Assembly: GCF_024399335.1 (NCBI RefSeq)
Contig: NZ_CP075339.1
Coordinates: 2,914,001-2,978,000 of the forward strand
Direction of reading: 5' to 3'
DNA length: 64,000 nt
Source of the DNA: Leucobacter aridicollis
Lineage (GTDB): Bacteria; Actinomycetota; Actinomycetes; Actinomycetales; Microbacteriaceae
Positions within the stretch are counted from its first letter, which is position 1; every line of letters starts with the position of its first letter. Below are positions 1 through 64,000 of the stretch, in pieces. Position numbers and translations under genes: made by a program. A model generated the notes under the pieces. It had not been told where the DNA came from. It made no database searches and saw nothing but the letters and a program-made list of their open reading frames with translations.

Positions 1-1
1 C

Positions 2-280
2 CGTGCAGTCATGTGGGCCAAAGCAGCAATCCTCATGGACGAGCCGACAGCCGCACTCGGCCCGAAGCAAACGGCAATGGTCTATGACGCGGTGCGCGCA
101 GCCGCAGACCGCGACCTCGCGGTCATTCTCGTGTCGCACGACATCCCGAAGATGCTCGAGTTCGCCGACAGGATCGCCATTATGCGGCACGGCCGCGTCG
201 TCGCGCAGATGCCGACCGCGGGCCTCGAACTCGTCGACGTTCTCACAACCATGCTGTCAGCCAAGGAGGAAGCCGCGTGA
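2..280 (+). CDS. Sugar ABC transporter ATP-binding protein, C-terminal fragment (5' end outside window)
   Basis: This is the last ~92 codons of an ABC ATPase whose start lies left of the window. The visible part holds the Walker B region (AAILMDEPTAALG), where the Asp-Glu pair coordinates Mg and activates water, and the H-loop (VSHD). It is followed by a short tail typical of RbsA/MglA-type sugar ATPases. It energises the permease encoded next, at the inner face of the membrane. Its stop overlaps the permease GTG start (GTGA), with a strong AAGGAGGA ribosome-binding site at 263-270, so the two are translationally coupled. Family assignment rests on motifs plus the RbsC-type permease neighbour. 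Confidence 0.9.
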   Translation, partial: RAVMWAKAAILMDEPTAALGPKQTAMVYDAVRAAADRDLAVILVSHDIPKMLEFADRIAIMRHGRVVAQMPTAGLELVDVLTTMLSAKEEAA

Positions 281-1356
281 ACCAGTCAACTGCCGTGCGC
301 ACACCGAGCACTGAATCGGTCACCACGCCCCCAACGTTCGACAGCAGCGAACCAAGCGCGGCACGACGCCTCTTCACCTCGACAGCCTTCCTCATCGCGG
401 TCGTTGTCGTCGCGCTGATCCTGCTCTTCGGGGTTCTCTCACCCAACGGCGTCTTTCTCGGCCCCGCGAACTTCCGAAACCTCGCCCTCGACTCCGCTCA
501 GCTGATCCTCCTTGCCGTCGGCATGACCTTCCTCGTGGGAGCGGGCGAGCTCGACCTTTCGATCGGCGCGAACGTCATCCTCTCCTCGGTAGTCGCAGCG
601 AAAGTCATCACCTGGCTTGGGGGTTCCCCCGAGGCAGTGCTGGCCGGTGAATACACGAACGCCCTCTTCGCGATTCTCGCGGGCGTCGCGGCAGCGATCG
701 GCACAGGCCTACTCTTCGGCTTCATCAACGCGCTGCTCGTGAACGTACTTCGCGTGAACTCGTTCATCGTGACTCTCGCCATGATGAGCGTCGGAAGTGG
801 CCTGGCGTACATCGTCACGAATGGCGTCAACGTGAGCTCCTTGCCCCGCGAAATGCAGAAGGGTTTCGGGTCCGCAGACTTTTTCGGCATCATCCCCATC
901 CCCGCATTGCTCGCGCTCCTCATCGGCGCGCTCGCATGGTACACAATGACCAAACTGCGCTTCGGCACTCACACGCTGGGGATGGGCTCGTCGCTTCGCG
1001 CGGCTGAACGGGCGGGAGTGAACGTGCGCCGCCAGCGCATCAAACTGTTCCTCATTATGGGCGGAATCTGTGGCCTTGTCGGCTTCATCGATATCGCAAG
1101 ATTTCTCACCACCAACATTCAGGGCCACCAGGGCGATGCCCTCGCCGCCATTGCCGCGGTCGTTATCGGCGGCACGAGCCTGTTCGGTGGCCGCGCCTCC
1201 GTACCAGGTTCCATGATCGCCGCGATCATCCCTGCAGTACTGATCAACGGCCTCGTCATTCTGCGGGTCGGCTCGTTCTACCAACTCGTCGTCACCGGCG
1301 CGATCCTGCTCATCGCTGTTGGGATCGATCAGCGTCGCCGCGCACAACAGAAATAG
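277..1356 (+). CDS. Ribose-type sugar ABC transporter permease (RbsC-like)
   Basis: A 359-residue integral membrane protein of the BPD_transp_2 family, the pore subunit of carbohydrate importers such as RbsC, XylH and AraH. A hydrophilic N-terminal stretch of ~35 residues precedes many hydrophobic segments. The conserved stretch AAIAAVVIGGTSLFGGRAS and the C-terminal segment before VLINGLVILRVGSFYQ are typical of the family. The GTG start overlaps the ATPase stop (GTGA). Family members usually work as homodimers with a double-domain ATPase and a periplasmic-type binding protein, both of which are adjacent here. The substrate cannot be read from the sequence; the downstream enzymes suggest a modified sugar. 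Confidence 0.93.
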   Translation: MNQSTAVRTPSTESVTTPPTFDSSEPSAARRLFTSTAFLIAVVVVALILLFGVLSPNGVFLGPANFRNLALDSAQLILLAVGMTFLVGAGELDLSIGANVILSSVVAAKVITWLGGSPEAVLAGEYTNALFAILAGVAAAIGTGLLFGFINALLVNVLRVNSFIVTLAMMSVGSGLAYIVTNGVNVSSLPREMQKGFGSADFFGIIPIPALLALLIGALAWYTMTKLRFGTHTLGMGSSLRAAERAGVNVRRQRIKLFLIMGGICGLVGFIDIARFLTTNIQGHQGDALAAIAAVVIGGTSLFGGRASVPGSMIAAIIPAVLINGLVILRVGSFYQLVVTGAILLIAVGIDQRRRAQQK

Positions 1357-1473
1357 AAACGTCCCGAGGCGCGGGGCTGGCAAGCCATCTCCCCGCTCGT
1401 TCGGCACCCCCAAAGTAGTACCCGCAGAAACCCTGCACCCTCACTCATCACACACTGATCCAATGGAGGAACC

Positions 1474-2481
1474 GTGTCTAGATTTACACGCCGATTCGGC
1501 ACAACTGGCGCCGTTGCTGGAGCTGCGGCACTCGCTCTGATTCTGAGCTCCTGCTCCTCAACTCCCTCAGCGGGCGATGACGCCCCCGCGGGCGATGAAC
1601 CGACAATCGCGTTCGTCGCCGCGCAAATGACCGCGACGTACTTCCAGGTCATGCAGTGCGGCGCAAAGGCCGCCGCAGATGAAAATGGCGTCAAGCTCGA
1701 TTGGCAGGGTGACCCGAACTGGGATCTGAAGACCCAGACCCCGCTGATTAACGCGGCAGTTCAAACGAAACCAGCAGGTCTCGTACTCGTCCCGACCGAT
1801 CCGGTAGGCCTGATCGAAACCGTTGAGAACATCTCCGCGGACGACATTCCCGTGCTCACAGTCGACGGCAGCCTCGACGAGCCTGTGGAATTGCAGAACA
1901 TCCGCACCGATAACCTCAGCGCTGGAGCTCTCGCAGCAGATGCACTCGCAAAAGCTGTGGGCGGAAAGGGAACCGTGCTCGTCATCGCATCATTCCCTGG
2001 CGTCGCCGCAAATGCCGAGCGTGTCGACGGATTCACCGAGCGCATGGCAGCGGAATACCCAGACATCACCGTGCTGCCGACCGAGTATTCCGATGCAGAC
2101 CAGAGCAAAGCCGCGCAGAAGGCCGCCGCTGCAATCGCCAATCCTGATCTGAAGGGCATCTACACGACGCTCGCGCCTGCGTCGGCCGGCGCCTCGGCGG
2201 CGATCCAGGCCGCGAACAAGACTGGCGAGGTCAAGCTTGTGGCGTACGACGCTGATCCCGCACAGGTCGCCGACCTCAAGGCGGGAGTGTACGACGCGTT
2301 GGTAGCGCAGGATCCCTACGGCCTCGGCTACGACTCGGTCGACAGGCTCGCGAAGATCGCGAAGGGCGAGCTGGATCCGTCGTCGCTTGAGTACCAGGAG
2401 TACGTCAGCGCGTTCATCATCGACCGCGACAACGCTGACACCGAAGAGGCGCAGCGCTTTATCTACAAGCCGAGCTGCTAG
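1474..2481 (+). CDS. Sugar ABC transporter substrate-binding lipoprotein
   Basis: 335 residues with a lipoprotein signal peptide: basic N-terminus, hydrophobic core and lipobox LSSC with the lipidated cysteine at residue 27. The mature part is a type-I periplasmic-binding fold (Peripla_BP_4 family). It has the opening strand PTIAFVAAQMTATYF, alternating Rossmann-like halves (GLVLVPTDP, TVLVIASFPG) and a late KLVAYDADPAQVADLKAGV segment like RbsB. It would capture the substrate outside the membrane and deliver it to the permease at 277-1356. GTG start at 1474 follows GGAGG at 1465-1469. The 117-bp gap after the permease shows no convincing terminator. Substrate unknown. Confidence 0.93.
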   Translation: MSRFTRRFGTTGAVAGAAALALILSSCSSTPSAGDDAPAGDEPTIAFVAAQMTATYFQVMQCGAKAAADENGVKLDWQGDPNWDLKTQTPLINAAVQTKPAGLVLVPTDPVGLIETVENISADDIPVLTVDGSLDEPVELQNIRTDNLSAGALAADALAKAVGGKGTVLVIASFPGVAANAERVDGFTERMAAEYPDITVLPTEYSDADQSKAAQKAAAAIANPDLKGIYTTLAPASAGASAAIQAANKTGEVKLVAYDADPAQVADLKAGVYDALVAQDPYGLGYDSVDRLAKIAKGELDPSSLEYQEYVSAFIIDRDNADTEEAQRFIYKPSC

Positions 2482-2551
2482 CTTGCCTGTCCGGCGCCGC
2501 CAGTCGGCGCCGGACAGTTCCTCCGCATACATCACGAACGGACACCTCGCA

Positions 2552-3592
2552 ATGACGCCCACCTCACGCCCTCAGCGGGGTAACCTGATCGCCAACGAAA
2601 CCCGGCAAGGCCGCATTCGCATCGCCGTCGTCGGCTCGGGCCCGTTTGGGGCGCTCCACGCGGAAACGCTCGGGCGAAACCCAGACGTCGAACTCGTCGC
2701 GATCGTCAACCACGATGGTGTTCGCGCCCGTGCGCTCGCGGACAGGCTCGGCGTCAACGCCGCATATGAGTCAGTGCAGGAGCTGCTCGATTCCGAGCCA
2801 GTGGACGGGATCACAGTCGCCACGGCAAACGCGCACCACGTCGCGCCGAGCATTGCAGCGCTCGAGGCCGGGGTGAGCGTGCTGCTTGAGAAGCCAGTTG
2901 CGCTCACCCTCGATGAGGCAGAGCGTCTGCTCGCCGCCGAGCGCGCGAGCACCGGATTCGTGTTCCCTGCCCATCTCCTCCGCTTCGCAGCTCCCTACCA
3001 AGAGCTCAGGTATCGCCTGCAAGTTGGCGACATCGGTGCGCCACGGGCGCTCTCGTTTCGACGGCACCGCGGCATCGACCACGACACGAGGTTCTCCGAT
3101 ACGCACCCGGCTCTCATGACAATGATCCACGACATCGATCTCGCGCTCTGGTACGACGGGTCACGCCCGGTCAGCGTGACCGCTCGAGAAGTTCGGGTTG
3201 CCGGTCGCTCACAACCGACTGCCGTGTGGGCTGAGGTGCTAACCGACGCCGGTTCACTGTGGTCGTTTCAGGTGTCGTGGTCTCTTGGCGGGCGTCAGGG
3301 CGACCCCTCACTGGCGGATGCGCTCGAGATCATCGGCGATGAGGGCGCGCTCTCCCTGAGGCTCGATCCTCGGGTCCGCTCTCATTCCGAGGCCGATGAA
3401 ACGGTTGATGACGTGCTGACCCCTGCAGCGGCTCACGGAGCCATGGAACAGGAGATGCGTGACTTTGCCGACGCGGTTCGAAGAGGGTTGCCGCCCACAG
3501 TCGTAACGCTTGAAGAGGCCGTGGTCGGCATCCGTCTCGCCGAACAGATCGTCTCGTCGGCTGCGGCCCGCCAAGATAGTGGGCCGCGATAG
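2552..3592 (+). CDS. Gfo/Idh/MocA family NAD(P)-dependent oxidoreductase
   Basis: 346 residues from the ATG at 2552; a longer reading from 2387 would run back into the binding-protein gene and is rejected. An N-terminal Rossmann fold carries IRIAVVGSGPFGALH (dinucleotide loop at residues 28-33), and the family EKP motif is at 113-115 (LLEKPVALTLDEAE). The C-terminal substrate domain has FRRHRGIDHD and DIDLALWYDG, the latter probably supplying the catalytic Asp/His region. Such enzymes oxidise or reduce sugar, inositol or amino-sugar hydroxyls. The stop TAG overlaps the next GTG by one base (TAGTG), indicating an operon. The actual substrate is not predictable. Confidence 0.9.
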   Translation: MTPTSRPQRGNLIANETRQGRIRIAVVGSGPFGALHAETLGRNPDVELVAIVNHDGVRARALADRLGVNAAYESVQELLDSEPVDGITVATANAHHVAPSIAALEAGVSVLLEKPVALTLDEAERLLAAERASTGFVFPAHLLRFAAPYQELRYRLQVGDIGAPRALSFRRHRGIDHDTRFSDTHPALMTMIHDIDLALWYDGSRPVSVTAREVRVAGRSQPTAVWAEVLTDAGSLWSFQVSWSLGGRQGDPSLADALEIIGDEGALSLRLDPRVRSHSEADETVDDVLTPAAAHGAMEQEMRDFADAVRRGLPPTVVTLEEAVVGIRLAEQIVSSAAARQDSGPR

Positions 3593-4419
3593 TGCCCGGG
3601 AAACTTTCGCCACGAGCAGACGCGCATATCCACCTGTTCCAGCACGGGTTCTCTGGAACCAAGGCTGCGGGGGCGGAACTCACAACCTACATCGAACTGC
3701 GAGAACGATACGCGATCGACGAGGCACTCGTTGTCGGTTACGAAGGCGATACTCGGTTCGCAGGAAACAACGACTATGTGCTCGAGCTCGCCGCGACCCA
3801 TCCATGGATTCGCCCAACTCTGTTTCTTGATCCGATGCGCCCGCCTTCGCCCGAGCAAATTGAATCAGACCGCGCACAGGGCGCCGTTGGCTACTCCATC
3901 TACCTGGGCTCCGATCCTGAACTCGCTGGTCTCATTCCAACGAAGACATGGGACGCGCTCTCGCGCGCCCGGTGCATCCTCAGCGTGAATGCGGCGCCAG
4001 AAGCGGTCGCGGGAGCCGACACACACCTGCGCGACGCGAGCGGGGCTTTCATACTGCTCAGCCATCTGGGTCTTCCTGGCAACCTCGCAGGTGCGCCCGT
4101 GCTCGAGACCCAGCGCCGCATAGCCCCGATCGTGCGACTCGCGGACGCCCCGCACGTGTCGGTCAAGCTGTCTGGTCTCTACGCCACAGATCCTGACTTC
4201 CCGCACACCGCCGCGATTCAGGCAGCCCAGGTTCTCATCGAAGCATACGGCCCCGCGCGCATGCTCTGGGGCTCAGACTATGCCCCGGGCCTCAGCGCTG
4301 TCTCCGACTCAGAACTCTTTGCCCTCCCCGACATCATTCGAGACGAACTGAGCGAGAGCGATTGCGCGCTCGTCCTCGGAGGCTCCCTCCGATCCATTCT
4401 GCAGGAGACACTCGCATGA
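3592..4419 (+). CDS. Amidohydrolase/lactonase, COG3618-type TIM barrel
   Basis: 275 residues of the amidohydrolase-2 family. Metal-ligand-type motif DAHIHL (H12, H14) begins the barrel. SHLGLPG, VKLSGLY and MLWGSDYAP supply the later conserved His, Lys and Asp positions. Family members include L-fucono- and L-rhamnono-lactonases and 2-pyrone-4,6-dicarboxylate hydrolase, so hydrolysis of a lactone made by the preceding dehydrogenase is one reading and amide hydrolysis another. GTG start at 3592 overlaps the previous stop; the end overlaps the next ATG (ATGA). Cytoplasmic, no signal peptide. Confidence 0.85.
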   Translation: MPGKLSPRADAHIHLFQHGFSGTKAAGAELTTYIELRERYAIDEALVVGYEGDTRFAGNNDYVLELAATHPWIRPTLFLDPMRPPSPEQIESDRAQGAVGYSIYLGSDPELAGLIPTKTWDALSRARCILSVNAAPEAVAGADTHLRDASGAFILLSHLGLPGNLAGAPVLETQRRIAPIVRLADAPHVSVKLSGLYATDPDFPHTAAIQAAQVLIEAYGPARMLWGSDYAPGLSAVSDSELFALPDIIRDELSESDCALVLGGSLRSILQETLA

Positions 4420-4757
4420 ATCGATTCTGCTACGTCTTCGAGCTGGTCCCTGGAAGCGAAGAACGCTACGACGCGGAGCATGCCGAGCTCTGGGAGGGAG
4501 TCGTCGAAGCCATGCGCGACGCGGGAGTCACCGACTTCACGTTGTTCCGACGCGGCACACTCGTTGTCGCAGTCGGCACTTGCCTTGGGTCGGTCGCAGA
4601 AACATTCGAGCGGCTCGAGCACGACCCTGTCAACGCGGCCTGGAGCGCGCACATCCGGACACTCATGCTTGACCCAACCGACGAGAGTGGAAACCTCCTT
4701 TTCGCCCCGGAAGTGTGGCGGTTGCCAGCTACCTCGCAAACCTCAATCAGCTCGTAA
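4416..4757 (+). CDS. L-rhamnose mutarotase-like protein (DUF718)
   Basis: 113 residues, the usual size of RhaM, which interconverts sugar anomers. Aligned by eye to E. coli RhaM from memory, Y18 and H22 fall at identical positions within RYDAEHAELW, and W76 is kept, but the position of Tyr41 is Phe (DFTLFRRG) and the second Trp is Ser. That suggests the fold and general acid/base are kept with an altered sugar pocket. The ATG at 4416 overlaps the upstream stop (ATGA); the upstream extension to 4362 is rejected. Likely serves the sugar imported by the same operon. Confidence 0.82.
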   Translation: MNRFCYVFELVPGSEERYDAEHAELWEGVVEAMRDAGVTDFTLFRRGTLVVAVGTCLGSVAETFERLEHDPVNAAWSAHIRTLMLDPTDESGNLLFAPEVWRLPATSQTSISS

Positions 4758-4783
4758 GATTCCCGACCGAAAGCAGGATCCAC

Positions 4784-5974
4784 ATGCACGCTCCTGGACA
4801 ACAGCCCCTCATCGAGAGGGATGCCTTCGTCAATCTGGACGCAGACGCATACCTCTACACAGGGGCGCACTCCCCCGCACTACGACGCGTCGAAGAGGCA
4901 ATCGTCTGTTCATACAGGGCAAAGAGCCTCGGCGAAGGCGGGCGAGACGTGCTGTACGCCGCGGAGGCTGCAACCCGCGCGAGCATTGCCAGGCTCACAG
5001 ACCGCCCCGTAGAAGAGGTCGGGCTGCTTGGCGATGCCTCGAGCGCCTGGAGTGCGATCGCGAATGGCTGGCAGTGGTCGCCCGGCGACAACGTTGTCGT
5101 GAATGAATACGAGCACCCTGCCGTGTTCGCTCCCTGGCTCAGGCTCAGGGAAGCCGGGCTCGAGGTGCGAGTCGTGCCACGGCGCGCAGATTGGTCGCTC
5201 CCAGTTGAGGATCTCGTCGCTGCATGCGACGACCGCACTGTCGCGCTCTGTGTGAGTCACGTGGGGTACATTACTGGGCTGCGGTACGATCTCGAGGAGC
5301 TCGGTATGGCTGCAGAGAATGCCCGCGTGCCCCTACTTCTTGATATCTCGCATTCGCTCGGCGTCGTGCCCACTGATCTGAGCCGTGCAGCGCTCACTGT
5401 CAGCGCATCATACAAGTGGACGCTCGGCCCGTACGGCGTCGGCATCGTCTTCTGGAATCGAGACATCCTGCCAGATTTCAAGCCTGGCGCGGTCGGCTGG
5501 CGCTCACTCAGCAATATCTTCACCGAAGACAGGTTTGAGACGCTCAACTGGAATCCCGGAGCGTCGAGGTTTCAGGTCGGAGCCCCCGCGCTCGCAGAAA
5601 TCGCCGGCCTCGGCGCCGCGATCGACGAGATCCTCGAACTTGGAATTGATCGCGTCGAAGCACACGCCGTAAGCCTTGCTGCGGCAGCTGCCGCCGGGCT
5701 GCGCGAACAGGGCTTCACTGTCATAACCCCCGCCGACCCAGCGGCACACGCAGGCAATGTGTCGTTTCTCTGGCCAAATGGGGAACAGCTTGCAGCCGCA
5801 CTCGCAGAGCAGGGCGTCTACGTCTGGGGCGGAGACGGGCGCGTCCGCGCGTCGTTCCACGTCATGAACGACACTGGCGACGTCGAACGTTTTCTCAGTG
5901 CGGTACGAGCTGCGACTGTGCAGTCAGACCGATCCCATGGACTACCCACACCTTTGGAAGGAAGCACCCGATGA
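4784..5974 (+). CDS. Class V aminotransferase-fold PLP enzyme
   Basis: 396 residues from ATG 4784, which clears the mutarotase stop; a start at 4715 would overlap it. The fold-type I class V features are visible: LLLDISHSLGVVP (Asp187 for the PLP ring nitrogen, His190) and VSASYKWTLGPYG with the PLP lysine at 211. The family includes isopenicillin-N epimerase-like proteins, kynureninase and cysteine desulfurases; the sequence lacks an obvious desulfurase cysteine loop. Its stop overlaps the next ATG (ATGA). In context it probably acts on an amine or amino-acid intermediate; RidA two genes downstream fits with enamine release by a PLP enzyme. Reaction not assigned. Confidence 0.85.
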   Translation: MHAPGQQPLIERDAFVNLDADAYLYTGAHSPALRRVEEAIVCSYRAKSLGEGGRDVLYAAEAATRASIARLTDRPVEEVGLLGDASSAWSAIANGWQWSPGDNVVVNEYEHPAVFAPWLRLREAGLEVRVVPRRADWSLPVEDLVAACDDRTVALCVSHVGYITGLRYDLEELGMAAENARVPLLLDISHSLGVVPTDLSRAALTVSASYKWTLGPYGVGIVFWNRDILPDFKPGAVGWRSLSNIFTEDRFETLNWNPGASRFQVGAPALAEIAGLGAAIDEILELGIDRVEAHAVSLAAAAAAGLREQGFTVITPADPAAHAGNVSFLWPNGEQLAAALAEQGVYVWGGDGRVRASFHVMNDTGDVERFLSAVRAATVQSDRSHGLPTPLEGSTR

Positions 5975-7245
5975 CCCAGCATCCCTTGGAAGGTGCGGCA
6001 TACGCCCTCACAAGCGACCAAACTGCCGCAATTGATTCGTTTCTGGCGGAGCGCGAGGATGAGCTCATCACGCTCGTCTCAGACCTCATCGCCATCGACT
6101 CGCAGATCCCACCGTACGCTGACGAGCGAGAGATCGTCGCGTTTCTCGTCTCGGTGCTTGACCGGGCAGGCCTCGCAGACGACGTCTCGATCATCGGCCC
6201 GACACCAGAACGGCCGAGCCTCATCGCTCGTGTCTCGGGGAGCGGCGGCGGTCGCTCGCTCATGCTCAACGGGCACACCGATACCAAGCCAATCGGAGAG
6301 GCCGCCGACCTCTGGCGTACGGACCCGCACACCGCGACAATCGTTGATGGGAAGCTCGTGGGCCTTGGCGCGACAGACATGAAAGCCGCTGTTGCCTGCA
6401 TGATCCTCGCCGCACGAGCGGTGCTCGAGACCGGAGTCAAGCTGCGCGGCGACATCGTGTTCGGCTTTGTCGCCGACGAAGAGGCCGGCGCACAGCTCGG
6501 GTCCAAGTTCGTGGCGCCGAGGGTCGAGAACGTTGACGCTGTGCTCATCGGCGAGCCCAGCGGCTGGGAACACGACTGGCAGGGCATCCATCTTGTCTCC
6601 CGCGGGGTGTGCGGATTTCGGATCCGAGTAACGGGTACCCAGATGCATTCGAGCCTGTCCGACCGGATGCCGTCGGTGAACGCCTCTCTGAAGCTCGCTG
6701 ATCTCATGCTCCGTATCGGGTCTGAGCTTGACCTCCCATTCACCCCGCACCCGCTCGGCGGTGTCGGGCCCACTCTCAATACTGGCGTCATGATTCAGGG
6801 AGGCACCTACTTCGGCGTCGTTCCAGGCCAGGCCGAGTTCGCCTGCGACCTTCGCACCGTTCCGGGGCAGACCCGCGAACAGGTTGCAGCGGGCATCGAG
6901 GCGTGGCTCGAGGCGTGCCGTGCCAAAGACCCAGACTTGCAAGTGGACTATGAGTTCGAGCCTGGTCTCGATTGGATCCCGTGGAGCGAACTCGAAGCAG
7001 ATCACCCGCTGGTGTCTGCCGTGTCAGGTGCTGCGCGCGACGTGCTTGGCGAGGCGCCTCAGCTCGGGGTCTTCCCCGGCGGGACCGACGCCCCCTGGTT
7101 CTCCCAGCAGGGTATCCCGACGCTGCCATCCTTCGGCCCGGGCACACTCACCTGCGCACACGGCCCGAATGAGTTTGTCAGTGTGCAGAGCATTCACGAG
7201 GCAGCGCGCATCTACGCGCGAGTCATCGCAGAGTTTTGCGCCTAG
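5971..7245 (+). CDS. M20-family metallohydrolase (ArgE/DapE-type deacylase)
   Basis: 424 residues. Metal-binding signatures are complete: NGHTDT (H102, D104), GATDMKAA (bridging D136), VADEEAG (catalytic E170, metal E171) and a C-terminal AHGPNEFV histidine. A dimerisation-domain histidine lies in TGTQMHSSLSDR. Family enzymes cleave N-acyl or peptide bonds of small substrates with two zinc ions in the cytoplasm. The ATG overlaps the preceding stop. N-deacylation of an acylated amine produced or imported by this operon is the most economical role, but DapE, ArgE and carboxypeptidase-like activities cannot be separated by eye. Confidence 0.9.
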   Translation: MTQHPLEGAAYALTSDQTAAIDSFLAEREDELITLVSDLIAIDSQIPPYADEREIVAFLVSVLDRAGLADDVSIIGPTPERPSLIARVSGSGGGRSLMLNGHTDTKPIGEAADLWRTDPHTATIVDGKLVGLGATDMKAAVACMILAARAVLETGVKLRGDIVFGFVADEEAGAQLGSKFVAPRVENVDAVLIGEPSGWEHDWQGIHLVSRGVCGFRIRVTGTQMHSSLSDRMPSVNASLKLADLMLRIGSELDLPFTPHPLGGVGPTLNTGVMIQGGTYFGVVPGQAEFACDLRTVPGQTREQVAAGIEAWLEACRAKDPDLQVDYEFEPGLDWIPWSELEADHPLVSAVSGAARDVLGEAPQLGVFPGGTDAPWFSQQGIPTLPSFGPGTLTCAHGPNEFVSVQSIHEAARIYARVIAEFCA

Positions 7246-7310
7246 CGCGCACGCCGTCGTCCAGAGGCGGTGACGGCACTGATCACCCACACCACAGACA
7301 AGGAAACGCA

Positions 7311-7694
7311 ATGTCGCTCTCATTCATCAGCACCCCGAACGCCCCTGCACCCGGAGGACACTACTCGCAGGCCGCAGTGACCGACGGCCTCGTATTCACG
7401 GCAGGGCAAGTCGGGCTCGACCCAGAAACTGGAACCACGTCCACAGACTTCAGGGAAGAGACTCGTCAGGCTCTGGCAAACCTTCGGGCTGTTCTCGAAG
7501 CCGACGGCCTCGGATTCGGCGACGTCGTTCGCACGATGTGCCTGCTGACTGACATTGCCGACTTCGCGGTGTTCAATGAAGAGTACGCCGCCGCGTTCGG
7601 CAATGACCGCCCGGCTCGGAGCACGTTCGGAATTGCACTCGCCGGAGGGTTCCGGGTCGAGATCGAAGCAATCGCGGTTCGCCAGGGCGCCTAG
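7311..7694 (+). CDS. RidA family enamine/imine deaminase
   Basis: 127 residues, the usual RidA length. Signature regions are visible: GGHYSQAAVTDGLVFTAGQ at the N-terminus, ALANLRAVLEADGLGFGDVVRTM mid-protein, and ARSTFGIALAGGFRVEIEAIAV at the C-terminus, with the Arg and Glu that position the imine substrate. RidA hydrolyses reactive enamines/imines made by PLP enzymes. ATG 7311 follows AAGGA at 7300-7304; the longer frame from 7236 overlaps the M20 gene and lacks homology. It is the last gene of the cluster, closed by a strong terminator. Confidence 0.92.
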   Translation: MSLSFISTPNAPAPGGHYSQAAVTDGLVFTAGQVGLDPETGTTSTDFREETRQALANLRAVLEADGLGFGDVVRTMCLLTDIADFAVFNEEYAAAFGNDRPARSTFGIALAGGFRVEIEAIAVRQGA

Positions 7695-7715
7695 TTCGTC
7701 ATTCTCACCTTTCGA

Positions 7716-7747
7716 GGCCAGCCCGCAGTACCGTCTGCGGGCTGGCC
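7716..7747 (+). terminator. Intrinsic-type terminator after the ABC/RidA cluster
   Basis: A perfect 13-bp GC-rich inverted repeat (GGCCAGCCCGCAG, arms 7716-7728 and 7735-7747) with a 6-nt loop lies 21 bp after the RidA stop. The U-tract is weak, as is common in high-GC actinobacteria. Confidence 0.8.
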
Positions 7748-7857
7748 TATTCGGCATGGAACGGGCTGAGTTGACCACGCGCCGAGATCAGTACAGCTGC
7801 GGTTGCCGGACCAGCCTGTGAGCCGAGGCCGCCCGGCACCAGGCTCGTCCAGTGGGC

Positions 7858-7931
7858 ACAACCACCAGGCACAACCACCAGGCACAACCACCAGGCTCAG
7901 CCACCAGGCTCAGCCACCAGGCCCAGCCACC
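7858..7931. repeat. 13-bp tandem repeat, five copies plus a partial
   Basis: Units of ACAACCACCAGGC (three copies), then TCAGCCACCAGGC (two copies), then a nine-base partial, run from 7858 to 7931. A degenerate copy may precede at ~7836-7846. Because 13 is not a multiple of three, each copy shifts the reading frame, so this is not a protein repeat. Confidence 0.9.
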
Positions 7932-7937
7932 GCGATG

Positions 7938-8007
7938 GTACACGGTCCCTGCAAGTGCACACGAAACCCCGCCGTAGAAATCGTGTGCATTTGCAGGAAC
8001 CGTGTAC
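7938..8007. repeat. 27-bp imperfect inverted repeat (long hairpin) in the gene-free stretch
   Basis: Arms 7938-7964 and 7981-8007 match at 25 of 27 positions around a 16-nt loop. The left arm begins GTACACGGTCCCTGCAAG; the right arm ends GGAACCGTGTAC. One mismatch is a G-U wobble on either strand of RNA. No gene is recognised here. It is longer than a normal terminator and has no U-tract. Confidence 0.85.
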
Positions 8008-8231
8008 AGCGGATGGCGGCACAGAGCGCGCGACGGGGTGGTACGGGGCACGCGAGGCGCACGAAGCGAGCGGACTGCCCTCAGAGCGCGCGGGCGGCCC
8101 ACAAACCCAGCAAGCGGGCCTCTAGCGCCACCGAGCCGCCGCCAGCCGCAGCCGCAGCCGCAGCCGCAGAGGATGTTCGCAGCGGCCGAGCGCGCCCCGC
8201 AGCGGCACAACCCCGGAATCGGATGAACAGC

Positions 8232-8267
8232 AGAGCCTGCATGCCCCACGGGGGGCATGCAGGCTCT
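8232..8267 (-). terminator. Terminator-like hairpin downstream of tRNA-Arg
   Basis: Perfect 16-bp inverted repeat (arms 8232-8247 and 8252-8267, AGAGCCTGCATGCCCC) with a 4-nt loop, starting 5 bp beyond the tRNA 3' end on the minus strand and preceded there by TTTT. Probably the transcription end of the tRNA gene. Confidence 0.8.
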
Positions 8268-8272
8268 AAAAG

Positions 8273-8345
8273 TGCCCTGGAGAGGAATCGAACCTCCGAC
8301 ACCTTCTTTAGGAGAGAAGTGCTCTATCCACTGAGCTACCAAGGC
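8273..8345 (-). tRNA. tRNA-Arg, anticodon CCU
   Basis: 73 nt on the minus strand fold as a complete cloverleaf. The acceptor is GCCTTGG pairing with CCAGGGC plus discriminator A. The D-arm is GCTC/GAGC, the anticodon stem CTTCT/AGAAG with loop CTCCTAA (anticodon CCT in DNA), and the T-arm contains GGTTCGATTCC. It reads AGG codons, rare in such high-GC genomes. CCA is not encoded. A hairpin terminator follows at once. Confidence 0.95.
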
Positions 8346-8408
8346 CGGCGATGCGCTACGGCACCAAGTATCGATTCTAGCGCACTGAACACGCCAGCCG
8401 ACAAACAG

Positions 8409-8442
8409 AAACGGGGCGCAGCCCGAAAGCTACGCCCCGTTT
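8409..8442 (-). terminator. Terminator of the NlpC/P60 gene
   Basis: Inverted repeat AAACGGGGCG (8409-8418) with CGCCCCGTTT (8433-8442), 14-nt loop. On the minus strand the stem is followed by a T-rich tract (CTGTTTGT), giving a conventional intrinsic terminator 13 bp after the stop of the gene ending at 8456. Confidence 0.8.
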
Positions 8443-8455
8443 GAGTGATGAGCTA

Positions 8456-9208
8456 CTAGCTCATGCGAACAACCTGAGTCGGCAGACCAGCGTAGGTGCT
8501 GAGGCCAGCGACGACGGTGGTGCCACCGGTCCAGCCGCCGTGCACTGCCTGGCCGCCACCGATGTACACGGCGACGTGAGGAGCGCCCGGCCACATGAGC
8601 AGGTCGCCCGGCGCGAGGGCCGTCGAACCGTGTACGTAGTCGACCGACGCGCCGTAGCGGAAGAAGTCGTTCACGCCATGGTCGTAGCCGCCCTGGTCGC
8701 GGCGCTCGGTCAGACCGATTGCAGCGAGTGCGTTCTGCGCGAGATCAGTGCAGTCCTGTGAGACGCCAACCTGTGCGAGCGCTGCAGCGACGAGGCCGCT
8801 CGCGCCCGAACCGGCAGGAATCTCTGCGGCCTTCGGAGCCTCTGCAGCAGCAGCTGTTCCGGTCTTCGTCTCCTTGGCGGCTTCAAGCTCAGCGGCACGC
8901 TTCTCAGCCTCCGCGACGAGCTTCTCACGCTGCTCCTGCTCGGCAACAGTCGTGTCGACCTCGAGCGGGATGTCGTCAATCTTAGTGAGCGCGGGGCCTG
9001 CAGTGACCTTAATCGTCTGCGATTCGGCGACAGCTGCCACCGGCTCTTCCTTGTCGTTGAACGCGTATGCGGGCAGCGCGAGCGTGCCAAACATAGCGAA
9101 AGTGAAAACGGCGGCGCCGCCCACTCGTGCGATCTTCTTGACCTTCGCCTTGGACGAAGCTGCGGGTTCGGTCGCAGCTACGACCTCAGTGCTGGGCTGT
9201 GAATTCAC
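8456..9208 (-). CDS. NlpC/P60 (C40) cell-wall hydrolase-like secreted protein
   Basis: 250 residues: a basic cytoplasmic N-terminus, one hydrophobic signal/anchor segment (about residues 28-49, ending LALPAYA), a charged Glu/Lys-rich linker likely to be coiled coil (QEQREKLVAEAEKRAAELEA), and a C-terminal C40 domain. The presumed catalytic Cys sits in SQDCTDL rather than the usual DCSG, and the His in PHVAVYIG. Members cleave peptide bonds in peptidoglycan stems. GTG start at 9208; monocistronic, with its own promoter and terminator. Confidence 0.87.
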   Translation of the reverse strand: MNSQPSTEVVAATEPAASSKAKVKKIARVGGAAVFTFAMFGTLALPAYAFNDKEEPVAAVAESQTIKVTAGPALTKIDDIPLEVDTTVAEQEQREKLVAEAEKRAAELEAAKETKTGTAAAAEAPKAAEIPAGSGASGLVAAALAQVGVSQDCTDLAQNALAAIGLTERRDQGGYDHGVNDFFRYGASVDYVHGSTALAPGDLLMWPGAPHVAVYIGGGQAVHGGWTGGTTVVAGLSTYAGLPTQVVRMS

Positions 9209-9276
9209 GAAATATCTACCTTACGTTGGTGCTTATTGGCGGTCAGCATGTGACCGTTGAAGCCAAGACTCGACCA

Positions 9277-9305
9277 AGCCTAACCGAACATCACGAAATT
9301 GTCAC
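9277..9305 (-). promoter_or_regulatory. Predicted sigma-70-type promoter of the NlpC/P60 gene
   Basis: On the minus strand, GTGACA (9300-9305) and TAGGCT (9277-9282) are separated by 17 bp, close to the actinobacterial housekeeping consensus. The start codon lies ~69 bp downstream, leaving a leader of ~60 nt. Prediction by eye only. Confidence 0.5.
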
Positions 9306-9332
9306 GCTTAGATTACGGACCGGAACTCGGGC

Positions 9333-10703
<1,371 letters not shown>

Positions 10704-10784
10704 TCAGCTCCATTGTTCATGGGCTCGCCAAAACAGGCGATATCGAACGTCCACGAAACTCCATGTACGTAGACGCCGCCTCAT

Positions 10785-11474
10785 CTATGAGACGAAAATG
10801 TGTGCCGCCACCTCCACAGGAATGTCGATGGCATCACTGTTTCCTTCCACCTGAACGCGCACGAGGTCGCCGGTGCGGGTGAAAGAAGCCTTGTTTCCGG
10901 GAAGGACGCCAGCGGCAGCGAGCTGAGACAGCAGCTCAGGCTCGTACTGCGCGGGCTCAGCGAGGCGCCGGATCGTCGCCTCGGAAGGGTTGTGCGGCTC
11001 GGCGAGCCAATCAAGCATGCCAAGCTCGCTCGCGCTCGCTGGCGGTGCGGGACGCGCGCCAAGCTCCTCGAGGCCCGGAATGCGGTTTCCGTAAGGTGAC
11101 ACAGTGGGGCGGTCGAGGATGCTGAGGAGCTTCCGTTCAACCTGCTCACTCATCACGTGCTCCCAGCGGCACGCCTCTTCGTGAACGAATTCCCACTCAA
11201 GCCCGATCACGTCGGCGAGCAGCCGCTCGGCGAGGCGGTGCTTACGCATGACGCGGATCGCGCGGGCGTGCCCTTCCTCCGTGAATGCGAGCTGCCGATC
11301 GTCGGTAACGACGACGAGCCCGAGGCGCTCCATGCGTGCAACCGTCTGCGAAACTGTCGGGCCGGAATGGCCGAGTCGCTCGGAAATCCGCGCGCGCAGC
11401 GGGACGATACCTTCTTCTTCGAGTTCGAGAATCGTTCGAAGGTACATCTCGGTAGTGTCAATCAGATCCGTCAA
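10785..11474 (-). CDS. DtxR/IdeR-family metal-dependent transcriptional regulator
   Basis: 229 residues with the three-part DtxR architecture. The N-terminal winged helix (MTDLIDTTEMYLRTILELEEEG and HSGPTVSQTVARMERLGLV recognition helix) is followed by the metal-binding/dimerisation domain (RKHRLAERLLADVIGLEWEFVHEEACRWEHVMSE, with the expected Glu, Cys and His ligands) and a C-terminal SH3-like domain (FTRTGDLVRVQVEGN). Fe(II)- or Mn(II)-loaded dimers repress metal uptake genes. The Cys in the EEACRWEH motif favours the iron-sensing IdeR/DtxR branch over MntR. Confidence 0.9.
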   Translation of the reverse strand: MTDLIDTTEMYLRTILELEEEGIVPLRARISERLGHSGPTVSQTVARMERLGLVVVTDDRQLAFTEEGHARAIRVMRKHRLAERLLADVIGLEWEFVHEEACRWEHVMSEQVERKLLSILDRPTVSPYGNRIPGLEELGARPAPPASASELGMLDWLAEPHNPSEATIRRLAEPAQYEPELLSQLAAAGVLPGNKASFTRTGDLVRVQVEGNSDAIDIPVEVAAHIFVS

Positions 11475-11635
11475 TGTATATACCCCACCAGCCGTCTGCG
11501 TAGCCCCAGCTTACGACATGTTCGTGGCGGGCTCACGCAAGAGTTCAGCCACAGGGCCGCAGTATTCGGCCAGCTGAACCAAATCGCGAGCCCGTAGATG
11601 CCGAGCAAACGCGCATTAGTCCATACAATTAGGGC

Positions 11636-12760
11636 ATGCCCGCGATTGAACTCCCATCCTCACTCATTCCCGCAGACGGACGTTTCGGTTGCGGCCCGTC
11701 GAAGATTCGGGACGAACAGCTGTCGTTCCTCGCAAGTCTGCAGCCAACGGTGCTCGGCACCTCGCATCGCCAGGCTCCCGTGAAGAACCTCGTCGGCTCG
11801 GTCCGTGAGGGCCTGTCGTCGCTCTTCCGTGCGCCCGAGGGCTACGAGATCCTTCTCGCCAACGGTGGCGCTACAACGTTCTGGGACTCGGCAGTGCATT
11901 CGCTCATCTCCCGCCGCAGCCAGCACCTCACCTTCGGCGAGTTCGGCGCAAAGTTCGGCGCGGCCGCTGCAGCCGCGCCGTTCCTCGAGGAGCCGATCAT
12001 TCGCAAGGCCGACGCTGGCTCACGCTCCGAGCTCGCGCCGCAGGCTGGCGTCGATGTCTACGCGTACCCGCACAACGAAACCTCGACGGGCGTCATGGCC
12101 GAGGTCCGCCGCGCGGCTGGCCCCGATGTCGATCCCGGCGCGCTCACAGTCGTCGACGCGACGAGCGCCGCCGGCGGAATCGATTTCGACGCCGCCGAGA
12201 CCGACGTCTACTATTTCTCGCCGCAGAAGAACTTCGCGTCTGACGGTGGACTATGGTTCGCGCTCGTTTCACCCGCCGCCATCGAGCGAATCGAGCAGCA
12301 GACAAACGGCGACCGCTACATCCCCGAGTCACTCAACCTGGCAGGCGCCCTGTCAAACTCTCGCCTGAACCAGACGCTCAACACTCCTGCGCTTGCGACG
12401 CTCGCGCTCATGGACGAGCAGGTGCGATGGATCAACGAGAACGGCGGCCTGAGCTGGGCCTCAGCGCGTACCGCCGAGTCCTCGGGCGTGCTCTACGAGT
12501 GGGCCGAGCGGTCCGAGGTTGCGACGCCGTTCGTGACGGACCCGGCGCACCGGTCGCAGGTCGTCGCGACGATCGACTTTGACGATTCGATCGACGCATC
12601 GGCAATCTCGACGGCGCTCCGTGAGAACGGCATCGTCGACACCGAGCCGTATCGCAAGCTTGGTCGCAATCAGCTTCGCATTGCGACATTCACGGCGATC
12701 GAACCCGACGATGTGCGCACCCTCACGGGCGCGATCGATTACATCCTCGAGCGCCTGTAA
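11636..12760 (+). CDS. serC: Phosphoserine aminotransferase
   Basis: 374 residues, close to the mycobacterial/corynebacterial SerC branch (opening PADGRFGCGPSKIR, then TSHRQAPVK). The class V PLP features are TVVDATSAAGG (D174) and FSPQKNFASDGG with the PLP lysine at 198. It converts 3-phosphohydroxypyruvate and glutamate to phosphoserine in serine biosynthesis (and acts in pyridoxal synthesis in some bacteria). Transcribed divergently from the DtxR-type gene and closed by a strong shared terminator. Confidence 0.94.
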   Translation: MPAIELPSSLIPADGRFGCGPSKIRDEQLSFLASLQPTVLGTSHRQAPVKNLVGSVREGLSSLFRAPEGYEILLANGGATTFWDSAVHSLISRRSQHLTFGEFGAKFGAAAAAAPFLEEPIIRKADAGSRSELAPQAGVDVYAYPHNETSTGVMAEVRRAAGPDVDPGALTVVDATSAAGGIDFDAAETDVYYFSPQKNFASDGGLWFALVSPAAIERIEQQTNGDRYIPESLNLAGALSNSRLNQTLNTPALATLALMDEQVRWINENGGLSWASARTAESSGVLYEWAERSEVATPFVTDPAHRSQVVATIDFDDSIDASAISTALRENGIVDTEPYRKLGRNQLRIATFTAIEPDDVRTLTGAIDYILERL

Positions 12761-12797
12761 CTGGCGCCTCGCCGCTGCCCACGCACACGGGCAACAC

Positions 12798-12831
12798 GAG
12801 AAAGCCCCCGCCATATGGCGGGGGCTTTCTC
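12798..12831. terminator. Bidirectional terminator between serC and rlmB
   Basis: Perfect 15-bp inverted repeat GAGAAAGCCCCCGCC (12798-12812 with 12817-12831), loop ATAT. The arms are A-rich on the 5' side and T-rich on the 3' side for both strands, so it can stop the convergent serC and rlmB transcripts. Confidence 0.9.
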
Positions 12832-12856
12832 GTCTCGCTACTTGAGCCGCGTGAAA

Positions 12857-13870
12857 CTACTCGGTCGCCGCCTCTGCTGCGCGGAGCTTCGAAACCTCGT
12901 AGAGCGCCACAGACGCGGCGATGCCAGCGTTCAGCGACTCAGTGACCGCGGAGATCGGGATCGACACGATCGCATCGCACGTCTCAGTGACGAGGCGGGA
13001 CACACCCTTGCCCTCACTTCCGACAACGATCACGAGCGGGCGTCCCGCGAGGTCGAGATTGGGAAGGCTCACGTCGCCGTCGCCGTCCAGCCCGACGACG
13101 AAGAGGCCCTGCTTCTTCAGCTCTTTCAGCGTCTGCGTCAGGTTCGATGCGCGAGCTACCGGGATACGCGCTGCGGCGCCTGCGGAGGTCTTCCACGAGG
13201 CCGAGTTCAAGCTCGCAGTGCGACGCTGAGGAACGATGACTCCCTGTCCGCCGAACGCGCCCACTGACCGAATGATCGCGCCGAGGTTGCGGGGATCGGT
13301 CACGCCATCGAGCGCCACGAAGAGCGGAGTCTCGTCGCGGTCGAGCACCTCCTCGAGGAGGTCCATCGGGTGCGCGTACTCCATCGGGGGAACCTTCAGC
13401 ACAACGCCCTGGTGAACGGTGTCGCGGTCGGTCATCCGGTCGAGCTCTTGGCGCATCACTTCAAGCACGGCGACGCCGCGGTTTGTCGCGATGCGCATGA
13501 TCTCGCGCATCCTGTCGTCCATGTCAACGCGCGCGGCTATGTAGAGCGTGGTTGCGGGGATCTTTGTACGCAGCGCCTCGAGCACTGCGTTGCGGCCGGT
13601 GACGAGTTCTGACTCGTCACTCTTGCGCTTGTTCTGCCCTTGGCCACCGCTTCCCCCGGCGCCGGATCCACCGCGCTGGTGGCGTGCCTTCGCGGCCTCA
13701 TAGCGCTCGCGAGCGGCTTTCGCCTTCGCTGCGGGGTGGTACTCGCGGTCGGTCGCCTTCGGCGTGGGGCCTCGGCCCTCGAGCGCCTGGCGGCCCTGGC
13801 CACCCGATCCGACGCCCTTACCGAGCCCCTTCTTGCGTACGGCGCCTGTGCGCCCCTTCTTATTGGTCAT
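12857..13870 (-). CDS. rlmB: 23S rRNA 2'-O-ribose methyltransferase, RlmB/TrmH (SpoU) family
   Basis: 337 residues. The C-terminal SPOUT domain shows motif 1 ([13 protein letters not shown]), motif 2 ([11 protein letters not shown]) and motif 3 ([22 protein letters not shown]) of the knotted SAM-binding fold. A substrate-binding domain ([13 protein letters not shown]) precedes it. The first ~85 residues are a Gly/Lys/Arg-rich disordered extension common in actinobacterial homologues. Predicted to methylate the peptidyl-transferase-loop guanosine (G2251 in E. coli numbering). ATG overlaps the cysS stop (ATGA), so it is co-transcribed with cysS. Confidence 0.92.
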
Positions 13871-15351
13871 GCGTGACTCCAGCGGGTTCCGGTCGGACTG
13901 TCTTCAAGGATGATTCCGGCTCCGGCAAGACGATCCCTGATCGCGTCGCTGGTGGCGAAGTCTTTGTTCGCGCGCGCTTCGGCACGCTGTTCGATAAGGC
14001 CGACTACGAGCGCGTCGAGCGCTGTATCGGCAGCGGCGTTCCCAGAAGCCGCGCCCCACAGACTATCGCGTGGATCGAGTCCAAGCACATCGAGCATCGC
14101 AACTACCTCGATCGCGCGGTGCAGCAGGGTATCGCCGTCGCCCGCGTCGATCGCAGAATTTCCGACACGAACCGCGTCGTGCAGCACCGCGAGCGCCTGC
14201 GGAATGGCGAAGTCGTCAAACATCGCGGCAGTGAACTCGGCGGGAAGTGACTCGGTCGTTGCCTTCCCAGCGAGCGGCGCCAGGTACAGCTGCGCGGCGG
14301 CCTCACCGGCTGCCCGATCCTCGGCGGCTCCGACAATGTACTCCTCGGCGCGCTCAAGGAACCCCTCGATGCGGTCGAAGGCGGCAGCCGCCTCGGCGAG
14401 GGAGCCGTCAGAGTATTCGAGTGTGGAGCGGTAGTGCGCAGCGCCAAGGAAGTAGCGAAGCACAACCGGGCGGGCCTCCGCGAGCAGGTCAGCCGCGAAC
14501 AGCGAGTTGCCGAGCGATTTTGACATCTTCTGGCCGCCCGTGTTCACGAGGCCGTTGTGCACCCAGTGGTTCGCAAAGCCCTGCCCCGCTGCGCGCGACT
14601 GCGCAAGCTCGTTTTCGTGGTGCGGGAAGCGCAGGTCGAGGCCGCCGCCGTGAATGTCGAAGGAGTCGCCGAGGTAGCGTGCCGCCATCGCGGAGCATTC
14701 GATGTGCCACCCGGGTCGGCCGTCGCCCCACGGCGACGACCACGACGCGGTCTCGGGCTCGGTGTCGCGGTGGGCCTTCCAGAGCGCGAAGTCACGCGGA
14801 TCCCGCTTTCCGACGGGCTCGGAGTCGGCGGCGTCTTCCATCTGGTCGCGCCGCTGCCTCGTAAGCGAGCCGTAATCCTCCCAGCTTGCGGTGTCGAAGT
14901 ACACGCTCGCCGAGCCGTCGTTCGCCTGATAGGCGTGTCCGCGCTCAATGAGTTCGCTAATCAGCGCGACCATCTCACGGATGTTCGCTGTAGCGCGCGG
15001 CTCGTAGGTTGGGGCGAGCACGCCGAGCGCATCGTAGGCGGCGGTGAACTCTCGCTCGACGCGGTAGGCGAGCGCCCACCATTCCTCGGTGCCCCCGGCT
15101 TCGCGTGCAGCCCGCGCATTGTCGAGGATCTTGTCGTCAATGTCGGTGACGTTGCGGATCAGCGTCACATCGTGACCCGTCGCACGGAACCACCTGTACA
15201 TCTGGTCATACACGAGCACACTACGCAGGTGGCCAATATGCGGCGCTGACTGCACGGTGGGACCGCAGACGTAGATGCCAACTTTGCCCGCCTGTTGCGG
15301 AACGAAGTCAACAATTGCCTGCTTGTGCGTGTCGTAGATGCGTTGTGTCAC
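13867..15351 (-). CDS. cysS: Cysteinyl-tRNA synthetase
   Basis: 494 residues, class I synthetase. The HIGH motif is PHIGH (38-41) and the KMSKS motif is KMSKS (275-279). Zinc ligands include the Cys in YVCGPTV and the HIEC and HHENE segments, which give cysteine specificity. It charges tRNA-Cys in the cytoplasm. The next gene, rlmB, overlaps by four bases, the usual cysS-rlmB pairing in actinobacteria. Not MshC: the length and C-terminal anticodon region are those of CysS. Confidence 0.96.
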
Positions 15352-15407
15352 GCCACAAGCCTACCGTTTGCTGGTTCGCAGCCCACCGAATGTTTCGCCC
15401 GGGAGGG

Positions 15408-16061
15408 CTAGTCGAAGTCTGCTGCGATCTCGCCCGAGAAGAAGAACTGCATCTGCTTCGCGACACCGACGGCGTGATCGCCGAAGCGCTCGTGGTAGCG
15501 GCTCGCGAGTGTGGCGTCGACGAGCCCGAGCGCGTCGGCGTTCACCTTGTCGCTCAGCATCTTCGTGAAGACCTTCGCGTGCAGCTTGTCGAGATCATCT
15601 TCAAGGTCACGGATCTCAAGAATGATCGCGGGATTCTGCTCGCGGAGCAGCCTCACGACTGCCTCGGCCATCTCGACATCAAGGGCGCCCATGCGTGTAA
15701 AGACCTTGCGCAGTCCCTTCGGGATCGCACTGTCCGGGTAGCGGTAGCGCGCGAGCTCCGCGATGTGCTCTGCGAGGTCAGACATGCGCTCGAGCTCGGA
15801 GCTCATGCGCAGCGACGCGACGACGAGGCGCAGGTCGGAGGCGACGGGCTGCTGCCGCAGGAGAATGTCGAACGCGAGCTCGTCAAGGGCGAGCGCAAGC
15901 GCGTTCACCTCTTCCGAACGCTCGATAACGTTCTCGGCGAGCTCCGCATCTGAGTCGCCGAAGGCAGTCGTCGCCTCGCCGATCGATGTCTCAACGAGCT
16001 CTGCCATCAGAGCGAGTCGCTCCTGCAACTCACTCAGCGACTGCTGAAATACTGCGCGCAT
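15408..16061 (-). CDS. phoU: Phosphate signalling protein PhoU
   Basis: 217 residues from the ATG at 16061 (MRAVFQQSLSELQERLALM); upstream in-frame sequence to 16256 has no homology. It shows two PhoU helical-bundle repeats with the metal-binding-type acidic motifs (ERMSDLAEHI and ERFGDHAVG). PhoU links the Pst transporter to the phosphate sensor kinase and dampens signalling when phosphate is plentiful. It is divergent from the kinase/regulator pair at 16199-18003, with a PHO-box-like repeat in between, fitting the mycobacterial SenX3-RegX3-PhoU circuit. Confidence 0.92.
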   Translation of the reverse strand: MRAVFQQSLSELQERLALMAELVETSIGEATTAFGDSDAELAENVIERSEEVNALALALDELAFDILLRQQPVASDLRLVVASLRMSSELERMSDLAEHIAELARYRYPDSAIPKGLRKVFTRMGALDVEMAEAVVRLLREQNPAIILEIRDLEDDLDKLHAKVFTKMLSDKVNADALGLVDATLASRYHERFGDHAVGVAKQMQFFFSGEIAADFD

Positions 16062-16109
16062 GATGTCCTTTCGTGGCCAACCTCTTGCGTTCTTACTTTC
16101 CCTGTCTCC

Positions 16110-16138
16110 GGTGAACTGTCCGTCACTACAAGGTAAAC
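16110..16138 (-). promoter_or_regulatory. PHO-box-like direct repeats between phoU and the kinase gene
   Basis: Reading the minus strand, three heptamers GTTTACC (16132-16138), AGTGACG (16121-16127) and GTTCACC (16110-16116) recur at an exact 11-nt spacing. This is the geometry of the direct-repeat units (GTTCACC plus 4 nt) recognised by PhoP/RegX3-type regulators in Streptomyces and mycobacteria. The position 49-77 bp upstream of phoU, and before the divergent kinase gene, suits autoregulation. Confidence 0.6.
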
Positions 16139-16198
16139 AGTGAGCGAACTCTTCACTACCCAGTGCGCGGATGGTTCGCTCCCGTTTACGATGAAGAC

Positions 16199-17311
16199 AT
16201 GCTCCAGCTTGCTGAGCTCCCCCAGAGCCATGGCCTTCCCGAGACTGCAACCGCAATCCTCGACGGACTCGACGTCTTCGCTGTCATTCTCGACCGTTCA
16301 CTCACAGCTGTCTATGCGAACGACGTCGCGCGCCGGAGCGAAAGTCCCACCGAGCTCGGCCTGTTGCGCACGCTTGAGTTCCGCAAGCGCGCGACGAGCG
16401 TCTTCGAGAGCGGGATCCCGTCGCATCGCGACCCCAAGCCTGCGGACCCGGGTGCCCCAGTGCGCACGCACGTCGTTCGTATCGAGGGCGACTTCATCGC
16501 CGTCATCGCAGAGGATCTCGCGGAGGAGCAGCGGCTCACAGCCATGCGACGCGACTTCATTGCGAACGTTTCGCACGAGCTGAAGACCCCGATCGCCGCT
16601 GTCGGACTCCTCGCTGAGGCGGTGAAGGAGGCTGCCGACGATCCGGATCTGGTGCGCGAGTTCGCGGCGAGCCTCGTGAAGGAATCGAAGCGTCTCGCCG
16701 ATCTCTCTCGCGACATCATTCAGTTGTCAGAGGCGCAGTCGACGCTGCGTCCCGAGCTCCTCGAGCCTGTCGACTTGCGCGCCGTAGTCGATGAGGAGAT
16801 CGACGCGCACGAGAGCTTCGCGGAGCGCCGCGGCGTCGACCTGTTCTTCACTGACAGCTCAAACCCGAAGCGAACCTCCGTAATTCAGGGGCGCGCAAGC
16901 GCGATCGAGAGCTCGATCGCGAACATTCTGAGCAACGCGATCAGGCATTCACCTCCCGGCGCGACGGTCAGGATCAGGATCGCCCACAAGAAGCGTCACT
17001 TCACTGTCACCATCACCGACTCGGGCCCCGGAATCGCCGAGGAACACCTTGAGCGGATCTTCGAACGGTTCTACCGCGTCGACGGCGCGCGCAGTCGCGA
17101 GGACGGCGGTACTGGGCTTGGCCTGAGCATTGCCAGGCACTCGCTGCGCGCGCATGGCGGCGACGTGACTGTGCGCTCCACGCCGGGCGAGGGGGCCCGG
17201 TTCACGCTCTCATTCCCACTCAACGACATCCCGAAGAAGAAACGCGCAAAGCGTGTGAAGCGCACGCGCAAAGCCCTCAAGCAGCTCACAGACACGAAAG
17301 GACGCGTCTAG
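16199..17311 (+). CDS. senX3: SenX3-like sensor histidine kinase, lacking membrane segments
   Basis: 370 residues from ATG 16199 (GTG 16163 is an alternative start). A PAS-like N-terminal domain (about residues 17-110, VFAVILDRSLTAVYAND) is followed by the HisKA box FIANVSHELKTP (phospho-acceptor H126). The HATPase has the N box (NILSNAIRHSP), G1 (DSGPGI), F box (FERFYRVD) and G2 (GGTGLGLSI). A Lys/Arg-rich tail ends the protein. No transmembrane helix is visible, and an in-frame stop at 16112-16114 rules out an upstream one, unlike mycobacterial SenX3. Probably controls phosphate response with the next gene, which begins at its last stop base. Confidence 0.88.
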   Translation: MLQLAELPQSHGLPETATAILDGLDVFAVILDRSLTAVYANDVARRSESPTELGLLRTLEFRKRATSVFESGIPSHRDPKPADPGAPVRTHVVRIEGDFIAVIAEDLAEEQRLTAMRRDFIANVSHELKTPIAAVGLLAEAVKEAADDPDLVREFAASLVKESKRLADLSRDIIQLSEAQSTLRPELLEPVDLRAVVDEEIDAHESFAERRGVDLFFTDSSNPKRTSVIQGRASAIESSIANILSNAIRHSPPGATVRIRIAHKKRHFTVTITDSGPGIAEEHLERIFERFYRVDGARSREDGGTGLGLSIARHSLRAHGGDVTVRSTPGEGARFTLSFPLNDIPKKKRAKRVKRTRKALKQLTDTKGRV

Positions 17312-18003
17312 TGTCCCCAAGCATCCTCCTCGTCGAAGACGAAGAGTCAATCTCGAAGCCGCTCGCGTTCTTGCTCGAACGCGAGGGGTACAGCGTGACG
17401 GTCGTTGCCGACGGCAACGACGCTGTGCGTGCGTTCACCACGGACGGCGCCGACCTCGTGCTTCTCGATCTCATGCTGCCGGGGCTGCCCGGCACCGAGG
17501 TCTGCCGCGAGATCCGGCTCCGGTCTCAGGTGCCGATCATCATGCTCACCGCGAAGGACAGCGAAATCGATATCGTTGTCGGCCTCGAGCTCGGCGCCGA
17601 CGACTACGTCACGAAGCCATATTCAACCCGCGAACTGCTCGCCCGCGTGCGAGCTGCGCTGCGCAGGGCCGTGCCAGCTGAAGAAGCTGCGGAAGAGGAA
17701 GACGGGGGTGCGCTCGAATCGCACGGCATCCGCCTGGACACTGACCGCCACACGGTGACGGTTCGGGGCAGTGAGATCGCAATGCCGCTGCGGGAGTTTG
17801 AGCTCCTCGAGCTCCTCATGCGCCACAGCGGACGCGTGCTCACCCGCGGTCAGCTCATTGACCGCGTCTGGGGCAGTGACTACTACGGCGACACGAAAAC
17901 TCTCGATGTCCACGTGAAGCGGGTCAGGTCACGCATCGAGGAGGAGCCGGCGCAGCCAAAGCTCATCTCGACTGTCCGAGGCGTCGGCTACCGCTTCGGG
18001 TAG
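17311..18003 (+). CDS. regX3: RegX3-like OmpR-family response regulator
   Basis: 230 residues. Receiver domain: acidic pair D10/E11, phospho-acceptor D53 (LVLLDLMLPGLPG), K102 (YVTKPYS). The C-terminal winged-helix DNA-binding domain spans about 134-229 (LREFELLELLMRHSGRVLTRGQLIDRVW, recognition helix TKTLDVHVKRVRSRIE). The GTG start shares a base with the kinase stop. The strong likeness to mycobacterial RegX3 (VEDEESISKPLAFLLEREGY, PGLPGTEVCREIR) and the adjacent phoU and PHO-box-like site make phosphate-starvation control the best assignment. Confidence 0.93.
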   Translation: MSPSILLVEDEESISKPLAFLLEREGYSVTVVADGNDAVRAFTTDGADLVLLDLMLPGLPGTEVCREIRLRSQVPIIMLTAKDSEIDIVVGLELGADDYVTKPYSTRELLARVRAALRRAVPAEEAAEEEDGGALESHGIRLDTDRHTVTVRGSEIAMPLREFELLELLMRHSGRVLTRGQLIDRVWGSDYYGDTKTLDVHVKRVRSRIEEEPAQPKLISTVRGVGYRFG

Positions 18004-18027
18004 CCGACACACAGCAGCCACAAAGAA

Positions 18028-18060
18028 AGGCGCCCCGCGAGATTCACTCGCGGGGCGCCT
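18028..18060. terminator. Terminator between regX3 and the lipoprotein gene
   Basis: Perfect 14-bp inverted repeat AGGCGCCCCGCGAG (18028-18041 with 18047-18060), 5-nt loop, between two convergent genes. Usable from both sides. Confidence 0.85.
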
Positions 18061-18092
18061 GTCGTTCGCGCAGTCTTCGCGCTACAGCCGTG

Positions 18093-18728
18093 TTAGCCGG
18101 CCTTGCTCGTGAGCGCCTCGGCCGCCTCAGCGGCGACGCGGGTGGTGAACTCCTCGACGGTCTCGCCGGCTTCCTTCGCCGCGGCAGCAAGCTCGTCCTC
18201 GGTCATCTTCGCGAGGTCGGCAACGGAGATCGCGGGAACGGCGCCAGCGCCCTCGGGCAGCACGTAAGCCTGGTACTCCTTGAGCGTGCCATCGAGCAGC
18301 GGCACGTACTCGACGAGGTCGCCCGTTCCGTTGATCGTGAAGTACGTCTTCACGGTCTGGCCAGCCTGCAGCCCGTCGAGCGGGGTGACGAGCAACTCGT
18401 CGTCGCTGTCGGGGTTACCGAACGAGGTTGTTCCCTCGGGGGCAACGAAGTCGATAGTCGCGTCAGCGGTGTCGCTCGTCATGTTGAGCGACACGTTGGC
18501 CGGAGCGCCGGTCTCGTTGACCGCAGTGAAGACGAGGTTGAAGTTCTCGCCGGTCTCGTCAGCGACGAGCATGATGTTGCGCAGCGCAACTCCGTCTGAG
18601 GTGACCTGCACGCCATCGCTCGGGGCGTACTCGACGCCGGTAGCGTTGTGCGCGATCAGGCTGCACCCGCTCATGCCGAGCGTGAGCGCTGCTGCAAGTG
18701 CGAGTGAAGCGGCGATCCGATTCTTCAA
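18093..18728 (-). CDS. Hypothetical lipoprotein
   Basis: 211 residues if started at the TTG at 18728, which sits 5 nt after a GGAGG site and directly begins a signal peptide (KNRIAASLALAAALTLGMSGCS, lipobox MSGC). Longer ATG readings upstream overlap the divergent carD promoter and give nonsense. The mature part is Thr/Asn/Asp-rich beta-type sequence with a late Ala/Glu-rich tail (KEAGETVEEFTTRVAAEAAEAL). Similar copper-chaperone-like or DNA-modification-named actinobacterial lipoproteins exist, but I cannot assign a function. Predicted to be anchored on the outer face of the membrane. Confidence 0.8.
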   Translation of the reverse strand: MKNRIAASLALAAALTLGMSGCSLIAHNATGVEYAPSDGVQVTSDGVALRNIMLVADETGENFNLVFTAVNETGAPANVSLNMTSDTADATIDFVAPEGTTSFGNPDSDDELLVTPLDGLQAGQTVKTYFTINGTGDLVEYVPLLDGTLKEYQAYVLPEGAGAVPAISVADLAKMTEDELAAAAKEAGETVEEFTTRVAAEAAEALTSKAG

Positions 18729-18909
18729 GAGGGCCTCCGAGCCGTGTATGAACTGAAACGTGCGCGCCCGAAGCACGCAGACCTGCTTCAATACTATCCC
18801 TCGCGGGGAGTGCTTGCGACCTGCTCCGCGACGAGTCGCAAGATACACCAGCTTCCGGAGGGAGAGCTGTGGTATTCTAGTGGTTGGATTTACACCAAGG
18901 AGCAACTCG

Positions 18910-19395
18910 ATGCAATTTGAGGTCGGAGAGACCGTCGTCTACCCCCACCACGGCGCAGCCAAGATCATCGAGGTGAAGAAGCGCAAACTCGGTGGCGAGG
19001 AGAAACTCTTCCTGAAGCTTCAGGTCGACCAGGGCGACCTGACAATCGAGGTCCCCGCAGAGAACTGCGATCTCGTCGGCGTTCGTGATGTGATCGATCA
19101 GGAGGGCCTCAAGGAGGTCTTCGAGGTGCTGCGCACCCCCTTCACCGAGGAGCCAACGAACTGGTCACGCCGGTTCAAGGCGAACACTGAGAAGCTCGCT
19201 TCGGGCGACGTCATCAAGGTATCTGAGGTCGTTCGTGATCTGTGGCGCCGCGACCAGGAAGTTCGTTCGCTGTCCGCTGGCGAGAAGCGCATGCTCGCGA
19301 AGGCTCGTCAGATCCTTGTCTCCGAGCTCGCACTCGCCGAGAAGACTGACGAAGAGAAGGCTGGCCTGATCCTCGACGAGGTTCTCGCCTCGTAA
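18910..19395 (+). CDS. carD: CarD family transcription factor
   Basis: 161 residues. The N-terminal RNA-polymerase-interaction Tudor-like domain opens with [19 protein letters not shown]. The C-terminal helical DNA-binding domain carries [17 protein letters not shown] and the conserved Trp (DLWRRDQ) that wedges into the promoter minor groove. CarD binds the RNAP beta subunit and stabilises open promoter complexes, strongly affecting rRNA promoters. ATG 18910 follows AAGGAG at 18896-18901; the track-long upstream extension is not real. Its own promoter may include TATTCT at 18873-18878. Confidence 0.95.
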
Positions 19396-19421
19396 CCCAG
19401 GTTTCGCGCTCCCGCGCTGAT

Positions 19422-19454
19422 AAGGCCCCGACGTGCTCTGCACGCCGGGGCCTT
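19422..19454 (+). terminator. carD terminator
   Basis: Stem AAGGCCCCG-A-CGTGC (19422-19436) with GCACG-C-CGGGGCCTT (19440-19454), one internal A-C mismatch and a TCT loop, ~25 bp beyond the carD stop. Confidence 0.8.
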
Positions 19455-19514
19455 GTCATGTGTTGGGCGGGGTGAGCTGCAGGCTCGTCCCGCTCACTCA
19501 ATCAATACACACAG

Positions 19515-19570
19515 AGATCTGCAGTCCGTATGCGACCTCCGCGGGCGGAAGGCATACGAACTGCAGATTT
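19515..19570. repeat. 19-bp imperfect inverted repeat between carD and proS
   Basis: Arms AGATCTGCAGTCCGTATGC (19515-19533) and its near-complement (19552-19570) match at 17 of 19 positions, and TCCGC/GCGGA can pair in the intervening 18 nt. It lies in a 190-bp interval with no gene, beyond the carD terminator, and upstream-convergent to proS. Function unknown. Confidence 0.8.
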
Positions 19571-19645
19571 CTAGTGGGACGGCCGACTGGTCAGTGGCGT
19601 TGGTTCGGCAGCGTTGGACCAGAAGTGTTGGCCCAGTGGCCGGCC

Positions 19646-21409
19646 CTAGGCGAACAGGCCAGGAACCTCCGCGAGCGCGACCTTGTCCTTCGTCCCAGCG
19701 GCGCGATCCCAGACCTCGGCGAAGCCCTCGGCCGCGTCTCGACCAACCACAACCACGCGCGGCACGCCGAGCAGCTCGGCGTCGCCGAACTTCACGCCAG
19801 GCGACACCTTGGGTCGATCGTCGAACAGCACATCGACTCGAGCGTCGGCGAGCGTCGCAACGAGATCCTCGGCGATTGCAAGCACCTCTGGGTCCTTGCC
19901 AGTCGCGACGACGTGCACGTCAAACGGTGCAATGGCCCGCGGCCACACGAGCCCGCGCTCGTCGTTGTTCAGTTCAGCGAGCGCAGCCATGATGCGCGTG
20001 ACGCCAATGCCGTAGGAGCCCATAGTGACAGTGACAAGCTTGCCATTCTCGTCGAGTACCTTCAGGCCAAGCGCCTCAGCGTACTTGCGCCCGAGCTGGA
20101 ACACGTGTCCAATTTCCATGCCGCGCGCGGTCTCAATCGGACCTGAGCCGTCGGGTGCGGGGTCACCCTCGCGCACCGTAGCGATCTCTGCGACGCCGTC
20201 AGCGGTGAAGTCACGCCCGGCGACGAGATGCGCGACGTGCTTCTCGTCCTCGTTCGCGCCCGTCACCCACGAGGTGCCGGCAACGACGCGGGGGTCGAGC
20301 AGGTACTTCACCCCAGTCGATCCCTCGAGGCCGAGCACGGGTGCATCAGCGAAGCCGGGGCCGATGTAGCCCTTCACGAGGCCCGGGTGCTTCGCGAAGT
20401 CAGCAGCCGTTGCGGGCTCGACCTCGCAGTTCGGGAACGCGACCTCGACACGCTTCATGTCCGCATCTCGGTCCCCCGGGATGCCGATGACGACGAGCGA
20501 GCGCTCGCCTTCGAGGTCGGTCACTGCGAGCACAACGTTCTTCAGGGTGTCCGCGGCGGTCCATTCGCGGCCGTCCTCGCGGGGCATCGTCGCGTTCACG
20601 TGTGCGACGAGCGTCTCAATTGTCGGGGTATTCGGCGAATCAAAAACGACAGCGGCAGGCTGGCCCTCGATTGGCAGTGCCTCGGGAACGGGGGTCTCGT
20701 AGGCCTCGACGTTTGCAGCGTATCCCCCTGCCGAACGCACGAACGTGTCTTCACCGATTGCGATCGGCAGCAGGAACTCCTCAGAGCGCGAGCCACCCAT
20801 CGCCCCAGCGTCGGCCGAGACGATGACGTACTCGAGGCCGAGCCGCGTGAAGATGCGCTCGTATGCGTCGCGCTGCTTCTGGTAAGCGGCGTTCAGCCCC
20901 TCGTCGGAGACGTCGAAGGAGTACGCGTCCTTCATTGTGAACTCACGGCCGCGCAGCAGCCCCGCGCGGGGACGCGCCTCGTCACGGTACTTGTCCTGGA
21001 TCTGGAACAACTGCAGGGGCAGGTCCTTGTAGGAGGTGACGATGTCCTTCACGAGCAGTGTGAAGGCCTCCTCGTGTGTGGGGGCGAGCAGGTGGTCGGC
21101 ACCGTGCCTGTCTTTCAGACGGAACATGTTGTCGCCGTACTCTTCCCAACGGCCAGTGAGCTCGTAGGGTTCGCGCGGCAGCATTGCCGGGAAGTGAACC
21201 TCGTGAGCGCCGGCCGCGGCCATCTCCTCGCGAACGATCTGTTCGATCTTCGCCTTCACCCGGAGGCCGAGTGGCAGCCACGCGAACACGCCCGGTGATT
21301 GGCGGCGGATGTAGCCCGCACGCAGCAGCAGTTTGTGGCTCCGCGCTTCCTCGTCAGAGGGGTCTTCGCGCAGAGTCTTGAGAAAGTATGAGCTGAGCCG
21401 TGTGATCAC
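19646..21409 (-). CDS. proS: Prolyl-tRNA synthetase
   Basis: 587 residues, the bacterial ProS type with an insertion editing domain in the middle (about residues 230-390, including [23 protein letters not shown]) and class II motifs at either side: motif 1 [24 protein letters not shown], motif 2 [30 protein letters not shown], motif 3 [18 protein letters not shown]-terminal anticodon-binding domain follows. Charges tRNA-Pro and can clear mischarged Ala-tRNA. ATG 21409 on the minus strand, divergent from the mannosyltransferase gene with a 28-bp gap. Confidence 0.96.
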
Positions 21410-21437
21410 TCTCCCATGCTAGCCGTAGGCTGAGCGT

Positions 21438-22955
21438 ATGCCCGTCAGTTTGCGCAGGCGTCCACGCGTATTCGCCGCCGTTGGCGTCTTCGCTGTGCTC
21501 GCCGTCGCCGCGGTACTGCGGTTCTGGGCGCTGGGACGGCCTGGCACGCTCGTCTTCGACGAGCTGTACTACGTACGCGACGCGATCACGCAGCTCGCAC
21601 ACGGTTATCCGACCACTTGGCCCGACGATGACCCGGCGATGGCTGTTCGTTTCACTGACGAGCCATCGTTCGCGGTGCACCCGCCGCTCGGCAAGTGGAT
21701 CATCGCGCTTGGCGTTGCGCTCTTCGGCGATGCATCAGGGTGGGGCTGGAGATCAGCGGTCGCGCTGACGGGGGTCGCGACTGTTGGCCTCACGATGCGC
21801 CTCGGGTGGCGGATCAGCAGAAGCGTCGGCGTCGCGCTCTTCGCGGGCCTGTTCCTCGCGATTGACGGCGTGCACGTTGTGCTCAGCCGGGTAGGCCTCC
21901 TCGATGGGATCTTGACGTTTTTCGTCGTGCTTGGGGCCCTCTTCATGTGGCGCGATCACGAGTGGGTGAGTGACCGGAGTAGGCTCACCCGCGGCGGACT
22001 GCCGGTGCTCTGGGCTCGACCGTGGCTCATCGCAGCCGCCGCCGCGTTCGGCTGTGCGGCCGCGGTGAAGTGGTCCGGACTCTATCCGCTTGCCGCGCTT
22101 CTGCTCCTCACCGCGGCACGCGACGCAACCGTGCGGTTCTCGGTCGCACGCGAGGCGCGTCGCCGACTCGGCTTGACGGCTGACCTCAGCGCACAGCAGC
22201 ACGCGAACTACGCCAGGGCAACCGGAACCGCGCTCCTCCAGGCGCTCGCCACTGGCCTGCTCGCGATCCCTATCGCCGTTGCCGTCTACGTCGCGAACTG
22301 GTTCGGTTGGATCTTTACGTCGGGCGGCTGGGGCCGGGACTCGGGGTGGCTGACTGGCCTGTGGCAGTACCACGTCGATATGTTCGCCTGGCACTCCACT
22401 CTGTCGGCTCCACACCCCTACCAGGCACACCCACTCACCTGGCCTCTCGGTCTTCGCCCAACGGCGATGTACTTTGAAGCCCTCGACAGCGGTCTCGTGC
22501 AGTCGATCACGCCGATCCCGAATGCACTCATCACGTGGGGCGGCGTCGCCGCGCTTGTCGTACTCACCTGGTGGGTGCTCCGCGCACTCCGCACCCCAAC
22601 GACCCTCGTTCGCTATCGGCCCATCGCGGCCCGCGGCGCTTACGCTGCCGCCTTCGTCGTCGTCTGCTACCTGTCGGGCTGGCTGCCCTGGGTGCTGACG
22701 TTCTCCCGGTCGGCGGTCTTCCAGTTCTACGCGGTCGTGCTCACACCCTTCTCAGCGCTCGCACTCGCCCTCGTCGTTGGCGTGATCTGCAAGCGTCGCG
22801 GCTCGCACGAGGAAACCTCGGGCCGCCGAATGGCTGTCGCGCTCTTCGTCGCGACAGCCATCATCTTCGCGGCACTGTTCTTCCCTGTCTGGTCAGGGAT
22901 GCCGATCCCTGAGGGGTTCTGGCGTTGGCACCTGTGGATCCCGAGCTGGGGGTAG
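21438..22955 (+). CDS. Dolichyl/polyprenyl-phosphate-mannose--protein mannosyltransferase (PMT, GT39)
   Basis: 505 residues, polytopic membrane protein with about ten hydrophobic segments. The PMT signature is present: VFDELYYVRDA in the first extracytoplasmic loop (catalytic Asp-Glu), HPPLGKWII, and a late HPLTWPLGLRP region. In actinobacteria this enzyme transfers mannose from polyprenyl-phosphomannose to Ser/Thr of secreted proteins during Sec export. The sequence matches the Pmt branch of Mycobacterium and Corynebacterium. Transcribed divergently from proS. Confidence 0.92.
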   Translation: MPVSLRRRPRVFAAVGVFAVLAVAAVLRFWALGRPGTLVFDELYYVRDAITQLAHGYPTTWPDDDPAMAVRFTDEPSFAVHPPLGKWIIALGVALFGDASGWGWRSAVALTGVATVGLTMRLGWRISRSVGVALFAGLFLAIDGVHVVLSRVGLLDGILTFFVVLGALFMWRDHEWVSDRSRLTRGGLPVLWARPWLIAAAAAFGCAAAVKWSGLYPLAALLLLTAARDATVRFSVAREARRRLGLTADLSAQQHANYARATGTALLQALATGLLAIPIAVAVYVANWFGWIFTSGGWGRDSGWLTGLWQYHVDMFAWHSTLSAPHPYQAHPLTWPLGLRPTAMYFEALDSGLVQSITPIPNALITWGGVAALVVLTWWVLRALRTPTTLVRYRPIAARGAYAAAFVVVCYLSGWLPWVLTFSRSAVFQFYAVVLTPFSALALALVVGVICKRRGSHEETSGRRMAVALFVATAIIFAALFFPVWSGMPIPEGFWRWHLWIPSWG

Positions 22956-22961
22956 CACCCG

Positions 22962-23882
22962 CTACCTCTCGTCTGGGGTGTAGCCAGCTACCGCGCCGTC
23001 GGGCGAGGAGTACTTCACCACGAGACTCGAGTCTTTATGCCCGAGGCCCTCGGCGATGAGGCGGTCAAATTGAGCCATGGCAACCTGCGCGCCGGGAAGC
23101 GCGACACCCAAGTCTGCGCCGGCCTGCACCGCGAGCCCGATATCCTTCCTCGCGAGCTCGGCGCTGAACGTCGCGTCGAAATTCTGGTTTGCTGCCGCGC
23201 GTTCGACGATGCCAGGCACCGGGTACCACGTCTGCTGCGCCCACGACCTGCCTGAGGAGGCCGAGACGACGTCCCAGAAGACCTGTGGGTCGAGGCCGAG
23301 CTGGAGGGCAAGCTGTGAGCCCTCTGCGCACGCCTGCTGAGCGATGAAAAGCATCATGTTGTTCGCGATCTTCGCCGCAATGCCGGTCGTCGGCCCGCCC
23401 GTCGCGAAGATGTTGCCCGCCATCGGCTCGATGAGATCGCTCACGCGCGCGACGTGGCCCGGGTCACCGCCGAGCATGAACGCGAGCGTGCCGTCTGCAG
23501 CGCCCGCAGTGCCGCCCGAGACGGGCGCGTCGACGAACGCGAATCCGCACTCCCGCGAGCCCGCGTGGCACCATGTCGACGTCTCAATGTCAACTGTCGA
23601 GGAATCAAACAGCACAGCGCCCTCCTGCGCGTTCTCCCAGACGCCCTCGGCGCCCGCATACACGTGCCTGACGTGTTCGCCCTTCGGCAGCATCGTGATC
23701 ACCGCATCGGCGGAGGCGACGGCCTCGGCGACTGTGGCCGCCGGCGTCACGCCCGCCGCCACAGCCTGCTCAAGCGCGGCCGGGCTCGGGTCTACCCCGA
23801 CCACAGTGTGTCCCGCCGAAATGAGGTGCGCGCTCATTCGCGACCCCATGTTTCCCAACCCAATCCAGGCGATTGTTGCCAT
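22962..23882 (-). CDS. 3-hydroxyisobutyrate dehydrogenase-like NAD(P)-dependent beta-hydroxyacid dehydrogenase
   Basis: 306 residues from ATG 23882, preceded by GGAGG; the frame runs on upstream without homology. Rossmann loop GLGNMGSRM (8-16), substrate motif FVDAPVSGGTAGAADG (about 117-131), catalytic lysine K171 with N175 in KIANNMMLF. The family oxidises 3-hydroxyisobutyrate (valine catabolism), tartronate semialdehyde or related beta-hydroxyacids. It diverges from the LysR gene at 24001, a common regulator/target layout. Being next to fatty-acid-like catabolic genes suits a short-chain acid role, but the substrate is inferred only. Confidence 0.87.
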   Translation of the reverse strand: MATIAWIGLGNMGSRMSAHLISAGHTVVGVDPSPAALEQAVAAGVTPAATVAEAVASADAVITMLPKGEHVRHVYAGAEGVWENAQEGAVLFDSSTVDIETSTWCHAGSRECGFAFVDAPVSGGTAGAADGTLAFMLGGDPGHVARVSDLIEPMAGNIFATGGPTTGIAAKIANNMMLFIAQQACAEGSQLALQLGLDPQVFWDVVSASSGRSWAQQTWYPVPGIVERAAANQNFDATFSAELARKDIGLAVQAGADLGVALPGAQVAMAQFDRLIAEGLGHKDSSLVVKYSSPDGAVAGYTPDER

Positions 23883-24000
23883 CGTGTCCTCCTTGACGTC
23901 TCTGGTGCTGGCTTCAGCCTGCCCAAGGACCAAGTGAGAATCAATACACAGAGACGACCCTTTCTTGCAATCGCTCCGTGCACTGACGCACAATGGCGGC

Positions 24001-24909
24001 ATGCGACATCTTCGACCCGACCTCCAGCCAGAGGCGCTCATGACGTTCCTCGCGGTCGCCCGCCTTGGACGGTACACCGCGGCCGCAGACTCGCTTGGCA
24101 TCAATCACTCCACCGTCTCCCGCCGGCTCGCGGCGCTCGAGGAGAGCCTCGGCGAGCGCGTTCTCGTTCGCACCCCGACCGGCTGGGAGCTGACCGATCT
24201 GGGGCATCAGGCAATGCTCGCTGCGGAAGAGATGGAGGCGGCCATCGGACGACTTGCCGCGCATGACAGCCCAAGCACAATCTCGGGCCTCGTTCGGATT
24301 GCCACCCCCGACGCGTTCGGCTCCGCCTGCGCGATTCCCGCCCTCGCACGGGTGCAAGAGAACCACCCAGACGTCGCGTTCGAGGTCATTGCCGCAACGC
24401 AACGCGTGCGGCAGCACAGGTCAGGCGTCGACATCGAGATAGTGGTGGGCAAGCCCGAGGTCTACAAGGCGTCGGCGCTGCGACTCTCCGGGTACACACT
24501 CGCGCTCTACGCGACCGATGACTACCTCGGGACATACGGCGAACCGCTCGCGCTCAAGGACCTCTCGGAGCACCGGCTGATCTACTACGTGGAGTCTGCG
24601 CTCCAGGTCGACGAACTCGATGCAGCACACCAGCGGCTCCCCCTCGGCAAGCCAAGCATCAGCTCGACGAGTGTCTTCGCCCATGTGTCGGCGACGCTCG
24701 AGTCCGCAGGAATCGGGATCCTCCCTGACTACCTCGCCGAACAGCACGGCGCGCTTCGACGGGTGCTCCCCACCGACTATGAGCATCGGGTGGACTACTG
24801 GGCAGTCGTGCGAGAAGAAGGATTTCGCAAGCCGGCAGTCGCACTCACGATTCAGGCGCTCGTTGACTACGCCGCCCCGAATCGGCCGGCGTCTGCCCAG
24901 AACGGGTGA
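24001..24909 (+). CDS. LysR-family transcriptional regulator
   Basis: 302 residues. N-terminal winged helix-turn-helix with the LysR pattern (ALMTFLAVARLGRYTAAADSLGINHSTVSRRLAALEESLG, about 12-50), then an effector-binding domain. ATG 24001 chosen; the upstream start at 23965 lacks support. Divergent from the hydroxyacid dehydrogenase gene (119-bp gap), which it probably controls; may also affect the transporter convergent to it. Effector unknown. Confidence 0.9.
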   Translation: MRHLRPDLQPEALMTFLAVARLGRYTAAADSLGINHSTVSRRLAALEESLGERVLVRTPTGWELTDLGHQAMLAAEEMEAAIGRLAAHDSPSTISGLVRIATPDAFGSACAIPALARVQENHPDVAFEVIAATQRVRQHRSGVDIEIVVGKPEVYKASALRLSGYTLALYATDDYLGTYGEPLALKDLSEHRLIYYVESALQVDELDAAHQRLPLGKPSISSTSVFAHVSATLESAGIGILPDYLAEQHGALRRVLPTDYEHRVDYWAVVREEGFRKPAVALTIQALVDYAAPNRPASAQNG

Positions 24910-24914
24910 CCTTG

Positions 24915-24947
24915 GGTGTCAGCTGAGGCCCATCCTCAGCTGACACC
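24915..24947. terminator. Terminator between the LysR and MFS transporter genes
   Basis: Perfect 14-bp inverted repeat GGTGTCAGCTGAGG (24915-24928 with 24934-24947), 5-nt loop, between two convergent genes. Confidence 0.85.
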
Positions 24948-24982
24948 ACCTGGCAGTGCGCAGCTCGCGCTAGGCTGCCACG

Positions 24983-26332
24983 TCAGGCGAACCGCGCGCG
25001 GTCGGCGTTGTCGAGCTGCTTCAGGTCAATACCCTTGGTCTCCCGCAGCGACACCACCGCAACCAGCGTCACGACGCATGCCGCCGCGAGGTAGACAGCG
25101 ACCGGTACGCTCGACCCTGTCCTCTTGAGCAGCTCGGCTGCGATGATCGGGGCGATAGAACCAGCCACGATCGAAGTCACCTGGTAGCCGAGCGAGACCC
25201 CTGAGTAGCGCATGCGCGTCGGGAACATTTCGGCCATGAGCGCCGGCTGCCCGGCGTACATCATGCCGTGACACAGAAGGCCAATGACGATCGCAATGAC
25301 GATGGTCACCGTGTTTTGTGTGTCAAACATCGGGAAGGCGATGAACCCCCACCCCGCGGAGAGCACGGCGCCGATCCCGTACACCACACGCCTGCCGAGC
25401 GAATCTGCGAGGCGCCCGATCAGCGGAATCGCGATGAACTGCACGGCGTGCGCGATGAGCAGGAACCCGAGGATCGGGGTCGTCTCCATTCCAACGTGAA
25501 TCGAGAGGTAGGTGATCGAAAAGGTGACGACGAGGTAGTACATGATGTTCTCGGCGAACCGAAGACCCATCGCCGTGAACACCTGGCGGGGGTAGTACCG
25601 AAACACCTCGACGAGTCCGTTCGTGCGCTTCTCGGCGACGACCTCGATCGCCTGCGACTCGGTGAAGATCGGCGCGTCTGTGACCTTCGTTCGCACGTAG
25701 TAGCCGACGGCGACAATAACGACAGAGAGCCAGAATCCGATGCGCCAACCCCAGGACAGGAACTGGTCAGCACTCAAGACACCCGAAAGCACCCACAACA
25801 CGATTGTCGCGAGCAGGTTGCCAAGTGGCAGCGCTGCCTGCGGCCAGCTCGCCCAGAAGCCACGGTGATCCTTCGGCGCATGTTCGGCGACGAGCAACAC
25901 GGCGCCGCCCCACTCCCCGCCGACGGCGAACCCCTGGAGAAATCTCAGGGTGACGAGCAGCGCCGGGGCCCAGTAACCGATCGTCTGGAATGTCGGCAAG
26001 CACCCCATGAGAAACGTGCTGAGTCCGACCAGAATGATGGCGACCTGCAGCAGCTTCTTACGACCGTACTTGTCACCGAAGTAGCCGAACACGACACCGC
26101 CGAGCGGGCGGGCGACGAAACCGACGGCGTAGGTTACGAACGCGGCAATTACCCCGTCGAGCGGCTCGTCGGTCTGCGGAAAGAAGATGAGGTTGAAGAC
26201 GAGCGTCGCCGCTGACGTGTAGAGAAAGAACTCGTACCATTCGACGACGGTTCCCGCCATCGAGGCAACGACGACTCTGCGCAGCGCCCCGAGTTTCCCG
26301 GTGGGTTCGGTGCGTGAAGAATCCGCTGACAT
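24983..26332 (-). CDS. MFS transporter, metabolite:H+ symporter (MHS) family
   Basis: 449 residues from ATG 26332; the frame extends upstream to 26611 without homology and into the next gene. Twelve hydrophobic segments, the MFS loop motif FGYFGDKYGRKKLLQV after TM2, the MHS hallmark RPLGGVVFG, and the ending SLRETKGIDL. Family members (ShiA, KgtP, ProP) import organic acids or compatible solutes with protons. Two paralogous MHS transporters in tandem next to acyl-CoA genes suggest carboxylic-acid uptake. Specific substrate unknown. Confidence 0.9.
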   Translation of the reverse strand: MSADSSRTEPTGKLGALRRVVVASMAGTVVEWYEFFLYTSAATLVFNLIFFPQTDEPLDGVIAAFVTYAVGFVARPLGGVVFGYFGDKYGRKKLLQVAIILVGLSTFLMGCLPTFQTIGYWAPALLVTLRFLQGFAVGGEWGGAVLLVAEHAPKDHRGFWASWPQAALPLGNLLATIVLWVLSGVLSADQFLSWGWRIGFWLSVVIVAVGYYVRTKVTDAPIFTESQAIEVVAEKRTNGLVEVFRYYPRQVFTAMGLRFAENIMYYLVVTFSITYLSIHVGMETTPILGFLLIAHAVQFIAIPLIGRLADSLGRRVVYGIGAVLSAGWGFIAFPMFDTQNTVTIVIAIVIGLLCHGMMYAGQPALMAEMFPTRMRYSGVSLGYQVTSIVAGSIAPIIAAELLKRTGSSVPVAVYLAAACVVTLVAVVSLRETKGIDLKQLDNADRARFA

Positions 26333-26511
26333 TGCTACCTCCTTGTAGCTCAGACACTGACTAACTTGATGCGTCCCCCGGGATGTCAATGCTGCTCGTT
26401 CCGCCACGCCCCTGCAACGGCTCTTCCCGCACCACTCATGCGCAAATTTGCACAGTGATAGGCAAGGCGCAGCTGACACCGGTACAGTGCTCGCCAGACG
26501 CCGCGTTCGCC

Positions 26512-27852
26512 CTACACCTTGCTGAGATCGATTCCTCTCGTCTCCGGCAACCGGGTCAGCGCCAAGAACGTGACTCCGCACAACACAATCACGTAGACGC
26601 TTGAGAGCCACCCGAGATCCATGCTGTTGAACAGTTGATTAAGGTACGGGGCAGAACCGCCAAACACCGCAACCGAGAATCCATACGCGATCCCGATGTT
26701 GCGCGTGCGTGTGGTTGTGGGGAAGATCTCAGACATGTAGCTCGAGAGCAGCGCGCCCGCTGACCCAACGATGAGCAACGCAACAGTCGATGCAACAAAT
26801 AGTGTCCACGCCTTGTCCGAGATAAGGTTCATGAGCGGGAACTGCGCCAGTGCCATGGCAATCGTGAATCCGTACAGCACGGGCTTTCGCCCGATCCGAT
26901 CTGACAGCCTGCCCCAGAATGGCAGCGCGATGCACGCGATGATCTGTGCAAGCACAATCGCCCAGTACGCGGACTGCGTGGCCATGCCGCGTTCAACTAT
27001 CGCGTACGTTGAGACGTACGAGCTCCAGGTGTAGTGCGCCGACGTGATGCCTGTAACCATGCCGATCAGCAGCAATACTGAAACGAGTTGCCCACGAGGG
27101 CGCCCAGCGATCGCTGCGGCAGTGACCCGGGTCGCGGGCTCGCCGTCGTCCTTAAGGAGCTCTTCGACAGCTTCCTCCGCGAACACCTCGGACTCGATCA
27201 TGCCGCGACGCAGCCACAATGCGACGAGCGCGAGGACCGCCCCCAGGAGGAACGGAATGCGCCACCCCCAAGCTGCAACTGCGCCTTCGTCAAGCACATT
27301 GGTGATCGCCCCTCCAAGGGAGTACGCAATGATTGTCCCTCCGAAGATTGCGACAAACACAACGCTTCCCCATTGACCCCGCTTGTGCCTGGGCGCGATC
27401 TCTGCGACGTACGAGTTCGCCGTCGCTGACTCGCCACCGTGTGCGAAACCCTGCACCATACGGGCAAGGAGCAACCCTACCGATGCCCAGATTCCCACTT
27501 GCGCGTAAGACGGCATCACGCCGATAGCGACAGAGGCGACGGCCATCGCAAGCATCGTGGTGATCAGGACAAATTTGCGACCCTTACGATCGGCCACAAT
27601 GCCAAAGACGAGCCCCCCGAGCGGGCGCATGAGAAACCCTACGGCGAACACCGCAAACGTTGCAAGCAGGGCCGAGACAGGGTTCTCCGGGTTGAACATC
27701 ATGCCAGCGATGAACGGCGCGAAGACCGCGTACGCGCTCCACTCGTACCACTCAAGTATCTGCCCCACACTGCTCGCGATCATCGAGCGGCGTTGCCCCG
27801 ATGATACGCGCTGCCCCTGTTCTCTCTGGATATCGACTGTCTGAGTTGTCAT
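26512..27852 (-). CDS. MFS transporter, metabolite:H+ symporter (MHS) family, second copy
   Basis: 446 residues from ATG 27852 (MTTQTVDIQREQGQRVSSG); upstream in-frame sequence overlaps the synthetase gene. Twelve hydrophobic segments with MRPLGGLVFGIVADRKGRKFVLI and the C-terminal TRLPETRGIDLSKV typical of MHS carriers. It lies 122 bp downstream of the acyl-CoA synthetase on the same strand and 180 bp before the first transporter, so the trio may be one loosely spaced transcription unit. Likely brings in the acid activated by the synthetase (inference). Confidence 0.9.
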   Translation of the reverse strand: MTTQTVDIQREQGQRVSSGQRRSMIASSVGQILEWYEWSAYAVFAPFIAGMMFNPENPVSALLATFAVFAVGFLMRPLGGLVFGIVADRKGRKFVLITTMLAMAVASVAIGVMPSYAQVGIWASVGLLLARMVQGFAHGGESATANSYVAEIAPRHKRGQWGSVVFVAIFGGTIIAYSLGGAITNVLDEGAVAAWGWRIPFLLGAVLALVALWLRRGMIESEVFAEEAVEELLKDDGEPATRVTAAAIAGRPRGQLVSVLLLIGMVTGITSAHYTWSSYVSTYAIVERGMATQSAYWAIVLAQIIACIALPFWGRLSDRIGRKPVLYGFTIAMALAQFPLMNLISDKAWTLFVASTVALLIVGSAGALLSSYMSEIFPTTTRTRNIGIAYGFSVAVFGGSAPYLNQLFNSMDLGWLSSVYVIVLCGVTFLALTRLPETRGIDLSKV

Positions 27853-27940
27853 GTCAGTGCTCCTTTGCATTGAGGTAGGTACTCGAATGGATCGTGGTCC
27901 TGTGAGGCGTTCGCGATCGTCTACACGTGGCCTTGAGCGG

Positions 27941-27958
27941 GTGCAGGCGCACCTGCAC
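27941..27958 (-). other. Small hairpin between synthetase and transporter genes
   Basis: GTGCAGGCGCACCTGCAC forms a 7-bp stem with a CGCA loop, 16 bp after the synthetase stop. No U-tract; it could be a processing site, attenuator or weak terminator. Confidence 0.4.
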
Positions 27959-27973
27959 GAAGCCTCACCCTGC

Positions 27974-29626
27974 TCAGTCGCGCAGCGCTCGTCTCTGAAT
28001 CTTGCCTGTCGCTGTCTTCGGGAGGTCAGGCAAAATGACAACTGTCTTCGGCGTTTTGTATGCAGCCAGACGAGCCTTCACATGGGCGCGGATCGCCTCG
28101 CTTGGCACCGCAAAGCCAGAGCGCAACGAGACGAATGCAACGACTTCTTCGCCGCTGTATGAGTTGGGTCGGCCCACGACTGCGGCTTCGCGCACAGCTT
28201 CGTGCTCGTACAACACGTCCTCGATTTCCCGGGGCCAGACTTTGTAGCCCGAGATGTTGATTTGGTCCTTCTTGCGATCGACGAGGTACACCCAGCCTTC
28301 TGCGTCGAGGATCGCAATGTCTCCAGTGCGCAACCAGCCGTTGACGATGGTTGCGGCGGTTGCTTCTGGCTTGTTCAGGTACCCCAAAGTCACGCTTGGC
28401 CCTGATATTTCGAGCTCGCCTTGGGCTCCAGCGGGGGCGAGCATTCCGGCTGCCTCACGTACTCGCACCCGCACTCCCGGCATCGGCACACCGATCGCGA
28501 GGGTTCCTGTTTCGCGCTCGATCGGCGCCTCTGAGCCGAGTGGTACCGCGATGCATGCTGACGCTGTCTCGGTCATGCCGTAGACATTTCGAATGTAGTG
28601 GCCGAAACGGGCTTTGAACCGTGCGACAGTCTCTGGCGGAACTGGCGCTCCACCGGAGAACACCGTGCGTAGCGAGCGGAAGTCGTCCACTCCCCCGGTC
28701 GGCAAGTCGAGCAGCGCGTTGTAGGCAGTGATCGACCCGCACACGTGCTCGATCCGGTAGTCGGCGACTGCCTCAAGGAAATGCTCTGGCGTGAGCCTGC
28801 CGATGAACACCAACTCAGCACCCGACACCAATGCAGTGACTGCAACTGCAACTGCAACTGCCCCGGTGATATGGAAGAGGGGCGCGATTGCAAGCACCCG
28901 CTCACTCGGACAGATGTTGAACCACTGGCGGGTCGCCTCTGCGGTCGCGAGGAGGTTGGCATGCGAAGCGATGGCGCCCTTGGGATCTCCTGTGGTGCCC
29001 GATGTGTAGGTTAGCAACGCAGGAGTTTCAGGAGACAATTCCACCTCACCGGGCGACTCCCCGCGATGCCGCGCAATGAGGTTGTATAGATCCGTCGCGG
29101 GAAGGTCACTGCCCGCAGGCCTCCCGAGTTCGCCCGGTACACGCTCAGTGCGCGCGTGAACCTCGTACTCCCGCGTTGTGAGCATCCACCCCGGAGCGAG
29201 GTCTCCGAGGTATGCGACGGCCGCCTCGATCGCTCCTTCGACGCCGACTATCCCAACAGGGCGAGCGTCAGCAACTATCGTCTTGAGTTCTCGCTGCTTG
29301 TACATCGGGTTCAGCACCAACGCCACTGCCCCCAGGCGCCAGAGTGCGAGCTTGAGCAGCACAAACTCAGGTACGTTTTGCAGTTGAATGCCGACGACAT
29401 CGCCCCGTGCGACTCCGAGCTTCTGGAGTCCCACCGCGATCGCAGCCGAAGCGATGTTAACCGAGCGCGCAGAGTACTCGGAGTCGAAGTAGCGCAGCGC
29501 TGTCTCGTCAGGCGCTTCGGCCACTCGCCTGGCCCACGCGGTGGGCAGTGTATGAGCTGGTGGGACGTACTCGTGGCTGACGTGTTCGGGATACCACTGA
29601 TGCCAGCGTTCCAAAGTGTCGATCAT
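27974..29626 (-). CDS. AMP-forming acyl-CoA synthetase/ligase
   Basis: 550 residues of the ANL superfamily. ATP-binding P-loop-like motif TYTSGTTGDPKGAIASH, the YGMTE adenine motif (RNVYGMTETASACIA), GWLRTGDIAILD and the late hinge region DRKKDQINISGYKVWPREIEDVL, ending KTATGKIQRRALRD with the catalytic lysine. It adenylates a carboxylic acid and transfers it to CoA. Divergent from the TetR gene; the intervening gap holds a TetR operator nearly identical to one upstream of the SDR operon. Substrate probably a medium or hydroxylated/keto acid; chain length cannot be read. Confidence 0.92.
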   Translation of the reverse strand: MIDTLERWHQWYPEHVSHEYVPPAHTLPTAWARRVAEAPDETALRYFDSEYSARSVNIASAAIAVGLQKLGVARGDVVGIQLQNVPEFVLLKLALWRLGAVALVLNPMYKQRELKTIVADARPVGIVGVEGAIEAAVAYLGDLAPGWMLTTREYEVHARTERVPGELGRPAGSDLPATDLYNLIARHRGESPGEVELSPETPALLTYTSGTTGDPKGAIASHANLLATAEATRQWFNICPSERVLAIAPLFHITGAVAVAVAVTALVSGAELVFIGRLTPEHFLEAVADYRIEHVCGSITAYNALLDLPTGGVDDFRSLRTVFSGGAPVPPETVARFKARFGHYIRNVYGMTETASACIAVPLGSEAPIERETGTLAIGVPMPGVRVRVREAAGMLAPAGAQGELEISGPSVTLGYLNKPEATAATIVNGWLRTGDIAILDAEGWVYLVDRKKDQINISGYKVWPREIEDVLYEHEAVREAAVVGRPNSYSGEEVVAFVSLRSGFAVPSEAIRAHVKARLAAYKTPKTVVILPDLPKTATGKIQRRALRD

Positions 29627-29676
29627 CGTTGATCCTTACCTGTGAAAGCAGTTTTTGTGCAGCAACTCAAATATTG

Positions 29677-29701
29677 CGTGCCGACCGATCACTCGCTCGG
29701 T
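29677..29701. promoter_or_regulatory. Predicted TetR operator, copy 1 (synthetase/TetR gap)
   Basis: Imperfect palindrome ACCGATCACTCGCTCGGT at 29684-29701, preceded by CGTGCCG. A 25-bp block matches the block at 33588-33612 at 24 of 25 positions. It sits between the divergent synthetase (start 29626) and TetR gene (start 29806), placed to repress both. Confidence 0.75.
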
Positions 29702-29805
29702 CAACTATTCGTCCAAGTGTAACCAGGTAACTCACACAGATTCAACCCTTGGCGTGGTGCACGCCCCAGTTGCGCAGACTGCCCAAGCGTGGAAGTCTGA
29801 CACCC

Positions 29806-30399
29806 ATGACCGGGTCCCACTTTCCGCAGGCCATCGTCTTTGACGCGTGCTGCACTGCGGCGCTGTCATGCTTCGAGCAAAACGGCTTCCATGGCACGTC
29901 GATTCGACAGATAGCAAGCGCTGCGGGGCTCTCGGTGCCTGGCCTGTACCATCATTACCCATCGAAGGCTGCGCTCCTTGAGAAGCTCTGCGAGGTCTCG
30001 ATGGGCGAGCTGCACACCGCGCTCGTACAGGCGCGCGACAGCGCCAAATCGACAATCGACCGCTTCAATCGTCTCGTTGCATGCCTGCTCGAGTTCCATG
30101 CCGAGTTCGGCGCGGTCGCGTTCGTGACCTACAGTGAGATCCGCGCGCTCGAGCCTGGTCCGCGAGCACAGCACATCGAGTCACGCCGCCGTGTTGAGCA
30201 ATACATCACCGACGTCGTGACGGCTGGCGTCTCTGAGGGCATCTTCGAGACGTCCGAGCCCCGCCACGTTGCACGGGCGATCACTCATATCTGCCTCGGA
30301 GTGGCTCAGTGGTACAGGCCAGGCGGCCCGAGCTCAGTCGAAGAGATCATCGAGATCTACACGGGTATCTGCCAAGACGCTGCGCGCCACGTACGCTGA
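29806..30399 (+). CDS. TetR-family transcriptional regulator
   Basis: 197 residues from ATG 29806. N-terminal helix-turn-helix typical of TetR (ALSCFEQNGFHGTSIRQIASAAGLSVPGLYHHYPSKAALLEKL); the C-terminal domain is all-helical with the TetR_C_KstR2-like pattern found in acyl-CoA-responsive regulators. Its gene is divergent from the acyl-CoA synthetase and next to the convergent SDR/ACAD/kinase operon. Both flanking promoters carry the same operator, so it is the likely local repressor, relieved by an acyl-CoA ligand (inference). Confidence 0.9.
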   Translation: MTGSHFPQAIVFDACCTAALSCFEQNGFHGTSIRQIASAAGLSVPGLYHHYPSKAALLEKLCEVSMGELHTALVQARDSAKSTIDRFNRLVACLLEFHAEFGAVAFVTYSEIRALEPGPRAQHIESRRRVEQYITDVVTAGVSEGIFETSEPRHVARAITHICLGVAQWYRPGGPSSVEEIIEIYTGICQDAARHVR

Positions 30400-30448
30400 G
30401 TGCGTGCGTGGCGCGCCCCGGAACGCTCGCCCCGGAACCGACGCAAGC

Positions 30449-31525
30449 TCAGCGGGTCAGCTTCTGCGCCTGCTCCAAGACCTCTGGCACCGCGAGCTCA
30501 AGCGTGTGCGCGAAGGTGTCGCCTGGCCGTTCGCCCCTGCACCAGCGCGTGTAGATCGCTTCGAGAAAGACTGAAGCCTTCCAGAGCGCGAGCGCTTGGT
30601 ACCAGCGCAGATCGCTGATGTCGAGGCCGGTACCCGACGCGTATCTCTCTGCAAGCTGATCGCGCGTCAGGTAGCCGGGTTCGCGCGTCGCGCTCGTGAG
30701 TTCCATCACCGTTCGCGGCGATGCGGGATCGCTGTATGTTGCGGTGAGGTAGCCGAGGTCGGCGAGCGGGTCGCCGAGCGTCGCCATCTCCCAGTCGAGC
30801 ACGGCGAGCACGCTCGGCGGGCCTTCGGGTCGAAACATCACGTTGCCGAACCTGTAGTCACCGTGCACGAGCGCCGTGCGTTGCGTGGCTGGCCTGTGCC
30901 GTTCAAGCCACGCGCCAATCTCGGCGACGAGCGGGAGCTCGCGCTGCGACACCTGGGTTGCGAGACCTGTAAAGGTCTTCACCTGCCGTTCGAGATACCC
31001 GTCCGGCCTGCCGAACCCTGAGAGCCCGGCACGTTCGAGATCGACAGTGTGTATCTCGACGAGCGTGTCGACAAGCGCCTCCGATGCACCGCGCCTGCCT
31101 GCGGGCGAGTCGAACATTGCGGGCGTCTCGTCGAGCAGGATCGCGCCGTCGAGATACTCCATCACGTAGAAGGGCACCCCAAGCACCGCCGGGTCGGTGC
31201 AGACCGCGAGGATGTTGGGAGCTGGCGTACCTACGCGCCCCAGCCCCTGTTGCACGGTCGCCTCGCGGATCATGTCGTGCGTCGACTTTGGTAGCGGTGG
31301 CCGCGGGCCGCGGCGCAGCACGACTCGCGTGTCTCCCCTGTCGATGAGGTATGTGATGTTTGACTGCCCGTCGCCGATGCGCCGCCAGGCGATTTCACCC
31401 TCACCGATGCCGTGCTCGTCGAGGAACGCCGCAACGCGGTCAAGGACGAGAAGGGGTGGCATGGTGAAGCCTGCGGCGTCGGCGAGCGTCGCGACGACCT
31501 CGGAGTCCATCTCAGCGCAAGTCAC
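30449..31525 (-). CDS. APH-type phosphotransferase, ACAD10/11-kinase and LvaA-like
   Basis: 358 residues with the aminoglycoside-phosphotransferase/choline-kinase fold. ATP-binding region DGQSNITYLIDRGDTRVVLRRGP, Brenner catalytic motif VHGDYRFGNVMF, and metal-binding LDWEMATLGDPLADLGYL. Members closest in pattern are the kinase domain of ACAD10/ACAD11 and bacterial LvaA, which phosphorylate the hydroxyl of 4-hydroxyacyl-CoAs. GTG start 31525 overlaps the acyl-CoA dehydrogenase stop (GTGA), so kinase and dehydrogenase are translationally coupled, as the fused domains are in ACAD10/11. An antibiotic-resistance role is unlikely from context. Confidence 0.88.
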   Translation of the reverse strand: MTCAEMDSEVVATLADAAGFTMPPLLVLDRVAAFLDEHGIGEGEIAWRRIGDGQSNITYLIDRGDTRVVLRRGPRPPLPKSTHDMIREATVQQGLGRVGTPAPNILAVCTDPAVLGVPFYVMEYLDGAILLDETPAMFDSPAGRRGASEALVDTLVEIHTVDLERAGLSGFGRPDGYLERQVKTFTGLATQVSQRELPLVAEIGAWLERHRPATQRTALVHGDYRFGNVMFRPEGPPSVLAVLDWEMATLGDPLADLGYLTATYSDPASPRTVMELTSATREPGYLTRDQLAERYASGTGLDISDLRWYQALALWKASVFLEAIYTRWCRGERPGDTFAHTLELAVPEVLEQAQKLTR

Positions 31526-32772
31526 AGCACACCCCAGGTGTCGGCGCCATGCTCGTCGACGCCGTCAAGGCGCGGCGCGCCCGCCTCAACCTCACGGCGC
31601 CTGCGCGATGATGCGCGCTTCGCGATCGCCCACTTATGGGTTTCGTTCGAGCCGTCGTAGATACGGAACGGGCGGACCTCGTTCGCGTAGGAGGCGAGCG
31701 GCAGCGCGTCTGTCACCCCGTCGCCACCGCAGATCTGGATCGCGCGGTCGATGATCCTGCCGATCGCGTCTGAGCAGTGCACCTTCGCGACGCCCGAGAG
31801 CGCCGCACCTGCCTCGGGGTCTCGTTCAAGCAGGGCGGCAGTGCGATCGATAATCGCCTCCGCGGTTGCGATGTCGATCTCCGACTGCGCAAGCATGTCT
31901 TGTGCGATACCGAGGCTTCGCAGCGGCGACCCAAACAGCTCTCGACTTGCCGCCCGGTCAAGGGCGATGTCCTGTGCTCGCTTGGCAAGGCCAAGCCACC
32001 GCATGCAGTGTGTGAGTCGCGCTGGGCCCAGCCTGACCTGCGCGTAGGTGAACCCCTCTCCAGGGGCCCCGAGAACGGCGTCGTCGGCGACAACGCAGTC
32101 CTCGAAATAGACGTGCGGGTGCCCGCCAGCGATCGCGGTATCGATCGCATTGATCGGGTTCCCCACGCGCACGCCTGGGTGATCCATGTCAACGAGAAAC
32201 ATCGTGGCGCCCTCGGGGAACCCCTCCTCTGGAACTGCTGGGGTGCGCACCATGAGAATGCAGTATGCAGCCCCCTCCGCGCCGCTGATGAAGCGTTTGT
32301 GGGCGTTGATCCGCCAGCCGCCCGCGACGCGTTCGGCAGTAGATCGGAGCGCGCGCGGATCGGACCCGGCGCCCGGGTGCGGTTCTGTCATTCCAAAACA
32401 CGACCGCACCGCCCCCTCCCCGAGTGGGCGCAGGTAGCGCTCTTTCTGCGCGTCGGTGGCGATGAGCTCGAGCATGTGCATGTTGCCCTCATCGGGTGCC
32501 ATGCAGTTCAGCACAGCTGGCCCGATCGGCGAGTAGCCCGCCTCCGTGAAGATCGCGGGCCAGTGTTCGAGGGGCACGCCCTGCCCGCCGTACTCTGTCG
32601 CGAGATGGGGCGCGAACACTCCAGCCTCACGTGCCTGCCGCATGAGCGACAGCCTCGTCTCGTCAGGCAACGTCGTTCCGGGCTTGGGTTCGGCAGGGAC
32701 AACGACAGTGCGAATGAACTCCCGTGTGCGCAGCCGAATCGCCTCGTAGGGCTCGGGGAGCATGCCGGTCAC
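31522..32772 (-). CDS. Acyl-CoA dehydrogenase, ACAD11-like
   Basis: 416 residues. FAD/substrate motifs CFGMTEPHPGAGSD and, near the C-terminus, QICGGDGVTDALPLASYANEVRPFRIYDGSNETHKWAI. Where classical medium-chain enzymes have the catalytic Glu before Gly-Thr (YEGT), this has YDGSNE, reminiscent of the ACAD10/11-type group. GTG start 32772 overlaps the SDR stop (GTGA), and its end overlaps the kinase start. In the proposed route it would act on a phosphorylated 4-hydroxyacyl-CoA, eliminating phosphate and giving an enoyl-CoA; ordinary alpha,beta-dehydrogenation is the alternative. Confidence 0.88.
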   Translation of the reverse strand: MTGMLPEPYEAIRLRTREFIRTVVVPAEPKPGTTLPDETRLSLMRQAREAGVFAPHLATEYGGQGVPLEHWPAIFTEAGYSPIGPAVLNCMAPDEGNMHMLELIATDAQKERYLRPLGEGAVRSCFGMTEPHPGAGSDPRALRSTAERVAGGWRINAHKRFISGAEGAAYCILMVRTPAVPEEGFPEGATMFLVDMDHPGVRVGNPINAIDTAIAGGHPHVYFEDCVVADDAVLGAPGEGFTYAQVRLGPARLTHCMRWLGLAKRAQDIALDRAASRELFGSPLRSLGIAQDMLAQSEIDIATAEAIIDRTAALLERDPEAGAALSGVAKVHCSDAIGRIIDRAIQICGGDGVTDALPLASYANEVRPFRIYDGSNETHKWAIAKRASSRRRREVEAGAPRLDGVDEHGADTWGVL

Positions 32773-33545
32773 GCTGCACCCCCGACCGAGAGCAGCCCGC
32801 CGTCAAGCACGAGCGTCTGCCCCGAAACCCAGGCCGCTTCGGGCGAAACGAGGTACGCGACGGCCCCGGCGATGTCTTCAGGGGTGCCGAGGCGTTTCAG
32901 CGGGTAGGCGGCCGCGACGTCGTCCTCGCGACCTTCGTAGAGCGCCTTGGCGAAGTCGGTCTTCACGACTGCCGGGGCGACCGCGTTCACGCGAACCTCT
33001 GGGCCGAGCTCAGCTGCGAGCGTCGTCGTCAGGTGGCAGACCGCGGCCTTGGTGACCCCGTACATGCCGATTCCGGGCGACGGGATGTAGCCCGTCACCG
33101 ACGACAGGTTCACGATCGACCCGCCGTGCTGCGCGAAACCGAGGCTCTCGTGTCTGTAGGCGGCCTGCGACCAGGCGAGGGTCGAGACGATGTTCACCTC
33201 AATAATCTTGCGCGCAGCGTCGAGGTCAACCTCGATGAGCTTGCCGTAGATGGGGTTGATGCCAGCGTTGTTGACGAGAATGTCGAGGCGACCCCAGGCC
33301 GCGGCGACGCGGTCCATAACTTCCGCACGATGCTCTGGGTCATCTGCTTTGCCCGCGACTGCCAGTACTTGCCCCTCAGGGAGCGTTGCTGCGGCAGCAA
33401 GCAACGCATCCTCGGTCCGCGCGGTGATACACACATTTGCGCCGTCGGCAGCGAGCCTGGCGGCGATGGCGAGGCCGATCCCCCGGCTCGCGCCTGTCAC
33501 GATTGCGGTCTTCCCCGCGAGCGGGAGGGTTTTCGTTTCCGTCAT
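32769..33545 (-). CDS. Short-chain dehydrogenase/reductase
   Basis: 258 residues from ATG 33545, chosen because GGAG lies 6-7 nt upstream. Classical SDR: TGASRGIG (17-24), NNAG (92-95), catalytic Ser in NLSSVTG (148-149) and YGVTK (Y162, K166); C-terminal SGQTLVLDGG. It oxidises or reduces a hydroxy/keto group with NAD(P). First gene of a three-gene operon with four-base overlaps, under the second copy of the shared operator. In an Lva-like scheme it would reduce a 4-keto-acyl-CoA to the 4-hydroxy form; a 3-hydroxyacyl-CoA dehydrogenase role is also possible. Confidence 0.9.
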   Translation of the reverse strand: MTETKTLPLAGKTAIVTGASRGIGLAIAARLAADGANVCITARTEDALLAAAATLPEGQVLAVAGKADDPEHRAEVMDRVAAAWGRLDILVNNAGINPIYGKLIEVDLDAARKIIEVNIVSTLAWSQAAYRHESLGFAQHGGSIVNLSSVTGYIPSPGIGMYGVTKAAVCHLTTTLAAELGPEVRVNAVAPAVVKTDFAKALYEGREDDVAAAYPLKRLGTPEDIAGAVAYLVSPEAAWVSGQTLVLDGGLLSVGGAA

Positions 33546-33587
33546 GTCAAACTCCATCGTTCAGTGAGAGCGCAGGGACGAACACCT

Positions 33588-33612
33588 CGTGCCGACCGAT
33601 CAATCGCTCGGT
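33588..33612. promoter_or_regulatory. Predicted TetR operator, copy 2 (SDR operon promoter)
   Basis: Palindrome ACCGATCAATCGCTCGGT at 33595-33612 with the same CGTGCCG left flank as copy 1. It ends 43 bp before the SDR start codon on the minus strand, overlapping the expected promoter. Confidence 0.75.
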
Positions 33613-33689
33613 ACCGACTGTAGCCTGAGTGTGATTTCCCCCACAACTCCCATCGCCTGCCGCTCGAAAGCGCAGCATCGACTGCCGGG

Positions 33690-34364
33690 CTAGAGGAGGC
33701 GTTTGGATAGCGCCCACGCGGTGAGCTCGTGCCGGTTCGAGAGCTGCAGCTTGCGCAGCACGCTCGACACGTGCGTCTCGACAGTCTTCACCGACAAAAA
33801 GAGCTCGGCTGCAACCTCTTTGTAGGCGTATCCGCGCGCGATCATGCGCATGACCTCCTGCTCGCGGGCGGTGAGCCTATCGAGCTCGTCATCGGCGGCA
33901 GCAGTCTCACCGAGGCCCGTGCCGAACGCGTCAAGCACGAAACCCGCCAGGCGAGGTGAGAACACCGCGTCGCCGCCCCGAACGCGGAGCGCGGCGGCAG
34001 TCACCTCGGACCCCGAGGCCGTCTTCGTGAGGTACCCCCGAGCGCCGGCTCTGATGACACTGACGACATCGTCCGCAGCGTCCGAGACACTCAACGCGAG
34101 AAACCGGGTATTCGCGCTCACGCCAGCCAGGCGCTGCAACACTTCCGCGCCGCCGCCGCCAGCGCCGCCAGGCAAATGCACGTCGAGCAACACGACGTCG
34201 GGCGCGAGCCCGGGAATGAGCGCGACGGCCTCGTCGACAGTCGCGGCCTCCCCAACAACCTCGATCTCAGGGCCGAGCTCGGCCCTGAGCCCGGTGCGAA
34301 AGATCTGGTGGTCATCAACAATCACGACCGTGATCGCGGTCACGTCGTTCGTGGTCTCACTCAC
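33690..34364 (-). CDS. NarL/LuxR-family response regulator, partner of the PspC-kinase
   Basis: 224 residues. Receiver: VVIVDDHQIFRTGL (D17, D18), phospho-acceptor D61 (DVVLLDVHLPGG), conserved Thr/Lys region YLTKTASGSE. C-terminal LuxR helix-turn-helix (about 155-219, LTAREQEVMRMIARGYAYKEVAAELFLSVKTVETHVSSVLRKL). GTG start at 34364 overlaps the kinase stop (GTGA). With the PspC-domain kinase it forms a two-component system that probably reports envelope stress and controls the divergent PspC gene at 35948. Confidence 0.93.
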   Translation of the reverse strand: MSETTNDVTAITVVIVDDHQIFRTGLRAELGPEIEVVGEAATVDEAVALIPGLAPDVVLLDVHLPGGAGGGGAEVLQRLAGVSANTRFLALSVSDAADDVVSVIRAGARGYLTKTASGSEVTAAALRVRGGDAVFSPRLAGFVLDAFGTGLGETAAADDELDRLTAREQEVMRMIARGYAYKEVAAELFLSVKTVETHVSSVLRKLQLSNRHELTAWALSKRLL

Positions 34365-35833
34365 GAAACAACTCCTGTCCCTGCGTCGCCCGCAGCGTCC
34401 GTTTTCTGTTCCCGTGGCATCTCAAGGCGCACCGATGTGCCGCTGCCGCCGGGCCCTGGAACAATCTTCGCAGTCCCGCCCGCACGCGCCATCCGGCCAA
34501 CGATGGAATCGCGCACACCCATGCGCCCCTCGGGGAGGCGATCAGGATCGAGTCCCGGCCCTCTGTCAGTGACATCGATCGAGACGCGCGCGGGGCTGAC
34601 CTCCGCATACACCGTCACGTCCCCGCCCGCGTGCTGCGCGGCGTTCAGCATCGCCTCTCGCGCCGCAGCGACGATCGGCTCCGGCACGACAACCTCTGCT
34701 CCAACGCCGACGATCTCAAACCGCACCGGGTGCGCGTCCTCGAGCGCGGCCGAGTGCGCCCGCAGCTCCTCGAGGGCCGTCTCCTTCGGTGCAGTTACCC
34801 CACCGTCGGCGGCGCGGAACAGCCACTCACGCAGCTCCCGCTCCTGGCCGCGCGCGATTCGCGCGACCTCGCTCCCTGGGGCCGACCGCTGCTGAATCAG
34901 CGCAAGGGTCTGGAGGACCGAGTCGTGCAGGTGCGCGGCGATCTCAGACCGCTCAGCCTCACGTTCGCGGCCTGCCCGCTCCGCAATGAGCTCTCGGTTC
35001 AAGCGCAACAGCCACGGGGCGATTGCGAGCGCGACGCCCGCTAGCGCAGCAAGGGCAGCGGCGATCACTGTCCACACGCTCGGGCTCTCGGCTGTCACGA
35101 AGAACATGAGCACCCCAACCGCAACGAGGGAAAGCGCACCGAGCACGCGGGGAACGGGGTTCGACTCCGGCCGGTTTCGATCGGCGATCTGCCACCAGGT
35201 CAGGCCCACACCGACAAGCACGGCGAGTCCAGGGAGAATGATCGACAGGCGCAGCTCGATCCCGAATCGTTGGACGACAAGCAGCACCCCAACGACGAGC
35301 AGACAGGTGCCGAAGAGAAGCTCAGCAACCGGCCACCGCGTGCGTTGGCGTGTTGGGTCGGCGGGCCTGGCCGGTGCCCCAGCGACCTGGGGATGCATCT
35401 CTGCGTGCTGCGCGCGAGGCGACACGTGCTCCGTAGCAGCGCTCATCACCGCTCGTGACGCAGCCTCAGGGTCCGCCTGCGGCGTCGACGCAGGCCAGTC
35501 CTGTTTCTCGTGCGCAGACGGAGCTTGTCGCTTCGGAGGGTGTGGCGCGGAGGGTAGCTGGACCCCTGCCGCGCCCGGCCACAACGTTCCGCGCGTGAGC
35601 GCGCTCCGCATGGGCGCGACCCGCGTGTCCTGCTCGGCGAGCGGAACAGTTGCCCACAACCAGAGGTACAAGATGCCGCCCGCGCCGCCGGCAAGCAACG
35701 CCAGCAGCATGCCGATCCGCACGGCAAGCACCGGAACCCTCAGGTGCTCAGCAAGCCCACCGCACACGCCGGCGAGCAGCCGCTCGGACGGCGAGCGCGT
35801 GAGGAGTCGCGGGGTCGGGTTCGAACTTGCCAT
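34361..35833 (-). CDS. PspC-domain sensor histidine kinase
   Basis: 490 residues. The N-terminus is a PspC domain (about 8-70: LTRSPSERLLAGVCGGLAEHLRVPVLAVRIGM, then a membrane helix), followed by a long Pro/Ala-rich cytoplasmic linker, about four membrane helices (about 165-290), and a NarL-type HisKA_3 domain (EIAAHLHDSVLQTLALIQQRS, phospho-His in HLHDS). The HATPase domain follows (EAMLNAAQHAGG, DRGPGLDPDRLPEGRMGVRDSI). This architecture occurs in actinobacterial PspC kinases. Coupled to the response-regulator gene by GTGA. Confidence 0.92.
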   Translation of the reverse strand: MASSNPTPRLLTRSPSERLLAGVCGGLAEHLRVPVLAVRIGMLLALLAGGAGGILYLWLWATVPLAEQDTRVAPMRSALTRGTLWPGAAGVQLPSAPHPPKRQAPSAHEKQDWPASTPQADPEAASRAVMSAATEHVSPRAQHAEMHPQVAGAPARPADPTRQRTRWPVAELLFGTCLLVVGVLLVVQRFGIELRLSIILPGLAVLVGVGLTWWQIADRNRPESNPVPRVLGALSLVAVGVLMFFVTAESPSVWTVIAAALAALAGVALAIAPWLLRLNRELIAERAGREREAERSEIAAHLHDSVLQTLALIQQRSAPGSEVARIARGQERELREWLFRAADGGVTAPKETALEELRAHSAALEDAHPVRFEIVGVGAEVVVPEPIVAAAREAMLNAAQHAGGDVTVYAEVSPARVSIDVTDRGPGLDPDRLPEGRMGVRDSIVGRMARAGGTAKIVPGPGGSGTSVRLEMPREQKTDAAGDAGTGVVS

Positions 35834-35947
35834 GCACCTATCAAAGCACTGAGTACCCCCGGACGGGGGCCTCAGGGCTACAAACCAGGGTGGGCTCAGG
35901 GTGAACCCTCATAGCCCCGAGGCGCCTGCCCGGGGCACACTCGAAGT

Positions 35948-37672
35948 ATGAACCAGACACCCCTTCCTCACGGCAGCGCCCCGGGCGGCGCACCCCAGAA
36001 CGCGCCGTTCGGCGCCGGCTTCTTCGCTTGGATCCGTGGCCTCGGCATCGGCCGGGGAGGCGACCGCTGGTTTGCCGGCGTCGCGGGCGGCATTGCGATG
36101 CGCGCCGGAATCGATCCGATCATCGTGCGCGGCATCTTCGTCGTACTCGCTGTGCTCGGCGGCCCAGGTATCGTGCTCTACCTCGCGGGCTGGCTATTGC
36201 TTCCAGATCAGGGCGGCAAGATCCACCTCGAGGAGGTATTCCGGGGGCGAGCAGGGACCGCGGCGGTCGTAGCAACTGTCGCGGTCGGCGTCTTCGTCGT
36301 CCTTCCGGTCTTCTTCAGGATCCTCGGCTTCACAACGATCGGCGGCTGGAACCTGTGGAACGCCTTCGGTCTGCCACACTGGCTTGTCACGACAATCTCG
36401 GTCCTCGTGTGGATCGGTGTCATCGCAGTCGCAGGGTTCTTGATCAGCAGGCTCTTCCTGGAACGCGGCCGCCGGGTGCGCGACGAATCACAGGCTCAAT
36501 CGCCGAACGGGCAGCAGTCATTTGGTGAGGGAGCCTCGTGGTCGGCCGCCCCGGGTCAGTCCTGGGCCACCCCGCCAACGACAGGGGGCGCGGCCGACGC
36601 GCAGGCTACCCACGCGTTCGCATCTCCTCCCAGTGCGGCATCAACTGACGCGCCGTTTGCGGGAGCGGCACCGCAGCAGGATCAGCCCCCGACGACGCAG
36701 CTCCCCCAGCCTGCACCAGATTGGACGCAGCGCATCGCGGACAGCGCCGAGCGCGCAAGCGAGAAGGCAACGAAGTGGAGCGAGGACGTCGGCCGTCAGG
36801 CGGATGAGTGGAGTGCACGCTACGCAGCACAGCACGATCTCATGAAACTTGGCGCCGCACACGTCGTCATCACTCTCGCCATCGCGTTGCTTGCAGCGGG
36901 CGGCGCGGCATACATCGCGTTCGACATGCAGTTGAACCAGAATCTGGTACTCACCGCAGCTCTGCTCGGGGCCACCGGAGTCCTCGCGGTCTCGCTCATC
37001 GTCGCTGGTATTCGGGGCCGCCACACCGGCTGGGTGGGCTTCCTCGCGGCCTGCGGCGTGATCGCGCTCCTGTTCACGTCAATCATTCCCGACGGCTCAC
37101 GCTTCCAGCCGTTTGGCACTGCGCTCGTGACGGCAGACGATCCAGGATCCGTGCTCATCGCTGGCACAACCGATGTCGACCTCACGACGCTCGACGACGT
37201 GAACGGTGCGAGCGACATGGAAGTGTGGCAGCTCGCTGGCCGCTCGGTAATCACGCTCCCCGAGGACGAGCCTGTACTCCTCACCATCCGACTGCTCGCG
37301 GGCTCGCTCGACGCGTCCGAGCTCAGCACAGGATCCTCATCGGCAGCCGGACCGTTCCTCTCTCGCACGATTGACACCCGTGTCGATCGCGATGACGACG
37401 CCGCACGGGTGACTGTCTACCTTCTCGCCGGTAGCGTGCGAGTGGAAGAAGCGCCAGCTTCAAACGAGAGCTTGAAACGCGCGGCCGACAGCGCGACGGC
37501 GAACCGCGCGGATCTGCGCGAGGAGCTGACCGACCTTCGCGAGGAAGAGAGCACTTTGCGCTCTGAACTTGATGAGCCGGGCCTCAGCGAGGTGCGCCAG
37601 GAGCGGCTCGAAAATACGCTTGACTTCACCCGCGACGAGATCGCAAAGCTAGAGAAGGAGCTCGCACGATGA
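35948..37672 (+). CDS. PspC-domain membrane protein with C-terminal coiled coil
   Basis: 574 residues. PspC domain at about 28-90 (GGDRWFAGVAGGIAMRAGIDPIIVRGIFVVLAVL, LYLAGWLLLPDQGG), two further hydrophobic helices, a Gln/Ala/Pro-rich linker, a second group of helices (about 295-390), a beta-rich region with DVDLTTLDDVNGASDMEVWQLAGRSVITLPED resembling cell-wall-active toastrack domains, and a charged C-terminal coiled coil (LREELTDLREEESTLRSELDE). Divergent from the PspC kinase with a 114-bp promoter gap and overlapping the next gene (ATGA). Probably an envelope-stress sensor or effector. Confidence 0.88.
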   Translation: MNQTPLPHGSAPGGAPQNAPFGAGFFAWIRGLGIGRGGDRWFAGVAGGIAMRAGIDPIIVRGIFVVLAVLGGPGIVLYLAGWLLLPDQGGKIHLEEVFRGRAGTAAVVATVAVGVFVVLPVFFRILGFTTIGGWNLWNAFGLPHWLVTTISVLVWIGVIAVAGFLISRLFLERGRRVRDESQAQSPNGQQSFGEGASWSAAPGQSWATPPTTGGAADAQATHAFASPPSAASTDAPFAGAAPQQDQPPTTQLPQPAPDWTQRIADSAERASEKATKWSEDVGRQADEWSARYAAQHDLMKLGAAHVVITLAIALLAAGGAAYIAFDMQLNQNLVLTAALLGATGVLAVSLIVAGIRGRHTGWVGFLAACGVIALLFTSIIPDGSRFQPFGTALVTADDPGSVLIAGTTDVDLTTLDDVNGASDMEVWQLAGRSVITLPEDEPVLLTIRLLAGSLDASELSTGSSSAAGPFLSRTIDTRVDRDDDAARVTVYLLAGSVRVEEAPASNESLKRAADSATANRADLREELTDLREEESTLRSELDEPGLSEVRQERLENTLDFTRDEIAKLEKELAR

Positions 37673-38172
37673 GCACCGAGACGACCCCAGTACCCGAGCC
37701 GGCGCCGGGCGACGCAGAACAGACAGGTACCCCGGGTCTCGCGGCTGAGCAGCCTGGCGGCACGGCTCCGGCCGCGCAACTCGCGGACGACTCAGCGCCA
37801 GCCACTGAGCTCCCACCGATTCCTCCGGTGCCGCCAGTTCCGCCAGTCCCGCCCGTATCGACGACAGGTCAGTTCACGCCTGGCGCCGGGTACGCCCACA
37901 CGTATCCTTCGGGCCAGCCCACACCGCCTCAGGTCCACACGACAGCGGCCCCAGCCCCCGTCCAGACGGCCGCGCGCAAGCCGAGACCGCGAACAAGCCC
38001 GATCGTCTGGGGCGCACTCATCCTTGTGTTCTGCGCCTACGTCGCGGTGCGCGCGGCTGGAGGGTCGATCGACGTGACCACGTGGCTCATCACCACGATT
38101 CTTGGGCTCGGGACACTGCTCCTCGTCGTCGGCGTAGCTGTGCTCGTGCGCACGTCGCGCGACAAGAACTAG
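37669..38172 (+). CDS. Proline-rich small membrane protein, PspC-operon partner
   Basis: 167 residues. The first ~100 residues are Pro/Ala/Thr-rich and disordered, including the repeat PPVPPVPPVPPVS, and are followed by a basic segment (ARKPRPRTSP) and two membrane helices (IVWGALILVFCAYVAVRA; WLITTILGLGTLLLVVGVAVLV). ATG overlaps the PspC protein stop, so they form one operon. No family recognised. The stop TAG (38170-38172) lies inside the CTAG that borders a MITE-like insertion, so the natural 3' flank has been displaced but the reading frame is unchanged. Confidence 0.85.
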   Translation: MSTETTPVPEPAPGDAEQTGTPGLAAEQPGGTAPAAQLADDSAPATELPPIPPVPPVPPVPPVSTTGQFTPGAGYAHTYPSGQPTPPQVHTTAAPAPVQTAARKPRPRTSPIVWGALILVFCAYVAVRAAGGSIDVTTWLITTILGLGTLLLVVGVAVLVRTSRDKN

Positions 38173-38243
38173 GGTATGTCTCGTAGATGAGGTCTGCCCC
38201 AAGCGGGGCGCGACGGCAAGCTCAATTGCGAGACATGCCCTAG
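38169..38243. mobile_element. MITE-like element, ~67 bp, flanked by CTAG
   Basis: CTAG (38169-38172), then GGGTATGTCTCG (38173-38184) inverted as CGAGACATGCCC (38229-38240), then CTAG (38240-38243, sharing a base at the junction depending on where the ends are drawn). The interior contains GCCCC-AAGC-GGGGC. The 12-15-bp terminal inverted repeats, tiny size and CTAG border fit a non-autonomous relative of IS5-subgroup elements, whose target duplications are CTAG-like. It sits exactly at the stop codon of the preceding gene. Confidence 0.6.
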
Positions 38244-38435
38244 GCGCCGGCTGGCGACCTTGCGTGTCGTGGCTTGGGCCCCCTTCGGCCCGGCGAGGGC
38301 ACCGCACCAGGCTCGAGACCGCCTACGACCACCGAGACCGCGCACCCTGCCACGACAGGGGATGCGGTCTCGGAGGCGAGATGCGGCCTCGGCCGGCGCC
38401 GGCGCCAACTCACTGGCCGGAGCCGGCGCAAAGGG
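38244..38435. other. GC-rich structured stretch between MITE-like element and IS remnant
   Basis: 192 bp bounded by CTAG on both sides (38240-38243 and 38436-38439), with GCGCCGGCT at 38244-38252 inverted at 38421-38429. It also contains a strong hairpin: CCGAGACCGC (38332-38341) with GCGGTCTCGG (38364-38373), and CCCTG/CAGGG inside. No gene seen. Confidence 0.5.
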
Positions 38436-38439
38436 CTAG

Positions 38440-39068
38440 GGCGCGTCTGTTCCCGCGGTTCAGGGATCACAGCCTCGATGCCACGCTTACGCAGGTGTGA
38501 ACGATTCACTTGCGACGAGTACGCCTGATCGCCAAGCACCGCGTCGGGACGGCACCGGCGCCCGACCCGCAAATGCTCCAGCAACGGAATGAGTATCGGT
38601 GTATCGCCATCCTGCCCCGCCGAGCAGATCGTCACACGCGGCAGGCCTCTCTCAACAACCAGCTGATGCGTCTTCGTCGACAAGCCACCCCGGGAGCGGC
38701 CGATCGCGTGATCAGCTGGCTCGGTCAGAAGATTCTTGTAATTCGACGAAGCCCCTGTTGAGGCGCGTAATATTCGTCGCGTGTTGGTGCGCCCCGGCGA
38801 TCGTGGAGTCCACGGAGATATCCCAGTCGATCAAACCGGCCCGGTCAGCATGCCCGAGCAGGCGGGCCTGTACTCGATCCCAGACGCCGTCATCGGCCAT
38901 GCGCTTGTGCCACTGCCACACCGTCTGGTGCGGCCCGAACACTTCGGGGAGGTCACGCCACGCGATCCCGCACCGATACCGGCAGATGATTGCCTCGATC
39001 ATCGTGCGGGCATCAGCGAACGGGCGCCCTTTCTTCCCGGTCAGGCCGGGCATCAGGTCTGCAATCAA
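38440..39068 (-). pseudogene. IS5-family (IS427-like) transposase, frameshifted and 3'-truncated
   Basis: Frame 1 (to 38712) has the typical opening ALIADLMPGLTGKKGRPFADARTMIEAIICRYRCGIAWRDLPEVFGPHQTVWQW and the catalytic DDE start DISVDSTIAGAHQHAT. It ends at a stop after ELQESSDRAS. Homology resumes one base over as ADHAIGRSRGGLSTKTHQLVVERGLP and DAVLGDQAYSS, then ends at EAVIPEPREQTR. Members of this group may use programmed frameshifting, but the missing C-terminus, which holds the last catalytic Glu region, makes it inactive. Confidence 0.85.
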
Positions 39069-39153
39069 TGCCCATTGACCGTCTGAGACGAGCTGGAAAC
39101 GTGACCCGGTTCCAGGTTCCCAGCCCTACCCAGAAACACTAAACCGACACACC
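38440..39153 (-). mobile_element. Truncated IS5-family insertion sequence
   Basis: About 714 bp. The right (transposase-start) end is near 39153, reading outward-in as GGGTGTGTCGGTTTAGTG and flanked by CTAG (39154-39157). The transposase is broken (see separate entry). No matching left terminal repeat is found: homology stops at the CTAG at 38436-38439, so the element has lost its distal end. Confidence 0.8.
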
Positions 39154-39175
39154 CTAGCCCCGTCGTGCTGGCTCG

Positions 39176-40684
39176 CTAGCGCTCGACCTTCGCAATCGGC
39201 CGGGTCTGCGCGGCGAGCCAGTGCAGCGGAATATCAATCGCCACGCGGGTTCCGCCAGCAACGTCTGCGCCCCACTGGATCGTCCCGCCGAGCTCACCCT
39301 CGATGAGGGTACGCACGATCTGCGTGCCGAGCCCGTCGCCCACGGTGCCGCCTGGTAGCCCCGTTCCTGTGTCAATGACCTCAACGGCCAGCCGCTCCGG
39401 CGTACGGTCGGCCCGAATGAACACTTCGCCCTCGCGCCCGGCGAGCCCGTGCTCGACAGCGTTCGTGACGATCTCGGTGAGCGCGAGCGCGAGCGGTGTG
39501 GCGTACTCTGACGGCAGCTCGCCGAACTCGCCTTCCTTCCGCGGATGAACCGTGGTCCCGTGCAGGCTTGCAACCTCGGCTGCGAGCCCGAGCACTCGCT
39601 CAAACACGACGTCGAAGTCGACGATCTGCGCGAGCCCCGTCGACAGGGTGTCGTGCACCACTGCGATCGCGGCGACGCGGCGCATCGCCTGGCCGAGTAC
39701 CTGCTTTGCTTCTTCACTCCGGGCCCTCCGGGCCTGCACACGGAGTAGTGAAGCGACAGTCTGGAGGTTGTTCTTCACCCGGTGGTGGATCTCGCGAATT
39801 GTCGCATCCTTGGTGATGAGCTCCTGGGCTTGCTGCCTGAGCTCGCTCACGTCGCGGGTGAGCACGACCCCACCGATCCGCTCGCCATCGCGGAACACGG
39901 GAATTGATCGCATCGCAACCGACAGCCCTCGGGCGAAGATCTCCGTTCGCTTGGCGACCTTGCCCTGGCTGATGAGCGGTAGCGACTCGTTCGTATCGAA
40001 CTGCCCCTTCAGCACCTCAGAGAGCACCTCTGAGAAGTTCTGATCTTCGATCTCATCGCGGTAGCCGAGCATCGTGAAGGTTGTCTGCGTATTCGGGCTC
40101 ACAAACGTCGCAATGCCCTCAAGATTCACCCGAACGAGCCCATCAGTTGCACGCGGAGCGCCCTGCTGTCCGCCGACTCCACCGGGGTTGGGAAACGCGC
40201 CGGTCTGAATCATTCCGAGGAGGTCGTTCGCAACCTCCCTAAAGGCGGCCGCGATACGTGACGCATGCTGCGTGTCGTGGGCGCTCGTGTGCACCGTCGC
40301 GACGGCGAACGGGCCGAAGACCTTGCCCTGGCTGTCGCGGCGGCTGATCGAGTACGCCGTCAGCTTCATCGGGTTCTCTTCGTACCACGCGGGAGAAGTC
40401 GAAGCAGCCGGCTTGCCGGTCTCGAGCGCCTGCTCGACGACCTCACGCCACTCGGGCCGAAGGAAATCACCGATCACGTCGCGGTAGAACAGCGTGATGT
40501 ACCCGGCAGGTCGGCTGTGCGCGACGGCCAAGTAGTCGCCGTTCTCAGACGGGACCCACAGCACAATATCGCTGAGCGCGACGTCGGCGAGCAGTGGAAG
40601 GTCGAGCGCGAGCAGCTCAAGCCACTCGAGTTCCTCTTCCGTGAGATCCGAGTACTTTGTTGCAAGGTTTCGAAGGGTCGCCAC
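39176..40684 (-). CDS. pdtaS: PdtaS-like sensor histidine kinase
   Basis: 502 residues, cytoplasmic, GTG start at 40684. An N-terminal GAF-type domain (about 1-160) is followed by a PAS domain (about 183-285, VNLEGIATFVSPNTQTTFTMLGY). The HisKA_2 dimerisation box is IREIHHRVKNNLQTVASLLRVQARR with His at 300/301, and the HATPase has ALTEIVTNAVEHGL and GGTVGDGLGTQIV. This matches mycobacterial PdtaS (Rv3220c), which phosphorylates the ANTAR regulator PdtaR; no PdtaR gene is in this window. The IS remnant lies just beyond its stop and does not damage it. Confidence 0.93.
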   Translation of the reverse strand: MATLRNLATKYSDLTEEELEWLELLALDLPLLADVALSDIVLWVPSENGDYLAVAHSRPAGYITLFYRDVIGDFLRPEWREVVEQALETGKPAASTSPAWYEENPMKLTAYSISRRDSQGKVFGPFAVATVHTSAHDTQHASRIAAAFREVANDLLGMIQTGAFPNPGGVGGQQGAPRATDGLVRVNLEGIATFVSPNTQTTFTMLGYRDEIEDQNFSEVLSEVLKGQFDTNESLPLISQGKVAKRTEIFARGLSVAMRSIPVFRDGERIGGVVLTRDVSELRQQAQELITKDATIREIHHRVKNNLQTVASLLRVQARRARSEEAKQVLGQAMRRVAAIAVVHDTLSTGLAQIVDFDVVFERVLGLAAEVASLHGTTVHPRKEGEFGELPSEYATPLALALTEIVTNAVEHGLAGREGEVFIRADRTPERLAVEVIDTGTGLPGGTVGDGLGTQIVRTLIEGELGGTIQWGADVAGGTRVAIDIPLHWLAAQTRPIAKVER

Positions 40685-40890
40685 GGTCTAAGCCTAGGGC
40701 ACGCGACACAGTTTTCCCCGCTGCTCGCAACTCGCTTTCGCAGTCACCAGGCACGCAATTGCCAGGAAGCAAAGCACCACATCGAAGCACGCACTTGACC
40801 CGTTCGTACGCACCGCCCGTACCGTAAGGTTCACAGTTCAGCCGCCGAGGGGACAGCGGGTCATTTCGCCCGAGCCAGGGAGTCCCTTTC

Positions 40891-41358
40891 ATGAGCATGC
40901 CGCTTTCCAGCGAACCACTCGAGCACGGCGATGGAGAAGCGCCCCCGCGACCGCTCCGTGCACTTGATGTAGACCCACCAAGGGCGGCCGCATTGCCTGA
41001 TCCGCCGCAGATCGGCGTGCTTGCCCAGCTTGAGGCGCGAGTGATCGGCGCGATCGCAGTCTTCGCATTCGAGGCAGTCGAGGGAACACGCCAGGTCGCC
41101 CAGCTCGGCAAGTGGGTCACGACACGGGTCGCCGATGAACTGGATGAGGTGCGGCGCCTCAACGTTGAACGCAGGTCGCTTTATCACGATACCCGTCGCA
41201 TCGTGCCAGTCGTCGGGCGCGTCCGCGCTACGAGCCCGACGGCCTGGGTGACGGAGGCGGCAGTGGTCCTCCTCACCCCCAGCAGATCCCGAGCCGTCGC
41301 CATGCGCTTCGAGGCGATTCGAGGGCGGTGGCAAGCGACCTCGATAACGGTGCTCTAA
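40891..41358 (+). CDS. Rv3235-family protein
   Basis: 155 residues: a Pro/Ala-rich N-terminus, then VLAQLEARVIGAIAVFAFEAVEGTRQVAQLGKWVTTRVADELDEVR and the conserved ending PVVGRVRATSPTAWVTEAAVVLLTPSRSRAVAMRFEAIRGRWQATSITVL, the pattern of actinobacterial Rv3235-like proteins of unknown function. ATG 40891 follows AGGGAG. In many actinobacteria the gene sits near secA; here it stands alone between pdtaS and a VIT-family gene. The opposite-strand frame over it is rejected. A possible promoter, TTGACC (40795-40800) with TACCGT (40820-40825), lies upstream. Confidence 0.85.
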   Translation: MSMPLSSEPLEHGDGEAPPRPLRALDVDPPRAAALPDPPQIGVLAQLEARVIGAIAVFAFEAVEGTRQVAQLGKWVTTRVADELDEVRRLNVERRSLYHDTRRIVPVVGRVRATSPTAWVTEAAVVLLTPSRSRAVAMRFEAIRGRWQATSITVL

Positions 41359-41521
41359 GAAAGCGTCGCACCGCGAGCGAAAGTTCGTTCAGCCGAACTC
41401 AAAATCGCAGGTTTACCGAGGTCGCAAACGGACTATTCCCTCAGGCAAAATCCCTGTTAACGTTGCACTTTGCGCCGCAGGCCAGCGCTATGCGGCAGTC
41501 GTTTTACTCAGAGAGCTCATC

Positions 41522-42253
41522 GTGAACCTTCCCACCGAATCGGATGACATTTCCCGCCCACACGACTACGACCATCGCCATGCCGATGTCTCATCGGGCT
41601 GGCTCCGCGCGACGGTGTTCGGCGCCATGGACGGCCTCGTCTCGAACATTGGTCTCATCGCCGGCATCGCCGCGGCTGGCGCGTCAAACACGATCGTCGC
41701 AATTACAGGAATCTCGGGCCTCATCGCTGGTGCGATCTCCATGGCCCTCGGCGAGTACACCTCGGTTCGCACCGCCAACGAGCAGCTCGACGCCGAGGTC
41801 GTCACCGAGCGCGAAGCGCACACCCGCAACCCGATCGGCGAGCAGGCTGAGCTCACGGTGCTGTTCTCGAATCTCGGGATGGAGCGAGAGACAGCAGAGA
41901 TCGCGGCGTCGCAGGTGCACGCGAACAGCGAGAGCGCTGTGCGCGTGCACCTGGCCCACGAGCTCGGCCTCAGCCTCGATGACCGCCCATCCCCGTGGGT
42001 CGCGGCGTTCTCATCGCTACTCTCGTTCGGCATCGGCGCATTCATTCCGATCATCCCGTTTGTCTTCGGATTTGGAAATCTGTGGCTCGGCCTCGCATTC
42101 GGTGGCGCCGGCCTCCTGCTCGCTGGTGGTCTCGCCGCAACGACAACGAAGCGCAACTGGCTTGCAGGCGCCAGCCGCCAGCTCCTCTTCGGAGGCATCG
42201 CTGTCGCGGCGACCTACACGATCGGAAAGCTGCTGGGAGTCTCGGGTATCTAA
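41522..42253 (+). CDS. VIT1/CCC1-family transporter-like membrane protein
   Basis: 243 residues. The N-terminus contains GWLRATVFGAMDGLVSNIGLIAGIAAAG, the family hallmark, then SGLIAGAISMALGEYTSVRTANEQ; the Met/Glu/Tyr pattern (ALGEYTS) contributes to the metal pore in plant VIT1. A hydrophilic helical domain and three more membrane segments follow, giving five. Family members move Fe(II) or Mn(II), usually out of the cytoplasm. GTG start at 41522. Whether the DtxR-type regulator at 10785-11474 controls it cannot be judged; no clear iron box was seen. Confidence 0.9.
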   Translation: MNLPTESDDISRPHDYDHRHADVSSGWLRATVFGAMDGLVSNIGLIAGIAAAGASNTIVAITGISGLIAGAISMALGEYTSVRTANEQLDAEVVTEREAHTRNPIGEQAELTVLFSNLGMERETAEIAASQVHANSESAVRVHLAHELGLSLDDRPSPWVAAFSSLLSFGIGAFIPIIPFVFGFGNLWLGLAFGGAGLLLAGGLAATTTKRNWLAGASRQLLFGGIAVAATYTIGKLLGVSGI

Positions 42254-42283
42254 CCCTCAGCGGGGCCTCGCGGGCGTAGGCTA

Positions 42284-42628
42284 GTGCTCGTGCCCGATCC
42301 TGATTTCACCGAAGCGGTGCTTGCGATTGTCGAGCGGATCCCCGCTGGCAGAGTGATGACGTACGGTGATGTAGGGATCGCGGTTGGCTCTGAGGCCCCG
42401 CGCGCCGTAGGCCGCGTGATGGCCCTGTACGGCCACTCGGTGAGCTGGTGGCGAGTCGTTTCCGCGAGCGGCATGCCGCCCCAAGGGCACGAACGGCTCG
42501 CACTTCCGCACTATCGCGAGGAGGGCACGCCACTCAGGCGGGTCGAGTCACCCGACGAGTACCGCATCGCGCTCTCGGCAGCGCGGCTGCCCTATTCCCA
42601 TGAAATCTATGCAGAGGTAGTGCTGTGA
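42284..42628 (+). CDS. MGMT-family alkyltransferase-like protein (ATL)
   Basis: 114 residues. It has the DNA-binding half of O6-alkylguanine transferases (VERIPAGRVMTYGDVG, GSEAPRAVGRVM). At the position of the alkyl-acceptor PCHRV motif it reads SWWRVVSASG, so the reactive Cys is replaced by Trp, as in ATL proteins. ATLs bind alkylated bases and flag them for nucleotide-excision repair. GTG 42284 used; GTG 42290 also possible. The last base triplet overlaps the next gene (GTGA), suggesting co-translation with a ligand-binding protein. Confidence 0.88.
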   Translation: MLVPDPDFTEAVLAIVERIPAGRVMTYGDVGIAVGSEAPRAVGRVMALYGHSVSWWRVVSASGMPPQGHERLALPHYREEGTPLRRVESPDEYRIALSAARLPYSHEIYAEVVL

Positions 42629-43443
42629 CCGATACTCCCGAACCCACCGCCGCAGCCGAGATCCAACTTGGCTTCACGCGCGGGGTCGCCCCCAGCAAGT
42701 GGGTCAGGCGCTGGAACGCGATCTCGCCGGAGCAGCCGCTCAGCATTGTGCCGTTTCCGAAGCCATACGGCAGGCCCGAACATGCCGCCGACTTCGACAT
42801 GATCCTCGAACGAACCGCGCCGGGCGGGACTCCGGTCGGGGCCGACGACGGCGCAGCACGCACCCACCATGCGCTCCGGCTGTACGACGAAGCCGTTGCG
42901 CTCGTGCTCCCAAAGGGACACGATTTCACGGGCAGGGAGTCAGTATCGATCGCTGATCTTGCCGAGGTGAGACTCCTCGACCACCCCGACCACGCGCCCG
43001 ACTGGCCCGCCGCCGAGGCGTGGGAGGACCCAGCGTGGATGCCTGTCGACGTGCACGCCGCGCTCGACATCGTCGCGACTGGGCTGGGTGGCATCCTCAT
43101 GCCTGCGCCGCTCGCCAGGCACATTGTCGATAAGCACGCCCACCTGACCGTGAGGCTTGAGGAGCCGATCGTCGGTGGTTCGATCTGGGCGAGCTGGCCT
43201 GTCGAGCGAGACGCCCCCGATATGCAGCACCTCGCCGGGGTCATGCGCGGCCGCACTGCGCGGTCCTCGCGCGGCGCGCAGGCCGACGCGCAGACGGCTC
43301 CGAAGGAGCCCAAGCGCAGGCAACAGCCGAAAGCGAAGGCGAAACCCAAGCTCAAACCGAACTCTCGTGGCGCTCAACTGCAGGCGGCCGCCGAGAAGCG
43401 TGAGCGTGAGAAGGCCGAGCGCCGGCGGGCGAAGCGCAAGTAG
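42625..43443 (+). CDS. LysR-type substrate-binding-domain protein without HTH, basic tail
   Basis: 272 residues. The body (about 10-205) resembles the effector-binding domain of LysR regulators (EIQLGFTRGVAPSKWVRRWN, ALRLYDEAVALVLPKGHDF, VATGLGGILMPAPLARHI), but no DNA-binding helix-turn-helix precedes it. The last ~65 residues are an Arg/Lys/Ala-rich disordered tail (KRRQQPKAKAKPKLKPNSRGAQ, KREREKAERRRAKRK) that could bind nucleic acid. GTG start overlaps the ATL stop. Actinobacterial homologues of this type are known but uncharacterised to my knowledge. Confidence 0.82.
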   Translation: MTDTPEPTAAAEIQLGFTRGVAPSKWVRRWNAISPEQPLSIVPFPKPYGRPEHAADFDMILERTAPGGTPVGADDGAARTHHALRLYDEAVALVLPKGHDFTGRESVSIADLAEVRLLDHPDHAPDWPAAEAWEDPAWMPVDVHAALDIVATGLGGILMPAPLARHIVDKHAHLTVRLEEPIVGGSIWASWPVERDAPDMQHLAGVMRGRTARSSRGAQADAQTAPKEPKRRQQPKAKAKPKLKPNSRGAQLQAAAEKREREKAERRRAKRK

Positions 43444-43503
43444 CGACGCCAGAAGCGGTGAGCTCCGCCGCACGATCGAACCCCCGTGAGAACGCTGCTG
43501 CGT

Positions 43504-44412
43504 TCAGCTGAGGCGCCTGCGCGCGGGCAGAGCGAACAGCACCAGGCTCGCACCGATGAGCACGACGCCCGCAATACCTCCTGCGGCGAGACGCTCACCG
43601 ACGATCACCGCGGCGAACCCTGCCGCAATCACAGGCTCCGACAGGGTCAGCACTGTCGCCGAGGTCGCATCGATGTGTCTGAGCGCGAGTCCGAACAGCA
43701 CATAGCCGAGAAACATCGGCACGAGCGCCATGTACGTGCCGACCCCAAACGCTTGCCACGAGCTCACAAGTGGGCCTCCCGTTGCGAAGAGCACAGGCAT
43801 GAGCAGCACCCCGCCGAATCCGAACACCGCACCCATCGCGACGCGGGAGTCGACGCCGGGCCCGATCAGCCTATGAGCAGCCCATGCGTAGCCGGCGTAG
43901 CTCACGCCAGCGACTAGGCCGAGTCCGACGCCGAGACCTACCTGACCCGTGCCACCCGAATTCCCGTGACCGCCAAACACGCTGAGAACGGCCATACCCG
44001 CAAGGCCGAGCACTGCGGCCACGAGCCAGCGGCGCGATGGCCGCTTCCGATCAGTCGCCCAGTCGAGCAGCGCAGCAAACACTGGCGCGGAGCCAAGCGA
44101 GACGACAGTGCCAATCGTCACCCCGGCGGTGTGCATGCTGCTGTAGAACGCGAGTGGGTACGCGAAAACACCGAGCCCGCCAAAGAGTACGAGCGGCCAT
44201 CGCGCTCGCAACTGTGGGAGCGCACGCACAAGGCCGCGCCCGGCGACCACCGCCTGCAGCAACCCGCCGACGCCGAGCGCAACGGCGCCGATCGCCAGCG
44301 GTCCAACCTCGGGCGCGAACGTCGCCGCCGTGCCCGTTGTTCCCCAGAGAACCGACGCCGCGAGGACAAGCACCACCCCGAGCCCGGGGCGGGTGTGAGT
44401 GGAATTGCGCAT
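43504..44412 (-). CDS. EamA/DMT-family transporter
   Basis: 302 residues, ten hydrophobic segments forming two EamA repeats (first starting VVLVLAASVLWGTTGTAATFAPE, second GLGVGLGLVAGVSYAGYAWAAHRL). Drug/metabolite transporter superfamily members export amino acids, nucleosides or metabolites. Divergent from a TetR gene with a palindromic operator in the 68-bp gap, so probably an inducible exporter. The TATGCT box (44419-44424, minus) would give a nearly leaderless mRNA. Confidence 0.9.
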   Translation of the reverse strand: MRNSTHTRPGLGVVLVLAASVLWGTTGTAATFAPEVGPLAIGAVALGVGGLLQAVVAGRGLVRALPQLRARWPLVLFGGLGVFAYPLAFYSSMHTAGVTIGTVVSLGSAPVFAALLDWATDRKRPSRRWLVAAVLGLAGMAVLSVFGGHGNSGGTGQVGLGVGLGLVAGVSYAGYAWAAHRLIGPGVDSRVAMGAVFGFGGVLLMPVLFATGGPLVSSWQAFGVGTYMALVPMFLGYVLFGLALRHIDATSATVLTLSEPVIAAGFAAVIVGERLAAGGIAGVVLIGASLVLFALPARRRLS

Positions 44413-44425
44413 TCGTCAAGCATAG

Positions 44426-44441
44426 TAGACAGATCGGTCTA
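44426..44441. promoter_or_regulatory. Predicted operator between EamA and TetR genes
   Basis: TAGACAGATCGGTCTA, a 16-bp near-palindrome with TAGAC/GTCTA half sites. On the plus strand TAGACA (44426-44431) and TACACT (44448-44453), 16 bp apart, look like the TetR gene promoter, so binding would block it. Confidence 0.6.
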
Positions 44442-44480
44442 CCTTGGTACACTTGTCGCGACACCGATCTTGGAGAGAGC

Positions 44481-45062
44481 GTGAACGGCAGAAGCACAGC
44501 CCGCACGAAACGCGAACCGGCGCGCGACAAACTGCTTCGTGCCGCAGCCGAGGAGTTCTACGCCAAGGGAGTGAGTGGAACCGGCATCGATACGATCATC
44601 GCGACCGCCGGCGTCGCGAAGAAGAGTCTCTACAACAACTTCGAGTCAAAAGAGACACTGATCGCCGCCTATCTCGAGGAGCGACACCGCGAGTGGCTCG
44701 CCTTGTTCTCCACGCGTCTCGCGCACGCCGACACCCCCGCAGACAGGGTACTCGCGGTGTTCGACGCGTACGCAGACCACGCGAACGCTGGGTACCGCGA
44801 CGGCTGGCGGGGCTGTGGTCTACTCAACGCAGCGGCCGAGCTCCCCGTCGGTCACCCGGGGCGGGCCGCCGTGCGCGCACACAAGGACGAGGTCGAGCAG
44901 ATACTGCGGCTGCACCTCGCCGAGATTTCTGACGCACCCGACGAGCTTGCCGCTCACCTGGCGCTCCTCCTCGAAGGCTCAATGGCGAAGTCCGGCCTCG
45001 AAGGCACTGACGCCTGGGTACTCACAGCACGCGGGCTCGCGGAGCGGCTGCTGCGCCCCTGA
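44481..45062 (+). CDS. TetR-family transcriptional regulator
   Basis: 193 residues from the GTG at 44481, preceded by GGAGA; the long upstream extension is antisense to the transporter and rejected. TetR helix-turn-helix (KLLRAAAEEFYAKGVSGTGIDTIIATAGVAKKSLYNNFESKETLIAAYLEE) and a C-terminal helical ligand domain with GWRGCGLLNAAAELP. Presumed repressor of the divergent EamA exporter and of itself via the palindrome at 44426-44441. Confidence 0.9.
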   Translation: MNGRSTARTKREPARDKLLRAAAEEFYAKGVSGTGIDTIIATAGVAKKSLYNNFESKETLIAAYLEERHREWLALFSTRLAHADTPADRVLAVFDAYADHANAGYRDGWRGCGLLNAAAELPVGHPGRAAVRAHKDEVEQILRLHLAEISDAPDELAAHLALLLEGSMAKSGLEGTDAWVLTARGLAERLLRP

Positions 45063-45089
45063 AAGCGCAGCTGCCGCCTCCTGGCCAGA

Positions 45090-46277
45090 TCACTCGCCCG
45101 GTTGCACCGCGCGTGCCGCCTCGATGAACGCGGTCACGCAGGCCTTGATCTGCGACTCGGTGTGGGCCGCAGAGAGTTGCACGCGGATCCGCGCCTCGCC
45201 CCTGGGGACCACGGGGAAGCTGAAGGCCGTCACAAACACCCCTCGACGCTGCAGCTCAGTCGCGATCTGGGCGGTCACCGCAGCATCCCCGAACATCACA
45301 GGCACGATCGGATGGTTGCCTGGGAGCAGCTCAAAGCCCGCTTCCGTCATCAGCGCCCGGAAGAGCTCAGCGTTGTGCTGGAGCCGCACCCGCGCGTCAC
45401 CGGCCCCCTCGACGAGATCGAGCGCGGCGAGCGATCCAGCGACAATCGCTGGAGCGAGGGTGTTCGAGAAGAGGTACGGCCTCGCGCGCTGGCGCAACAG
45501 CTGGACGATCTCGCTGTGCCCCGACACGTAGCCGCCAGAGGCCCCGCCGAGGGCCTTGCCGAGCGTGCCCGTGACGATGTCGACGCGGTCGGCAACTCCA
45601 CAGAGCTCGGGGGTGCCTGCGCCAGTCTCCCCCATAAAGCCGACGGCGTGGGAGTCGTCTACGAGCACGAGCGCGTCATACTTGTCGGCGAGGTCGCAGA
45701 TCGCCTCGAGCGGCGCGACAAAACCGTCCATCGAGAACACGCCGTCAGTCACGATCACTCGGAACCGGGCATCCGCAGCCTCCTGCAGGCGCGCTTCAAG
45801 CTCTGCCATGTCGCAGTTCGCGTACCGGTAGCGGCGGGCCTTGGATAGCCTGATGCCATCAATCAGCGACGCGTGGTTGAGCGCATCCGAGATGATCGCG
45901 TCCTCCGCACCAAACAGGGTCTCGAACACGCCGCCGTTCGCGTCGAAGCACGATGCGAAGAGGATCGTCTCTTGGGTCCCGAGAAACGTCGAGAGCCGCG
46001 TCTCAAGCTCAAGGTGCTGATCCTGCGTCCCGCAGATGAATCGCACGCTCGCCAGGCCGTATCCCCACTCGTCAAGCGCGGTGTGCGCCGCGGCGACGAT
46101 GCTCGGATGGTCGGCAAGACCGAGGTAGTTGTTCGCACAGAAGTTCAGCACCTGGGTGTCGCCGACGGTGATCTCGGGACCCTGGGGCCCCGCTATCCCG
46201 CGCTCGCGCTTGAACAGGCCGGCGTCTTCGATCTCGGTGAGCTCTGTCGCGAGGTGTGCTTTGAATGCTCCGTACAT
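45090..46277 (-). CDS. kbl: Glycine C-acetyltransferase (2-amino-3-ketobutyrate CoA ligase)
   Basis: 395 residues from ATG 46277. Alpha-oxoamine synthase family: substrate loop [17 protein letters not shown]-binding [18 protein letters not shown], and the PLP lysine in [18 protein letters not shown]. It cleaves 2-amino-3-ketobutyrate with CoA into glycine and acetyl-CoA. Its ATG overlaps the tdh stop by one base (TAATG), so the two enzymes of the threonine dehydrogenase route are made together. Confidence 0.95.
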
Positions 46278-47320
46278 TACAGTTCCGTCCAGTCGAGGAT
46301 GATTTTTCCGGTTGTCGCCGAGCCTGCGGCCGCAAAGCCACGCTCCCAATCGCGCGCGGGGATCGTGTCGGCAATCACCGACGTGATGCGCGCCCGCAGC
46401 TGCTCGCTCGTCTCAAGCATCGCGGCCATTGCGTTCCACGTCTCAAACATCTCGCGCCCGTAGATGCCCTTCAGCGTGATCATGTGGGTCACCACCTTGG
46501 CCCAGTCGATGGCGAACTCGGCAGTTGGCAGCCCCAGCATCGCGATCCTGCCGCCGTGGTTCATGTTCTCGAGCATGCCTGGAAGCGCCGGGCTCGCGCC
46601 GCTCATCTCGAACCCGATGTCGAAGCCCTCACGCATACCAAGCTGCGTCTGCGCGTCACGAATCGACTCGGTCGCGACGTTGACTGTCGCGTGGGCGCCA
46701 AGGCCGCGCGCGAGCTCGAGGCGGGCGTCGCTGATGTCGGTCGCGACGACGTAGCGCGCGCCAACGTGCCTGGCGACGGCGACCGACATGAGCCCGATCG
46801 GGCCGCAGCCACTCACAAGCACGTCCTCGCCAACGAGCGGGAACGCGAGCGCCGTGTGCACCGCGTTTCCGAGCGGGTCAAAGATCGCGCCGAGCTCAGG
46901 CGAGATTGTGTCCGAGTGCACCCAGACGTTGCTTGCTGGCAACGACAGGTACTCTGCGAACGCACCGTCGCGGTGCAGGCCGAGCCCCTTCGTTCGGATG
47001 CACATCTGGCGGCGGCCAGCCCGACAGTTGCGGCACGTGCCGCAGACGATGTGCCCCTCGCCTGACACACGGTCACCGACGCGCACGTCGCACACTCCCG
47101 CACCGATCTCGACGACCTCGCCATAGAACTCGTGGCCTGGGATGAGCGGGGCTGCGATGTTGTTCGCCGCCCACGCGTCCCATTCAAGGATGTGCAAATC
47201 GGTACCGCAGATGCCGGTTCGCAAGACGCGGATGACGACATCGCCAGGGCCACACACAGGATCAGGGACCTCGCTCAGAACGAGGCCTGGCCCCGCCTCC
47301 GGTTTCATGAGTGCTCGCAT
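46277..47320 (-). CDS. tdh: L-threonine 3-dehydrogenase
   Basis: 347 residues of the zinc alcohol dehydrogenase family. Catalytic-zinc ligands in [13 protein letters not shown] and GHEFYGEVV, structural-zinc cysteines in [15 protein letters not shown], and Rossmann motif [22 protein letters not shown]. The HILEWDAWA segment is typical of Tdh. It oxidises threonine to 2-amino-3-ketobutyrate with NAD, feeding kbl immediately downstream. Divergent from a LysR gene, which likely regulates the pair. Confidence 0.95.
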
Positions 47321-47406
47321 ACAGCTATTTCGCCATGGAACACAGTTCAGAACAAGATTGTCTTTCTTCAGATTTGATTAAGCTAGAGCTAAATAAAGGA
47401 GGCGCT

Positions 47407-48330
47407 GTGGAGATCTACCAACTCGAGATTCTGCGCGAACTCGGCACCCTCGGCAGCGTCACTGCGGTCGCCGACAGCCTGCGTGTGACCCCCTCCGCGG
47501 TCTCGCAACAGCTCAGCGCACTCCAGCGCGGCTTCAGGGCCCCACTCACCCGCCGGGACGGACGCACCCTCGTGCTCACCGAGGCCGGCTATGCGCTCGC
47601 CCGGGCCGGCACCGGCGTCATCGAGGCGATGGCAGCCGCGGCGGGCGCAGTCGAGGCCTTTGAACAAGAGCCCTCGGGAGTCGTCACAGTCAGTGGCTTC
47701 CACAGTGCCTCGCAGGCAATCTTCGGCGGACTGCTGAGCGAGCTGCGGGACATCGCCGCCGCCCCCGATCTCAGGCTGTCTGACGAGGACGTGGCGCAGG
47801 AGGAGTTTCCGCTGCTTACCGCAAGCTACGATCTGGTGATCGCGCACCGCCTTGAGCACAGCCCGCCGTGGCCCGAAACCGGGCTCAAGGTCATCCGGCT
47901 CGCGCAGGAGCCCCTCGACATTGCGCTCCCAGAGGGGCACCCACTCGCCGACCGCGAGCAGCTCACTCCAGCCGACGTCGCTGGCGAGGCCTGGGTCACA
48001 AGCCGCGCGGGCTACTCCCCTGACGACCTGCTCGGCGCCATCGCTGCCGTCGCAGACCAATCAGTCAAGGTCGTGCACCGTATCAACGACTACGGCTCAG
48101 TCGCCGCAATTGTCGCCACGGGCGATGCTATCGGCATGGTGCCGCGCTACACCGTCGGCTCAGCCCTTGCAGGGCTGGTGCTCCGACCGCTCGCTGGCGT
48201 CAACGCGACCCGCGCAATCGACATGCTGACACGCCCGGAGACACTGCACCGCCGCTCAGTGCAGGTCACGGTCACGGCGCTGCGCACCGCGATGAACAGA
48301 CTCGTACAGGCGGGCGAAGCGAGGCGCTAG
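47407..48330 (+). CDS. LysR-family transcriptional regulator of tdh-kbl (predicted)
   Basis: 307 residues from the GTG at 47407, 6 nt after AAAGGAGG-type sequence; the ATG reading from 47311 overlaps tdh and lacks homology. LysR winged helix (ILRELGTLGSVTAVADSLRVTPSAVSQQLSALQRGF, about 6-42) and a periplasmic-binding-like effector domain. Divergent from tdh with an 86-bp gap, the classical regulator/target layout. Its stop shares CTAG with the convergent metallopeptidase gene. Confidence 0.9.
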   Translation: MEIYQLEILRELGTLGSVTAVADSLRVTPSAVSQQLSALQRGFRAPLTRRDGRTLVLTEAGYALARAGTGVIEAMAAAAGAVEAFEQEPSGVVTVSGFHSASQAIFGGLLSELRDIAAAPDLRLSDEDVAQEEFPLLTASYDLVIAHRLEHSPPWPETGLKVIRLAQEPLDIALPEGHPLADREQLTPADVAGEAWVTSRAGYSPDDLLGAIAAVADQSVKVVHRINDYGSVAAIVATGDAIGMVPRYTVGSALAGLVLRPLAGVNATRAIDMLTRPETLHRRSVQVTVTALRTAMNRLVQAGEARR

Positions 48331-49217
48331 AGCTGGCTCGCTGGCACGTCGAACGTGCCACACGATGTCGGCCCCTGCTCGTAGCCGGTCATGAACCAAC
48401 GCTGTCGCTGCTCGGAGGTGCCGTGCGTGAACCGCTCGGGATCAACGCGCATACCCGAGGACTGCATGATGTGGTCGTCGCCAACCGCGGCAGCAGCGCT
48501 CAGGGCATCGTTGATTTCAGACTGGGTGACGGGCTTCAAAAACGGAACGCCACTGTCGTCGGTGACGGTCTGAGCCGCCCCGACCCACGCACCCGCGAAG
48601 CAGTCGGCCTGCAGCTCAAGCCGCACCGAGCCCGACGTCGCGCCGGATTCGCGGCCCGCCTGGTTGAGCGAACCGGTGATGTTCGAGATGTGGTGGCCCC
48701 ATTCGTGCGCGAGCACATACATCTCGGCAAGCGGTCCGCTCGAGGCGCCGTAGTCCGCGCGCAGGGTGTCAAAGAAGGCGGTGTCGACGTAGATTCGCTC
48801 CTCGGGCGGGCAGTAGAACGGACCAGTCGCGGCAGACGCGGTGCCGCACTGCGACTGGGTCTGGCCGCTGAAGAGCGCGACGGGCTGCGGACTGCGATAG
48901 TTGCCGACCTGAGTGTTCCAGTAGCGGTTGAGAGAATCGCTCGTCGCGGTCATGCGGCACTCAACGTTTGCGTTCGCGTCGGCACCCGTGTTGCAGTTCT
49001 CGACCGCAACGATCTCTTCGCTCGACGAGCTGCCACCGCCCGAGCTCAGCGCCGGCGCGAAGCCAGTGAGGTCAATTCCGAGCAGCTGTGACCCGAGAAA
49101 CAGCACGAGCATGAGCCCAATGCCGCCACCGCCGACAGCCAGGCCGGTTCGGCGTCCGCTGCCGCTGCGCTTCTGCACCTGACTCGTGTCGATGCGAACG
49201 TTCTCGTTGAATGTCAT
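48327..49217 (-). CDS. Putative neutral zinc metallopeptidase (YpfJ-like)
   Basis: 296 residues. A short N-terminal cytoplasmic part with NVRIDTSQVQKRSGSGRR, one membrane helix (GLAVGGGGIGLMLVLFLGSQLL), a Ser/Gly linker and an extracytoplasmic peptidase domain. The zinc motif is HEWGHH (in YVLAHEWGHHISNI), with downstream RLELQADCFAGAW providing the third ligand region. It matches the YpfJ-type zinc_peptidase family of unknown substrate. Its stop shares a CTAG tetramer with the convergent LysR gene. Confidence 0.9.
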   Translation of the reverse strand: MTFNENVRIDTSQVQKRSGSGRRTGLAVGGGGIGLMLVLFLGSQLLGIDLTGFAPALSSGGGSSSSEEIVAVENCNTGADANANVECRMTATSDSLNRYWNTQVGNYRSPQPVALFSGQTQSQCGTASAATGPFYCPPEERIYVDTAFFDTLRADYGASSGPLAEMYVLAHEWGHHISNITGSLNQAGRESGATSGSVRLELQADCFAGAWVGAAQTVTDDSGVPFLKPVTQSEINDALSAAAAVGDDHIMQSSGMRVDPERFTHGTSEQRQRWFMTGYEQGPTSCGTFDVPASQL

Positions 49218-49234
49218 GCTCGAATATTATCCCG

Positions 49235-50926
49235 TCAGCGGCGCATCGCCCACTGCAGGGTGTCGAGACCAAGCGTGCCAAGTGAGAGCGCTCGATCGTG
49301 AAACGATGCAAGCGTGAATCCCGGCTCTCGTTCTGCCTCCGCCCGCAGCCCGAGCCACAACCGTTCACCCAGCTTGTAGGAGCTCGCCTGGCCGGGCCAA
49401 CCGAGGTACCGGAGCACCTCGAACCGCAGCGCCTCGGGGCGCATCGTCACGTTGTTCGCCATGAACTCGTACACGCGCTCAGCCGTCCAGACGCCGCCGT
49501 CTGGTGCGCGCTTACCAAGATGCAGGCCGATGTCGACGACCACCCGAGCGGCACGCATCCGTTGCGCATCGAGCATGCCGAGGCGGGCCCCGGGATCCTC
49601 GAGAAACCCAAGCTCGACCATGAGCCGCTCGGCATAGAGCGCCCAGCCCTCGAGGTGACCGGATGATCCCGCCCGGGTGCGCCGCCAGGCGTTCAACGTG
49701 TCCCTGCGGGCGACGGCGCCGCCGAGCTGCAGGTGATGTCCGGGCACGCCCTCGTGGTAGACCGTTGTAAGCTCGCGCCAGGTTCGAAATTCAGTCACTC
49801 CTGCTGGCACGGTCCACCACATGCTGCCCGGCCGACCGAAATCATCGCTGGGTGCCGTGTAGTAGATCCCGCCCTCCCGCGTCGGAGCGATGCGGCAGTC
49901 CAGCCTGCGGAGCTCGCTCGGGATCGCGAAGACCGGGCCGTCGAGAGCCTCAATGGCCTCGTCGCTCCGCTCCTGCAGCCACCGCTGCAAGGCGGCCTCC
50001 CCGTGAACGATTCTCCCGGGGTCTTCGTCGAGCAGAGCGATCGCCTGGGCCGGAGACGCTCCCGGCGAGATCTCAGCGGCCACCAATCGTTGCTCACCGG
50101 CTATCCGGTGGATCTCGGCGAGTGCCCACTCGTAGCACTCGTCGGCGTCGATCTCGGTGCCGAGGAAGTCTCGGGCGGCAAGAGCGTAGTTGTCGCGGCC
50201 GACGGCATCGCCTGTGTGAGTCTTGGGTGCGAGCCGCTCCCGCAGGTACCTCGCGAACGACGCGTAGGCGCGCGCGGCGCCAGCGGCTGCCGCACCGACC
50301 TCGGTTGCCAGAGCGCGGCCCGCCGCCGGCCAGGTGCGGGCTTCATAGGCGGCGGCCTCACCAAACCCTGGGAAGTACTCGGCCGCAAACCGATCTGCCT
50401 GAGCCGCGACGGCGAGCACCTGCCGCCGGGCGGGGCCGTTGCCGCGGGTCGCGCCGAGCTCCAGGGACTGCACATACCCAGCCAGCGCCGCAGGCACCGC
50501 AGCGAGTCGCGTGGCGATCGCGGTCCAGTCACCCTCCGTCGCCCGTGGCATGAGGTCGAACGCCTGACGAATGAGTTGTGCGGGCGTCTCGAGCACGGTC
50601 AGGTCTCGGAGCACGTGGCCTGCCTCGTATCGTGCGACCTGGATATCGAGCCGATCGCGCAGCTCGCGCGCCGTCACGGCGTCAGTACGATCGAGCGGGG
50701 TCGCACGCTCAAGTTCGATGAGCACCGCCCGGGCCTCGGCTGCCGCATGCGCAGCACCCTCAGGCGAGTAATCTCCAAAGGTCGTCGCCGATTCTGATCG
50801 ACCGAGCTTCGTTCCGAGCACCGGATCGAGCGCGACCTCGGTGTCGAGCCAGCGCTCGGCGACAGCGTCGATTTCCGTGACGTGTCTGGAGCCAGAGGCC
50901 GCTCCGACTCGCTGCTGAATACTCAT
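49235..50926 (-). CDS. DUF885-family peptidase-like protein
   Basis: 563 residues, cytoplasmic by appearance. The DUF885 metallopeptidase-type signature YHEGVPGHHLQLG gives HExxxxHH-like zinc ligands, with a distal Glu-rich helix (HLEGWALYAERLMVELGF) as in M3/M32-like folds. Such proteins are probable oligopeptide or dipeptide hydrolases. It lies between the membrane metallopeptidase and an XRE-cupin regulator in a peptide-utilisation neighbourhood. Confidence 0.88.
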   Translation of the reverse strand: MSIQQRVGAASGSRHVTEIDAVAERWLDTEVALDPVLGTKLGRSESATTFGDYSPEGAAHAAAEARAVLIELERATPLDRTDAVTARELRDRLDIQVARYEAGHVLRDLTVLETPAQLIRQAFDLMPRATEGDWTAIATRLAAVPAALAGYVQSLELGATRGNGPARRQVLAVAAQADRFAAEYFPGFGEAAAYEARTWPAAGRALATEVGAAAAGAARAYASFARYLRERLAPKTHTGDAVGRDNYALAARDFLGTEIDADECYEWALAEIHRIAGEQRLVAAEISPGASPAQAIALLDEDPGRIVHGEAALQRWLQERSDEAIEALDGPVFAIPSELRRLDCRIAPTREGGIYYTAPSDDFGRPGSMWWTVPAGVTEFRTWRELTTVYHEGVPGHHLQLGGAVARRDTLNAWRRTRAGSSGHLEGWALYAERLMVELGFLEDPGARLGMLDAQRMRAARVVVDIGLHLGKRAPDGGVWTAERVYEFMANNVTMRPEALRFEVLRYLGWPGQASSYKLGERLWLGLRAEAEREPGFTLASFHDRALSLGTLGLDTLQWAMRR

Positions 50927-50990
50927 GGTCCGGTCACCTTTCTGCGGCGCCGGTGTGGGAGTGACCCGGCTGGGAGATTAGTCTGAGGGT

Positions 50991-51584
50991 GTGAGCAAGG
51001 AACGAGACGCCCCGAACGCAGAGGTCGCCGCACTGGGTCGCGAGCTGCGCGACGAGCGCCAACGGCAGGGATTGAGCCTGAATGCGTTGAGCCAACGCTC
51101 GGGAGTGAGCTTCGGCCTGATCAGCCAGCTCGAACGCGGCCTCGGCAACCCGTCGTTTCTCGCGCTGAAGCGGCTGACCGAGGCGCTCGGAATCCCGATC
51201 TCGCGCTTTCTTGACGGGGGCGCAGACCGCGACGACCTCGTGGTGCGCGCGGACGAGCGCACGCTGCTTCCGGTGCTCGAGAGCGAACCCAAAAGCCAGC
51301 TCGTCGTTCGCGAGTTGCTCACACCGGGCCGACGATCGTCGCTGCAGGTCATTCGCAGCACGCTGCCGCCGGGCTTTACCAACGAGGGCAAGGCGTTCAG
51401 ACATCTCGGAACAGAGTGCGTTGTCGTCGAGTCCGGGACGCTCACGGTTGTTCATGGTGAGCGACGCGTTGTGCTGGAGCCGGGAGATGCCATGACGTAC
51501 CCATGCTCGGTTCCGCACTGGTGGGCGAACACGACCGCAGAGCCGTGCGTCGTGCTCGGTGCAGTGACCCCGTTCGAGCAATAG
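50991..51584 (+). CDS. XRE-family regulator with C-terminal cupin domain
   Basis: 197 residues. Helix-turn-helix at about 14-67 (LGRELRDERQRQGLSLNALSQRSGVSFGLISQLERGLGNPSF) and a cupin at about 120-190 (HLGTECVVVESGTLTVVHGERRVVLEPGDAMTYPCSVPHWWAN). This class (MocR-unrelated, SutR/PuuR-like) commonly controls amine, amino-acid or peptide use. GTG start at 50991. Convergent with the DUF1028 gene (14-bp gap). The palindrome at 52404-52419 is a candidate target. Confidence 0.9.
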   Translation: MSKERDAPNAEVAALGRELRDERQRQGLSLNALSQRSGVSFGLISQLERGLGNPSFLALKRLTEALGIPISRFLDGGADRDDLVVRADERTLLPVLESEPKSQLVVRELLTPGRRSSLQVIRSTLPPGFTNEGKAFRHLGTECVVVESGTLTVVHGERRVVLEPGDAMTYPCSVPHWWANTTAEPCVVLGAVTPFEQ

Positions 51585-51598
51585 CACCAGCCTGCGAG

Positions 51599-52348
51599 TC
51601 ATCTGCCTGCCGCTCGGCGCTCGGCAAGGGCGAGCTCGAGCAGCCTCGCCAGCTCGTCGATCGGTCGCTCGTGATCATCAGCGCGTAGGTCGATCGCGAG
51701 CGGCTCGTCGTCCACCTCTACCGCATTCCAGGTCGCGGTTCTGCCCGGGCTGGACTGCCCGGTAGGTGTCGCCCCGGAAGGTACTGGTGAGACGCCGACA
51801 AGGATCGCTGCCGATTGCCTGCCACGAAGGTCTCCCCCTGCGGCGTCACCTGCGGCGAGCGCCGCGAGTACCCGTCGCGAGAAGTTCGCGAGTGCGCGGT
51901 CCCCCTCGGAAACGTCGAGCGCCGACGCATTCGTGCCTTCCGGGTAGCGTTCAAACGCGACGCACATTGCCTCGACAACCTCTGGCCCGGGAAGCAGATT
52001 GCCGAGCACGACGAAGCCTGCACCAGATTCACTTCCCGCCCACGCGGTACAGGCCTCGCCGGTGTGCGCCGCCGCGGCACCGTCCGCCGCCACGACCGCT
52101 GCCTGTCGCCATGCAGCGCCTGCATCCCACTCGGGGATTCGCGCGACGGCGCTCGATGGGGAGTCCCCCGCGGCGAGCGCGTCGAGCAGTCGTGAGCGAA
52201 GAGAACGGTTTGTGTATGCCTGGCTCGCTGCGGCGCCAATGCCGACTCTTACCGCCGGCACGCCAGCACCCACCGCGAGCGAACGACTCGCCGTTGCCGC
52301 GGCGAGGAGGCCCTTCGTTGGATCACTCGCCAGGATTGTAAATGTCAT
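51599..52348 (-). CDS. DUF1028-family protein (Ntn-hydrolase-like)
   Basis: 249 residues. The DUF1028 pattern is clear: MTFTILASDPTKGLLAAATASRSLAVGAGVPAVRVGIGAAASQAYTN at the N-terminus and HTGEACTAWAGSESGAGFVVLGNLL in the middle, ending DDEPLAIDLRADDHERPIDELARLLEL. The family has an Ntn-hydrolase-like fold and is often found beside peptide or amino-acid transporter genes; activity unproven. Divergent from the Dpp-type operon, sharing a 113-bp regulatory gap that contains a palindrome. Confidence 0.88.
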   Translation of the reverse strand: MTFTILASDPTKGLLAAATASRSLAVGAGVPAVRVGIGAAASQAYTNRSLRSRLLDALAAGDSPSSAVARIPEWDAGAAWRQAAVVAADGAAAAHTGEACTAWAGSESGAGFVVLGNLLPGPEVVEAMCVAFERYPEGTNASALDVSEGDRALANFSRRVLAALAAGDAAGGDLRGRQSAAILVGVSPVPSGATPTGQSSPGRTATWNAVEVDDEPLAIDLRADDHERPIDELARLLELALAERRAAGR

Positions 52349-52403
52349 GTCGCTGCTTTCTCAGGTTGACGCGAGCCCGTTTTCGATGTTGACTATCGCA
52401 ATA

Positions 52404-52419
52404 ATGATGATTCCATCAT
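52404..52419. promoter_or_regulatory. Palindrome in the DUF1028/Dpp divergent promoter region
   Basis: ATGATGATTCCATCAT: two 6-bp arms around ATTC in an unusually AT-rich stretch. TTGACT at 52389-52394 precedes it on the plus strand. Candidate operator for both flanking units, perhaps for the XRE-cupin regulator nearby. Confidence 0.5.
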
Positions 52420-52461
52420 AAAAATGATAATTCCGCCCACTCACGCAGAGGATCAGTGCCG

Positions 52462-54000
52462 ATGAAGTCACGCACACTACTCCCAGGAGTCGCCCTACTG
52501 GGCGCCCTCGTTCTCGCAGGTTGCTCGACAGGCACCGCTGTCGACCTCGACGGTGGGAGCGCTGGCAGCACGCCAGGATCCGTGCTGTCGGCGGCAATCG
52601 CGGGCGAACCTGACCAACTCGACCCACACAAGACCACCGCCTACTTCTCGTTCGAGGTGCTCGAGAACGTCTTCGACACGCTCGTGCAACCCGACGAGAA
52701 CCTCGAAATGCAGCCGGCGCTTGCCGAAAGCTGGGACCTCAGCGACGATCAGCTCACGTGGACCTTCCACCTCCGCGAGGGTGTGACATTCCACGACGGC
52801 TCACCGTTCACCTCAGCCGACGTCGCATACTCGCTCAGCCGCATCATCGACGAGGAGCTCGCAAATGCTTGGCGTCTCAGCGCCATCACAGGGATCGAGA
52901 CCCCCGATGACGCCACAGTCGTCATCACAGTTGCCCAGCCGACCCCGAACCTCCTCTCAAGCCTTGGCGGGTTCAAGGGCATGGCGATTGTGCAGCAGGA
53001 GAACGTCGAGAGCGGCGACATCACCACGAAGCCGATCGGCACCGGGCCGTTCTCACTCACGAGCTACACCCAGGGCGACAGCATCAAACTCGCCGCGAAC
53101 CCGGACTACTGGGACGGGGCACCCGAGATCGGCGGCGTGACGTTCTCGTTCCTCTCGGAAGGGAACACCGCCATCGCCGCGCTGAAGAGCGGAGAGATTG
53201 ACTGGACTGACTCGATCCCCGCCCAGCAGATCGAGCAGCTTGGCGGCGACTCTGCCCTTGAAATCGGAGTTGAGCCGAGCACCGACTATTGGTATCTCGC
53301 ACTGAACGAAGAGCACGAACCGTACGGCGATGTCCGTGTGCGCCAGGCAATCGCCTACGCCATCGACAGAGACGCGATCGCCCAGGTCACCAGCTACGGC
53401 ACCGCGGCGACGAACCAGCTCGCCATCCCCAAGCAGAGCGCCTGGTACACCGAATTCGACGAGTTCAGCACAAACGTCGAGGAGTCCAAGAAGCTGCTCG
53501 CCGAGGCAGGAGTCGACGGGTCGTCACTCACCCTCGACCTACTCGCCTCCTCGGACTACCCAGAGACCGTCACCGCCGCGCAGGTCATCGCCGATAATCT
53601 CGCCCCACTCGGAATCGACGTCTCGATCCGGCAGCCCGACTTCGCGACGTGGCTCGACGAGCAAAACAGCGGCAACTTCGACATGCTCATGATGGCTTGG
53701 CTCGGCAACATCGACCCGGACGACTTCTACTACGCGCAGCACCACTCGAAGGGCGCGAGTAACGCACAGGGATACAGCAACCCCAAGGTAGACGAGCTGC
53801 TCGATGCCGGTCGGACCGAGACGAACGTCGACGCCCGCAAGAAGCTCTACGACGAGGCGGCGACACTCATCGCCCAAGAGGCAAGCTACATTTACCTTTA
53901 CAACCCCTCGGTTGTGCAGGCCTGGCTCCCCGCAGTTGAGGGGTACGAAGTGCGCAGCGACAGGGCAGTCCGATTCAAGGATGTGAGCCTCGCCGAATGA
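52462..54000 (+). CDS. Dipeptide/oligopeptide ABC transporter substrate-binding lipoprotein
   Basis: 512 residues from ATG 52462 (GTG 52456 possible). Signal peptide with lipobox LAGC, lipidated Cys21. SBP_bac_5 family pattern: LDPHKTTAYFSFEVLENVFDTLV, LAESWDLSDDQLTWTFHLREGVTFHDGSPFTSADVAYSL, and the late DDFYYAQHHSKGASNAQGYSNPKVDELL. Binds di/oligopeptides or related compounds outside the membrane. First gene of a four-gene operon with ATGA overlaps. Confidence 0.92.
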   Translation: MKSRTLLPGVALLGALVLAGCSTGTAVDLDGGSAGSTPGSVLSAAIAGEPDQLDPHKTTAYFSFEVLENVFDTLVQPDENLEMQPALAESWDLSDDQLTWTFHLREGVTFHDGSPFTSADVAYSLSRIIDEELANAWRLSAITGIETPDDATVVITVAQPTPNLLSSLGGFKGMAIVQQENVESGDITTKPIGTGPFSLTSYTQGDSIKLAANPDYWDGAPEIGGVTFSFLSEGNTAIAALKSGEIDWTDSIPAQQIEQLGGDSALEIGVEPSTDYWYLALNEEHEPYGDVRVRQAIAYAIDRDAIAQVTSYGTAATNQLAIPKQSAWYTEFDEFSTNVEESKKLLAEAGVDGSSLTLDLLASSDYPETVTAAQVIADNLAPLGIDVSIRQPDFATWLDEQNSGNFDMLMMAWLGNIDPDDFYYAQHHSKGASNAQGYSNPKVDELLDAGRTETNVDARKKLYDEAATLIAQEASYIYLYNPSVVQAWLPAVEGYEVRSDRAVRFKDVSLAE

Positions 54001-54980
54001 CGTCCACGCTGACGAGCCGAATCACAGGCTCGGCGACCCTGCGCTTCCTCGGGAAGCGGCTGCTCCACACATTCGTCGTGCTGCTCGGCGTACTCGTGCT
54101 CGTGTTTACGCTCATTCACCTGGTGCCGGGCGACCCTGTTCGAATCGCGCTCGGAACCCGGTACACGCAGGAATCGTATGACGCGCTTCGGGCCGCCTCG
54201 GGACTCGATAGGCCGCTCATCGAGCAGTTCTTCGCGTACGTCGGTCACGCCATCACAGGTGATCTCGGCGTCAGTTTCAGAAATGGTCAGCCGGTCACCG
54301 AGATCCTGCTCGAGCGGCTCCCGGCAACGCTGTCGCTCGCCGGCGTCGGGATGCTCATCGCGCTCCTCATCTCGATTCCTGCCGGAACGTTCTCGGCGCT
54401 GAAGGAGGGCACCGTTGGCGACGGCATCGTCCGAGTCTTCAGCCAGTTCGGTGTCTCGATTCCCGACTTCTGGATGGGCATGCTGCTCATCACGCTGTTT
54501 TCGACAATCCTCGGCTGGCTGCCGCCGTCTGGCTACGTCGCGTTCGGCGAGGATCCTGGCGAGTGGCTCAGGCGTGTGTTTACTCCCGCGCTGACAGTTG
54601 GCCTCGTCGCAGGTTCGATCATGACCCGCTATGTTCGGGGCGCGGTGCTCGAGGTCGCGGAGGCGGCGTACGTGCGCACGGCACGCTCGAAGGGTCTGCG
54701 ACCCGCGGTCGTGACTGGCGTCCATATCGCCCGCAACGCCTTCATCCCGATTCTCACGATCACCGGCATCCAGCTTGCAACGATGCTCGGGGGTGTGCTC
54801 GTCGTCGAGGTCGTGTTCGCCTGGCCCGGGCTCGGCCGGCTCGTCTACGACTCGGTCGCCTCCCGCGACTACCCAGTCGTGCAAGGAGCGGTGCTGCTCA
54901 TCGCCATCGCTTTCCTCGTCGTCAACCTCATTGTCGACGCACTGTATGCCCTCATCGACCCGAGGATCCGACTGTCATGA
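53997..54980 (+). CDS. Peptide ABC transporter permease, DppB type
   Basis: 327 residues, six membrane helices. N-terminal FLGKRLLHTFVVLLGVLVLVFTLIHLVPGDP and the EAA loop YVRTARSKGLRPAVVTGVHIARNA that docks to the ATPase are characteristic of DppB/OppB. ATG overlaps the binding-protein stop (ATGA). Confidence 0.94.
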   Translation: MTSTLTSRITGSATLRFLGKRLLHTFVVLLGVLVLVFTLIHLVPGDPVRIALGTRYTQESYDALRAASGLDRPLIEQFFAYVGHAITGDLGVSFRNGQPVTEILLERLPATLSLAGVGMLIALLISIPAGTFSALKEGTVGDGIVRVFSQFGVSIPDFWMGMLLITLFSTILGWLPPSGYVAFGEDPGEWLRRVFTPALTVGLVAGSIMTRYVRGAVLEVAEAAYVRTARSKGLRPAVVTGVHIARNAFIPILTITGIQLATMLGGVLVVEVVFAWPGLGRLVYDSVASRDYPVVQGAVLLIAIAFLVVNLIVDALYALIDPRIRLS

Positions 54981-55891
54981 CCGCTCCAGACACCGTCGCA
55001 ATCGCGACCGCGCCCGCACTCGCTGATGGCAGTCGTCCGTCGGCCTTCCGACTGTTCCTCCGAAGCCCGGTGAGCCTCGTCGGTAGCATCGTGCTCCTCG
55101 TGATGATCGCTGCGGCGATCCTCGGGCCGGCACTGGCGCCCTACGGCGTGAACGAGACCGATATCGCCGGAGCGCTGAGGCCGCCGAGCGCCGAACACTG
55201 GTTTGGAACCGATGACCTCGGGCGAGACGTATTCTCGCGCGTCGTCATCGCCGCCCAGGTGTCGCTCCGTGTCGCGGTCGTGAGCGTCGCGATCGCGCTC
55301 GTCGTCGGGGTGCTCCTCGGCATCATCTCGGGCTATGCGGGCGGCTGGGCCGACGGTGTTCTCATGCGAATCGTTGACGTGATGTTCGCGTTCCCGATGC
55401 TCATCCTCGCGCTCGCGATTGTCGCGGTGCTCGGCCCCGGCGCAAACACCGCAACAATCGCGATCGGCGTGGTCTACGTGCCGATCTTCGCCCGCGTCGC
55501 CCGCGCCAGCACGCTGAGCGTGCGCTCAGAGCCGTTCGTTCGGGCGTCACAGACGATGGGAACGGGAGCCGGCAGGATCCTCGCGAAACATATCCTCCCG
55601 AACATCTCGGGTCCGATCATCGTGCAGACCTCACTTTCGCTCGCCTTCGCGATCCTGTCCGAGGCTGCACTCTCGTTCCTGGGTCTCGGCGTACAGCCGC
55701 CGCAGCCGTCGTGGGGCCGCATGCTCTTCGAGGCACAGTCCTTTCTCGGTTCTGCATGGTGGCTCGCTGTCTTCCCCGGCCTCGCGATCTTTCTCACCGT
55801 ACTGTCATGCAACCTCGTCGGCGACGGCCTCCGTGACGTCCTCGACCCCAAGCAGCGCAGCGTTATCGAATCAAGGAGTGCTCGCCGATGA
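54977..55891 (+). CDS. Peptide ABC transporter permease, DppC type
   Basis: 304 residues from ATG 54977, overlapping the DppB stop. OppC_N-type opening (FRLFLRSPVSLVGSIVLLVMI), HWFGTDDLGRDVFSRVVIAAQVSL typical of DppC, and the EAA loop FVRASQTMGTGAGRILAKHILPN. The longer frame starting at 54563 is antisense-like to DppB reading and rejected. Partner of the DppB permease in the channel. Confidence 0.94.
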   Translation: MTAPDTVAIATAPALADGSRPSAFRLFLRSPVSLVGSIVLLVMIAAAILGPALAPYGVNETDIAGALRPPSAEHWFGTDDLGRDVFSRVVIAAQVSLRVAVVSVAIALVVGVLLGIISGYAGGWADGVLMRIVDVMFAFPMLILALAIVAVLGPGANTATIAIGVVYVPIFARVARASTLSVRSEPFVRASQTMGTGAGRILAKHILPNISGPIIVQTSLSLAFAILSEAALSFLGLGVQPPQPSWGRMLFEAQSFLGSAWWLAVFPGLAIFLTVLSCNLVGDGLRDVLDPKQRSVIESRSARR

Positions 55892-57504
55892 GCCAGACAA
55901 ACACCCCGGTACTCTCCGTCCAAGACCTGTGCGTCACCATCGGCGGGACCGAGCTCGTGCACGGTATCTCGTTCGACGTCCACGACGGCCAGACCACCGG
56001 CATCGTCGGCGAGTCAGGTTCCGGCAAATCACTGAGCGTCCTCAGCGCCACCCGGCTGCTCGATCTCCCGCACCAGCGGGTGACCGGGCGGTCGCTGCTC
56101 CGCGGCGACGACCTTGTCACCGCCCCGAAGGCGCAGCTCAGGCGCGTGCACGGGCCGGAGGTGGGGTTCGTGTTCCAGGATCCAAGCACCTCCCTCAACC
56201 CGCTCCTCACGCTCGAACGGCAGCTCACGGAGGGCCCAGAGGCGCACCTCAGGCTCAGCCATCGCGCGGCACGCACCCGCGCGATCGAGCTACTTGAAGC
56301 CGTCGGACTCCCCGACCCAGAACGCAAACTGCAGGCGTATCCACACCAGCTCTCCGGCGGGCAGCGCCAGCGCGTGATGATCGCAATCGCGCTCGCCTGC
56401 GACCCCTCGCTACTCATCGCGGATGAGCCGACGACGGCGCTTGACGTCACGACGCAGGCGCAGATCATCGACCTCATCCGGGAGATGCAGCGCGAGCGCG
56501 GCATGGCGGTGGTGTGGATCAGCCACGACCTCGGGGTGATCGGGCAGGTCGCGACCGACGTCACCGTGCTGTACCGGGGCGACGCCGTCGAGCAGCAGCC
56601 GGTGCTCGATCTCTTCGACCGACCCGAGCACGACTACACGAAGCGGCTGCTCGCGAGCCGCCCCTCGCTGTCGAGTCCGCCACCCGAGCCAGCGCCCGTC
56701 GACGCCCAACCCGTACTCGAGGTTGCAGGCCTCAACGTCAAGTTTCCGGTGAAGTCCAAGACGGGCACAACCTGGGTGCACGCGGTGCGCGACGTGAGCT
56801 TCACGATCGCCCGCGGCACCACGCTCGGCCTCGTCGGCGAGTCAGGGTCTGGCAAGTCAACGATTGCCGGTGCGCTCACCGGGCAGGTAACTCCCGAGAG
56901 CGGGTCGGTCTCCCTCGGAGGCGCCGATGTCCTGACCGCCCGCGGAAAAGATTTGCGCAGCATCCGACGACGGCTCGCCATGGTCTTCCAAGACCCGTTC
57001 TCGGCACTGAACCCCCGAACGACGGTCTCAGAGGCGATCTCCGAGCCGCTCATCGTGCACGGCCTGCGCGAGGGCAAGCGCGCCCGCGCGGCCCGCGTCG
57101 CCGAGCTCCTCGAACAGGTCAACCTGCCTGCATCGTTCGCATCGCGCTACCCGCACGAGATGTCTGGCGGGCAACGGCAGCGGGTGTGCATTGCGCGCGC
57201 GCTCGCCTGCGAGCCTGAGCTCCTGGTCCTCGACGAGTCGACCGCATCTCTTGACGTTTCGATCCAGGCCGACGTCATGGATCTCCTGGGGCAGCTCCAA
57301 CGCGAGCTCGGCTTGGCCTATCTCTTCATTGCACACGACCTCGCCGTCGTGCACGAGATGAGCCACGAGGTCATGGTGATGCGCCGTGGCGAGATCGTCG
57401 AGGCTGGCCCAAGCGAGGAGCTCTATGGGGCACCCCAGCACGAGTACACGCGATCGCTCCTCGCCGCGATCCCACCCACCAGGCCGGCCGCCGCGCTGAG
57501 CTAG
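55888..57504 (+). CDS. Peptide ABC transporter ATP-binding protein, DppD-DppF fusion
   Basis: 538 residues with two complete ATPases in one chain. First: Walker A GESGSGKSLSVLS, signature LSGGQRQRVMIAIALA, Walker B LLIADEPTTALD, H-loop SHD. Second: GESGSGKSTIAGAL, MSGGQRQRVCIARALA, LLVLDESTASLD, HD. The Walker B Glu of the second copy is followed by Ser rather than Pro. Most systems make DppD and DppF separately; the fused form is common in actinobacteria. Its stop shares a CTAG with the convergent glutaminase stop. Confidence 0.94.
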   Translation: MSQTNTPVLSVQDLCVTIGGTELVHGISFDVHDGQTTGIVGESGSGKSLSVLSATRLLDLPHQRVTGRSLLRGDDLVTAPKAQLRRVHGPEVGFVFQDPSTSLNPLLTLERQLTEGPEAHLRLSHRAARTRAIELLEAVGLPDPERKLQAYPHQLSGGQRQRVMIAIALACDPSLLIADEPTTALDVTTQAQIIDLIREMQRERGMAVVWISHDLGVIGQVATDVTVLYRGDAVEQQPVLDLFDRPEHDYTKRLLASRPSLSSPPPEPAPVDAQPVLEVAGLNVKFPVKSKTGTTWVHAVRDVSFTIARGTTLGLVGESGSGKSTIAGALTGQVTPESGSVSLGGADVLTARGKDLRSIRRRLAMVFQDPFSALNPRTTVSEAISEPLIVHGLREGKRARAARVAELLEQVNLPASFASRYPHEMSGGQRQRVCIARALACEPELLVLDESTASLDVSIQADVMDLLGQLQRELGLAYLFIAHDLAVVHEMSHEVMVMRRGEIVEAGPSEELYGAPQHEYTRSLLAAIPPTRPAAALS

Positions 57505-58418
57505 AAGATCGACCAGTCGGTGCGCGCCGTGAGCTCGGCGAGCGCCGTCATGCCAGTCAGCGAGTTCCCCGAACCGTCGAGGCCCGGCCCCCACACGCAG
57601 ATTGAGCACACGTCGGGGACGATCGCGAGGATGCCGCCGCCGACTCCGGACTTCCCTGGCAGGCCAACGCGGTAGGCAAACTCACCAGCCGCGTCGTAAA
57701 ACCCTGAGGTCAGCATCACGGCGTTCACGCGCCGGGCCTGGTTCGAGCTCAGCAGCCGAGAGCCGTCAGCGCGCACGCCGCGCCGGGCGAGGAACGCACC
57801 GGCCGCGGCGAGATCCTCGCAGGTCATCGCGATCGCGCACTGATCGACGTAGCGTGCGAGCACAGCGTCGACGTCGTTGGTCAGATTCCCGAAGCTGCGC
57901 AACAGGTGCGCGATCGACGAGTTCCTGTCTGAATGGCTGAGCTCGGAGGCGGCCGTCAATGCGTCGACGGAGATGGCCGGGTTTCCTGACTCGGCCCTGA
58001 CAAACTCGAGCACGGGCGAATCCTCGCCGGGGGTCAGGCCCAGCAGGTGATCCGCGACGACGAGGGCGCCCGCGTTCATGAACGGGTTCCGAGGGATGCC
58101 GCGCTTGTACTCGAGCTGCGCGAGCGAGTTAAACGCGGCGCCCGAAGGCTCGCGATTCACGCGCTGCCAGATCTCATCGCCATCCGCAGCCATGACGAGC
58201 GCGAGCGAGAAGACCTTCGAAATACTCTGGATCGAGAAGTCGACCGCGGCGTCACCAGCGGCGAATCGCTCGCCGTCCGTCGTCATGACGGCAATCCCGA
58301 ACTGGTCGGGGTTCACTGCCGCGAGTCGCGGGATATAGTCGGCGACGCTTCCGCCGCCCATGACCGGCCGAACGGCCTCGTGCACCTCGTCAAGTACGCC
58401 CTGCAGATCACTCGCCAT
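57501..58418 (-). CDS. glsA: Glutaminase
   Basis: 305 residues, standard for bacterial serine-type glutaminases. The SxxK nucleophile motif is SISK (S65, K68), with conserved GAAFNSL, NPFMNAGALV and SGVGGGILAIVPD. It hydrolyses glutamine to glutamate and ammonia in the cytoplasm. Convergent with the peptide importer and followed, on the same strand, upstream by prolyl aminopeptidase, consistent with amino-acid catabolism from peptides. Confidence 0.95.
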   Translation of the reverse strand: MASDLQGVLDEVHEAVRPVMGGGSVADYIPRLAAVNPDQFGIAVMTTDGERFAAGDAAVDFSIQSISKVFSLALVMAADGDEIWQRVNREPSGAAFNSLAQLEYKRGIPRNPFMNAGALVVADHLLGLTPGEDSPVLEFVRAESGNPAISVDALTAASELSHSDRNSSIAHLLRSFGNLTNDVDAVLARYVDQCAIAMTCEDLAAAGAFLARRGVRADGSRLLSSNQARRVNAVMLTSGFYDAAGEFAYRVGLPGKSGVGGGILAIVPDVCSICVWGPGLDGSGNSLTGMTALAELTARTDWSIF

Positions 58419-58448
58419 AGTGCCCCCAGTTTAGCGAAAAGCCCCAGC

Positions 58449-59426
58449 TCACTCCAGGTTTTTTGCGAAGCGATCCGTCGCGCGCACGAGCGCATCGACG
58501 ATGCCAGGCTCGCTTGCGGCGTGCCCCGCATCGGCGACAATGTCGAACGAGGCCTCGGGCCAGGCGCGGTGGAGATCCCACGCGGTGCGCGCCGGCGTGC
58601 AGACGTCGTAGCGCCCCTGCACGATCGCGCCGGGGATGCCTGCAAGCTTGGCCGCGTTCGCGATGAGCTGCCCGTCTTCGAACCACCCGTTGTTCGAGAA
58701 GAAGTGGTTCTCGATGCGAGCGAACGCGACCGCGCCGGCGACGTCGGCGCGAGCTTCCGCGATGACCTCGGCGTCCGGGAGCAGGCGCACGGTCGCGTTC
58801 TCCCAGACCGTCCAGGCGACGCCGGCGGGCACGTGCACTGCAGGGTCAGGATCGGTGAGCCTGCGGCGATAGGCTGCGACAAGGTCGTCGCGCTCCTCCT
58901 CGGGGATCGCTGCAAGGTATTCCTCCCAGAAGTCGGGGAAGAGGTGCGAGGCGCCATCCTGATAGAACCAGTCGATCTCGCTCTTTCGCAGCGTGAAGAT
59001 ACCCCGCACGACGAGCTCGGTAACCCGCTCAGGGTGCGCCTCCGCATAGGCGAGCGAGAGCGTCGAGCCCCAGGAGCCGCCAAACACGAGCCACTTGTCG
59101 ATACCAAGGTGGCCGCGCAGCCGCTCGATATCGGCGACGAAGTGCCAGGTGGTGATCGCCGACATGTCGGCGTCAGGCGCGCTCACGTGCGGAGTGGAGC
59201 GACCGCTTCCCCGCTGCTGCAGGAGCACGATGCGGTAGCGCTCAGGGTCGAAGTAGCGTCGGTAGTCCGCCGAGAGCACGCCGCCTGGTCCGCCGTGCAG
59301 GAAGATGGCTGGCTTCCCCTCGGGGTTCCCGCAGACTTCCCAGTACACCTCGTGGCCATCGCCGACGGGAAGCATCCCGTGATCGTATGGCTCAATGGGC
59401 GGGTACAGCGTGCGCAGTTCAGTCAT
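58449..59426 (-). CDS. pip: Prolyl aminopeptidase
   Basis: 325 residues, alpha/beta-hydrolase of family S33. HGGPG oxyanion motif (44-48), nucleophile elbow GGSWGS with S118, DQRG-like QQRGSGRS, and the late Asp (GRYDVCTP) and His (DAGHAASE) of the triad. It releases N-terminal proline from small peptides. Upstream of glsA on the same strand with a 30-bp gap, so probably co-transcribed. No signal peptide; cytoplasmic. Confidence 0.94.
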   Translation of the reverse strand: MTELRTLYPPIEPYDHGMLPVGDGHEVYWEVCGNPEGKPAIFLHGGPGGVLSADYRRYFDPERYRIVLLQQRGSGRSTPHVSAPDADMSAITTWHFVADIERLRGHLGIDKWLVFGGSWGSTLSLAYAEAHPERVTELVVRGIFTLRKSEIDWFYQDGASHLFPDFWEEYLAAIPEEERDDLVAAYRRRLTDPDPAVHVPAGVAWTVWENATVRLLPDAEVIAEARADVAGAVAFARIENHFFSNNGWFEDGQLIANAAKLAGIPGAIVQGRYDVCTPARTAWDLHRAWPEASFDIVADAGHAASEPGIVDALVRATDRFAKNLE

Positions 59427-59475
59427 TCCCCCAGCCTAGGGTGCCCCGCAAGCACCGGCTTGGTACTCGGTCTTG

Positions 59476-59493
59476 CTAAGTAGCGGTACTTAG
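59476..59493. promoter_or_regulatory. Predicted PadR operator
   Basis: CTAAGTAGCGGTACTTAG: 7-bp perfect arms around GCGG, 48 bp before the PadR start. A further GCTAAGTAG half-site repeats at 59521-59529. Fits autoregulation of the exporter operon. Confidence 0.6.
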
Positions 59494-59541
59494 TGTTACT
59501 TTATAGCGGTAGTCATTCACGCTAAGTAGAGGAGGTTGAGG

Positions 59542-59868
59542 TTGGCAAACCAACTCACCGAAATGCTGAAGGGCACCCTCGAGGGGATCGTTCTCGCGTT
59601 TCTTGCCACAGACCCCGCGTACGGGTACGAGATCACCACGCGCCTGCGCGACGAGGGGTTCGAAGACATCGCCGAGGGCACGGTGTACGCGCTGCTCGTG
59701 CGCATCGAGCAGCGCGGGCTCGTCGACGTTGCAAAGGTTCCGTCCGAGAAGGGGCCGCCCCGCAAGGTCTATTCGATTAATGAAACCGGACGCGCACAGC
59801 TCGCGGAGTTCTGGCAGACCTGGGACTTCCTAGCCGACCGCATCGCCCGGCTCCGCCCTCCGGCCTAG
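59542..59868 (+). CDS. PadR-family transcriptional regulator
   Basis: 108 residues from the TTG at 59542, 6 nt after a perfect GGAGG (59531-59535); TTG 59536 is too close to that site. Typical short PadR: LANQLTEMLKGTLEGIVLAFLATDPAYGYEITTRLRDEGF, TVYALLVRIEQRGLVDVAKVPSEKGPPRKVYSINETGRAQL winged helix. PadR dimers repress multidrug and stress exporters and release DNA when ligand binds. First gene of the operon with DUF1048 and DrrAB-type genes. Confidence 0.92.
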   Translation: MANQLTEMLKGTLEGIVLAFLATDPAYGYEITTRLRDEGFEDIAEGTVYALLVRIEQRGLVDVAKVPSEKGPPRKVYSINETGRAQLAEFWQTWDFLADRIARLRPPA

Positions 59869-59917
59869 CCAGGCACCACCATCGAACACACACAAACACA
59901 TTTTCAAGGAGACAATC

Positions 59918-60298
59918 ATGGCCGCAAAGTGGATTGAAATGCTCACAGGCTCGCTCGAGCAGAAGAAGCAGTACCGGGAGCACATGGCGCGCCTCGACGC
60001 GCTTCCCGCCCCATACGGGGAGGCCGCGAAGGCAGTACAGCGCTACCTCACCTACGCTGGCGCCGCAGAAGACGGCGACACCCTCGTCACGATGATCGGC
60101 GATCACGTCGACCTCTGGGAACGGGCGGCGGTCGACGGCACCCCGGTCCGAGCGATCGTCGGAGACAACCCAGTCGAGTTTGCGGAGGAGTTCGCCAGGG
60201 CCTACGCGGGCAAGCAGTGGATCGACCGCGAGCGCAACCGGCTGACGCAGGCGATCGATGCCGCCGAGAAGAAACAACAGGAAGGTCAGGACTCATGA
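59918..60298 (+). CDS. DUF1048-family protein
   Basis: 126 residues, all-helical (MAAKWIEMLTGSLEQKKQYREHMARLDALPAPYGEAAKAVQRYLTYAGAA, GDHVDLWERAAVDGTPVRAIVG). The family is commonly encoded between PadR regulators and ABC exporters; its role is unproven. Its stop overlaps the ATPase ATG (ATGA). Confidence 0.88.
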   Translation: MAAKWIEMLTGSLEQKKQYREHMARLDALPAPYGEAAKAVQRYLTYAGAAEDGDTLVTMIGDHVDLWERAAVDGTPVRAIVGDNPVEFAEEFARAYAGKQWIDRERNRLTQAIDAAEKKQQEGQDS

Positions 60299-61095
60299 CC
60301 GTCACGCACGCGGCCGCCATCAGCGTCGCGGGGGTCACAAAGTCATTCGGCGAACTCGCCGTGCTCCGAGGCGTCGACTTCGAGGTGAAGCCCGGCAGCA
60401 TCTTCGCGCTGCTCGGCTCGAACGGTGCCGGGAAGACGACGCTCGTTCGCACCCTCGCCACGCTCACCGCGGCCGACGCGGGCAGCGCCATGGTCGCGGG
60501 CCACAGCGTCGCCGGGGCGCCGGCTGAGGTGCGCCGGGCGATCAGTCTGACCGGGCAGTTCGCCGCGGTCGACGAGATCCTCACAGGCCGTGAGAACCTC
60601 GCACTCATCGCGCGGCTGCGCCACCTCAACCGCCCCACCGAAATCGCCGACACGATGCTTGACAGGTTCGCGCTCACAGAGGCGGGCGACCGCAGGGCAG
60701 GGACCTACTCGGGCGGAATGCGACGCAGACTCGACATCGCGATGAGCCTCATCGGCGACCCGCAGGTGATCTTCCTCGATGAGCCGACCACGGGCCTCGA
60801 CCCGCAATCGCGCATCGAAGTCTGGCAGACGATCCGAGAGCTCGCCCGAGGCGGCACCACGGTGATGTTGACAACTCAGTACCTCGACGAGGCGGAGCAT
60901 CTCGCCGACCAGATCGCGATCCTGCACGAGGGCAAGATCATCCAGAACGGCACCTTGACCGAGCTCAAGGCCCTCCTGCCCGCCGCGAAAGTCGAGTACG
61001 TCGAGAAGCAGCCCTCCCTTGAGGACGTGTTTCTCACTCTTGTAGGCGAGGCCCCCGGGACGCCCGGAACAACCCGAGGAAAGGAACGGCCATGA
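60295..61095 (+). CDS. ABC exporter ATP-binding protein, DrrA type
   Basis: 266 residues from ATG 60295 (an upstream frame to 60217 lies inside DUF1048). Walker A GSNGAGKTT, Q-loop region TGQFAAVDEILTG, signature YSGGMRRRLDIA, Walker B VIFLDEPTTGLDPQSR, H-loop TTQYLDEA. Closest in style to DrrA/daunorubicin-resistance ATPases, with a C-terminal segment PSLEDVFLTLVGE. Pairs with the next permease to expel a hydrophobic drug or lipid-like compound. Confidence 0.94.
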   Translation: MTVTHAAAISVAGVTKSFGELAVLRGVDFEVKPGSIFALLGSNGAGKTTLVRTLATLTAADAGSAMVAGHSVAGAPAEVRRAISLTGQFAAVDEILTGRENLALIARLRHLNRPTEIADTMLDRFALTEAGDRRAGTYSGGMRRRLDIAMSLIGDPQVIFLDEPTTGLDPQSRIEVWQTIRELARGGTTVMLTTQYLDEAEHLADQIAILHEGKIIQNGTLTELKALLPAAKVEYVEKQPSLEDVFLTLVGEAPGTPGTTRGKERP

Positions 61096-61856
61096 GCTCG
61101 CATGCGCTCACGGATACAGGCGCGCTCACCGCGCGCTCGCTGAAGCACATCCTCCGAAGCCCCGACACGATCATCACGACGGCGGTCACCCCCGTGGCGC
61201 TCATGCTGCTCTTCGTCTTCGTACTCGGTGGCGCGATCAACACGGGCTCCAGCGACTCGTACATCAACTACATGTTGCCAGGCATTCTGCTCATCACGAT
61301 TGCCTCAGGGATTGCGTACACCGCCTACAGACTGTTCCTCGACATGCAGGGCGGAATCTTCGAGCGGTTCCAGTCGATGCCAATCGCACGGTCGAGCGTG
61401 CTGTGGGCGCACGTATTCACGTCGCTCGCAGCCAACCTCGTTTCGATTGGGCTCGTGATCGGGGTGGCTTGCCTCCTCGGGTTCCGCACGAACGCGTCGT
61501 CTGTCGCGTGGCTCGCCGTCATCGGGATTCTCACCCTGTTCACGCTCGCGCTCACCTGGGTTGCGGTCATCGCCGGCCTGTCCGCGAAGACTGTCGACGG
61601 CGCGAGTGCGTTCAGCTACCCGCTCATCTTCCTGCCGTTCATCAGTTCCGCCTTCGTCCCGACAGCGAGCATGCCCGGACCGGTCGCCTGGTTCGCCGAG
61701 CACCAGCCAGTCACGGCAATCGTCGATTCGATCCGCAACCTGTTCGCAGGCGATCCCGTCGGGAGCGAGCTCTGGGTCGCCCTCGCCTGGCTCGTCGGCA
61801 TCCTCGCGGTCGCGTACGGCACGGCGATCCTGATCTACCGGCGAAAGATCAGGTAG
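61092..61856 (+). CDS. ABC-2 type exporter permease, DrrB type
   Basis: 254 residues, six membrane helices, ABC2_membrane family (RSLKHILRSPDTIITTAVTPVALMLLFVFVLGGAI, GIFERFQSMPIARSSVLWAHV). ATG overlaps the ATPase stop. Together they form a DrrAB-type exporter under the PadR regulator; substrate unknown. Confidence 0.93.
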   Translation: MSSHALTDTGALTARSLKHILRSPDTIITTAVTPVALMLLFVFVLGGAINTGSSDSYINYMLPGILLITIASGIAYTAYRLFLDMQGGIFERFQSMPIARSSVLWAHVFTSLAANLVSIGLVIGVACLLGFRTNASSVAWLAVIGILTLFTLALTWVAVIAGLSAKTVDGASAFSYPLIFLPFISSAFVPTASMPGPVAWFAEHQPVTAIVDSIRNLFAGDPVGSELWVALAWLVGILAVAYGTAILIYRRKIR

Positions 61857-61870
61857 CCCCCAGCCATACG

Positions 61871-61907
61871 ACAGCGCCCCGCAGCCAAACCGGCTGCGGG
61901 GCGCTGT
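61871..61907. terminator. Bidirectional terminator after the DrrAB operon
   Basis: Perfect 16-bp inverted repeat ACAGCGCCCCGCAGCC (61871-61886 with 61892-61907), 5-nt loop, between the convergent permease and acyl-CoA oxidase genes. Confidence 0.9.
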
Positions 61908-61928
61908 CTGTACTGCGTCGTGCGGGAG

Positions 61929-64000
61929 TCAGCTCGCCGTCGCGGCGGCCTTCTCCGCTGCTTTCTCAGCAGCCTTCGCCTGTGCGCGAAGCTCCTTCTC
62001 GTGGACAGGCCAGAGACCGGCTGCCCGCTGCTCGTCGACGTAGTTCTGCGCCTCCTGCTGGCGCTCCTCCTCTATGCCAGTCGCGATCTCCGCGCGCAGT
62101 AGGGCGTCGTCAAGGCCGAAGGCGTCCACAAGGTCGAGCGCGTGCTCGCGGATACGGCCAAGCAGCCTATCGATGTACGCAGTGACCGACTCGGCGCGCT
62201 TGCCCGACATGCGTCCGTGCACGAGGTACCACGTCATGTTGCGCTCGATGACCGTGAGCCCGAACAGGTCGCGCAGCCAGGTCATCACCTGCTTCGTGCC
62301 CGGATCGCTGAGCTTGTCGACTTCCTCGGTGAACGCCTCCCACTGGAGCAGTTCAGCATGGGCGCGAGCGGCCTCGATGAGCTTGTGCTGCTGGGCATTG
62401 AACGCGTCTTCGCTGCGCGCGGCACGCTCAGCCTTCGGCACGTCCTTCGTTGCGTCGCGCAGCGCGCTCGCGACCTCGGCGACCATCGTCTCGACGCGGT
62501 CCGTGAGCAGCTCTCGCTGCGACTCCGCGCTGCGGAAGCTCTCGACCGAGCGAGCAGTCTGCCCGAAGTCGACGATGCTCTGGCCAAGCTGACGGAGCCC
62601 GAACCGGCTCACGCGGTCGCCGATCTGGCTCGCAGCAGCTCGGGCGAGCGCGGCCTTGTCGCCGCCCTTGAACTGCGCGGCGTAGTCAGTGAGCAGGCGC
62701 TTGCCGACGAGCTGCAGTAGCACAGTGTTGTCGCCCTCGAACGTGACGTAAATGTCGAGGTCGGCGCGCAAACCAGTCAGACGGTTCTTGGCCATGAAGC
62801 CCGCGCCGCCGCACGCCTCGCGCGCTTCCTGCAGCGTGTCGAGCGCGGCCCACGTCGAGAGCGATTTCAGCCCGGCGGCGAGGGTCTCGAGATCCTCACG
62901 GTTCTCATCAGTGTCCTTCACACCAGAGAACACCTCATCGAACACGGTGAGCAGCCGCTCGTGCGCGAACGCCATCGCGTAGGTCTCAGCAAGCCGCGGA
63001 AGCAGCCGCCGCTGGTGCTGGCCGTAGTCCATGAGCACCGTCTCGCGTCCCGATGCGCCAGGGAACTGGCGGCGCTGCGTGCCATAGCGGATCGCGATGG
63101 AAAGCGCCGCCTGCATCGCGCGCACGGCCGAGCCGTCGAGCGAGACGCGGCCCTGCACAAGCGTGCCAATCATCGTGAAGAAGCGCCGACCCGGGCTCTC
63201 GATATGCGAAGAGTAGGTGCCGTCAGCAGTGACATCACCGTAGCGGTTGAGCAGGTTCTCGCGCGGAATCCTGACATTCGTGAAGTGCAGGCGGCCGTTG
63301 TCGATGCCGTTCAGGCCGCCCTTCACGCCGTCGTCTTCGCTGCCGACACCGGGCAGCAGCTTGCCGTCAGGTGTGCGGATCGGAACGAAGAACGCGTGCA
63401 CGCCGTGGTTGACGCCGCGCGTGATGAGCTGCGCGAAGACCACGGCGGCCTGACCGTGAAGCGCCGCGTTGCCGAGATAATCTTTCCACGCGCCCTTGAA
63501 AGGGGTGTGGATCTCGAACTCCTCGGATTCCGGATCGTAGGTCGCAGTCGTGCCAATGGAGGCGACATCCGAGCCGTGCCCGATCTCGGTCATCGCGAAG
63601 GCGCCGGGGAGCTTCAAACTCATCACGTCGGGCAGCCACTTCTCGTGGTGCGAGCGATTGCCGAGGTGCAGGATCGCTGAGCCAAACAGCCCCCACTGCA
63701 CGCCACCCTTGATCTGCATCGAGGGGTCCGCGAGCACGAGCTCCTGGAACGCTGCGACGTTTCCACCGTGATTATCGCCGCCGCCAAGATACTTCGGGAA
63801 GGCGCGCTGAATCGCTCCCGCCTCGACAAGCTCATGGAGCTGGCTGAGCACCCGGATCCGGTGCTCATCCATCGGCTGCCCGGGAATCGTGTGCAGGCTC
63901 GGCCGTGAGCGCACGAGCTCCCTGGCTTCGAGGCGCTCGGTCTTCCACTTTCCGAGGAGCGCGTCGCTCACCTGCTGGACGTTGATGCGAGGGGCGTTGT
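61929..64000 (-). CDS. Acyl-CoA oxidase/dehydrogenase-like protein (5' end outside window)
   Basis: At least 680 residues from the GTG at 63971; the frame stays open to the window edge with family-like sequence (PRINVQQVSDALLGKWK), so the true start is probably beyond 64000. Acyl-CoA oxidase layout: N-terminal helical domain, FAD domain with FAMTEIGHGSDVASIGTTATYDPE and GNAALHGQAAVVFAQL, and a C-terminal domain with CGGAGFMAKNRL and the Glu-containing TFEGDNTVLLQLV motif. Catalyses the first step of beta-oxidation, passing electrons to oxygen or to a carrier. The C-terminus ends in an Ala/Lys/Glu-rich helix. Confidence 0.92.
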   Translation of the reverse strand, partial: NAPRINVQQVSDALLGKWKTERLEARELVRSRPSLHTIPGQPMDEHRIRVLSQLHELVEAGAIQRAFPKYLGGGDNHGGNVAAFQELVLADPSMQIKGGVQWGLFGSAILHLGNRSHHEKWLPDVMSLKLPGAFAMTEIGHGSDVASIGTTATYDPESEEFEIHTPFKGAWKDYLGNAALHGQAAVVFAQLITRGVNHGVHAFFVPIRTPDGKLLPGVGSEDDGVKGGLNGIDNGRLHFTNVRIPRENLLNRYGDVTADGTYSSHIESPGRRFFTMIGTLVQGRVSLDGSAVRAMQAALSIAIRYGTQRRQFPGASGRETVLMDYGQHQRRLLPRLAETYAMAFAHERLLTVFDEVFSGVKDTDENREDLETLAAGLKSLSTWAALDTLQEAREACGGAGFMAKNRLTGLRADLDIYVTFEGDNTVLLQLVGKRLLTDYAAQFKGGDKAALARAAASQIGDRVSRFGLRQLGQSIVDFGQTARSVESFRSAESQRELLTDRVETMVAEVASALRDATKDVPKAERAARSEDAFNAQQHKLIEAARAHAELLQWEAFTEEVDKLSDPGTKQVMTWLRDLFGLTVIERNMTWYLVHGRMSGKRAESVTAYIDRLLGRIREHALDLVDAFGLDDALLRAEIATGIEEERQQEAQNYVDEQRAAGLWPVHEKELRAQAKAAEKAAEKAAATAS

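Follow-up and report, generated by a model that had tools for sequence, protein, structure and literature searches.

We analyzed a 64,000-nucleotide stretch of Leucobacter aridicollis contig NZ_CP075339.1 (positions 2,914,001–2,978,000), referred to here as the window; all coordinates count from its start. It contains two gene sets on the minus strand, one headed by an SDR oxidoreductase and one by an acyl-CoA ligase, and a TetR-family regulator on the plus strand:

33589..33612, no strand assigned: predicted operator copy 2, upstream of the SDR gene (core 33595–33612, 38 bp from the SDR start)
32769..33557, minus strand: SDR oxidoreductase (Pfam adh_short_C2), heading the SDR-ACAD-kinase set
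31522..32772, minus strand: ACAD, predicted to be of the LvaC-side phosphate-eliminating type (Pfam Acyl-CoA_dh N/M/1, residues, tree)
30449..31525, minus strand: APH-fold kinase on the ACAD10/11 side (Pfam APH, residues, tree)
29806..30399, plus strand: TetR-family regulator (Pfam TetR_N/TetR_C_24)
29678..29701, no strand assigned: predicted operator copy 1, between the ligase and TetR genes (core ACCGATCACTCGCTCGGT at 29684–29701)
27974..29626, minus strand: acyl-CoA ligase (Pfam AMP-binding), heading the ligase-transporter set
26512..27852, minus strand: MHS-like MFS transporter 1 (MFS/Sugar_tr), downstream of the ligase
24983..26332, minus strand: MHS-like transporter 2 (MFS/Sugar_tr), of doubtful membership in the module

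The TetR start codon was read off the sequence and that of transporter 1 was deduced. The ligase, SDR, ACAD, kinase and TetR genes lie where the original prediction had placed them, and Pfam agrees with the families it named. The GTGA that it described at the SDR/ACAD and ACAD/kinase overlaps can be read at both, and the YDGSNE variant is part of the ACAD C-terminal motif IYDGSNETH. Short stop/start overlaps are frequent in bacterial operons and prove little by themselves. Unlike the overlaps alone, the recurrence of the SDR-ACAD-kinase neighborhood goes beyond chance. We compared the best 80 of at least 587 confirmed places (hereafter scan loci), all 80 of which contain the ACAD. In 67 of these 80 loci, and in 21 of the 22 nearest, a family kinase shares the strand of the ACAD and lies within 4 kb of it; none was found in the other 13. 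An SDR of at least 55% identity sits directly upstream of the ACAD, also on the same strand, in 19 of these 22. Relatives of the ligase (at least 42%) and of transporter 1 (at least 50%) occur in 8 and 5 of the same 22 loci, respectively.

The TetR gene diverges from the ligase gene and converges with the kinase gene, and a single regulon therefore requires two operators. The two predicted operator copies are identical at 23 of 24 bases. The search pattern, which was derived from these two sites themselves, occurs exactly only twice in the 3.6-Mb genome, the next best being three sites at 3 mismatches, against 2 for a control pattern. A strict core of the operator is present in 15 of the 80 scan loci (the best 80 of at least 587), including other genera, and is missing from 10 of the 22 nearest loci in that set; the window itself and locus L056 carry a variant of it. 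The reversed pattern gave 0 matches across 1.44 Mb. Because the same 24-bp site fronts both gene sets, a single TetR regulon covering both, with predicted TetR binding, is supported, and the "one TetR regulon" of the original prediction stands with the correction that two operators are needed. The gene set is compact and probably jointly controlled. Among PDB structures, the regulator is closest to 3vpr (69 bits) and KstR2 (4w97, 67 bits), and we propose that it is an acyl-CoA-sensing repressor.

The ACAD contains a set of residues characteristic of phosphate elimination. H218, R247, R252, H255, R258 and D373 correspond to H597, R626, R631, H634, R637 and D753 of ACAD11. They include the residues whose requirement for phosphate elimination has been demonstrated by mutation, according to section 7 of PMC12440821, and these are also present in all 19 rows of alignment A1. 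Four of the six (R247, H255, R258 and D373) make up a catalytic Asp plus Arg/His/Arg phosphate pocket, which is found in 37/37 rows of the class and in none of the five ordinary ACADs compared; at the position of D373, four of these five carry E and one carries G. Mouse and human ACAD11 are the top PDB relatives by sequence, with 36% identity to the mouse ACAD11 fragment. The ACAD scores 161–211 bits against five ACAD11-type ACADs, and 312 bits, at 43% identity, against its counterpart in a complete lva operon on a Stutzerimonas stutzeri S116 plasmid (L153). Its AlphaFold2 model has a mean pLDDT of 88.0. LvaC has been reported to be 62 and 56% identical to ACAD10 and ACAD11, respectively (PMC11342911), which is at odds with the value of about 35% for the Pseudomonas LvaC-type proteins compared here.

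In a careful tree of 42 selected ACAD rows, the class comprising LvaC, ACAD11 and the window ACAD is split from the five ordinary ACADs at 100/100, and a larger quick tree (69 selected rows) also sets the class apart (SH-aLRT 96). Within the class, the window ACAD clusters with LvaC (27 rows, 100/96), represented by proteins of the Stutzerimonas operon, P. citronellolis and P. putida other than the KT2440 LvaC, and lies outside the ACAD11 clade (8 rows, 100/100). A constraint joining the window ACADs to ACAD11 without LvaC gave a borderline p-AU of 0.051. Residues and trees together assign the ACAD to the phosphate-eliminating class formed by LvaC and ACAD10/11, a placement made at the level of sequence.

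We also considered an ordinary beta-oxidation ACAD that happens to neighbor an unrelated kinase acting on small molecules or antibiotics. Automatic names ('acyl-CoA dehydrogenase', 'aminoglycoside phosphotransferase' and '(R)-benzylsuccinyl-CoA dehydrogenase') point that way, as does a weak match of the kinase to NCBIfam APH(3') (30 bits, against a cut-off of 205), and a constraint placing the window ACADs with ordinary ACADs, without both other groups, is itself only borderline (p-AU 0.050). Yet the phosphate pocket is absent from the ordinary ACADs, the closest PDB entries by sequence are of ACAD11, and the kinase and ACAD stay close together on one strand across the scan loci. Grouping with ordinary short-chain ACADs, part of the outcome that the original prediction had named as refuting it, was not seen in the trees. 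We rejected this explanation on residues and trees and regard it as very improbable. An 'acyl-CoA dehydrogenase' annotated next to an 'aminoglycoside phosphotransferase' can be a phosphorylation-elimination pair.

The kinase carries R87, E88, R180, D223, N228 and D244. D223, N228 and D244 supply the catalytic D/N/D residues, the first two being equivalent to D220 and N225 of ACAD11, and R87, beside the alphaC Glu, and R180 (equivalent to R176) are the CoA-contact arginines. The two best ACAD11-type kinases score 202 and 190 bits, compared with 59 bits for the lva-operon kinase, to which the window kinase is 29% identical. ACAD11 ranks third among its PDB relatives by sequence, behind 9o56 and 3dxp; we found no mention of 9o56, the best of these, in the literature searched. 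The AlphaFold2 model has a mean pLDDT of 91.6. A tree of 39 selected rows lacks a good outgroup (the two outgroup sequences are short fragments and do not cluster), so its root is not fixed. A split of 17 rows containing the window and ACAD11 kinases from 11 others is supported at 100/100. A quick tree (69 selected rows) places the window kinase opposite all 27 kinases adjacent to DUF6285 (SH-aLRT 100). Grouping with unrelated choline-kinase-like families, the other part of that refuting outcome, was not seen, and the kinase sides with those of ACAD11. Constraining it with LvaA was not rejected (p-AU 0.075). With good branch support and borderline constraint tests, the kinase appears to be of the ACAD10/11 type rather than the LvaA type.

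The original prediction had remarked on a missing LvaB. Taking LvaB as DUF6285 (PF19802), from its operon position and size, we searched the L. aridicollis genome with PF19802 and obtained no match. A three-sequence profile, which also misses 4 of 29 PF19802 loci, detected DUF6285 in 0/80 scan loci (the best 80 of at least 587). DUF6285 adjoins LvaA-type kinases in the samples examined, and in some genomes, as at L164, L167 and L198–L201, kinase and DUF6285 form a single fused protein. Both CoA-contact arginines are kept in 0 of 52 DUF6285-adjacent kinases versus 195 of 196 compared kinases without DUF6285; the latter figure counts the window kinase once (the 121 window-type rows hold it twice, P0121 being its own protein), and some rows may be shared between groups. 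The first DUF6285 sample comprised 29 loci, less two duplicates and three without a scored kinase, leaving 24, to which three plasmid cases were added to give 27; in the second, from Myxococcota, a kinase was obtained from 25 of 30 loci. Arginine at position 176, which aligns less surely than position 84, occurs alone in two DUF6285-adjacent kinases of the first sample and one of the Myxococcota sample. Purified mammalian ACAD10/11 is active in vitro without an LvaB partner, according to PMC12440821 and PMC11342911. We propose that the window kinase needs no LvaB because it has its own CoA-contact arginines. More broadly, and tentatively enough that we would not be surprised to be wrong, the two kinase branches may recognize CoA differently: the ACAD10/11 type through built-in arginines, and the LvaA type, which would have lost these or never possessed them, through LvaB/DUF6285. 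In this same reading, the LvaC-type ACAD would work with either branch, and the kinase and ACAD would therefore have been exchanged between systems. The role of LvaB in the levulinate pathway can be put as a directly testable idea about CoA recognition.

Two known systems bear on the function of the module. The Pseudomonas lva operon, described in PMC6692424 and PMC9399607 and compared here through its Stutzerimonas copy, resembles the module in having a ligase, an SDR, an APH kinase, an ACAD-like enzyme that falls in the same tree group as ours, and a transporter. It differs in possessing an LvaA-type kinase and DUF6285/LvaB, both absent from the module, and in its sigma-54 regulator (LvaR) and DUF485/ActP, in place of which the module has TetR and MHS-like transporters. 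Unlike in the lva operon, no histidine phosphatase was detected by Pfam among the nine neighboring proteins scanned. Mammalian ACAD10 and ACAD11 (PMC12440821, PMC11342911) share the phosphate-elimination residues, the kinase residues and the CoA-contact arginines with the module, but are fused, whereas the kinase and ACAD of the module are separate proteins. The Lva/ACAD10-11-like route of the original prediction holds at the level of mechanism; an lva operon proper is ruled out by a kinase that is not LvaA-type and by the failure to find LvaB in the genome, along with the lack of LvaR and ActP and the low identity of the SDR (32%) and ligase (31%) to their lva counterparts.

From the computed families, residues, tree positions, site pair and conserved neighborhood, we infer the reactions, the substrate, the binding and ligand of TetR, and the direction of regulation as follows. 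Transporter 1 would import an acid, which the ligase would convert to its CoA thioester. The SDR, in a putative role, would reduce the 4-oxo group of the 4-oxoacyl-CoA to give a 4-hydroxyacyl-CoA, whose 4-hydroxyl would be phosphorylated by the kinase. With FAD but no net oxidation, the ACAD-like enzyme would then expel phosphate to yield a 2-enoyl-CoA that could enter ordinary beta-oxidation. TetR would bind the two copies of its operator and switch both gene sets, with release probably caused by an acyl-CoA. In all likelihood, the module converts keto- or hydroxy-acids into ordinary fatty-acid fuel through the addition and expulsion of phosphate. With considerable confidence, we regard it as a TetR-controlled module that feeds a 4-oxo or 4-hydroxy acid into beta-oxidation. 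It looks like a mosaic in which the ACAD comes from the LvaC branch and the kinase from the ACAD10/11 branch. This mosaic reading, the account of the absent LvaB and the shared 24-bp site go beyond the original prediction. The module outlines a version of the 4-hydroxy-acid route that is well delimited and mainly actinobacterial, with a kinase, phosphate elimination and a predicted operator, and without LvaB. Possible uses lie in 4-hydroxy-acid and lactone catabolism and in acid biosensors. Thiolase genes adjoin the module in three relatives (L059, L072 and L049), which fits with later beta-oxidation.

The substrate is probably a 4-oxo or 4-hydroxy acid, levulinate being one candidate. Neither the SDR nor the ligase shows clear closeness to the lva enzymes within its large family, which leaves the ketoreduction and the identity of the acid tentative, and the PDB relatives of both gave only generic matches when searched for a substrate clue. 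A narrow levulinate (4-oxopentanoate) pathway, functionally equivalent to lvaABCDE with a non-orthologous SDR and ligase, would account for the LvaC-side ACAD and for a gene set (ligase, SDR, kinase, ACAD, transporter) that matches the lva set minus LvaB and LvaF. A sodium:solute symporter beside the module in two Streptomyces relatives (L066 and L069) offers a parallel to ActP in lva operons. The distance of the SDR and ligase from LvaD and LvaE argues against this pathway, as do the MHS-like transporter in place of ActP and TetR in place of LvaR. So do the varied neighbors of relatives, which include thiolase, phytanoyl-CoA dioxygenase, phenol hydroxylase, TPP enzymes and an amidohydrolase; these gave no consistent pointer to a substrate and suggest varied acids. 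We consider a dedicated levulinate pathway unlikely.

Alternatively, the substrate may carry its hydroxyl group from the start, lactones and mid-chain hydroxy fatty acids being possible sources, with the kinase and ACAD acting as proposed and the SDR, which could instead be a 3-hydroxyacyl-CoA dehydrogenase, acting later. This would suit an SDR that is not near LvaD and that is often located after the kinase in the 50–57% clade. The ligase, moreover, was in many cases not found next to the trio, as in L038 and L048/L056, and the acyl-CoA may hence derive from other degradation routes. The SDR nevertheless lies directly before the ACAD in most of the nearest scan loci, as noted above, a position fitting for a reductase that makes the substrate, and we judge a prehydroxylated substrate to be rather improbable. 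A second kinase-ACAD pair in the same genome (L011: 8436–10747) has the same two-gene core, with a ligase, TetR, thiolase and SDR nearby, and its position near thiolase and SDR genes is in keeping with prehydroxylated substrates. The ACAD of this pair belongs to the ACAD11 clade, scoring 458 bits against human ACAD11 compared with 169 for the window ACAD, and the operator was not found in the stretch at up to 5 mismatches.

The original prediction counted two MHS acid transporters. Two transporters are indeed present, but at 335 and 396 bits both score under the curated NCBIfam TIGR00883 cut-off of 443, and we therefore keep the label MHS-like. Transporter 2 resembles shikimate transporters (370 bits, cut-off 538). 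It was not seen in the L047 stretch examined, where the ligase and transporter 1 are present, and is retained in L038, where both are absent. Transporter 2, a LysR gene and a 3-hydroxyisobutyrate-dehydrogenase-like gene were left out of the proposed module, having no site of their own and not being kept with the ligase and transporter 1. Transporter 2 is thus probably separate from the module, although it lies 179 bp beyond transporter 1 and could be reached by read-through.

The gene set of the original prediction, comprising an acyl-CoA ligase, an SDR, an ACAD-like protein and an APH-fold kinase with GTGA overlaps at the SDR/ACAD and ACAD/kinase junctions, is confirmed in the window. The features of the cluster are as follows:

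24983-26332, minus strand, MHS-like transporter 2
26512-27852, minus strand, MHS-like transporter 1
27974-29626, minus strand, acyl-CoA ligase
29806-30399, plus strand, TetR regulator
30449-31525, minus strand, APH-fold kinase, part of the SDR-ACAD-kinase trio
31522-32772, minus strand, ACAD-like protein, part of the trio
32769-33557, minus strand, SDR, first gene of the trio

The closest named ACAD and kinase come from Leucobacter aridicollis (93% and 88%, respectively); Leucobacter chinensis (L056) matches at 87%. Beside transporter 2, a 3-hydroxyisobutyrate-dehydrogenase-like gene lies divergent from a LysR regulator (22962-24909); this pair is kept with transporter 2 at two comparison loci (L038 and L039) and is probably a separate acid-utilisation unit.

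By sequence, the solved structures closest to the window ACAD are those of mouse and human ACAD11. Mutation has shown that ACAD11 requires R626, H634, R637 and the catalytic D753 for 4-phosphoacyl-CoA turnover (PMC12440821), and all four are present in the window ACAD as R247, H255, R258 and D373. These residues occur in 37 of 37 compared members of the phosphate-eliminating class (LvaC and ACAD10/11) versus none of five ordinary ACADs, with HVMR replacing HCMR in five class rows. Of two ACAD trees, one careful and one larger and quick, the careful one separates the class from ordinary ACADs at 100/100 and places the window ACAD in a 27-row group with LvaC (100/96), outside the 8-row ACAD11 clade (100/100). 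Constraint tests gave weaker support than these branches, with p-AU values of 0.051 when the window and ACAD11 ACADs were joined to the exclusion of LvaC and 0.050 when the window ACADs were joined with ordinary ones.

The LvaC reference was a levulinate (lva) operon at 634-10801 of L153, a Stutzerimonas stutzeri S116 plasmid locus, which encodes a PrpR-type sigma-54 regulator, kinase, DUF6285 protein, histidine phosphatase, ACAD, SDR, synthetase, DUF485 protein and cation acetate symporter. Its content equals that reported for the P. citronellolis operon (PMC6692424), except that DUF6285 is extra in L153. The ACAD of that reported operon is 78% identical to KT2440 LvaC (PMC6692424). One P. 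citronellolis ACAD, not necessarily the published protein, and three from P. putida group with the L153 ACAD at 100/100, and these Stutzerimonas and Pseudomonas proteins served as LvaC stand-ins. The L153 plasmid is typed as mobilizable, and an annotated IS5-like transposase adjoins the operon.

The window kinase retains the catalytic residues D223, N228 and D244. Its R180 (equivalent to ACAD11 R176) and R87, beside the alphaC glutamate, match the CoA-contact arginines of the ACAD11 kinase model; the ACAD11 arginine beside this glutamate is R86 in PMC12440821 and residue 84 by PDB-chain count. Among ACAD11-type kinases, the two best matches to the window kinase scored 202 and 190 bits, versus 59 for the lva-operon kinase. 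In a PDB search, 9o56 (214 bits) and 3dxp (150), for which we found no functional description, ranked ahead of ACAD11 (147). The kinase tree splits, with an SH-aLRT of 100, all 27 DUF6285-adjacent kinases, LvaA included, from the other 42, among them the window and mouse ACAD11 kinases. The root is not fixed, as two short outgroup fragments were ungrouped, one on each side near the split branch, and a tree joining the window and LvaA kinases against ACAD11 was not rejected (p-AU 0.075). These sequences are therefore best read, though without proof, as a mosaic of an LvaC-side ACAD and an ACAD10/11-side kinase. Also bearing on this reading is an identity mismatch: LvaC is published as 62/56% identical to ACAD10/11 (PMC11342911), unlike the Pseudomonas LvaC-type proteins here, at ~35% to a mouse ACAD11 fragment; ACAD11-type bacterial proteins come nearer the published figure (C. 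necator 60%, Burkholderia 55%).

DUF6285 (PF19802) was equated with LvaB by operon place and size (119 aa, versus a reported 12 kDa; PMC6692424). It had no match in the own genome, and our own-built profile found it at none of the 80 window-type loci (the best 80 of 587 places). In Actinomycetota it occurs in 25 of 296 sampled genomes, and 24 of the 27 distinct loci fetched from them yielded an APH kinase. None of 27 DUF6285-adjacent kinases (these 24 and three plasmid cases) has both CoA-contact arginines, compared with 195 of 196 kinases taken without DUF6285; catalytic residues are kept throughout both groups. In a separate Myxococcota sample, 49 of 188 genomes had DUF6285; 30 loci were fetched, 25 of them yielded a kinase, and none of these 25 kinases has both arginines. 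Because these kinases share ancestry, the pattern is close to one evolutionary split, not 52 independent cases; sampling was also by neighbour. The pattern suggests, rather than shows, that LvaB supplies CoA recognition. At L164, L167, L198, L199, L200 and L201, a single open reading frame encodes both the kinase and DUF6285; these natural fusions point to a direct partnership. Among the papers searched, none joins DUF6285 with a phosphotransferase, and PMC6692424 was the sole lva-pathway paper on LvaB among the matches listed. P. citronellolis is reported there as being without lvaB; its locus tags jump from kinase 0390 to phosphatase 0393, skipping two numbers where L153 has DUF6285, and a short gene between them may be unannotated.

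The TetR gene is divergent from the ligase gene and points toward the kinase, so two gene sets, ligase-transporter and SDR-ACAD-kinase, would need control. A 24-bp near-palindrome is common to the ligase/TetR gap (29678-29701) and the region before the SDR (33589-33612), with 23 of 24 positions identical. Across the 3.6-Mb single-contig genome, the derived pattern matches without mismatch only at these two places; the next-best matches are three sites with three mismatches (reversed control, two). More symmetrical forms, such as ACCGAGCGATCGCTCGGT, precede the operon in Cryobacterium, Streptomyces, Amycolatopsis, Arthrobacter, Brevibacterium and Nesterenkonia relatives. The strict core occurs at 15 of the best 80 of 587 places, including 12 of the 22 nearest and absent from the other 10, with no match to its reversed control in 1.44 Mb. 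L038, which has neither ligase nor transporter 1, retains just the site before the SDR. The predicted site pair, its rarity, its recurrence and the L038 pattern thus support the proposal of one TetR regulon. Solved-structure relatives of the regulator include KstR2, whose ligand is a CoA thioester, which makes an acyl-CoA a plausible ligand here.

Among the 22 nearest of the best 80 of 587 places, the SDR directly precedes the ACAD in 19 and a same-strand kinase lies within 4 kb in 21; the ligase (at least 42%) recurs in eight and transporter 1 (at least 50%) in five. Cryobacterium Y29 carries ligase-SDR-ACAD-kinase-thiolase-transporter in one direction, and at L038 and L048/L056 the trio occurs but ligase and transporter 1 do not. 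In more distant relatives (50-57%), including Nocardia, Streptomyces and mycobacteria, the usual order is TetR, ACAD, kinase, followed in some by an SDR. The cluster is patchy: an ACAD of at least 64% occurs in 10 of 54 genus genomes, own genome included. Of 199 family genomes sampled, 7 have one at E 1e-60, a count that takes in the own genome as well as matches of 41% and 51%. Residues, tree positions, gene content and this conserved neighbourhood together support the proposed phosphorylation-elimination mechanism, which we consider quite probable; the individual reactions, the acid used, TetR binding and its ligand, and the part played by LvaB are inferences.

At L044, L045, L046 and L050, the neighbours of related ACAD, SDR and kinase genes include an alpha/beta hydrolase and an E1/transketolase-type TPP enzyme; annotation also places TPP enzymes close to relatives at L142, L144 and L145. 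On a Haladaptatus plasmid (L148), an archaeal ACAD belonging to the class lies at 4001-5215, accompanied by ligase and SDR and followed by an LLM-class oxidoreductase; no kinase is annotated in the fetched stretch.

The own genome also encodes an ACAD11-clade kinase-ACAD pair at C1:2402456-2404605 (6810-14107 of L011), with ligase, TetR, thiolase and SDR genes nearby; against human ACAD11 its ACAD scores 458 bits. Two phosphorylation-elimination systems thus seem to operate in the strain, an argument that the one in the window would serve a particular substrate, not all 4-hydroxy acids. Elsewhere in the window, an open frame at 38240-38683 (minus strand) resembles by eye an IS5-type transposase fragment, and a single tRNA gene (8273-8345, minus strand) is the sole Rfam match at gathering score.
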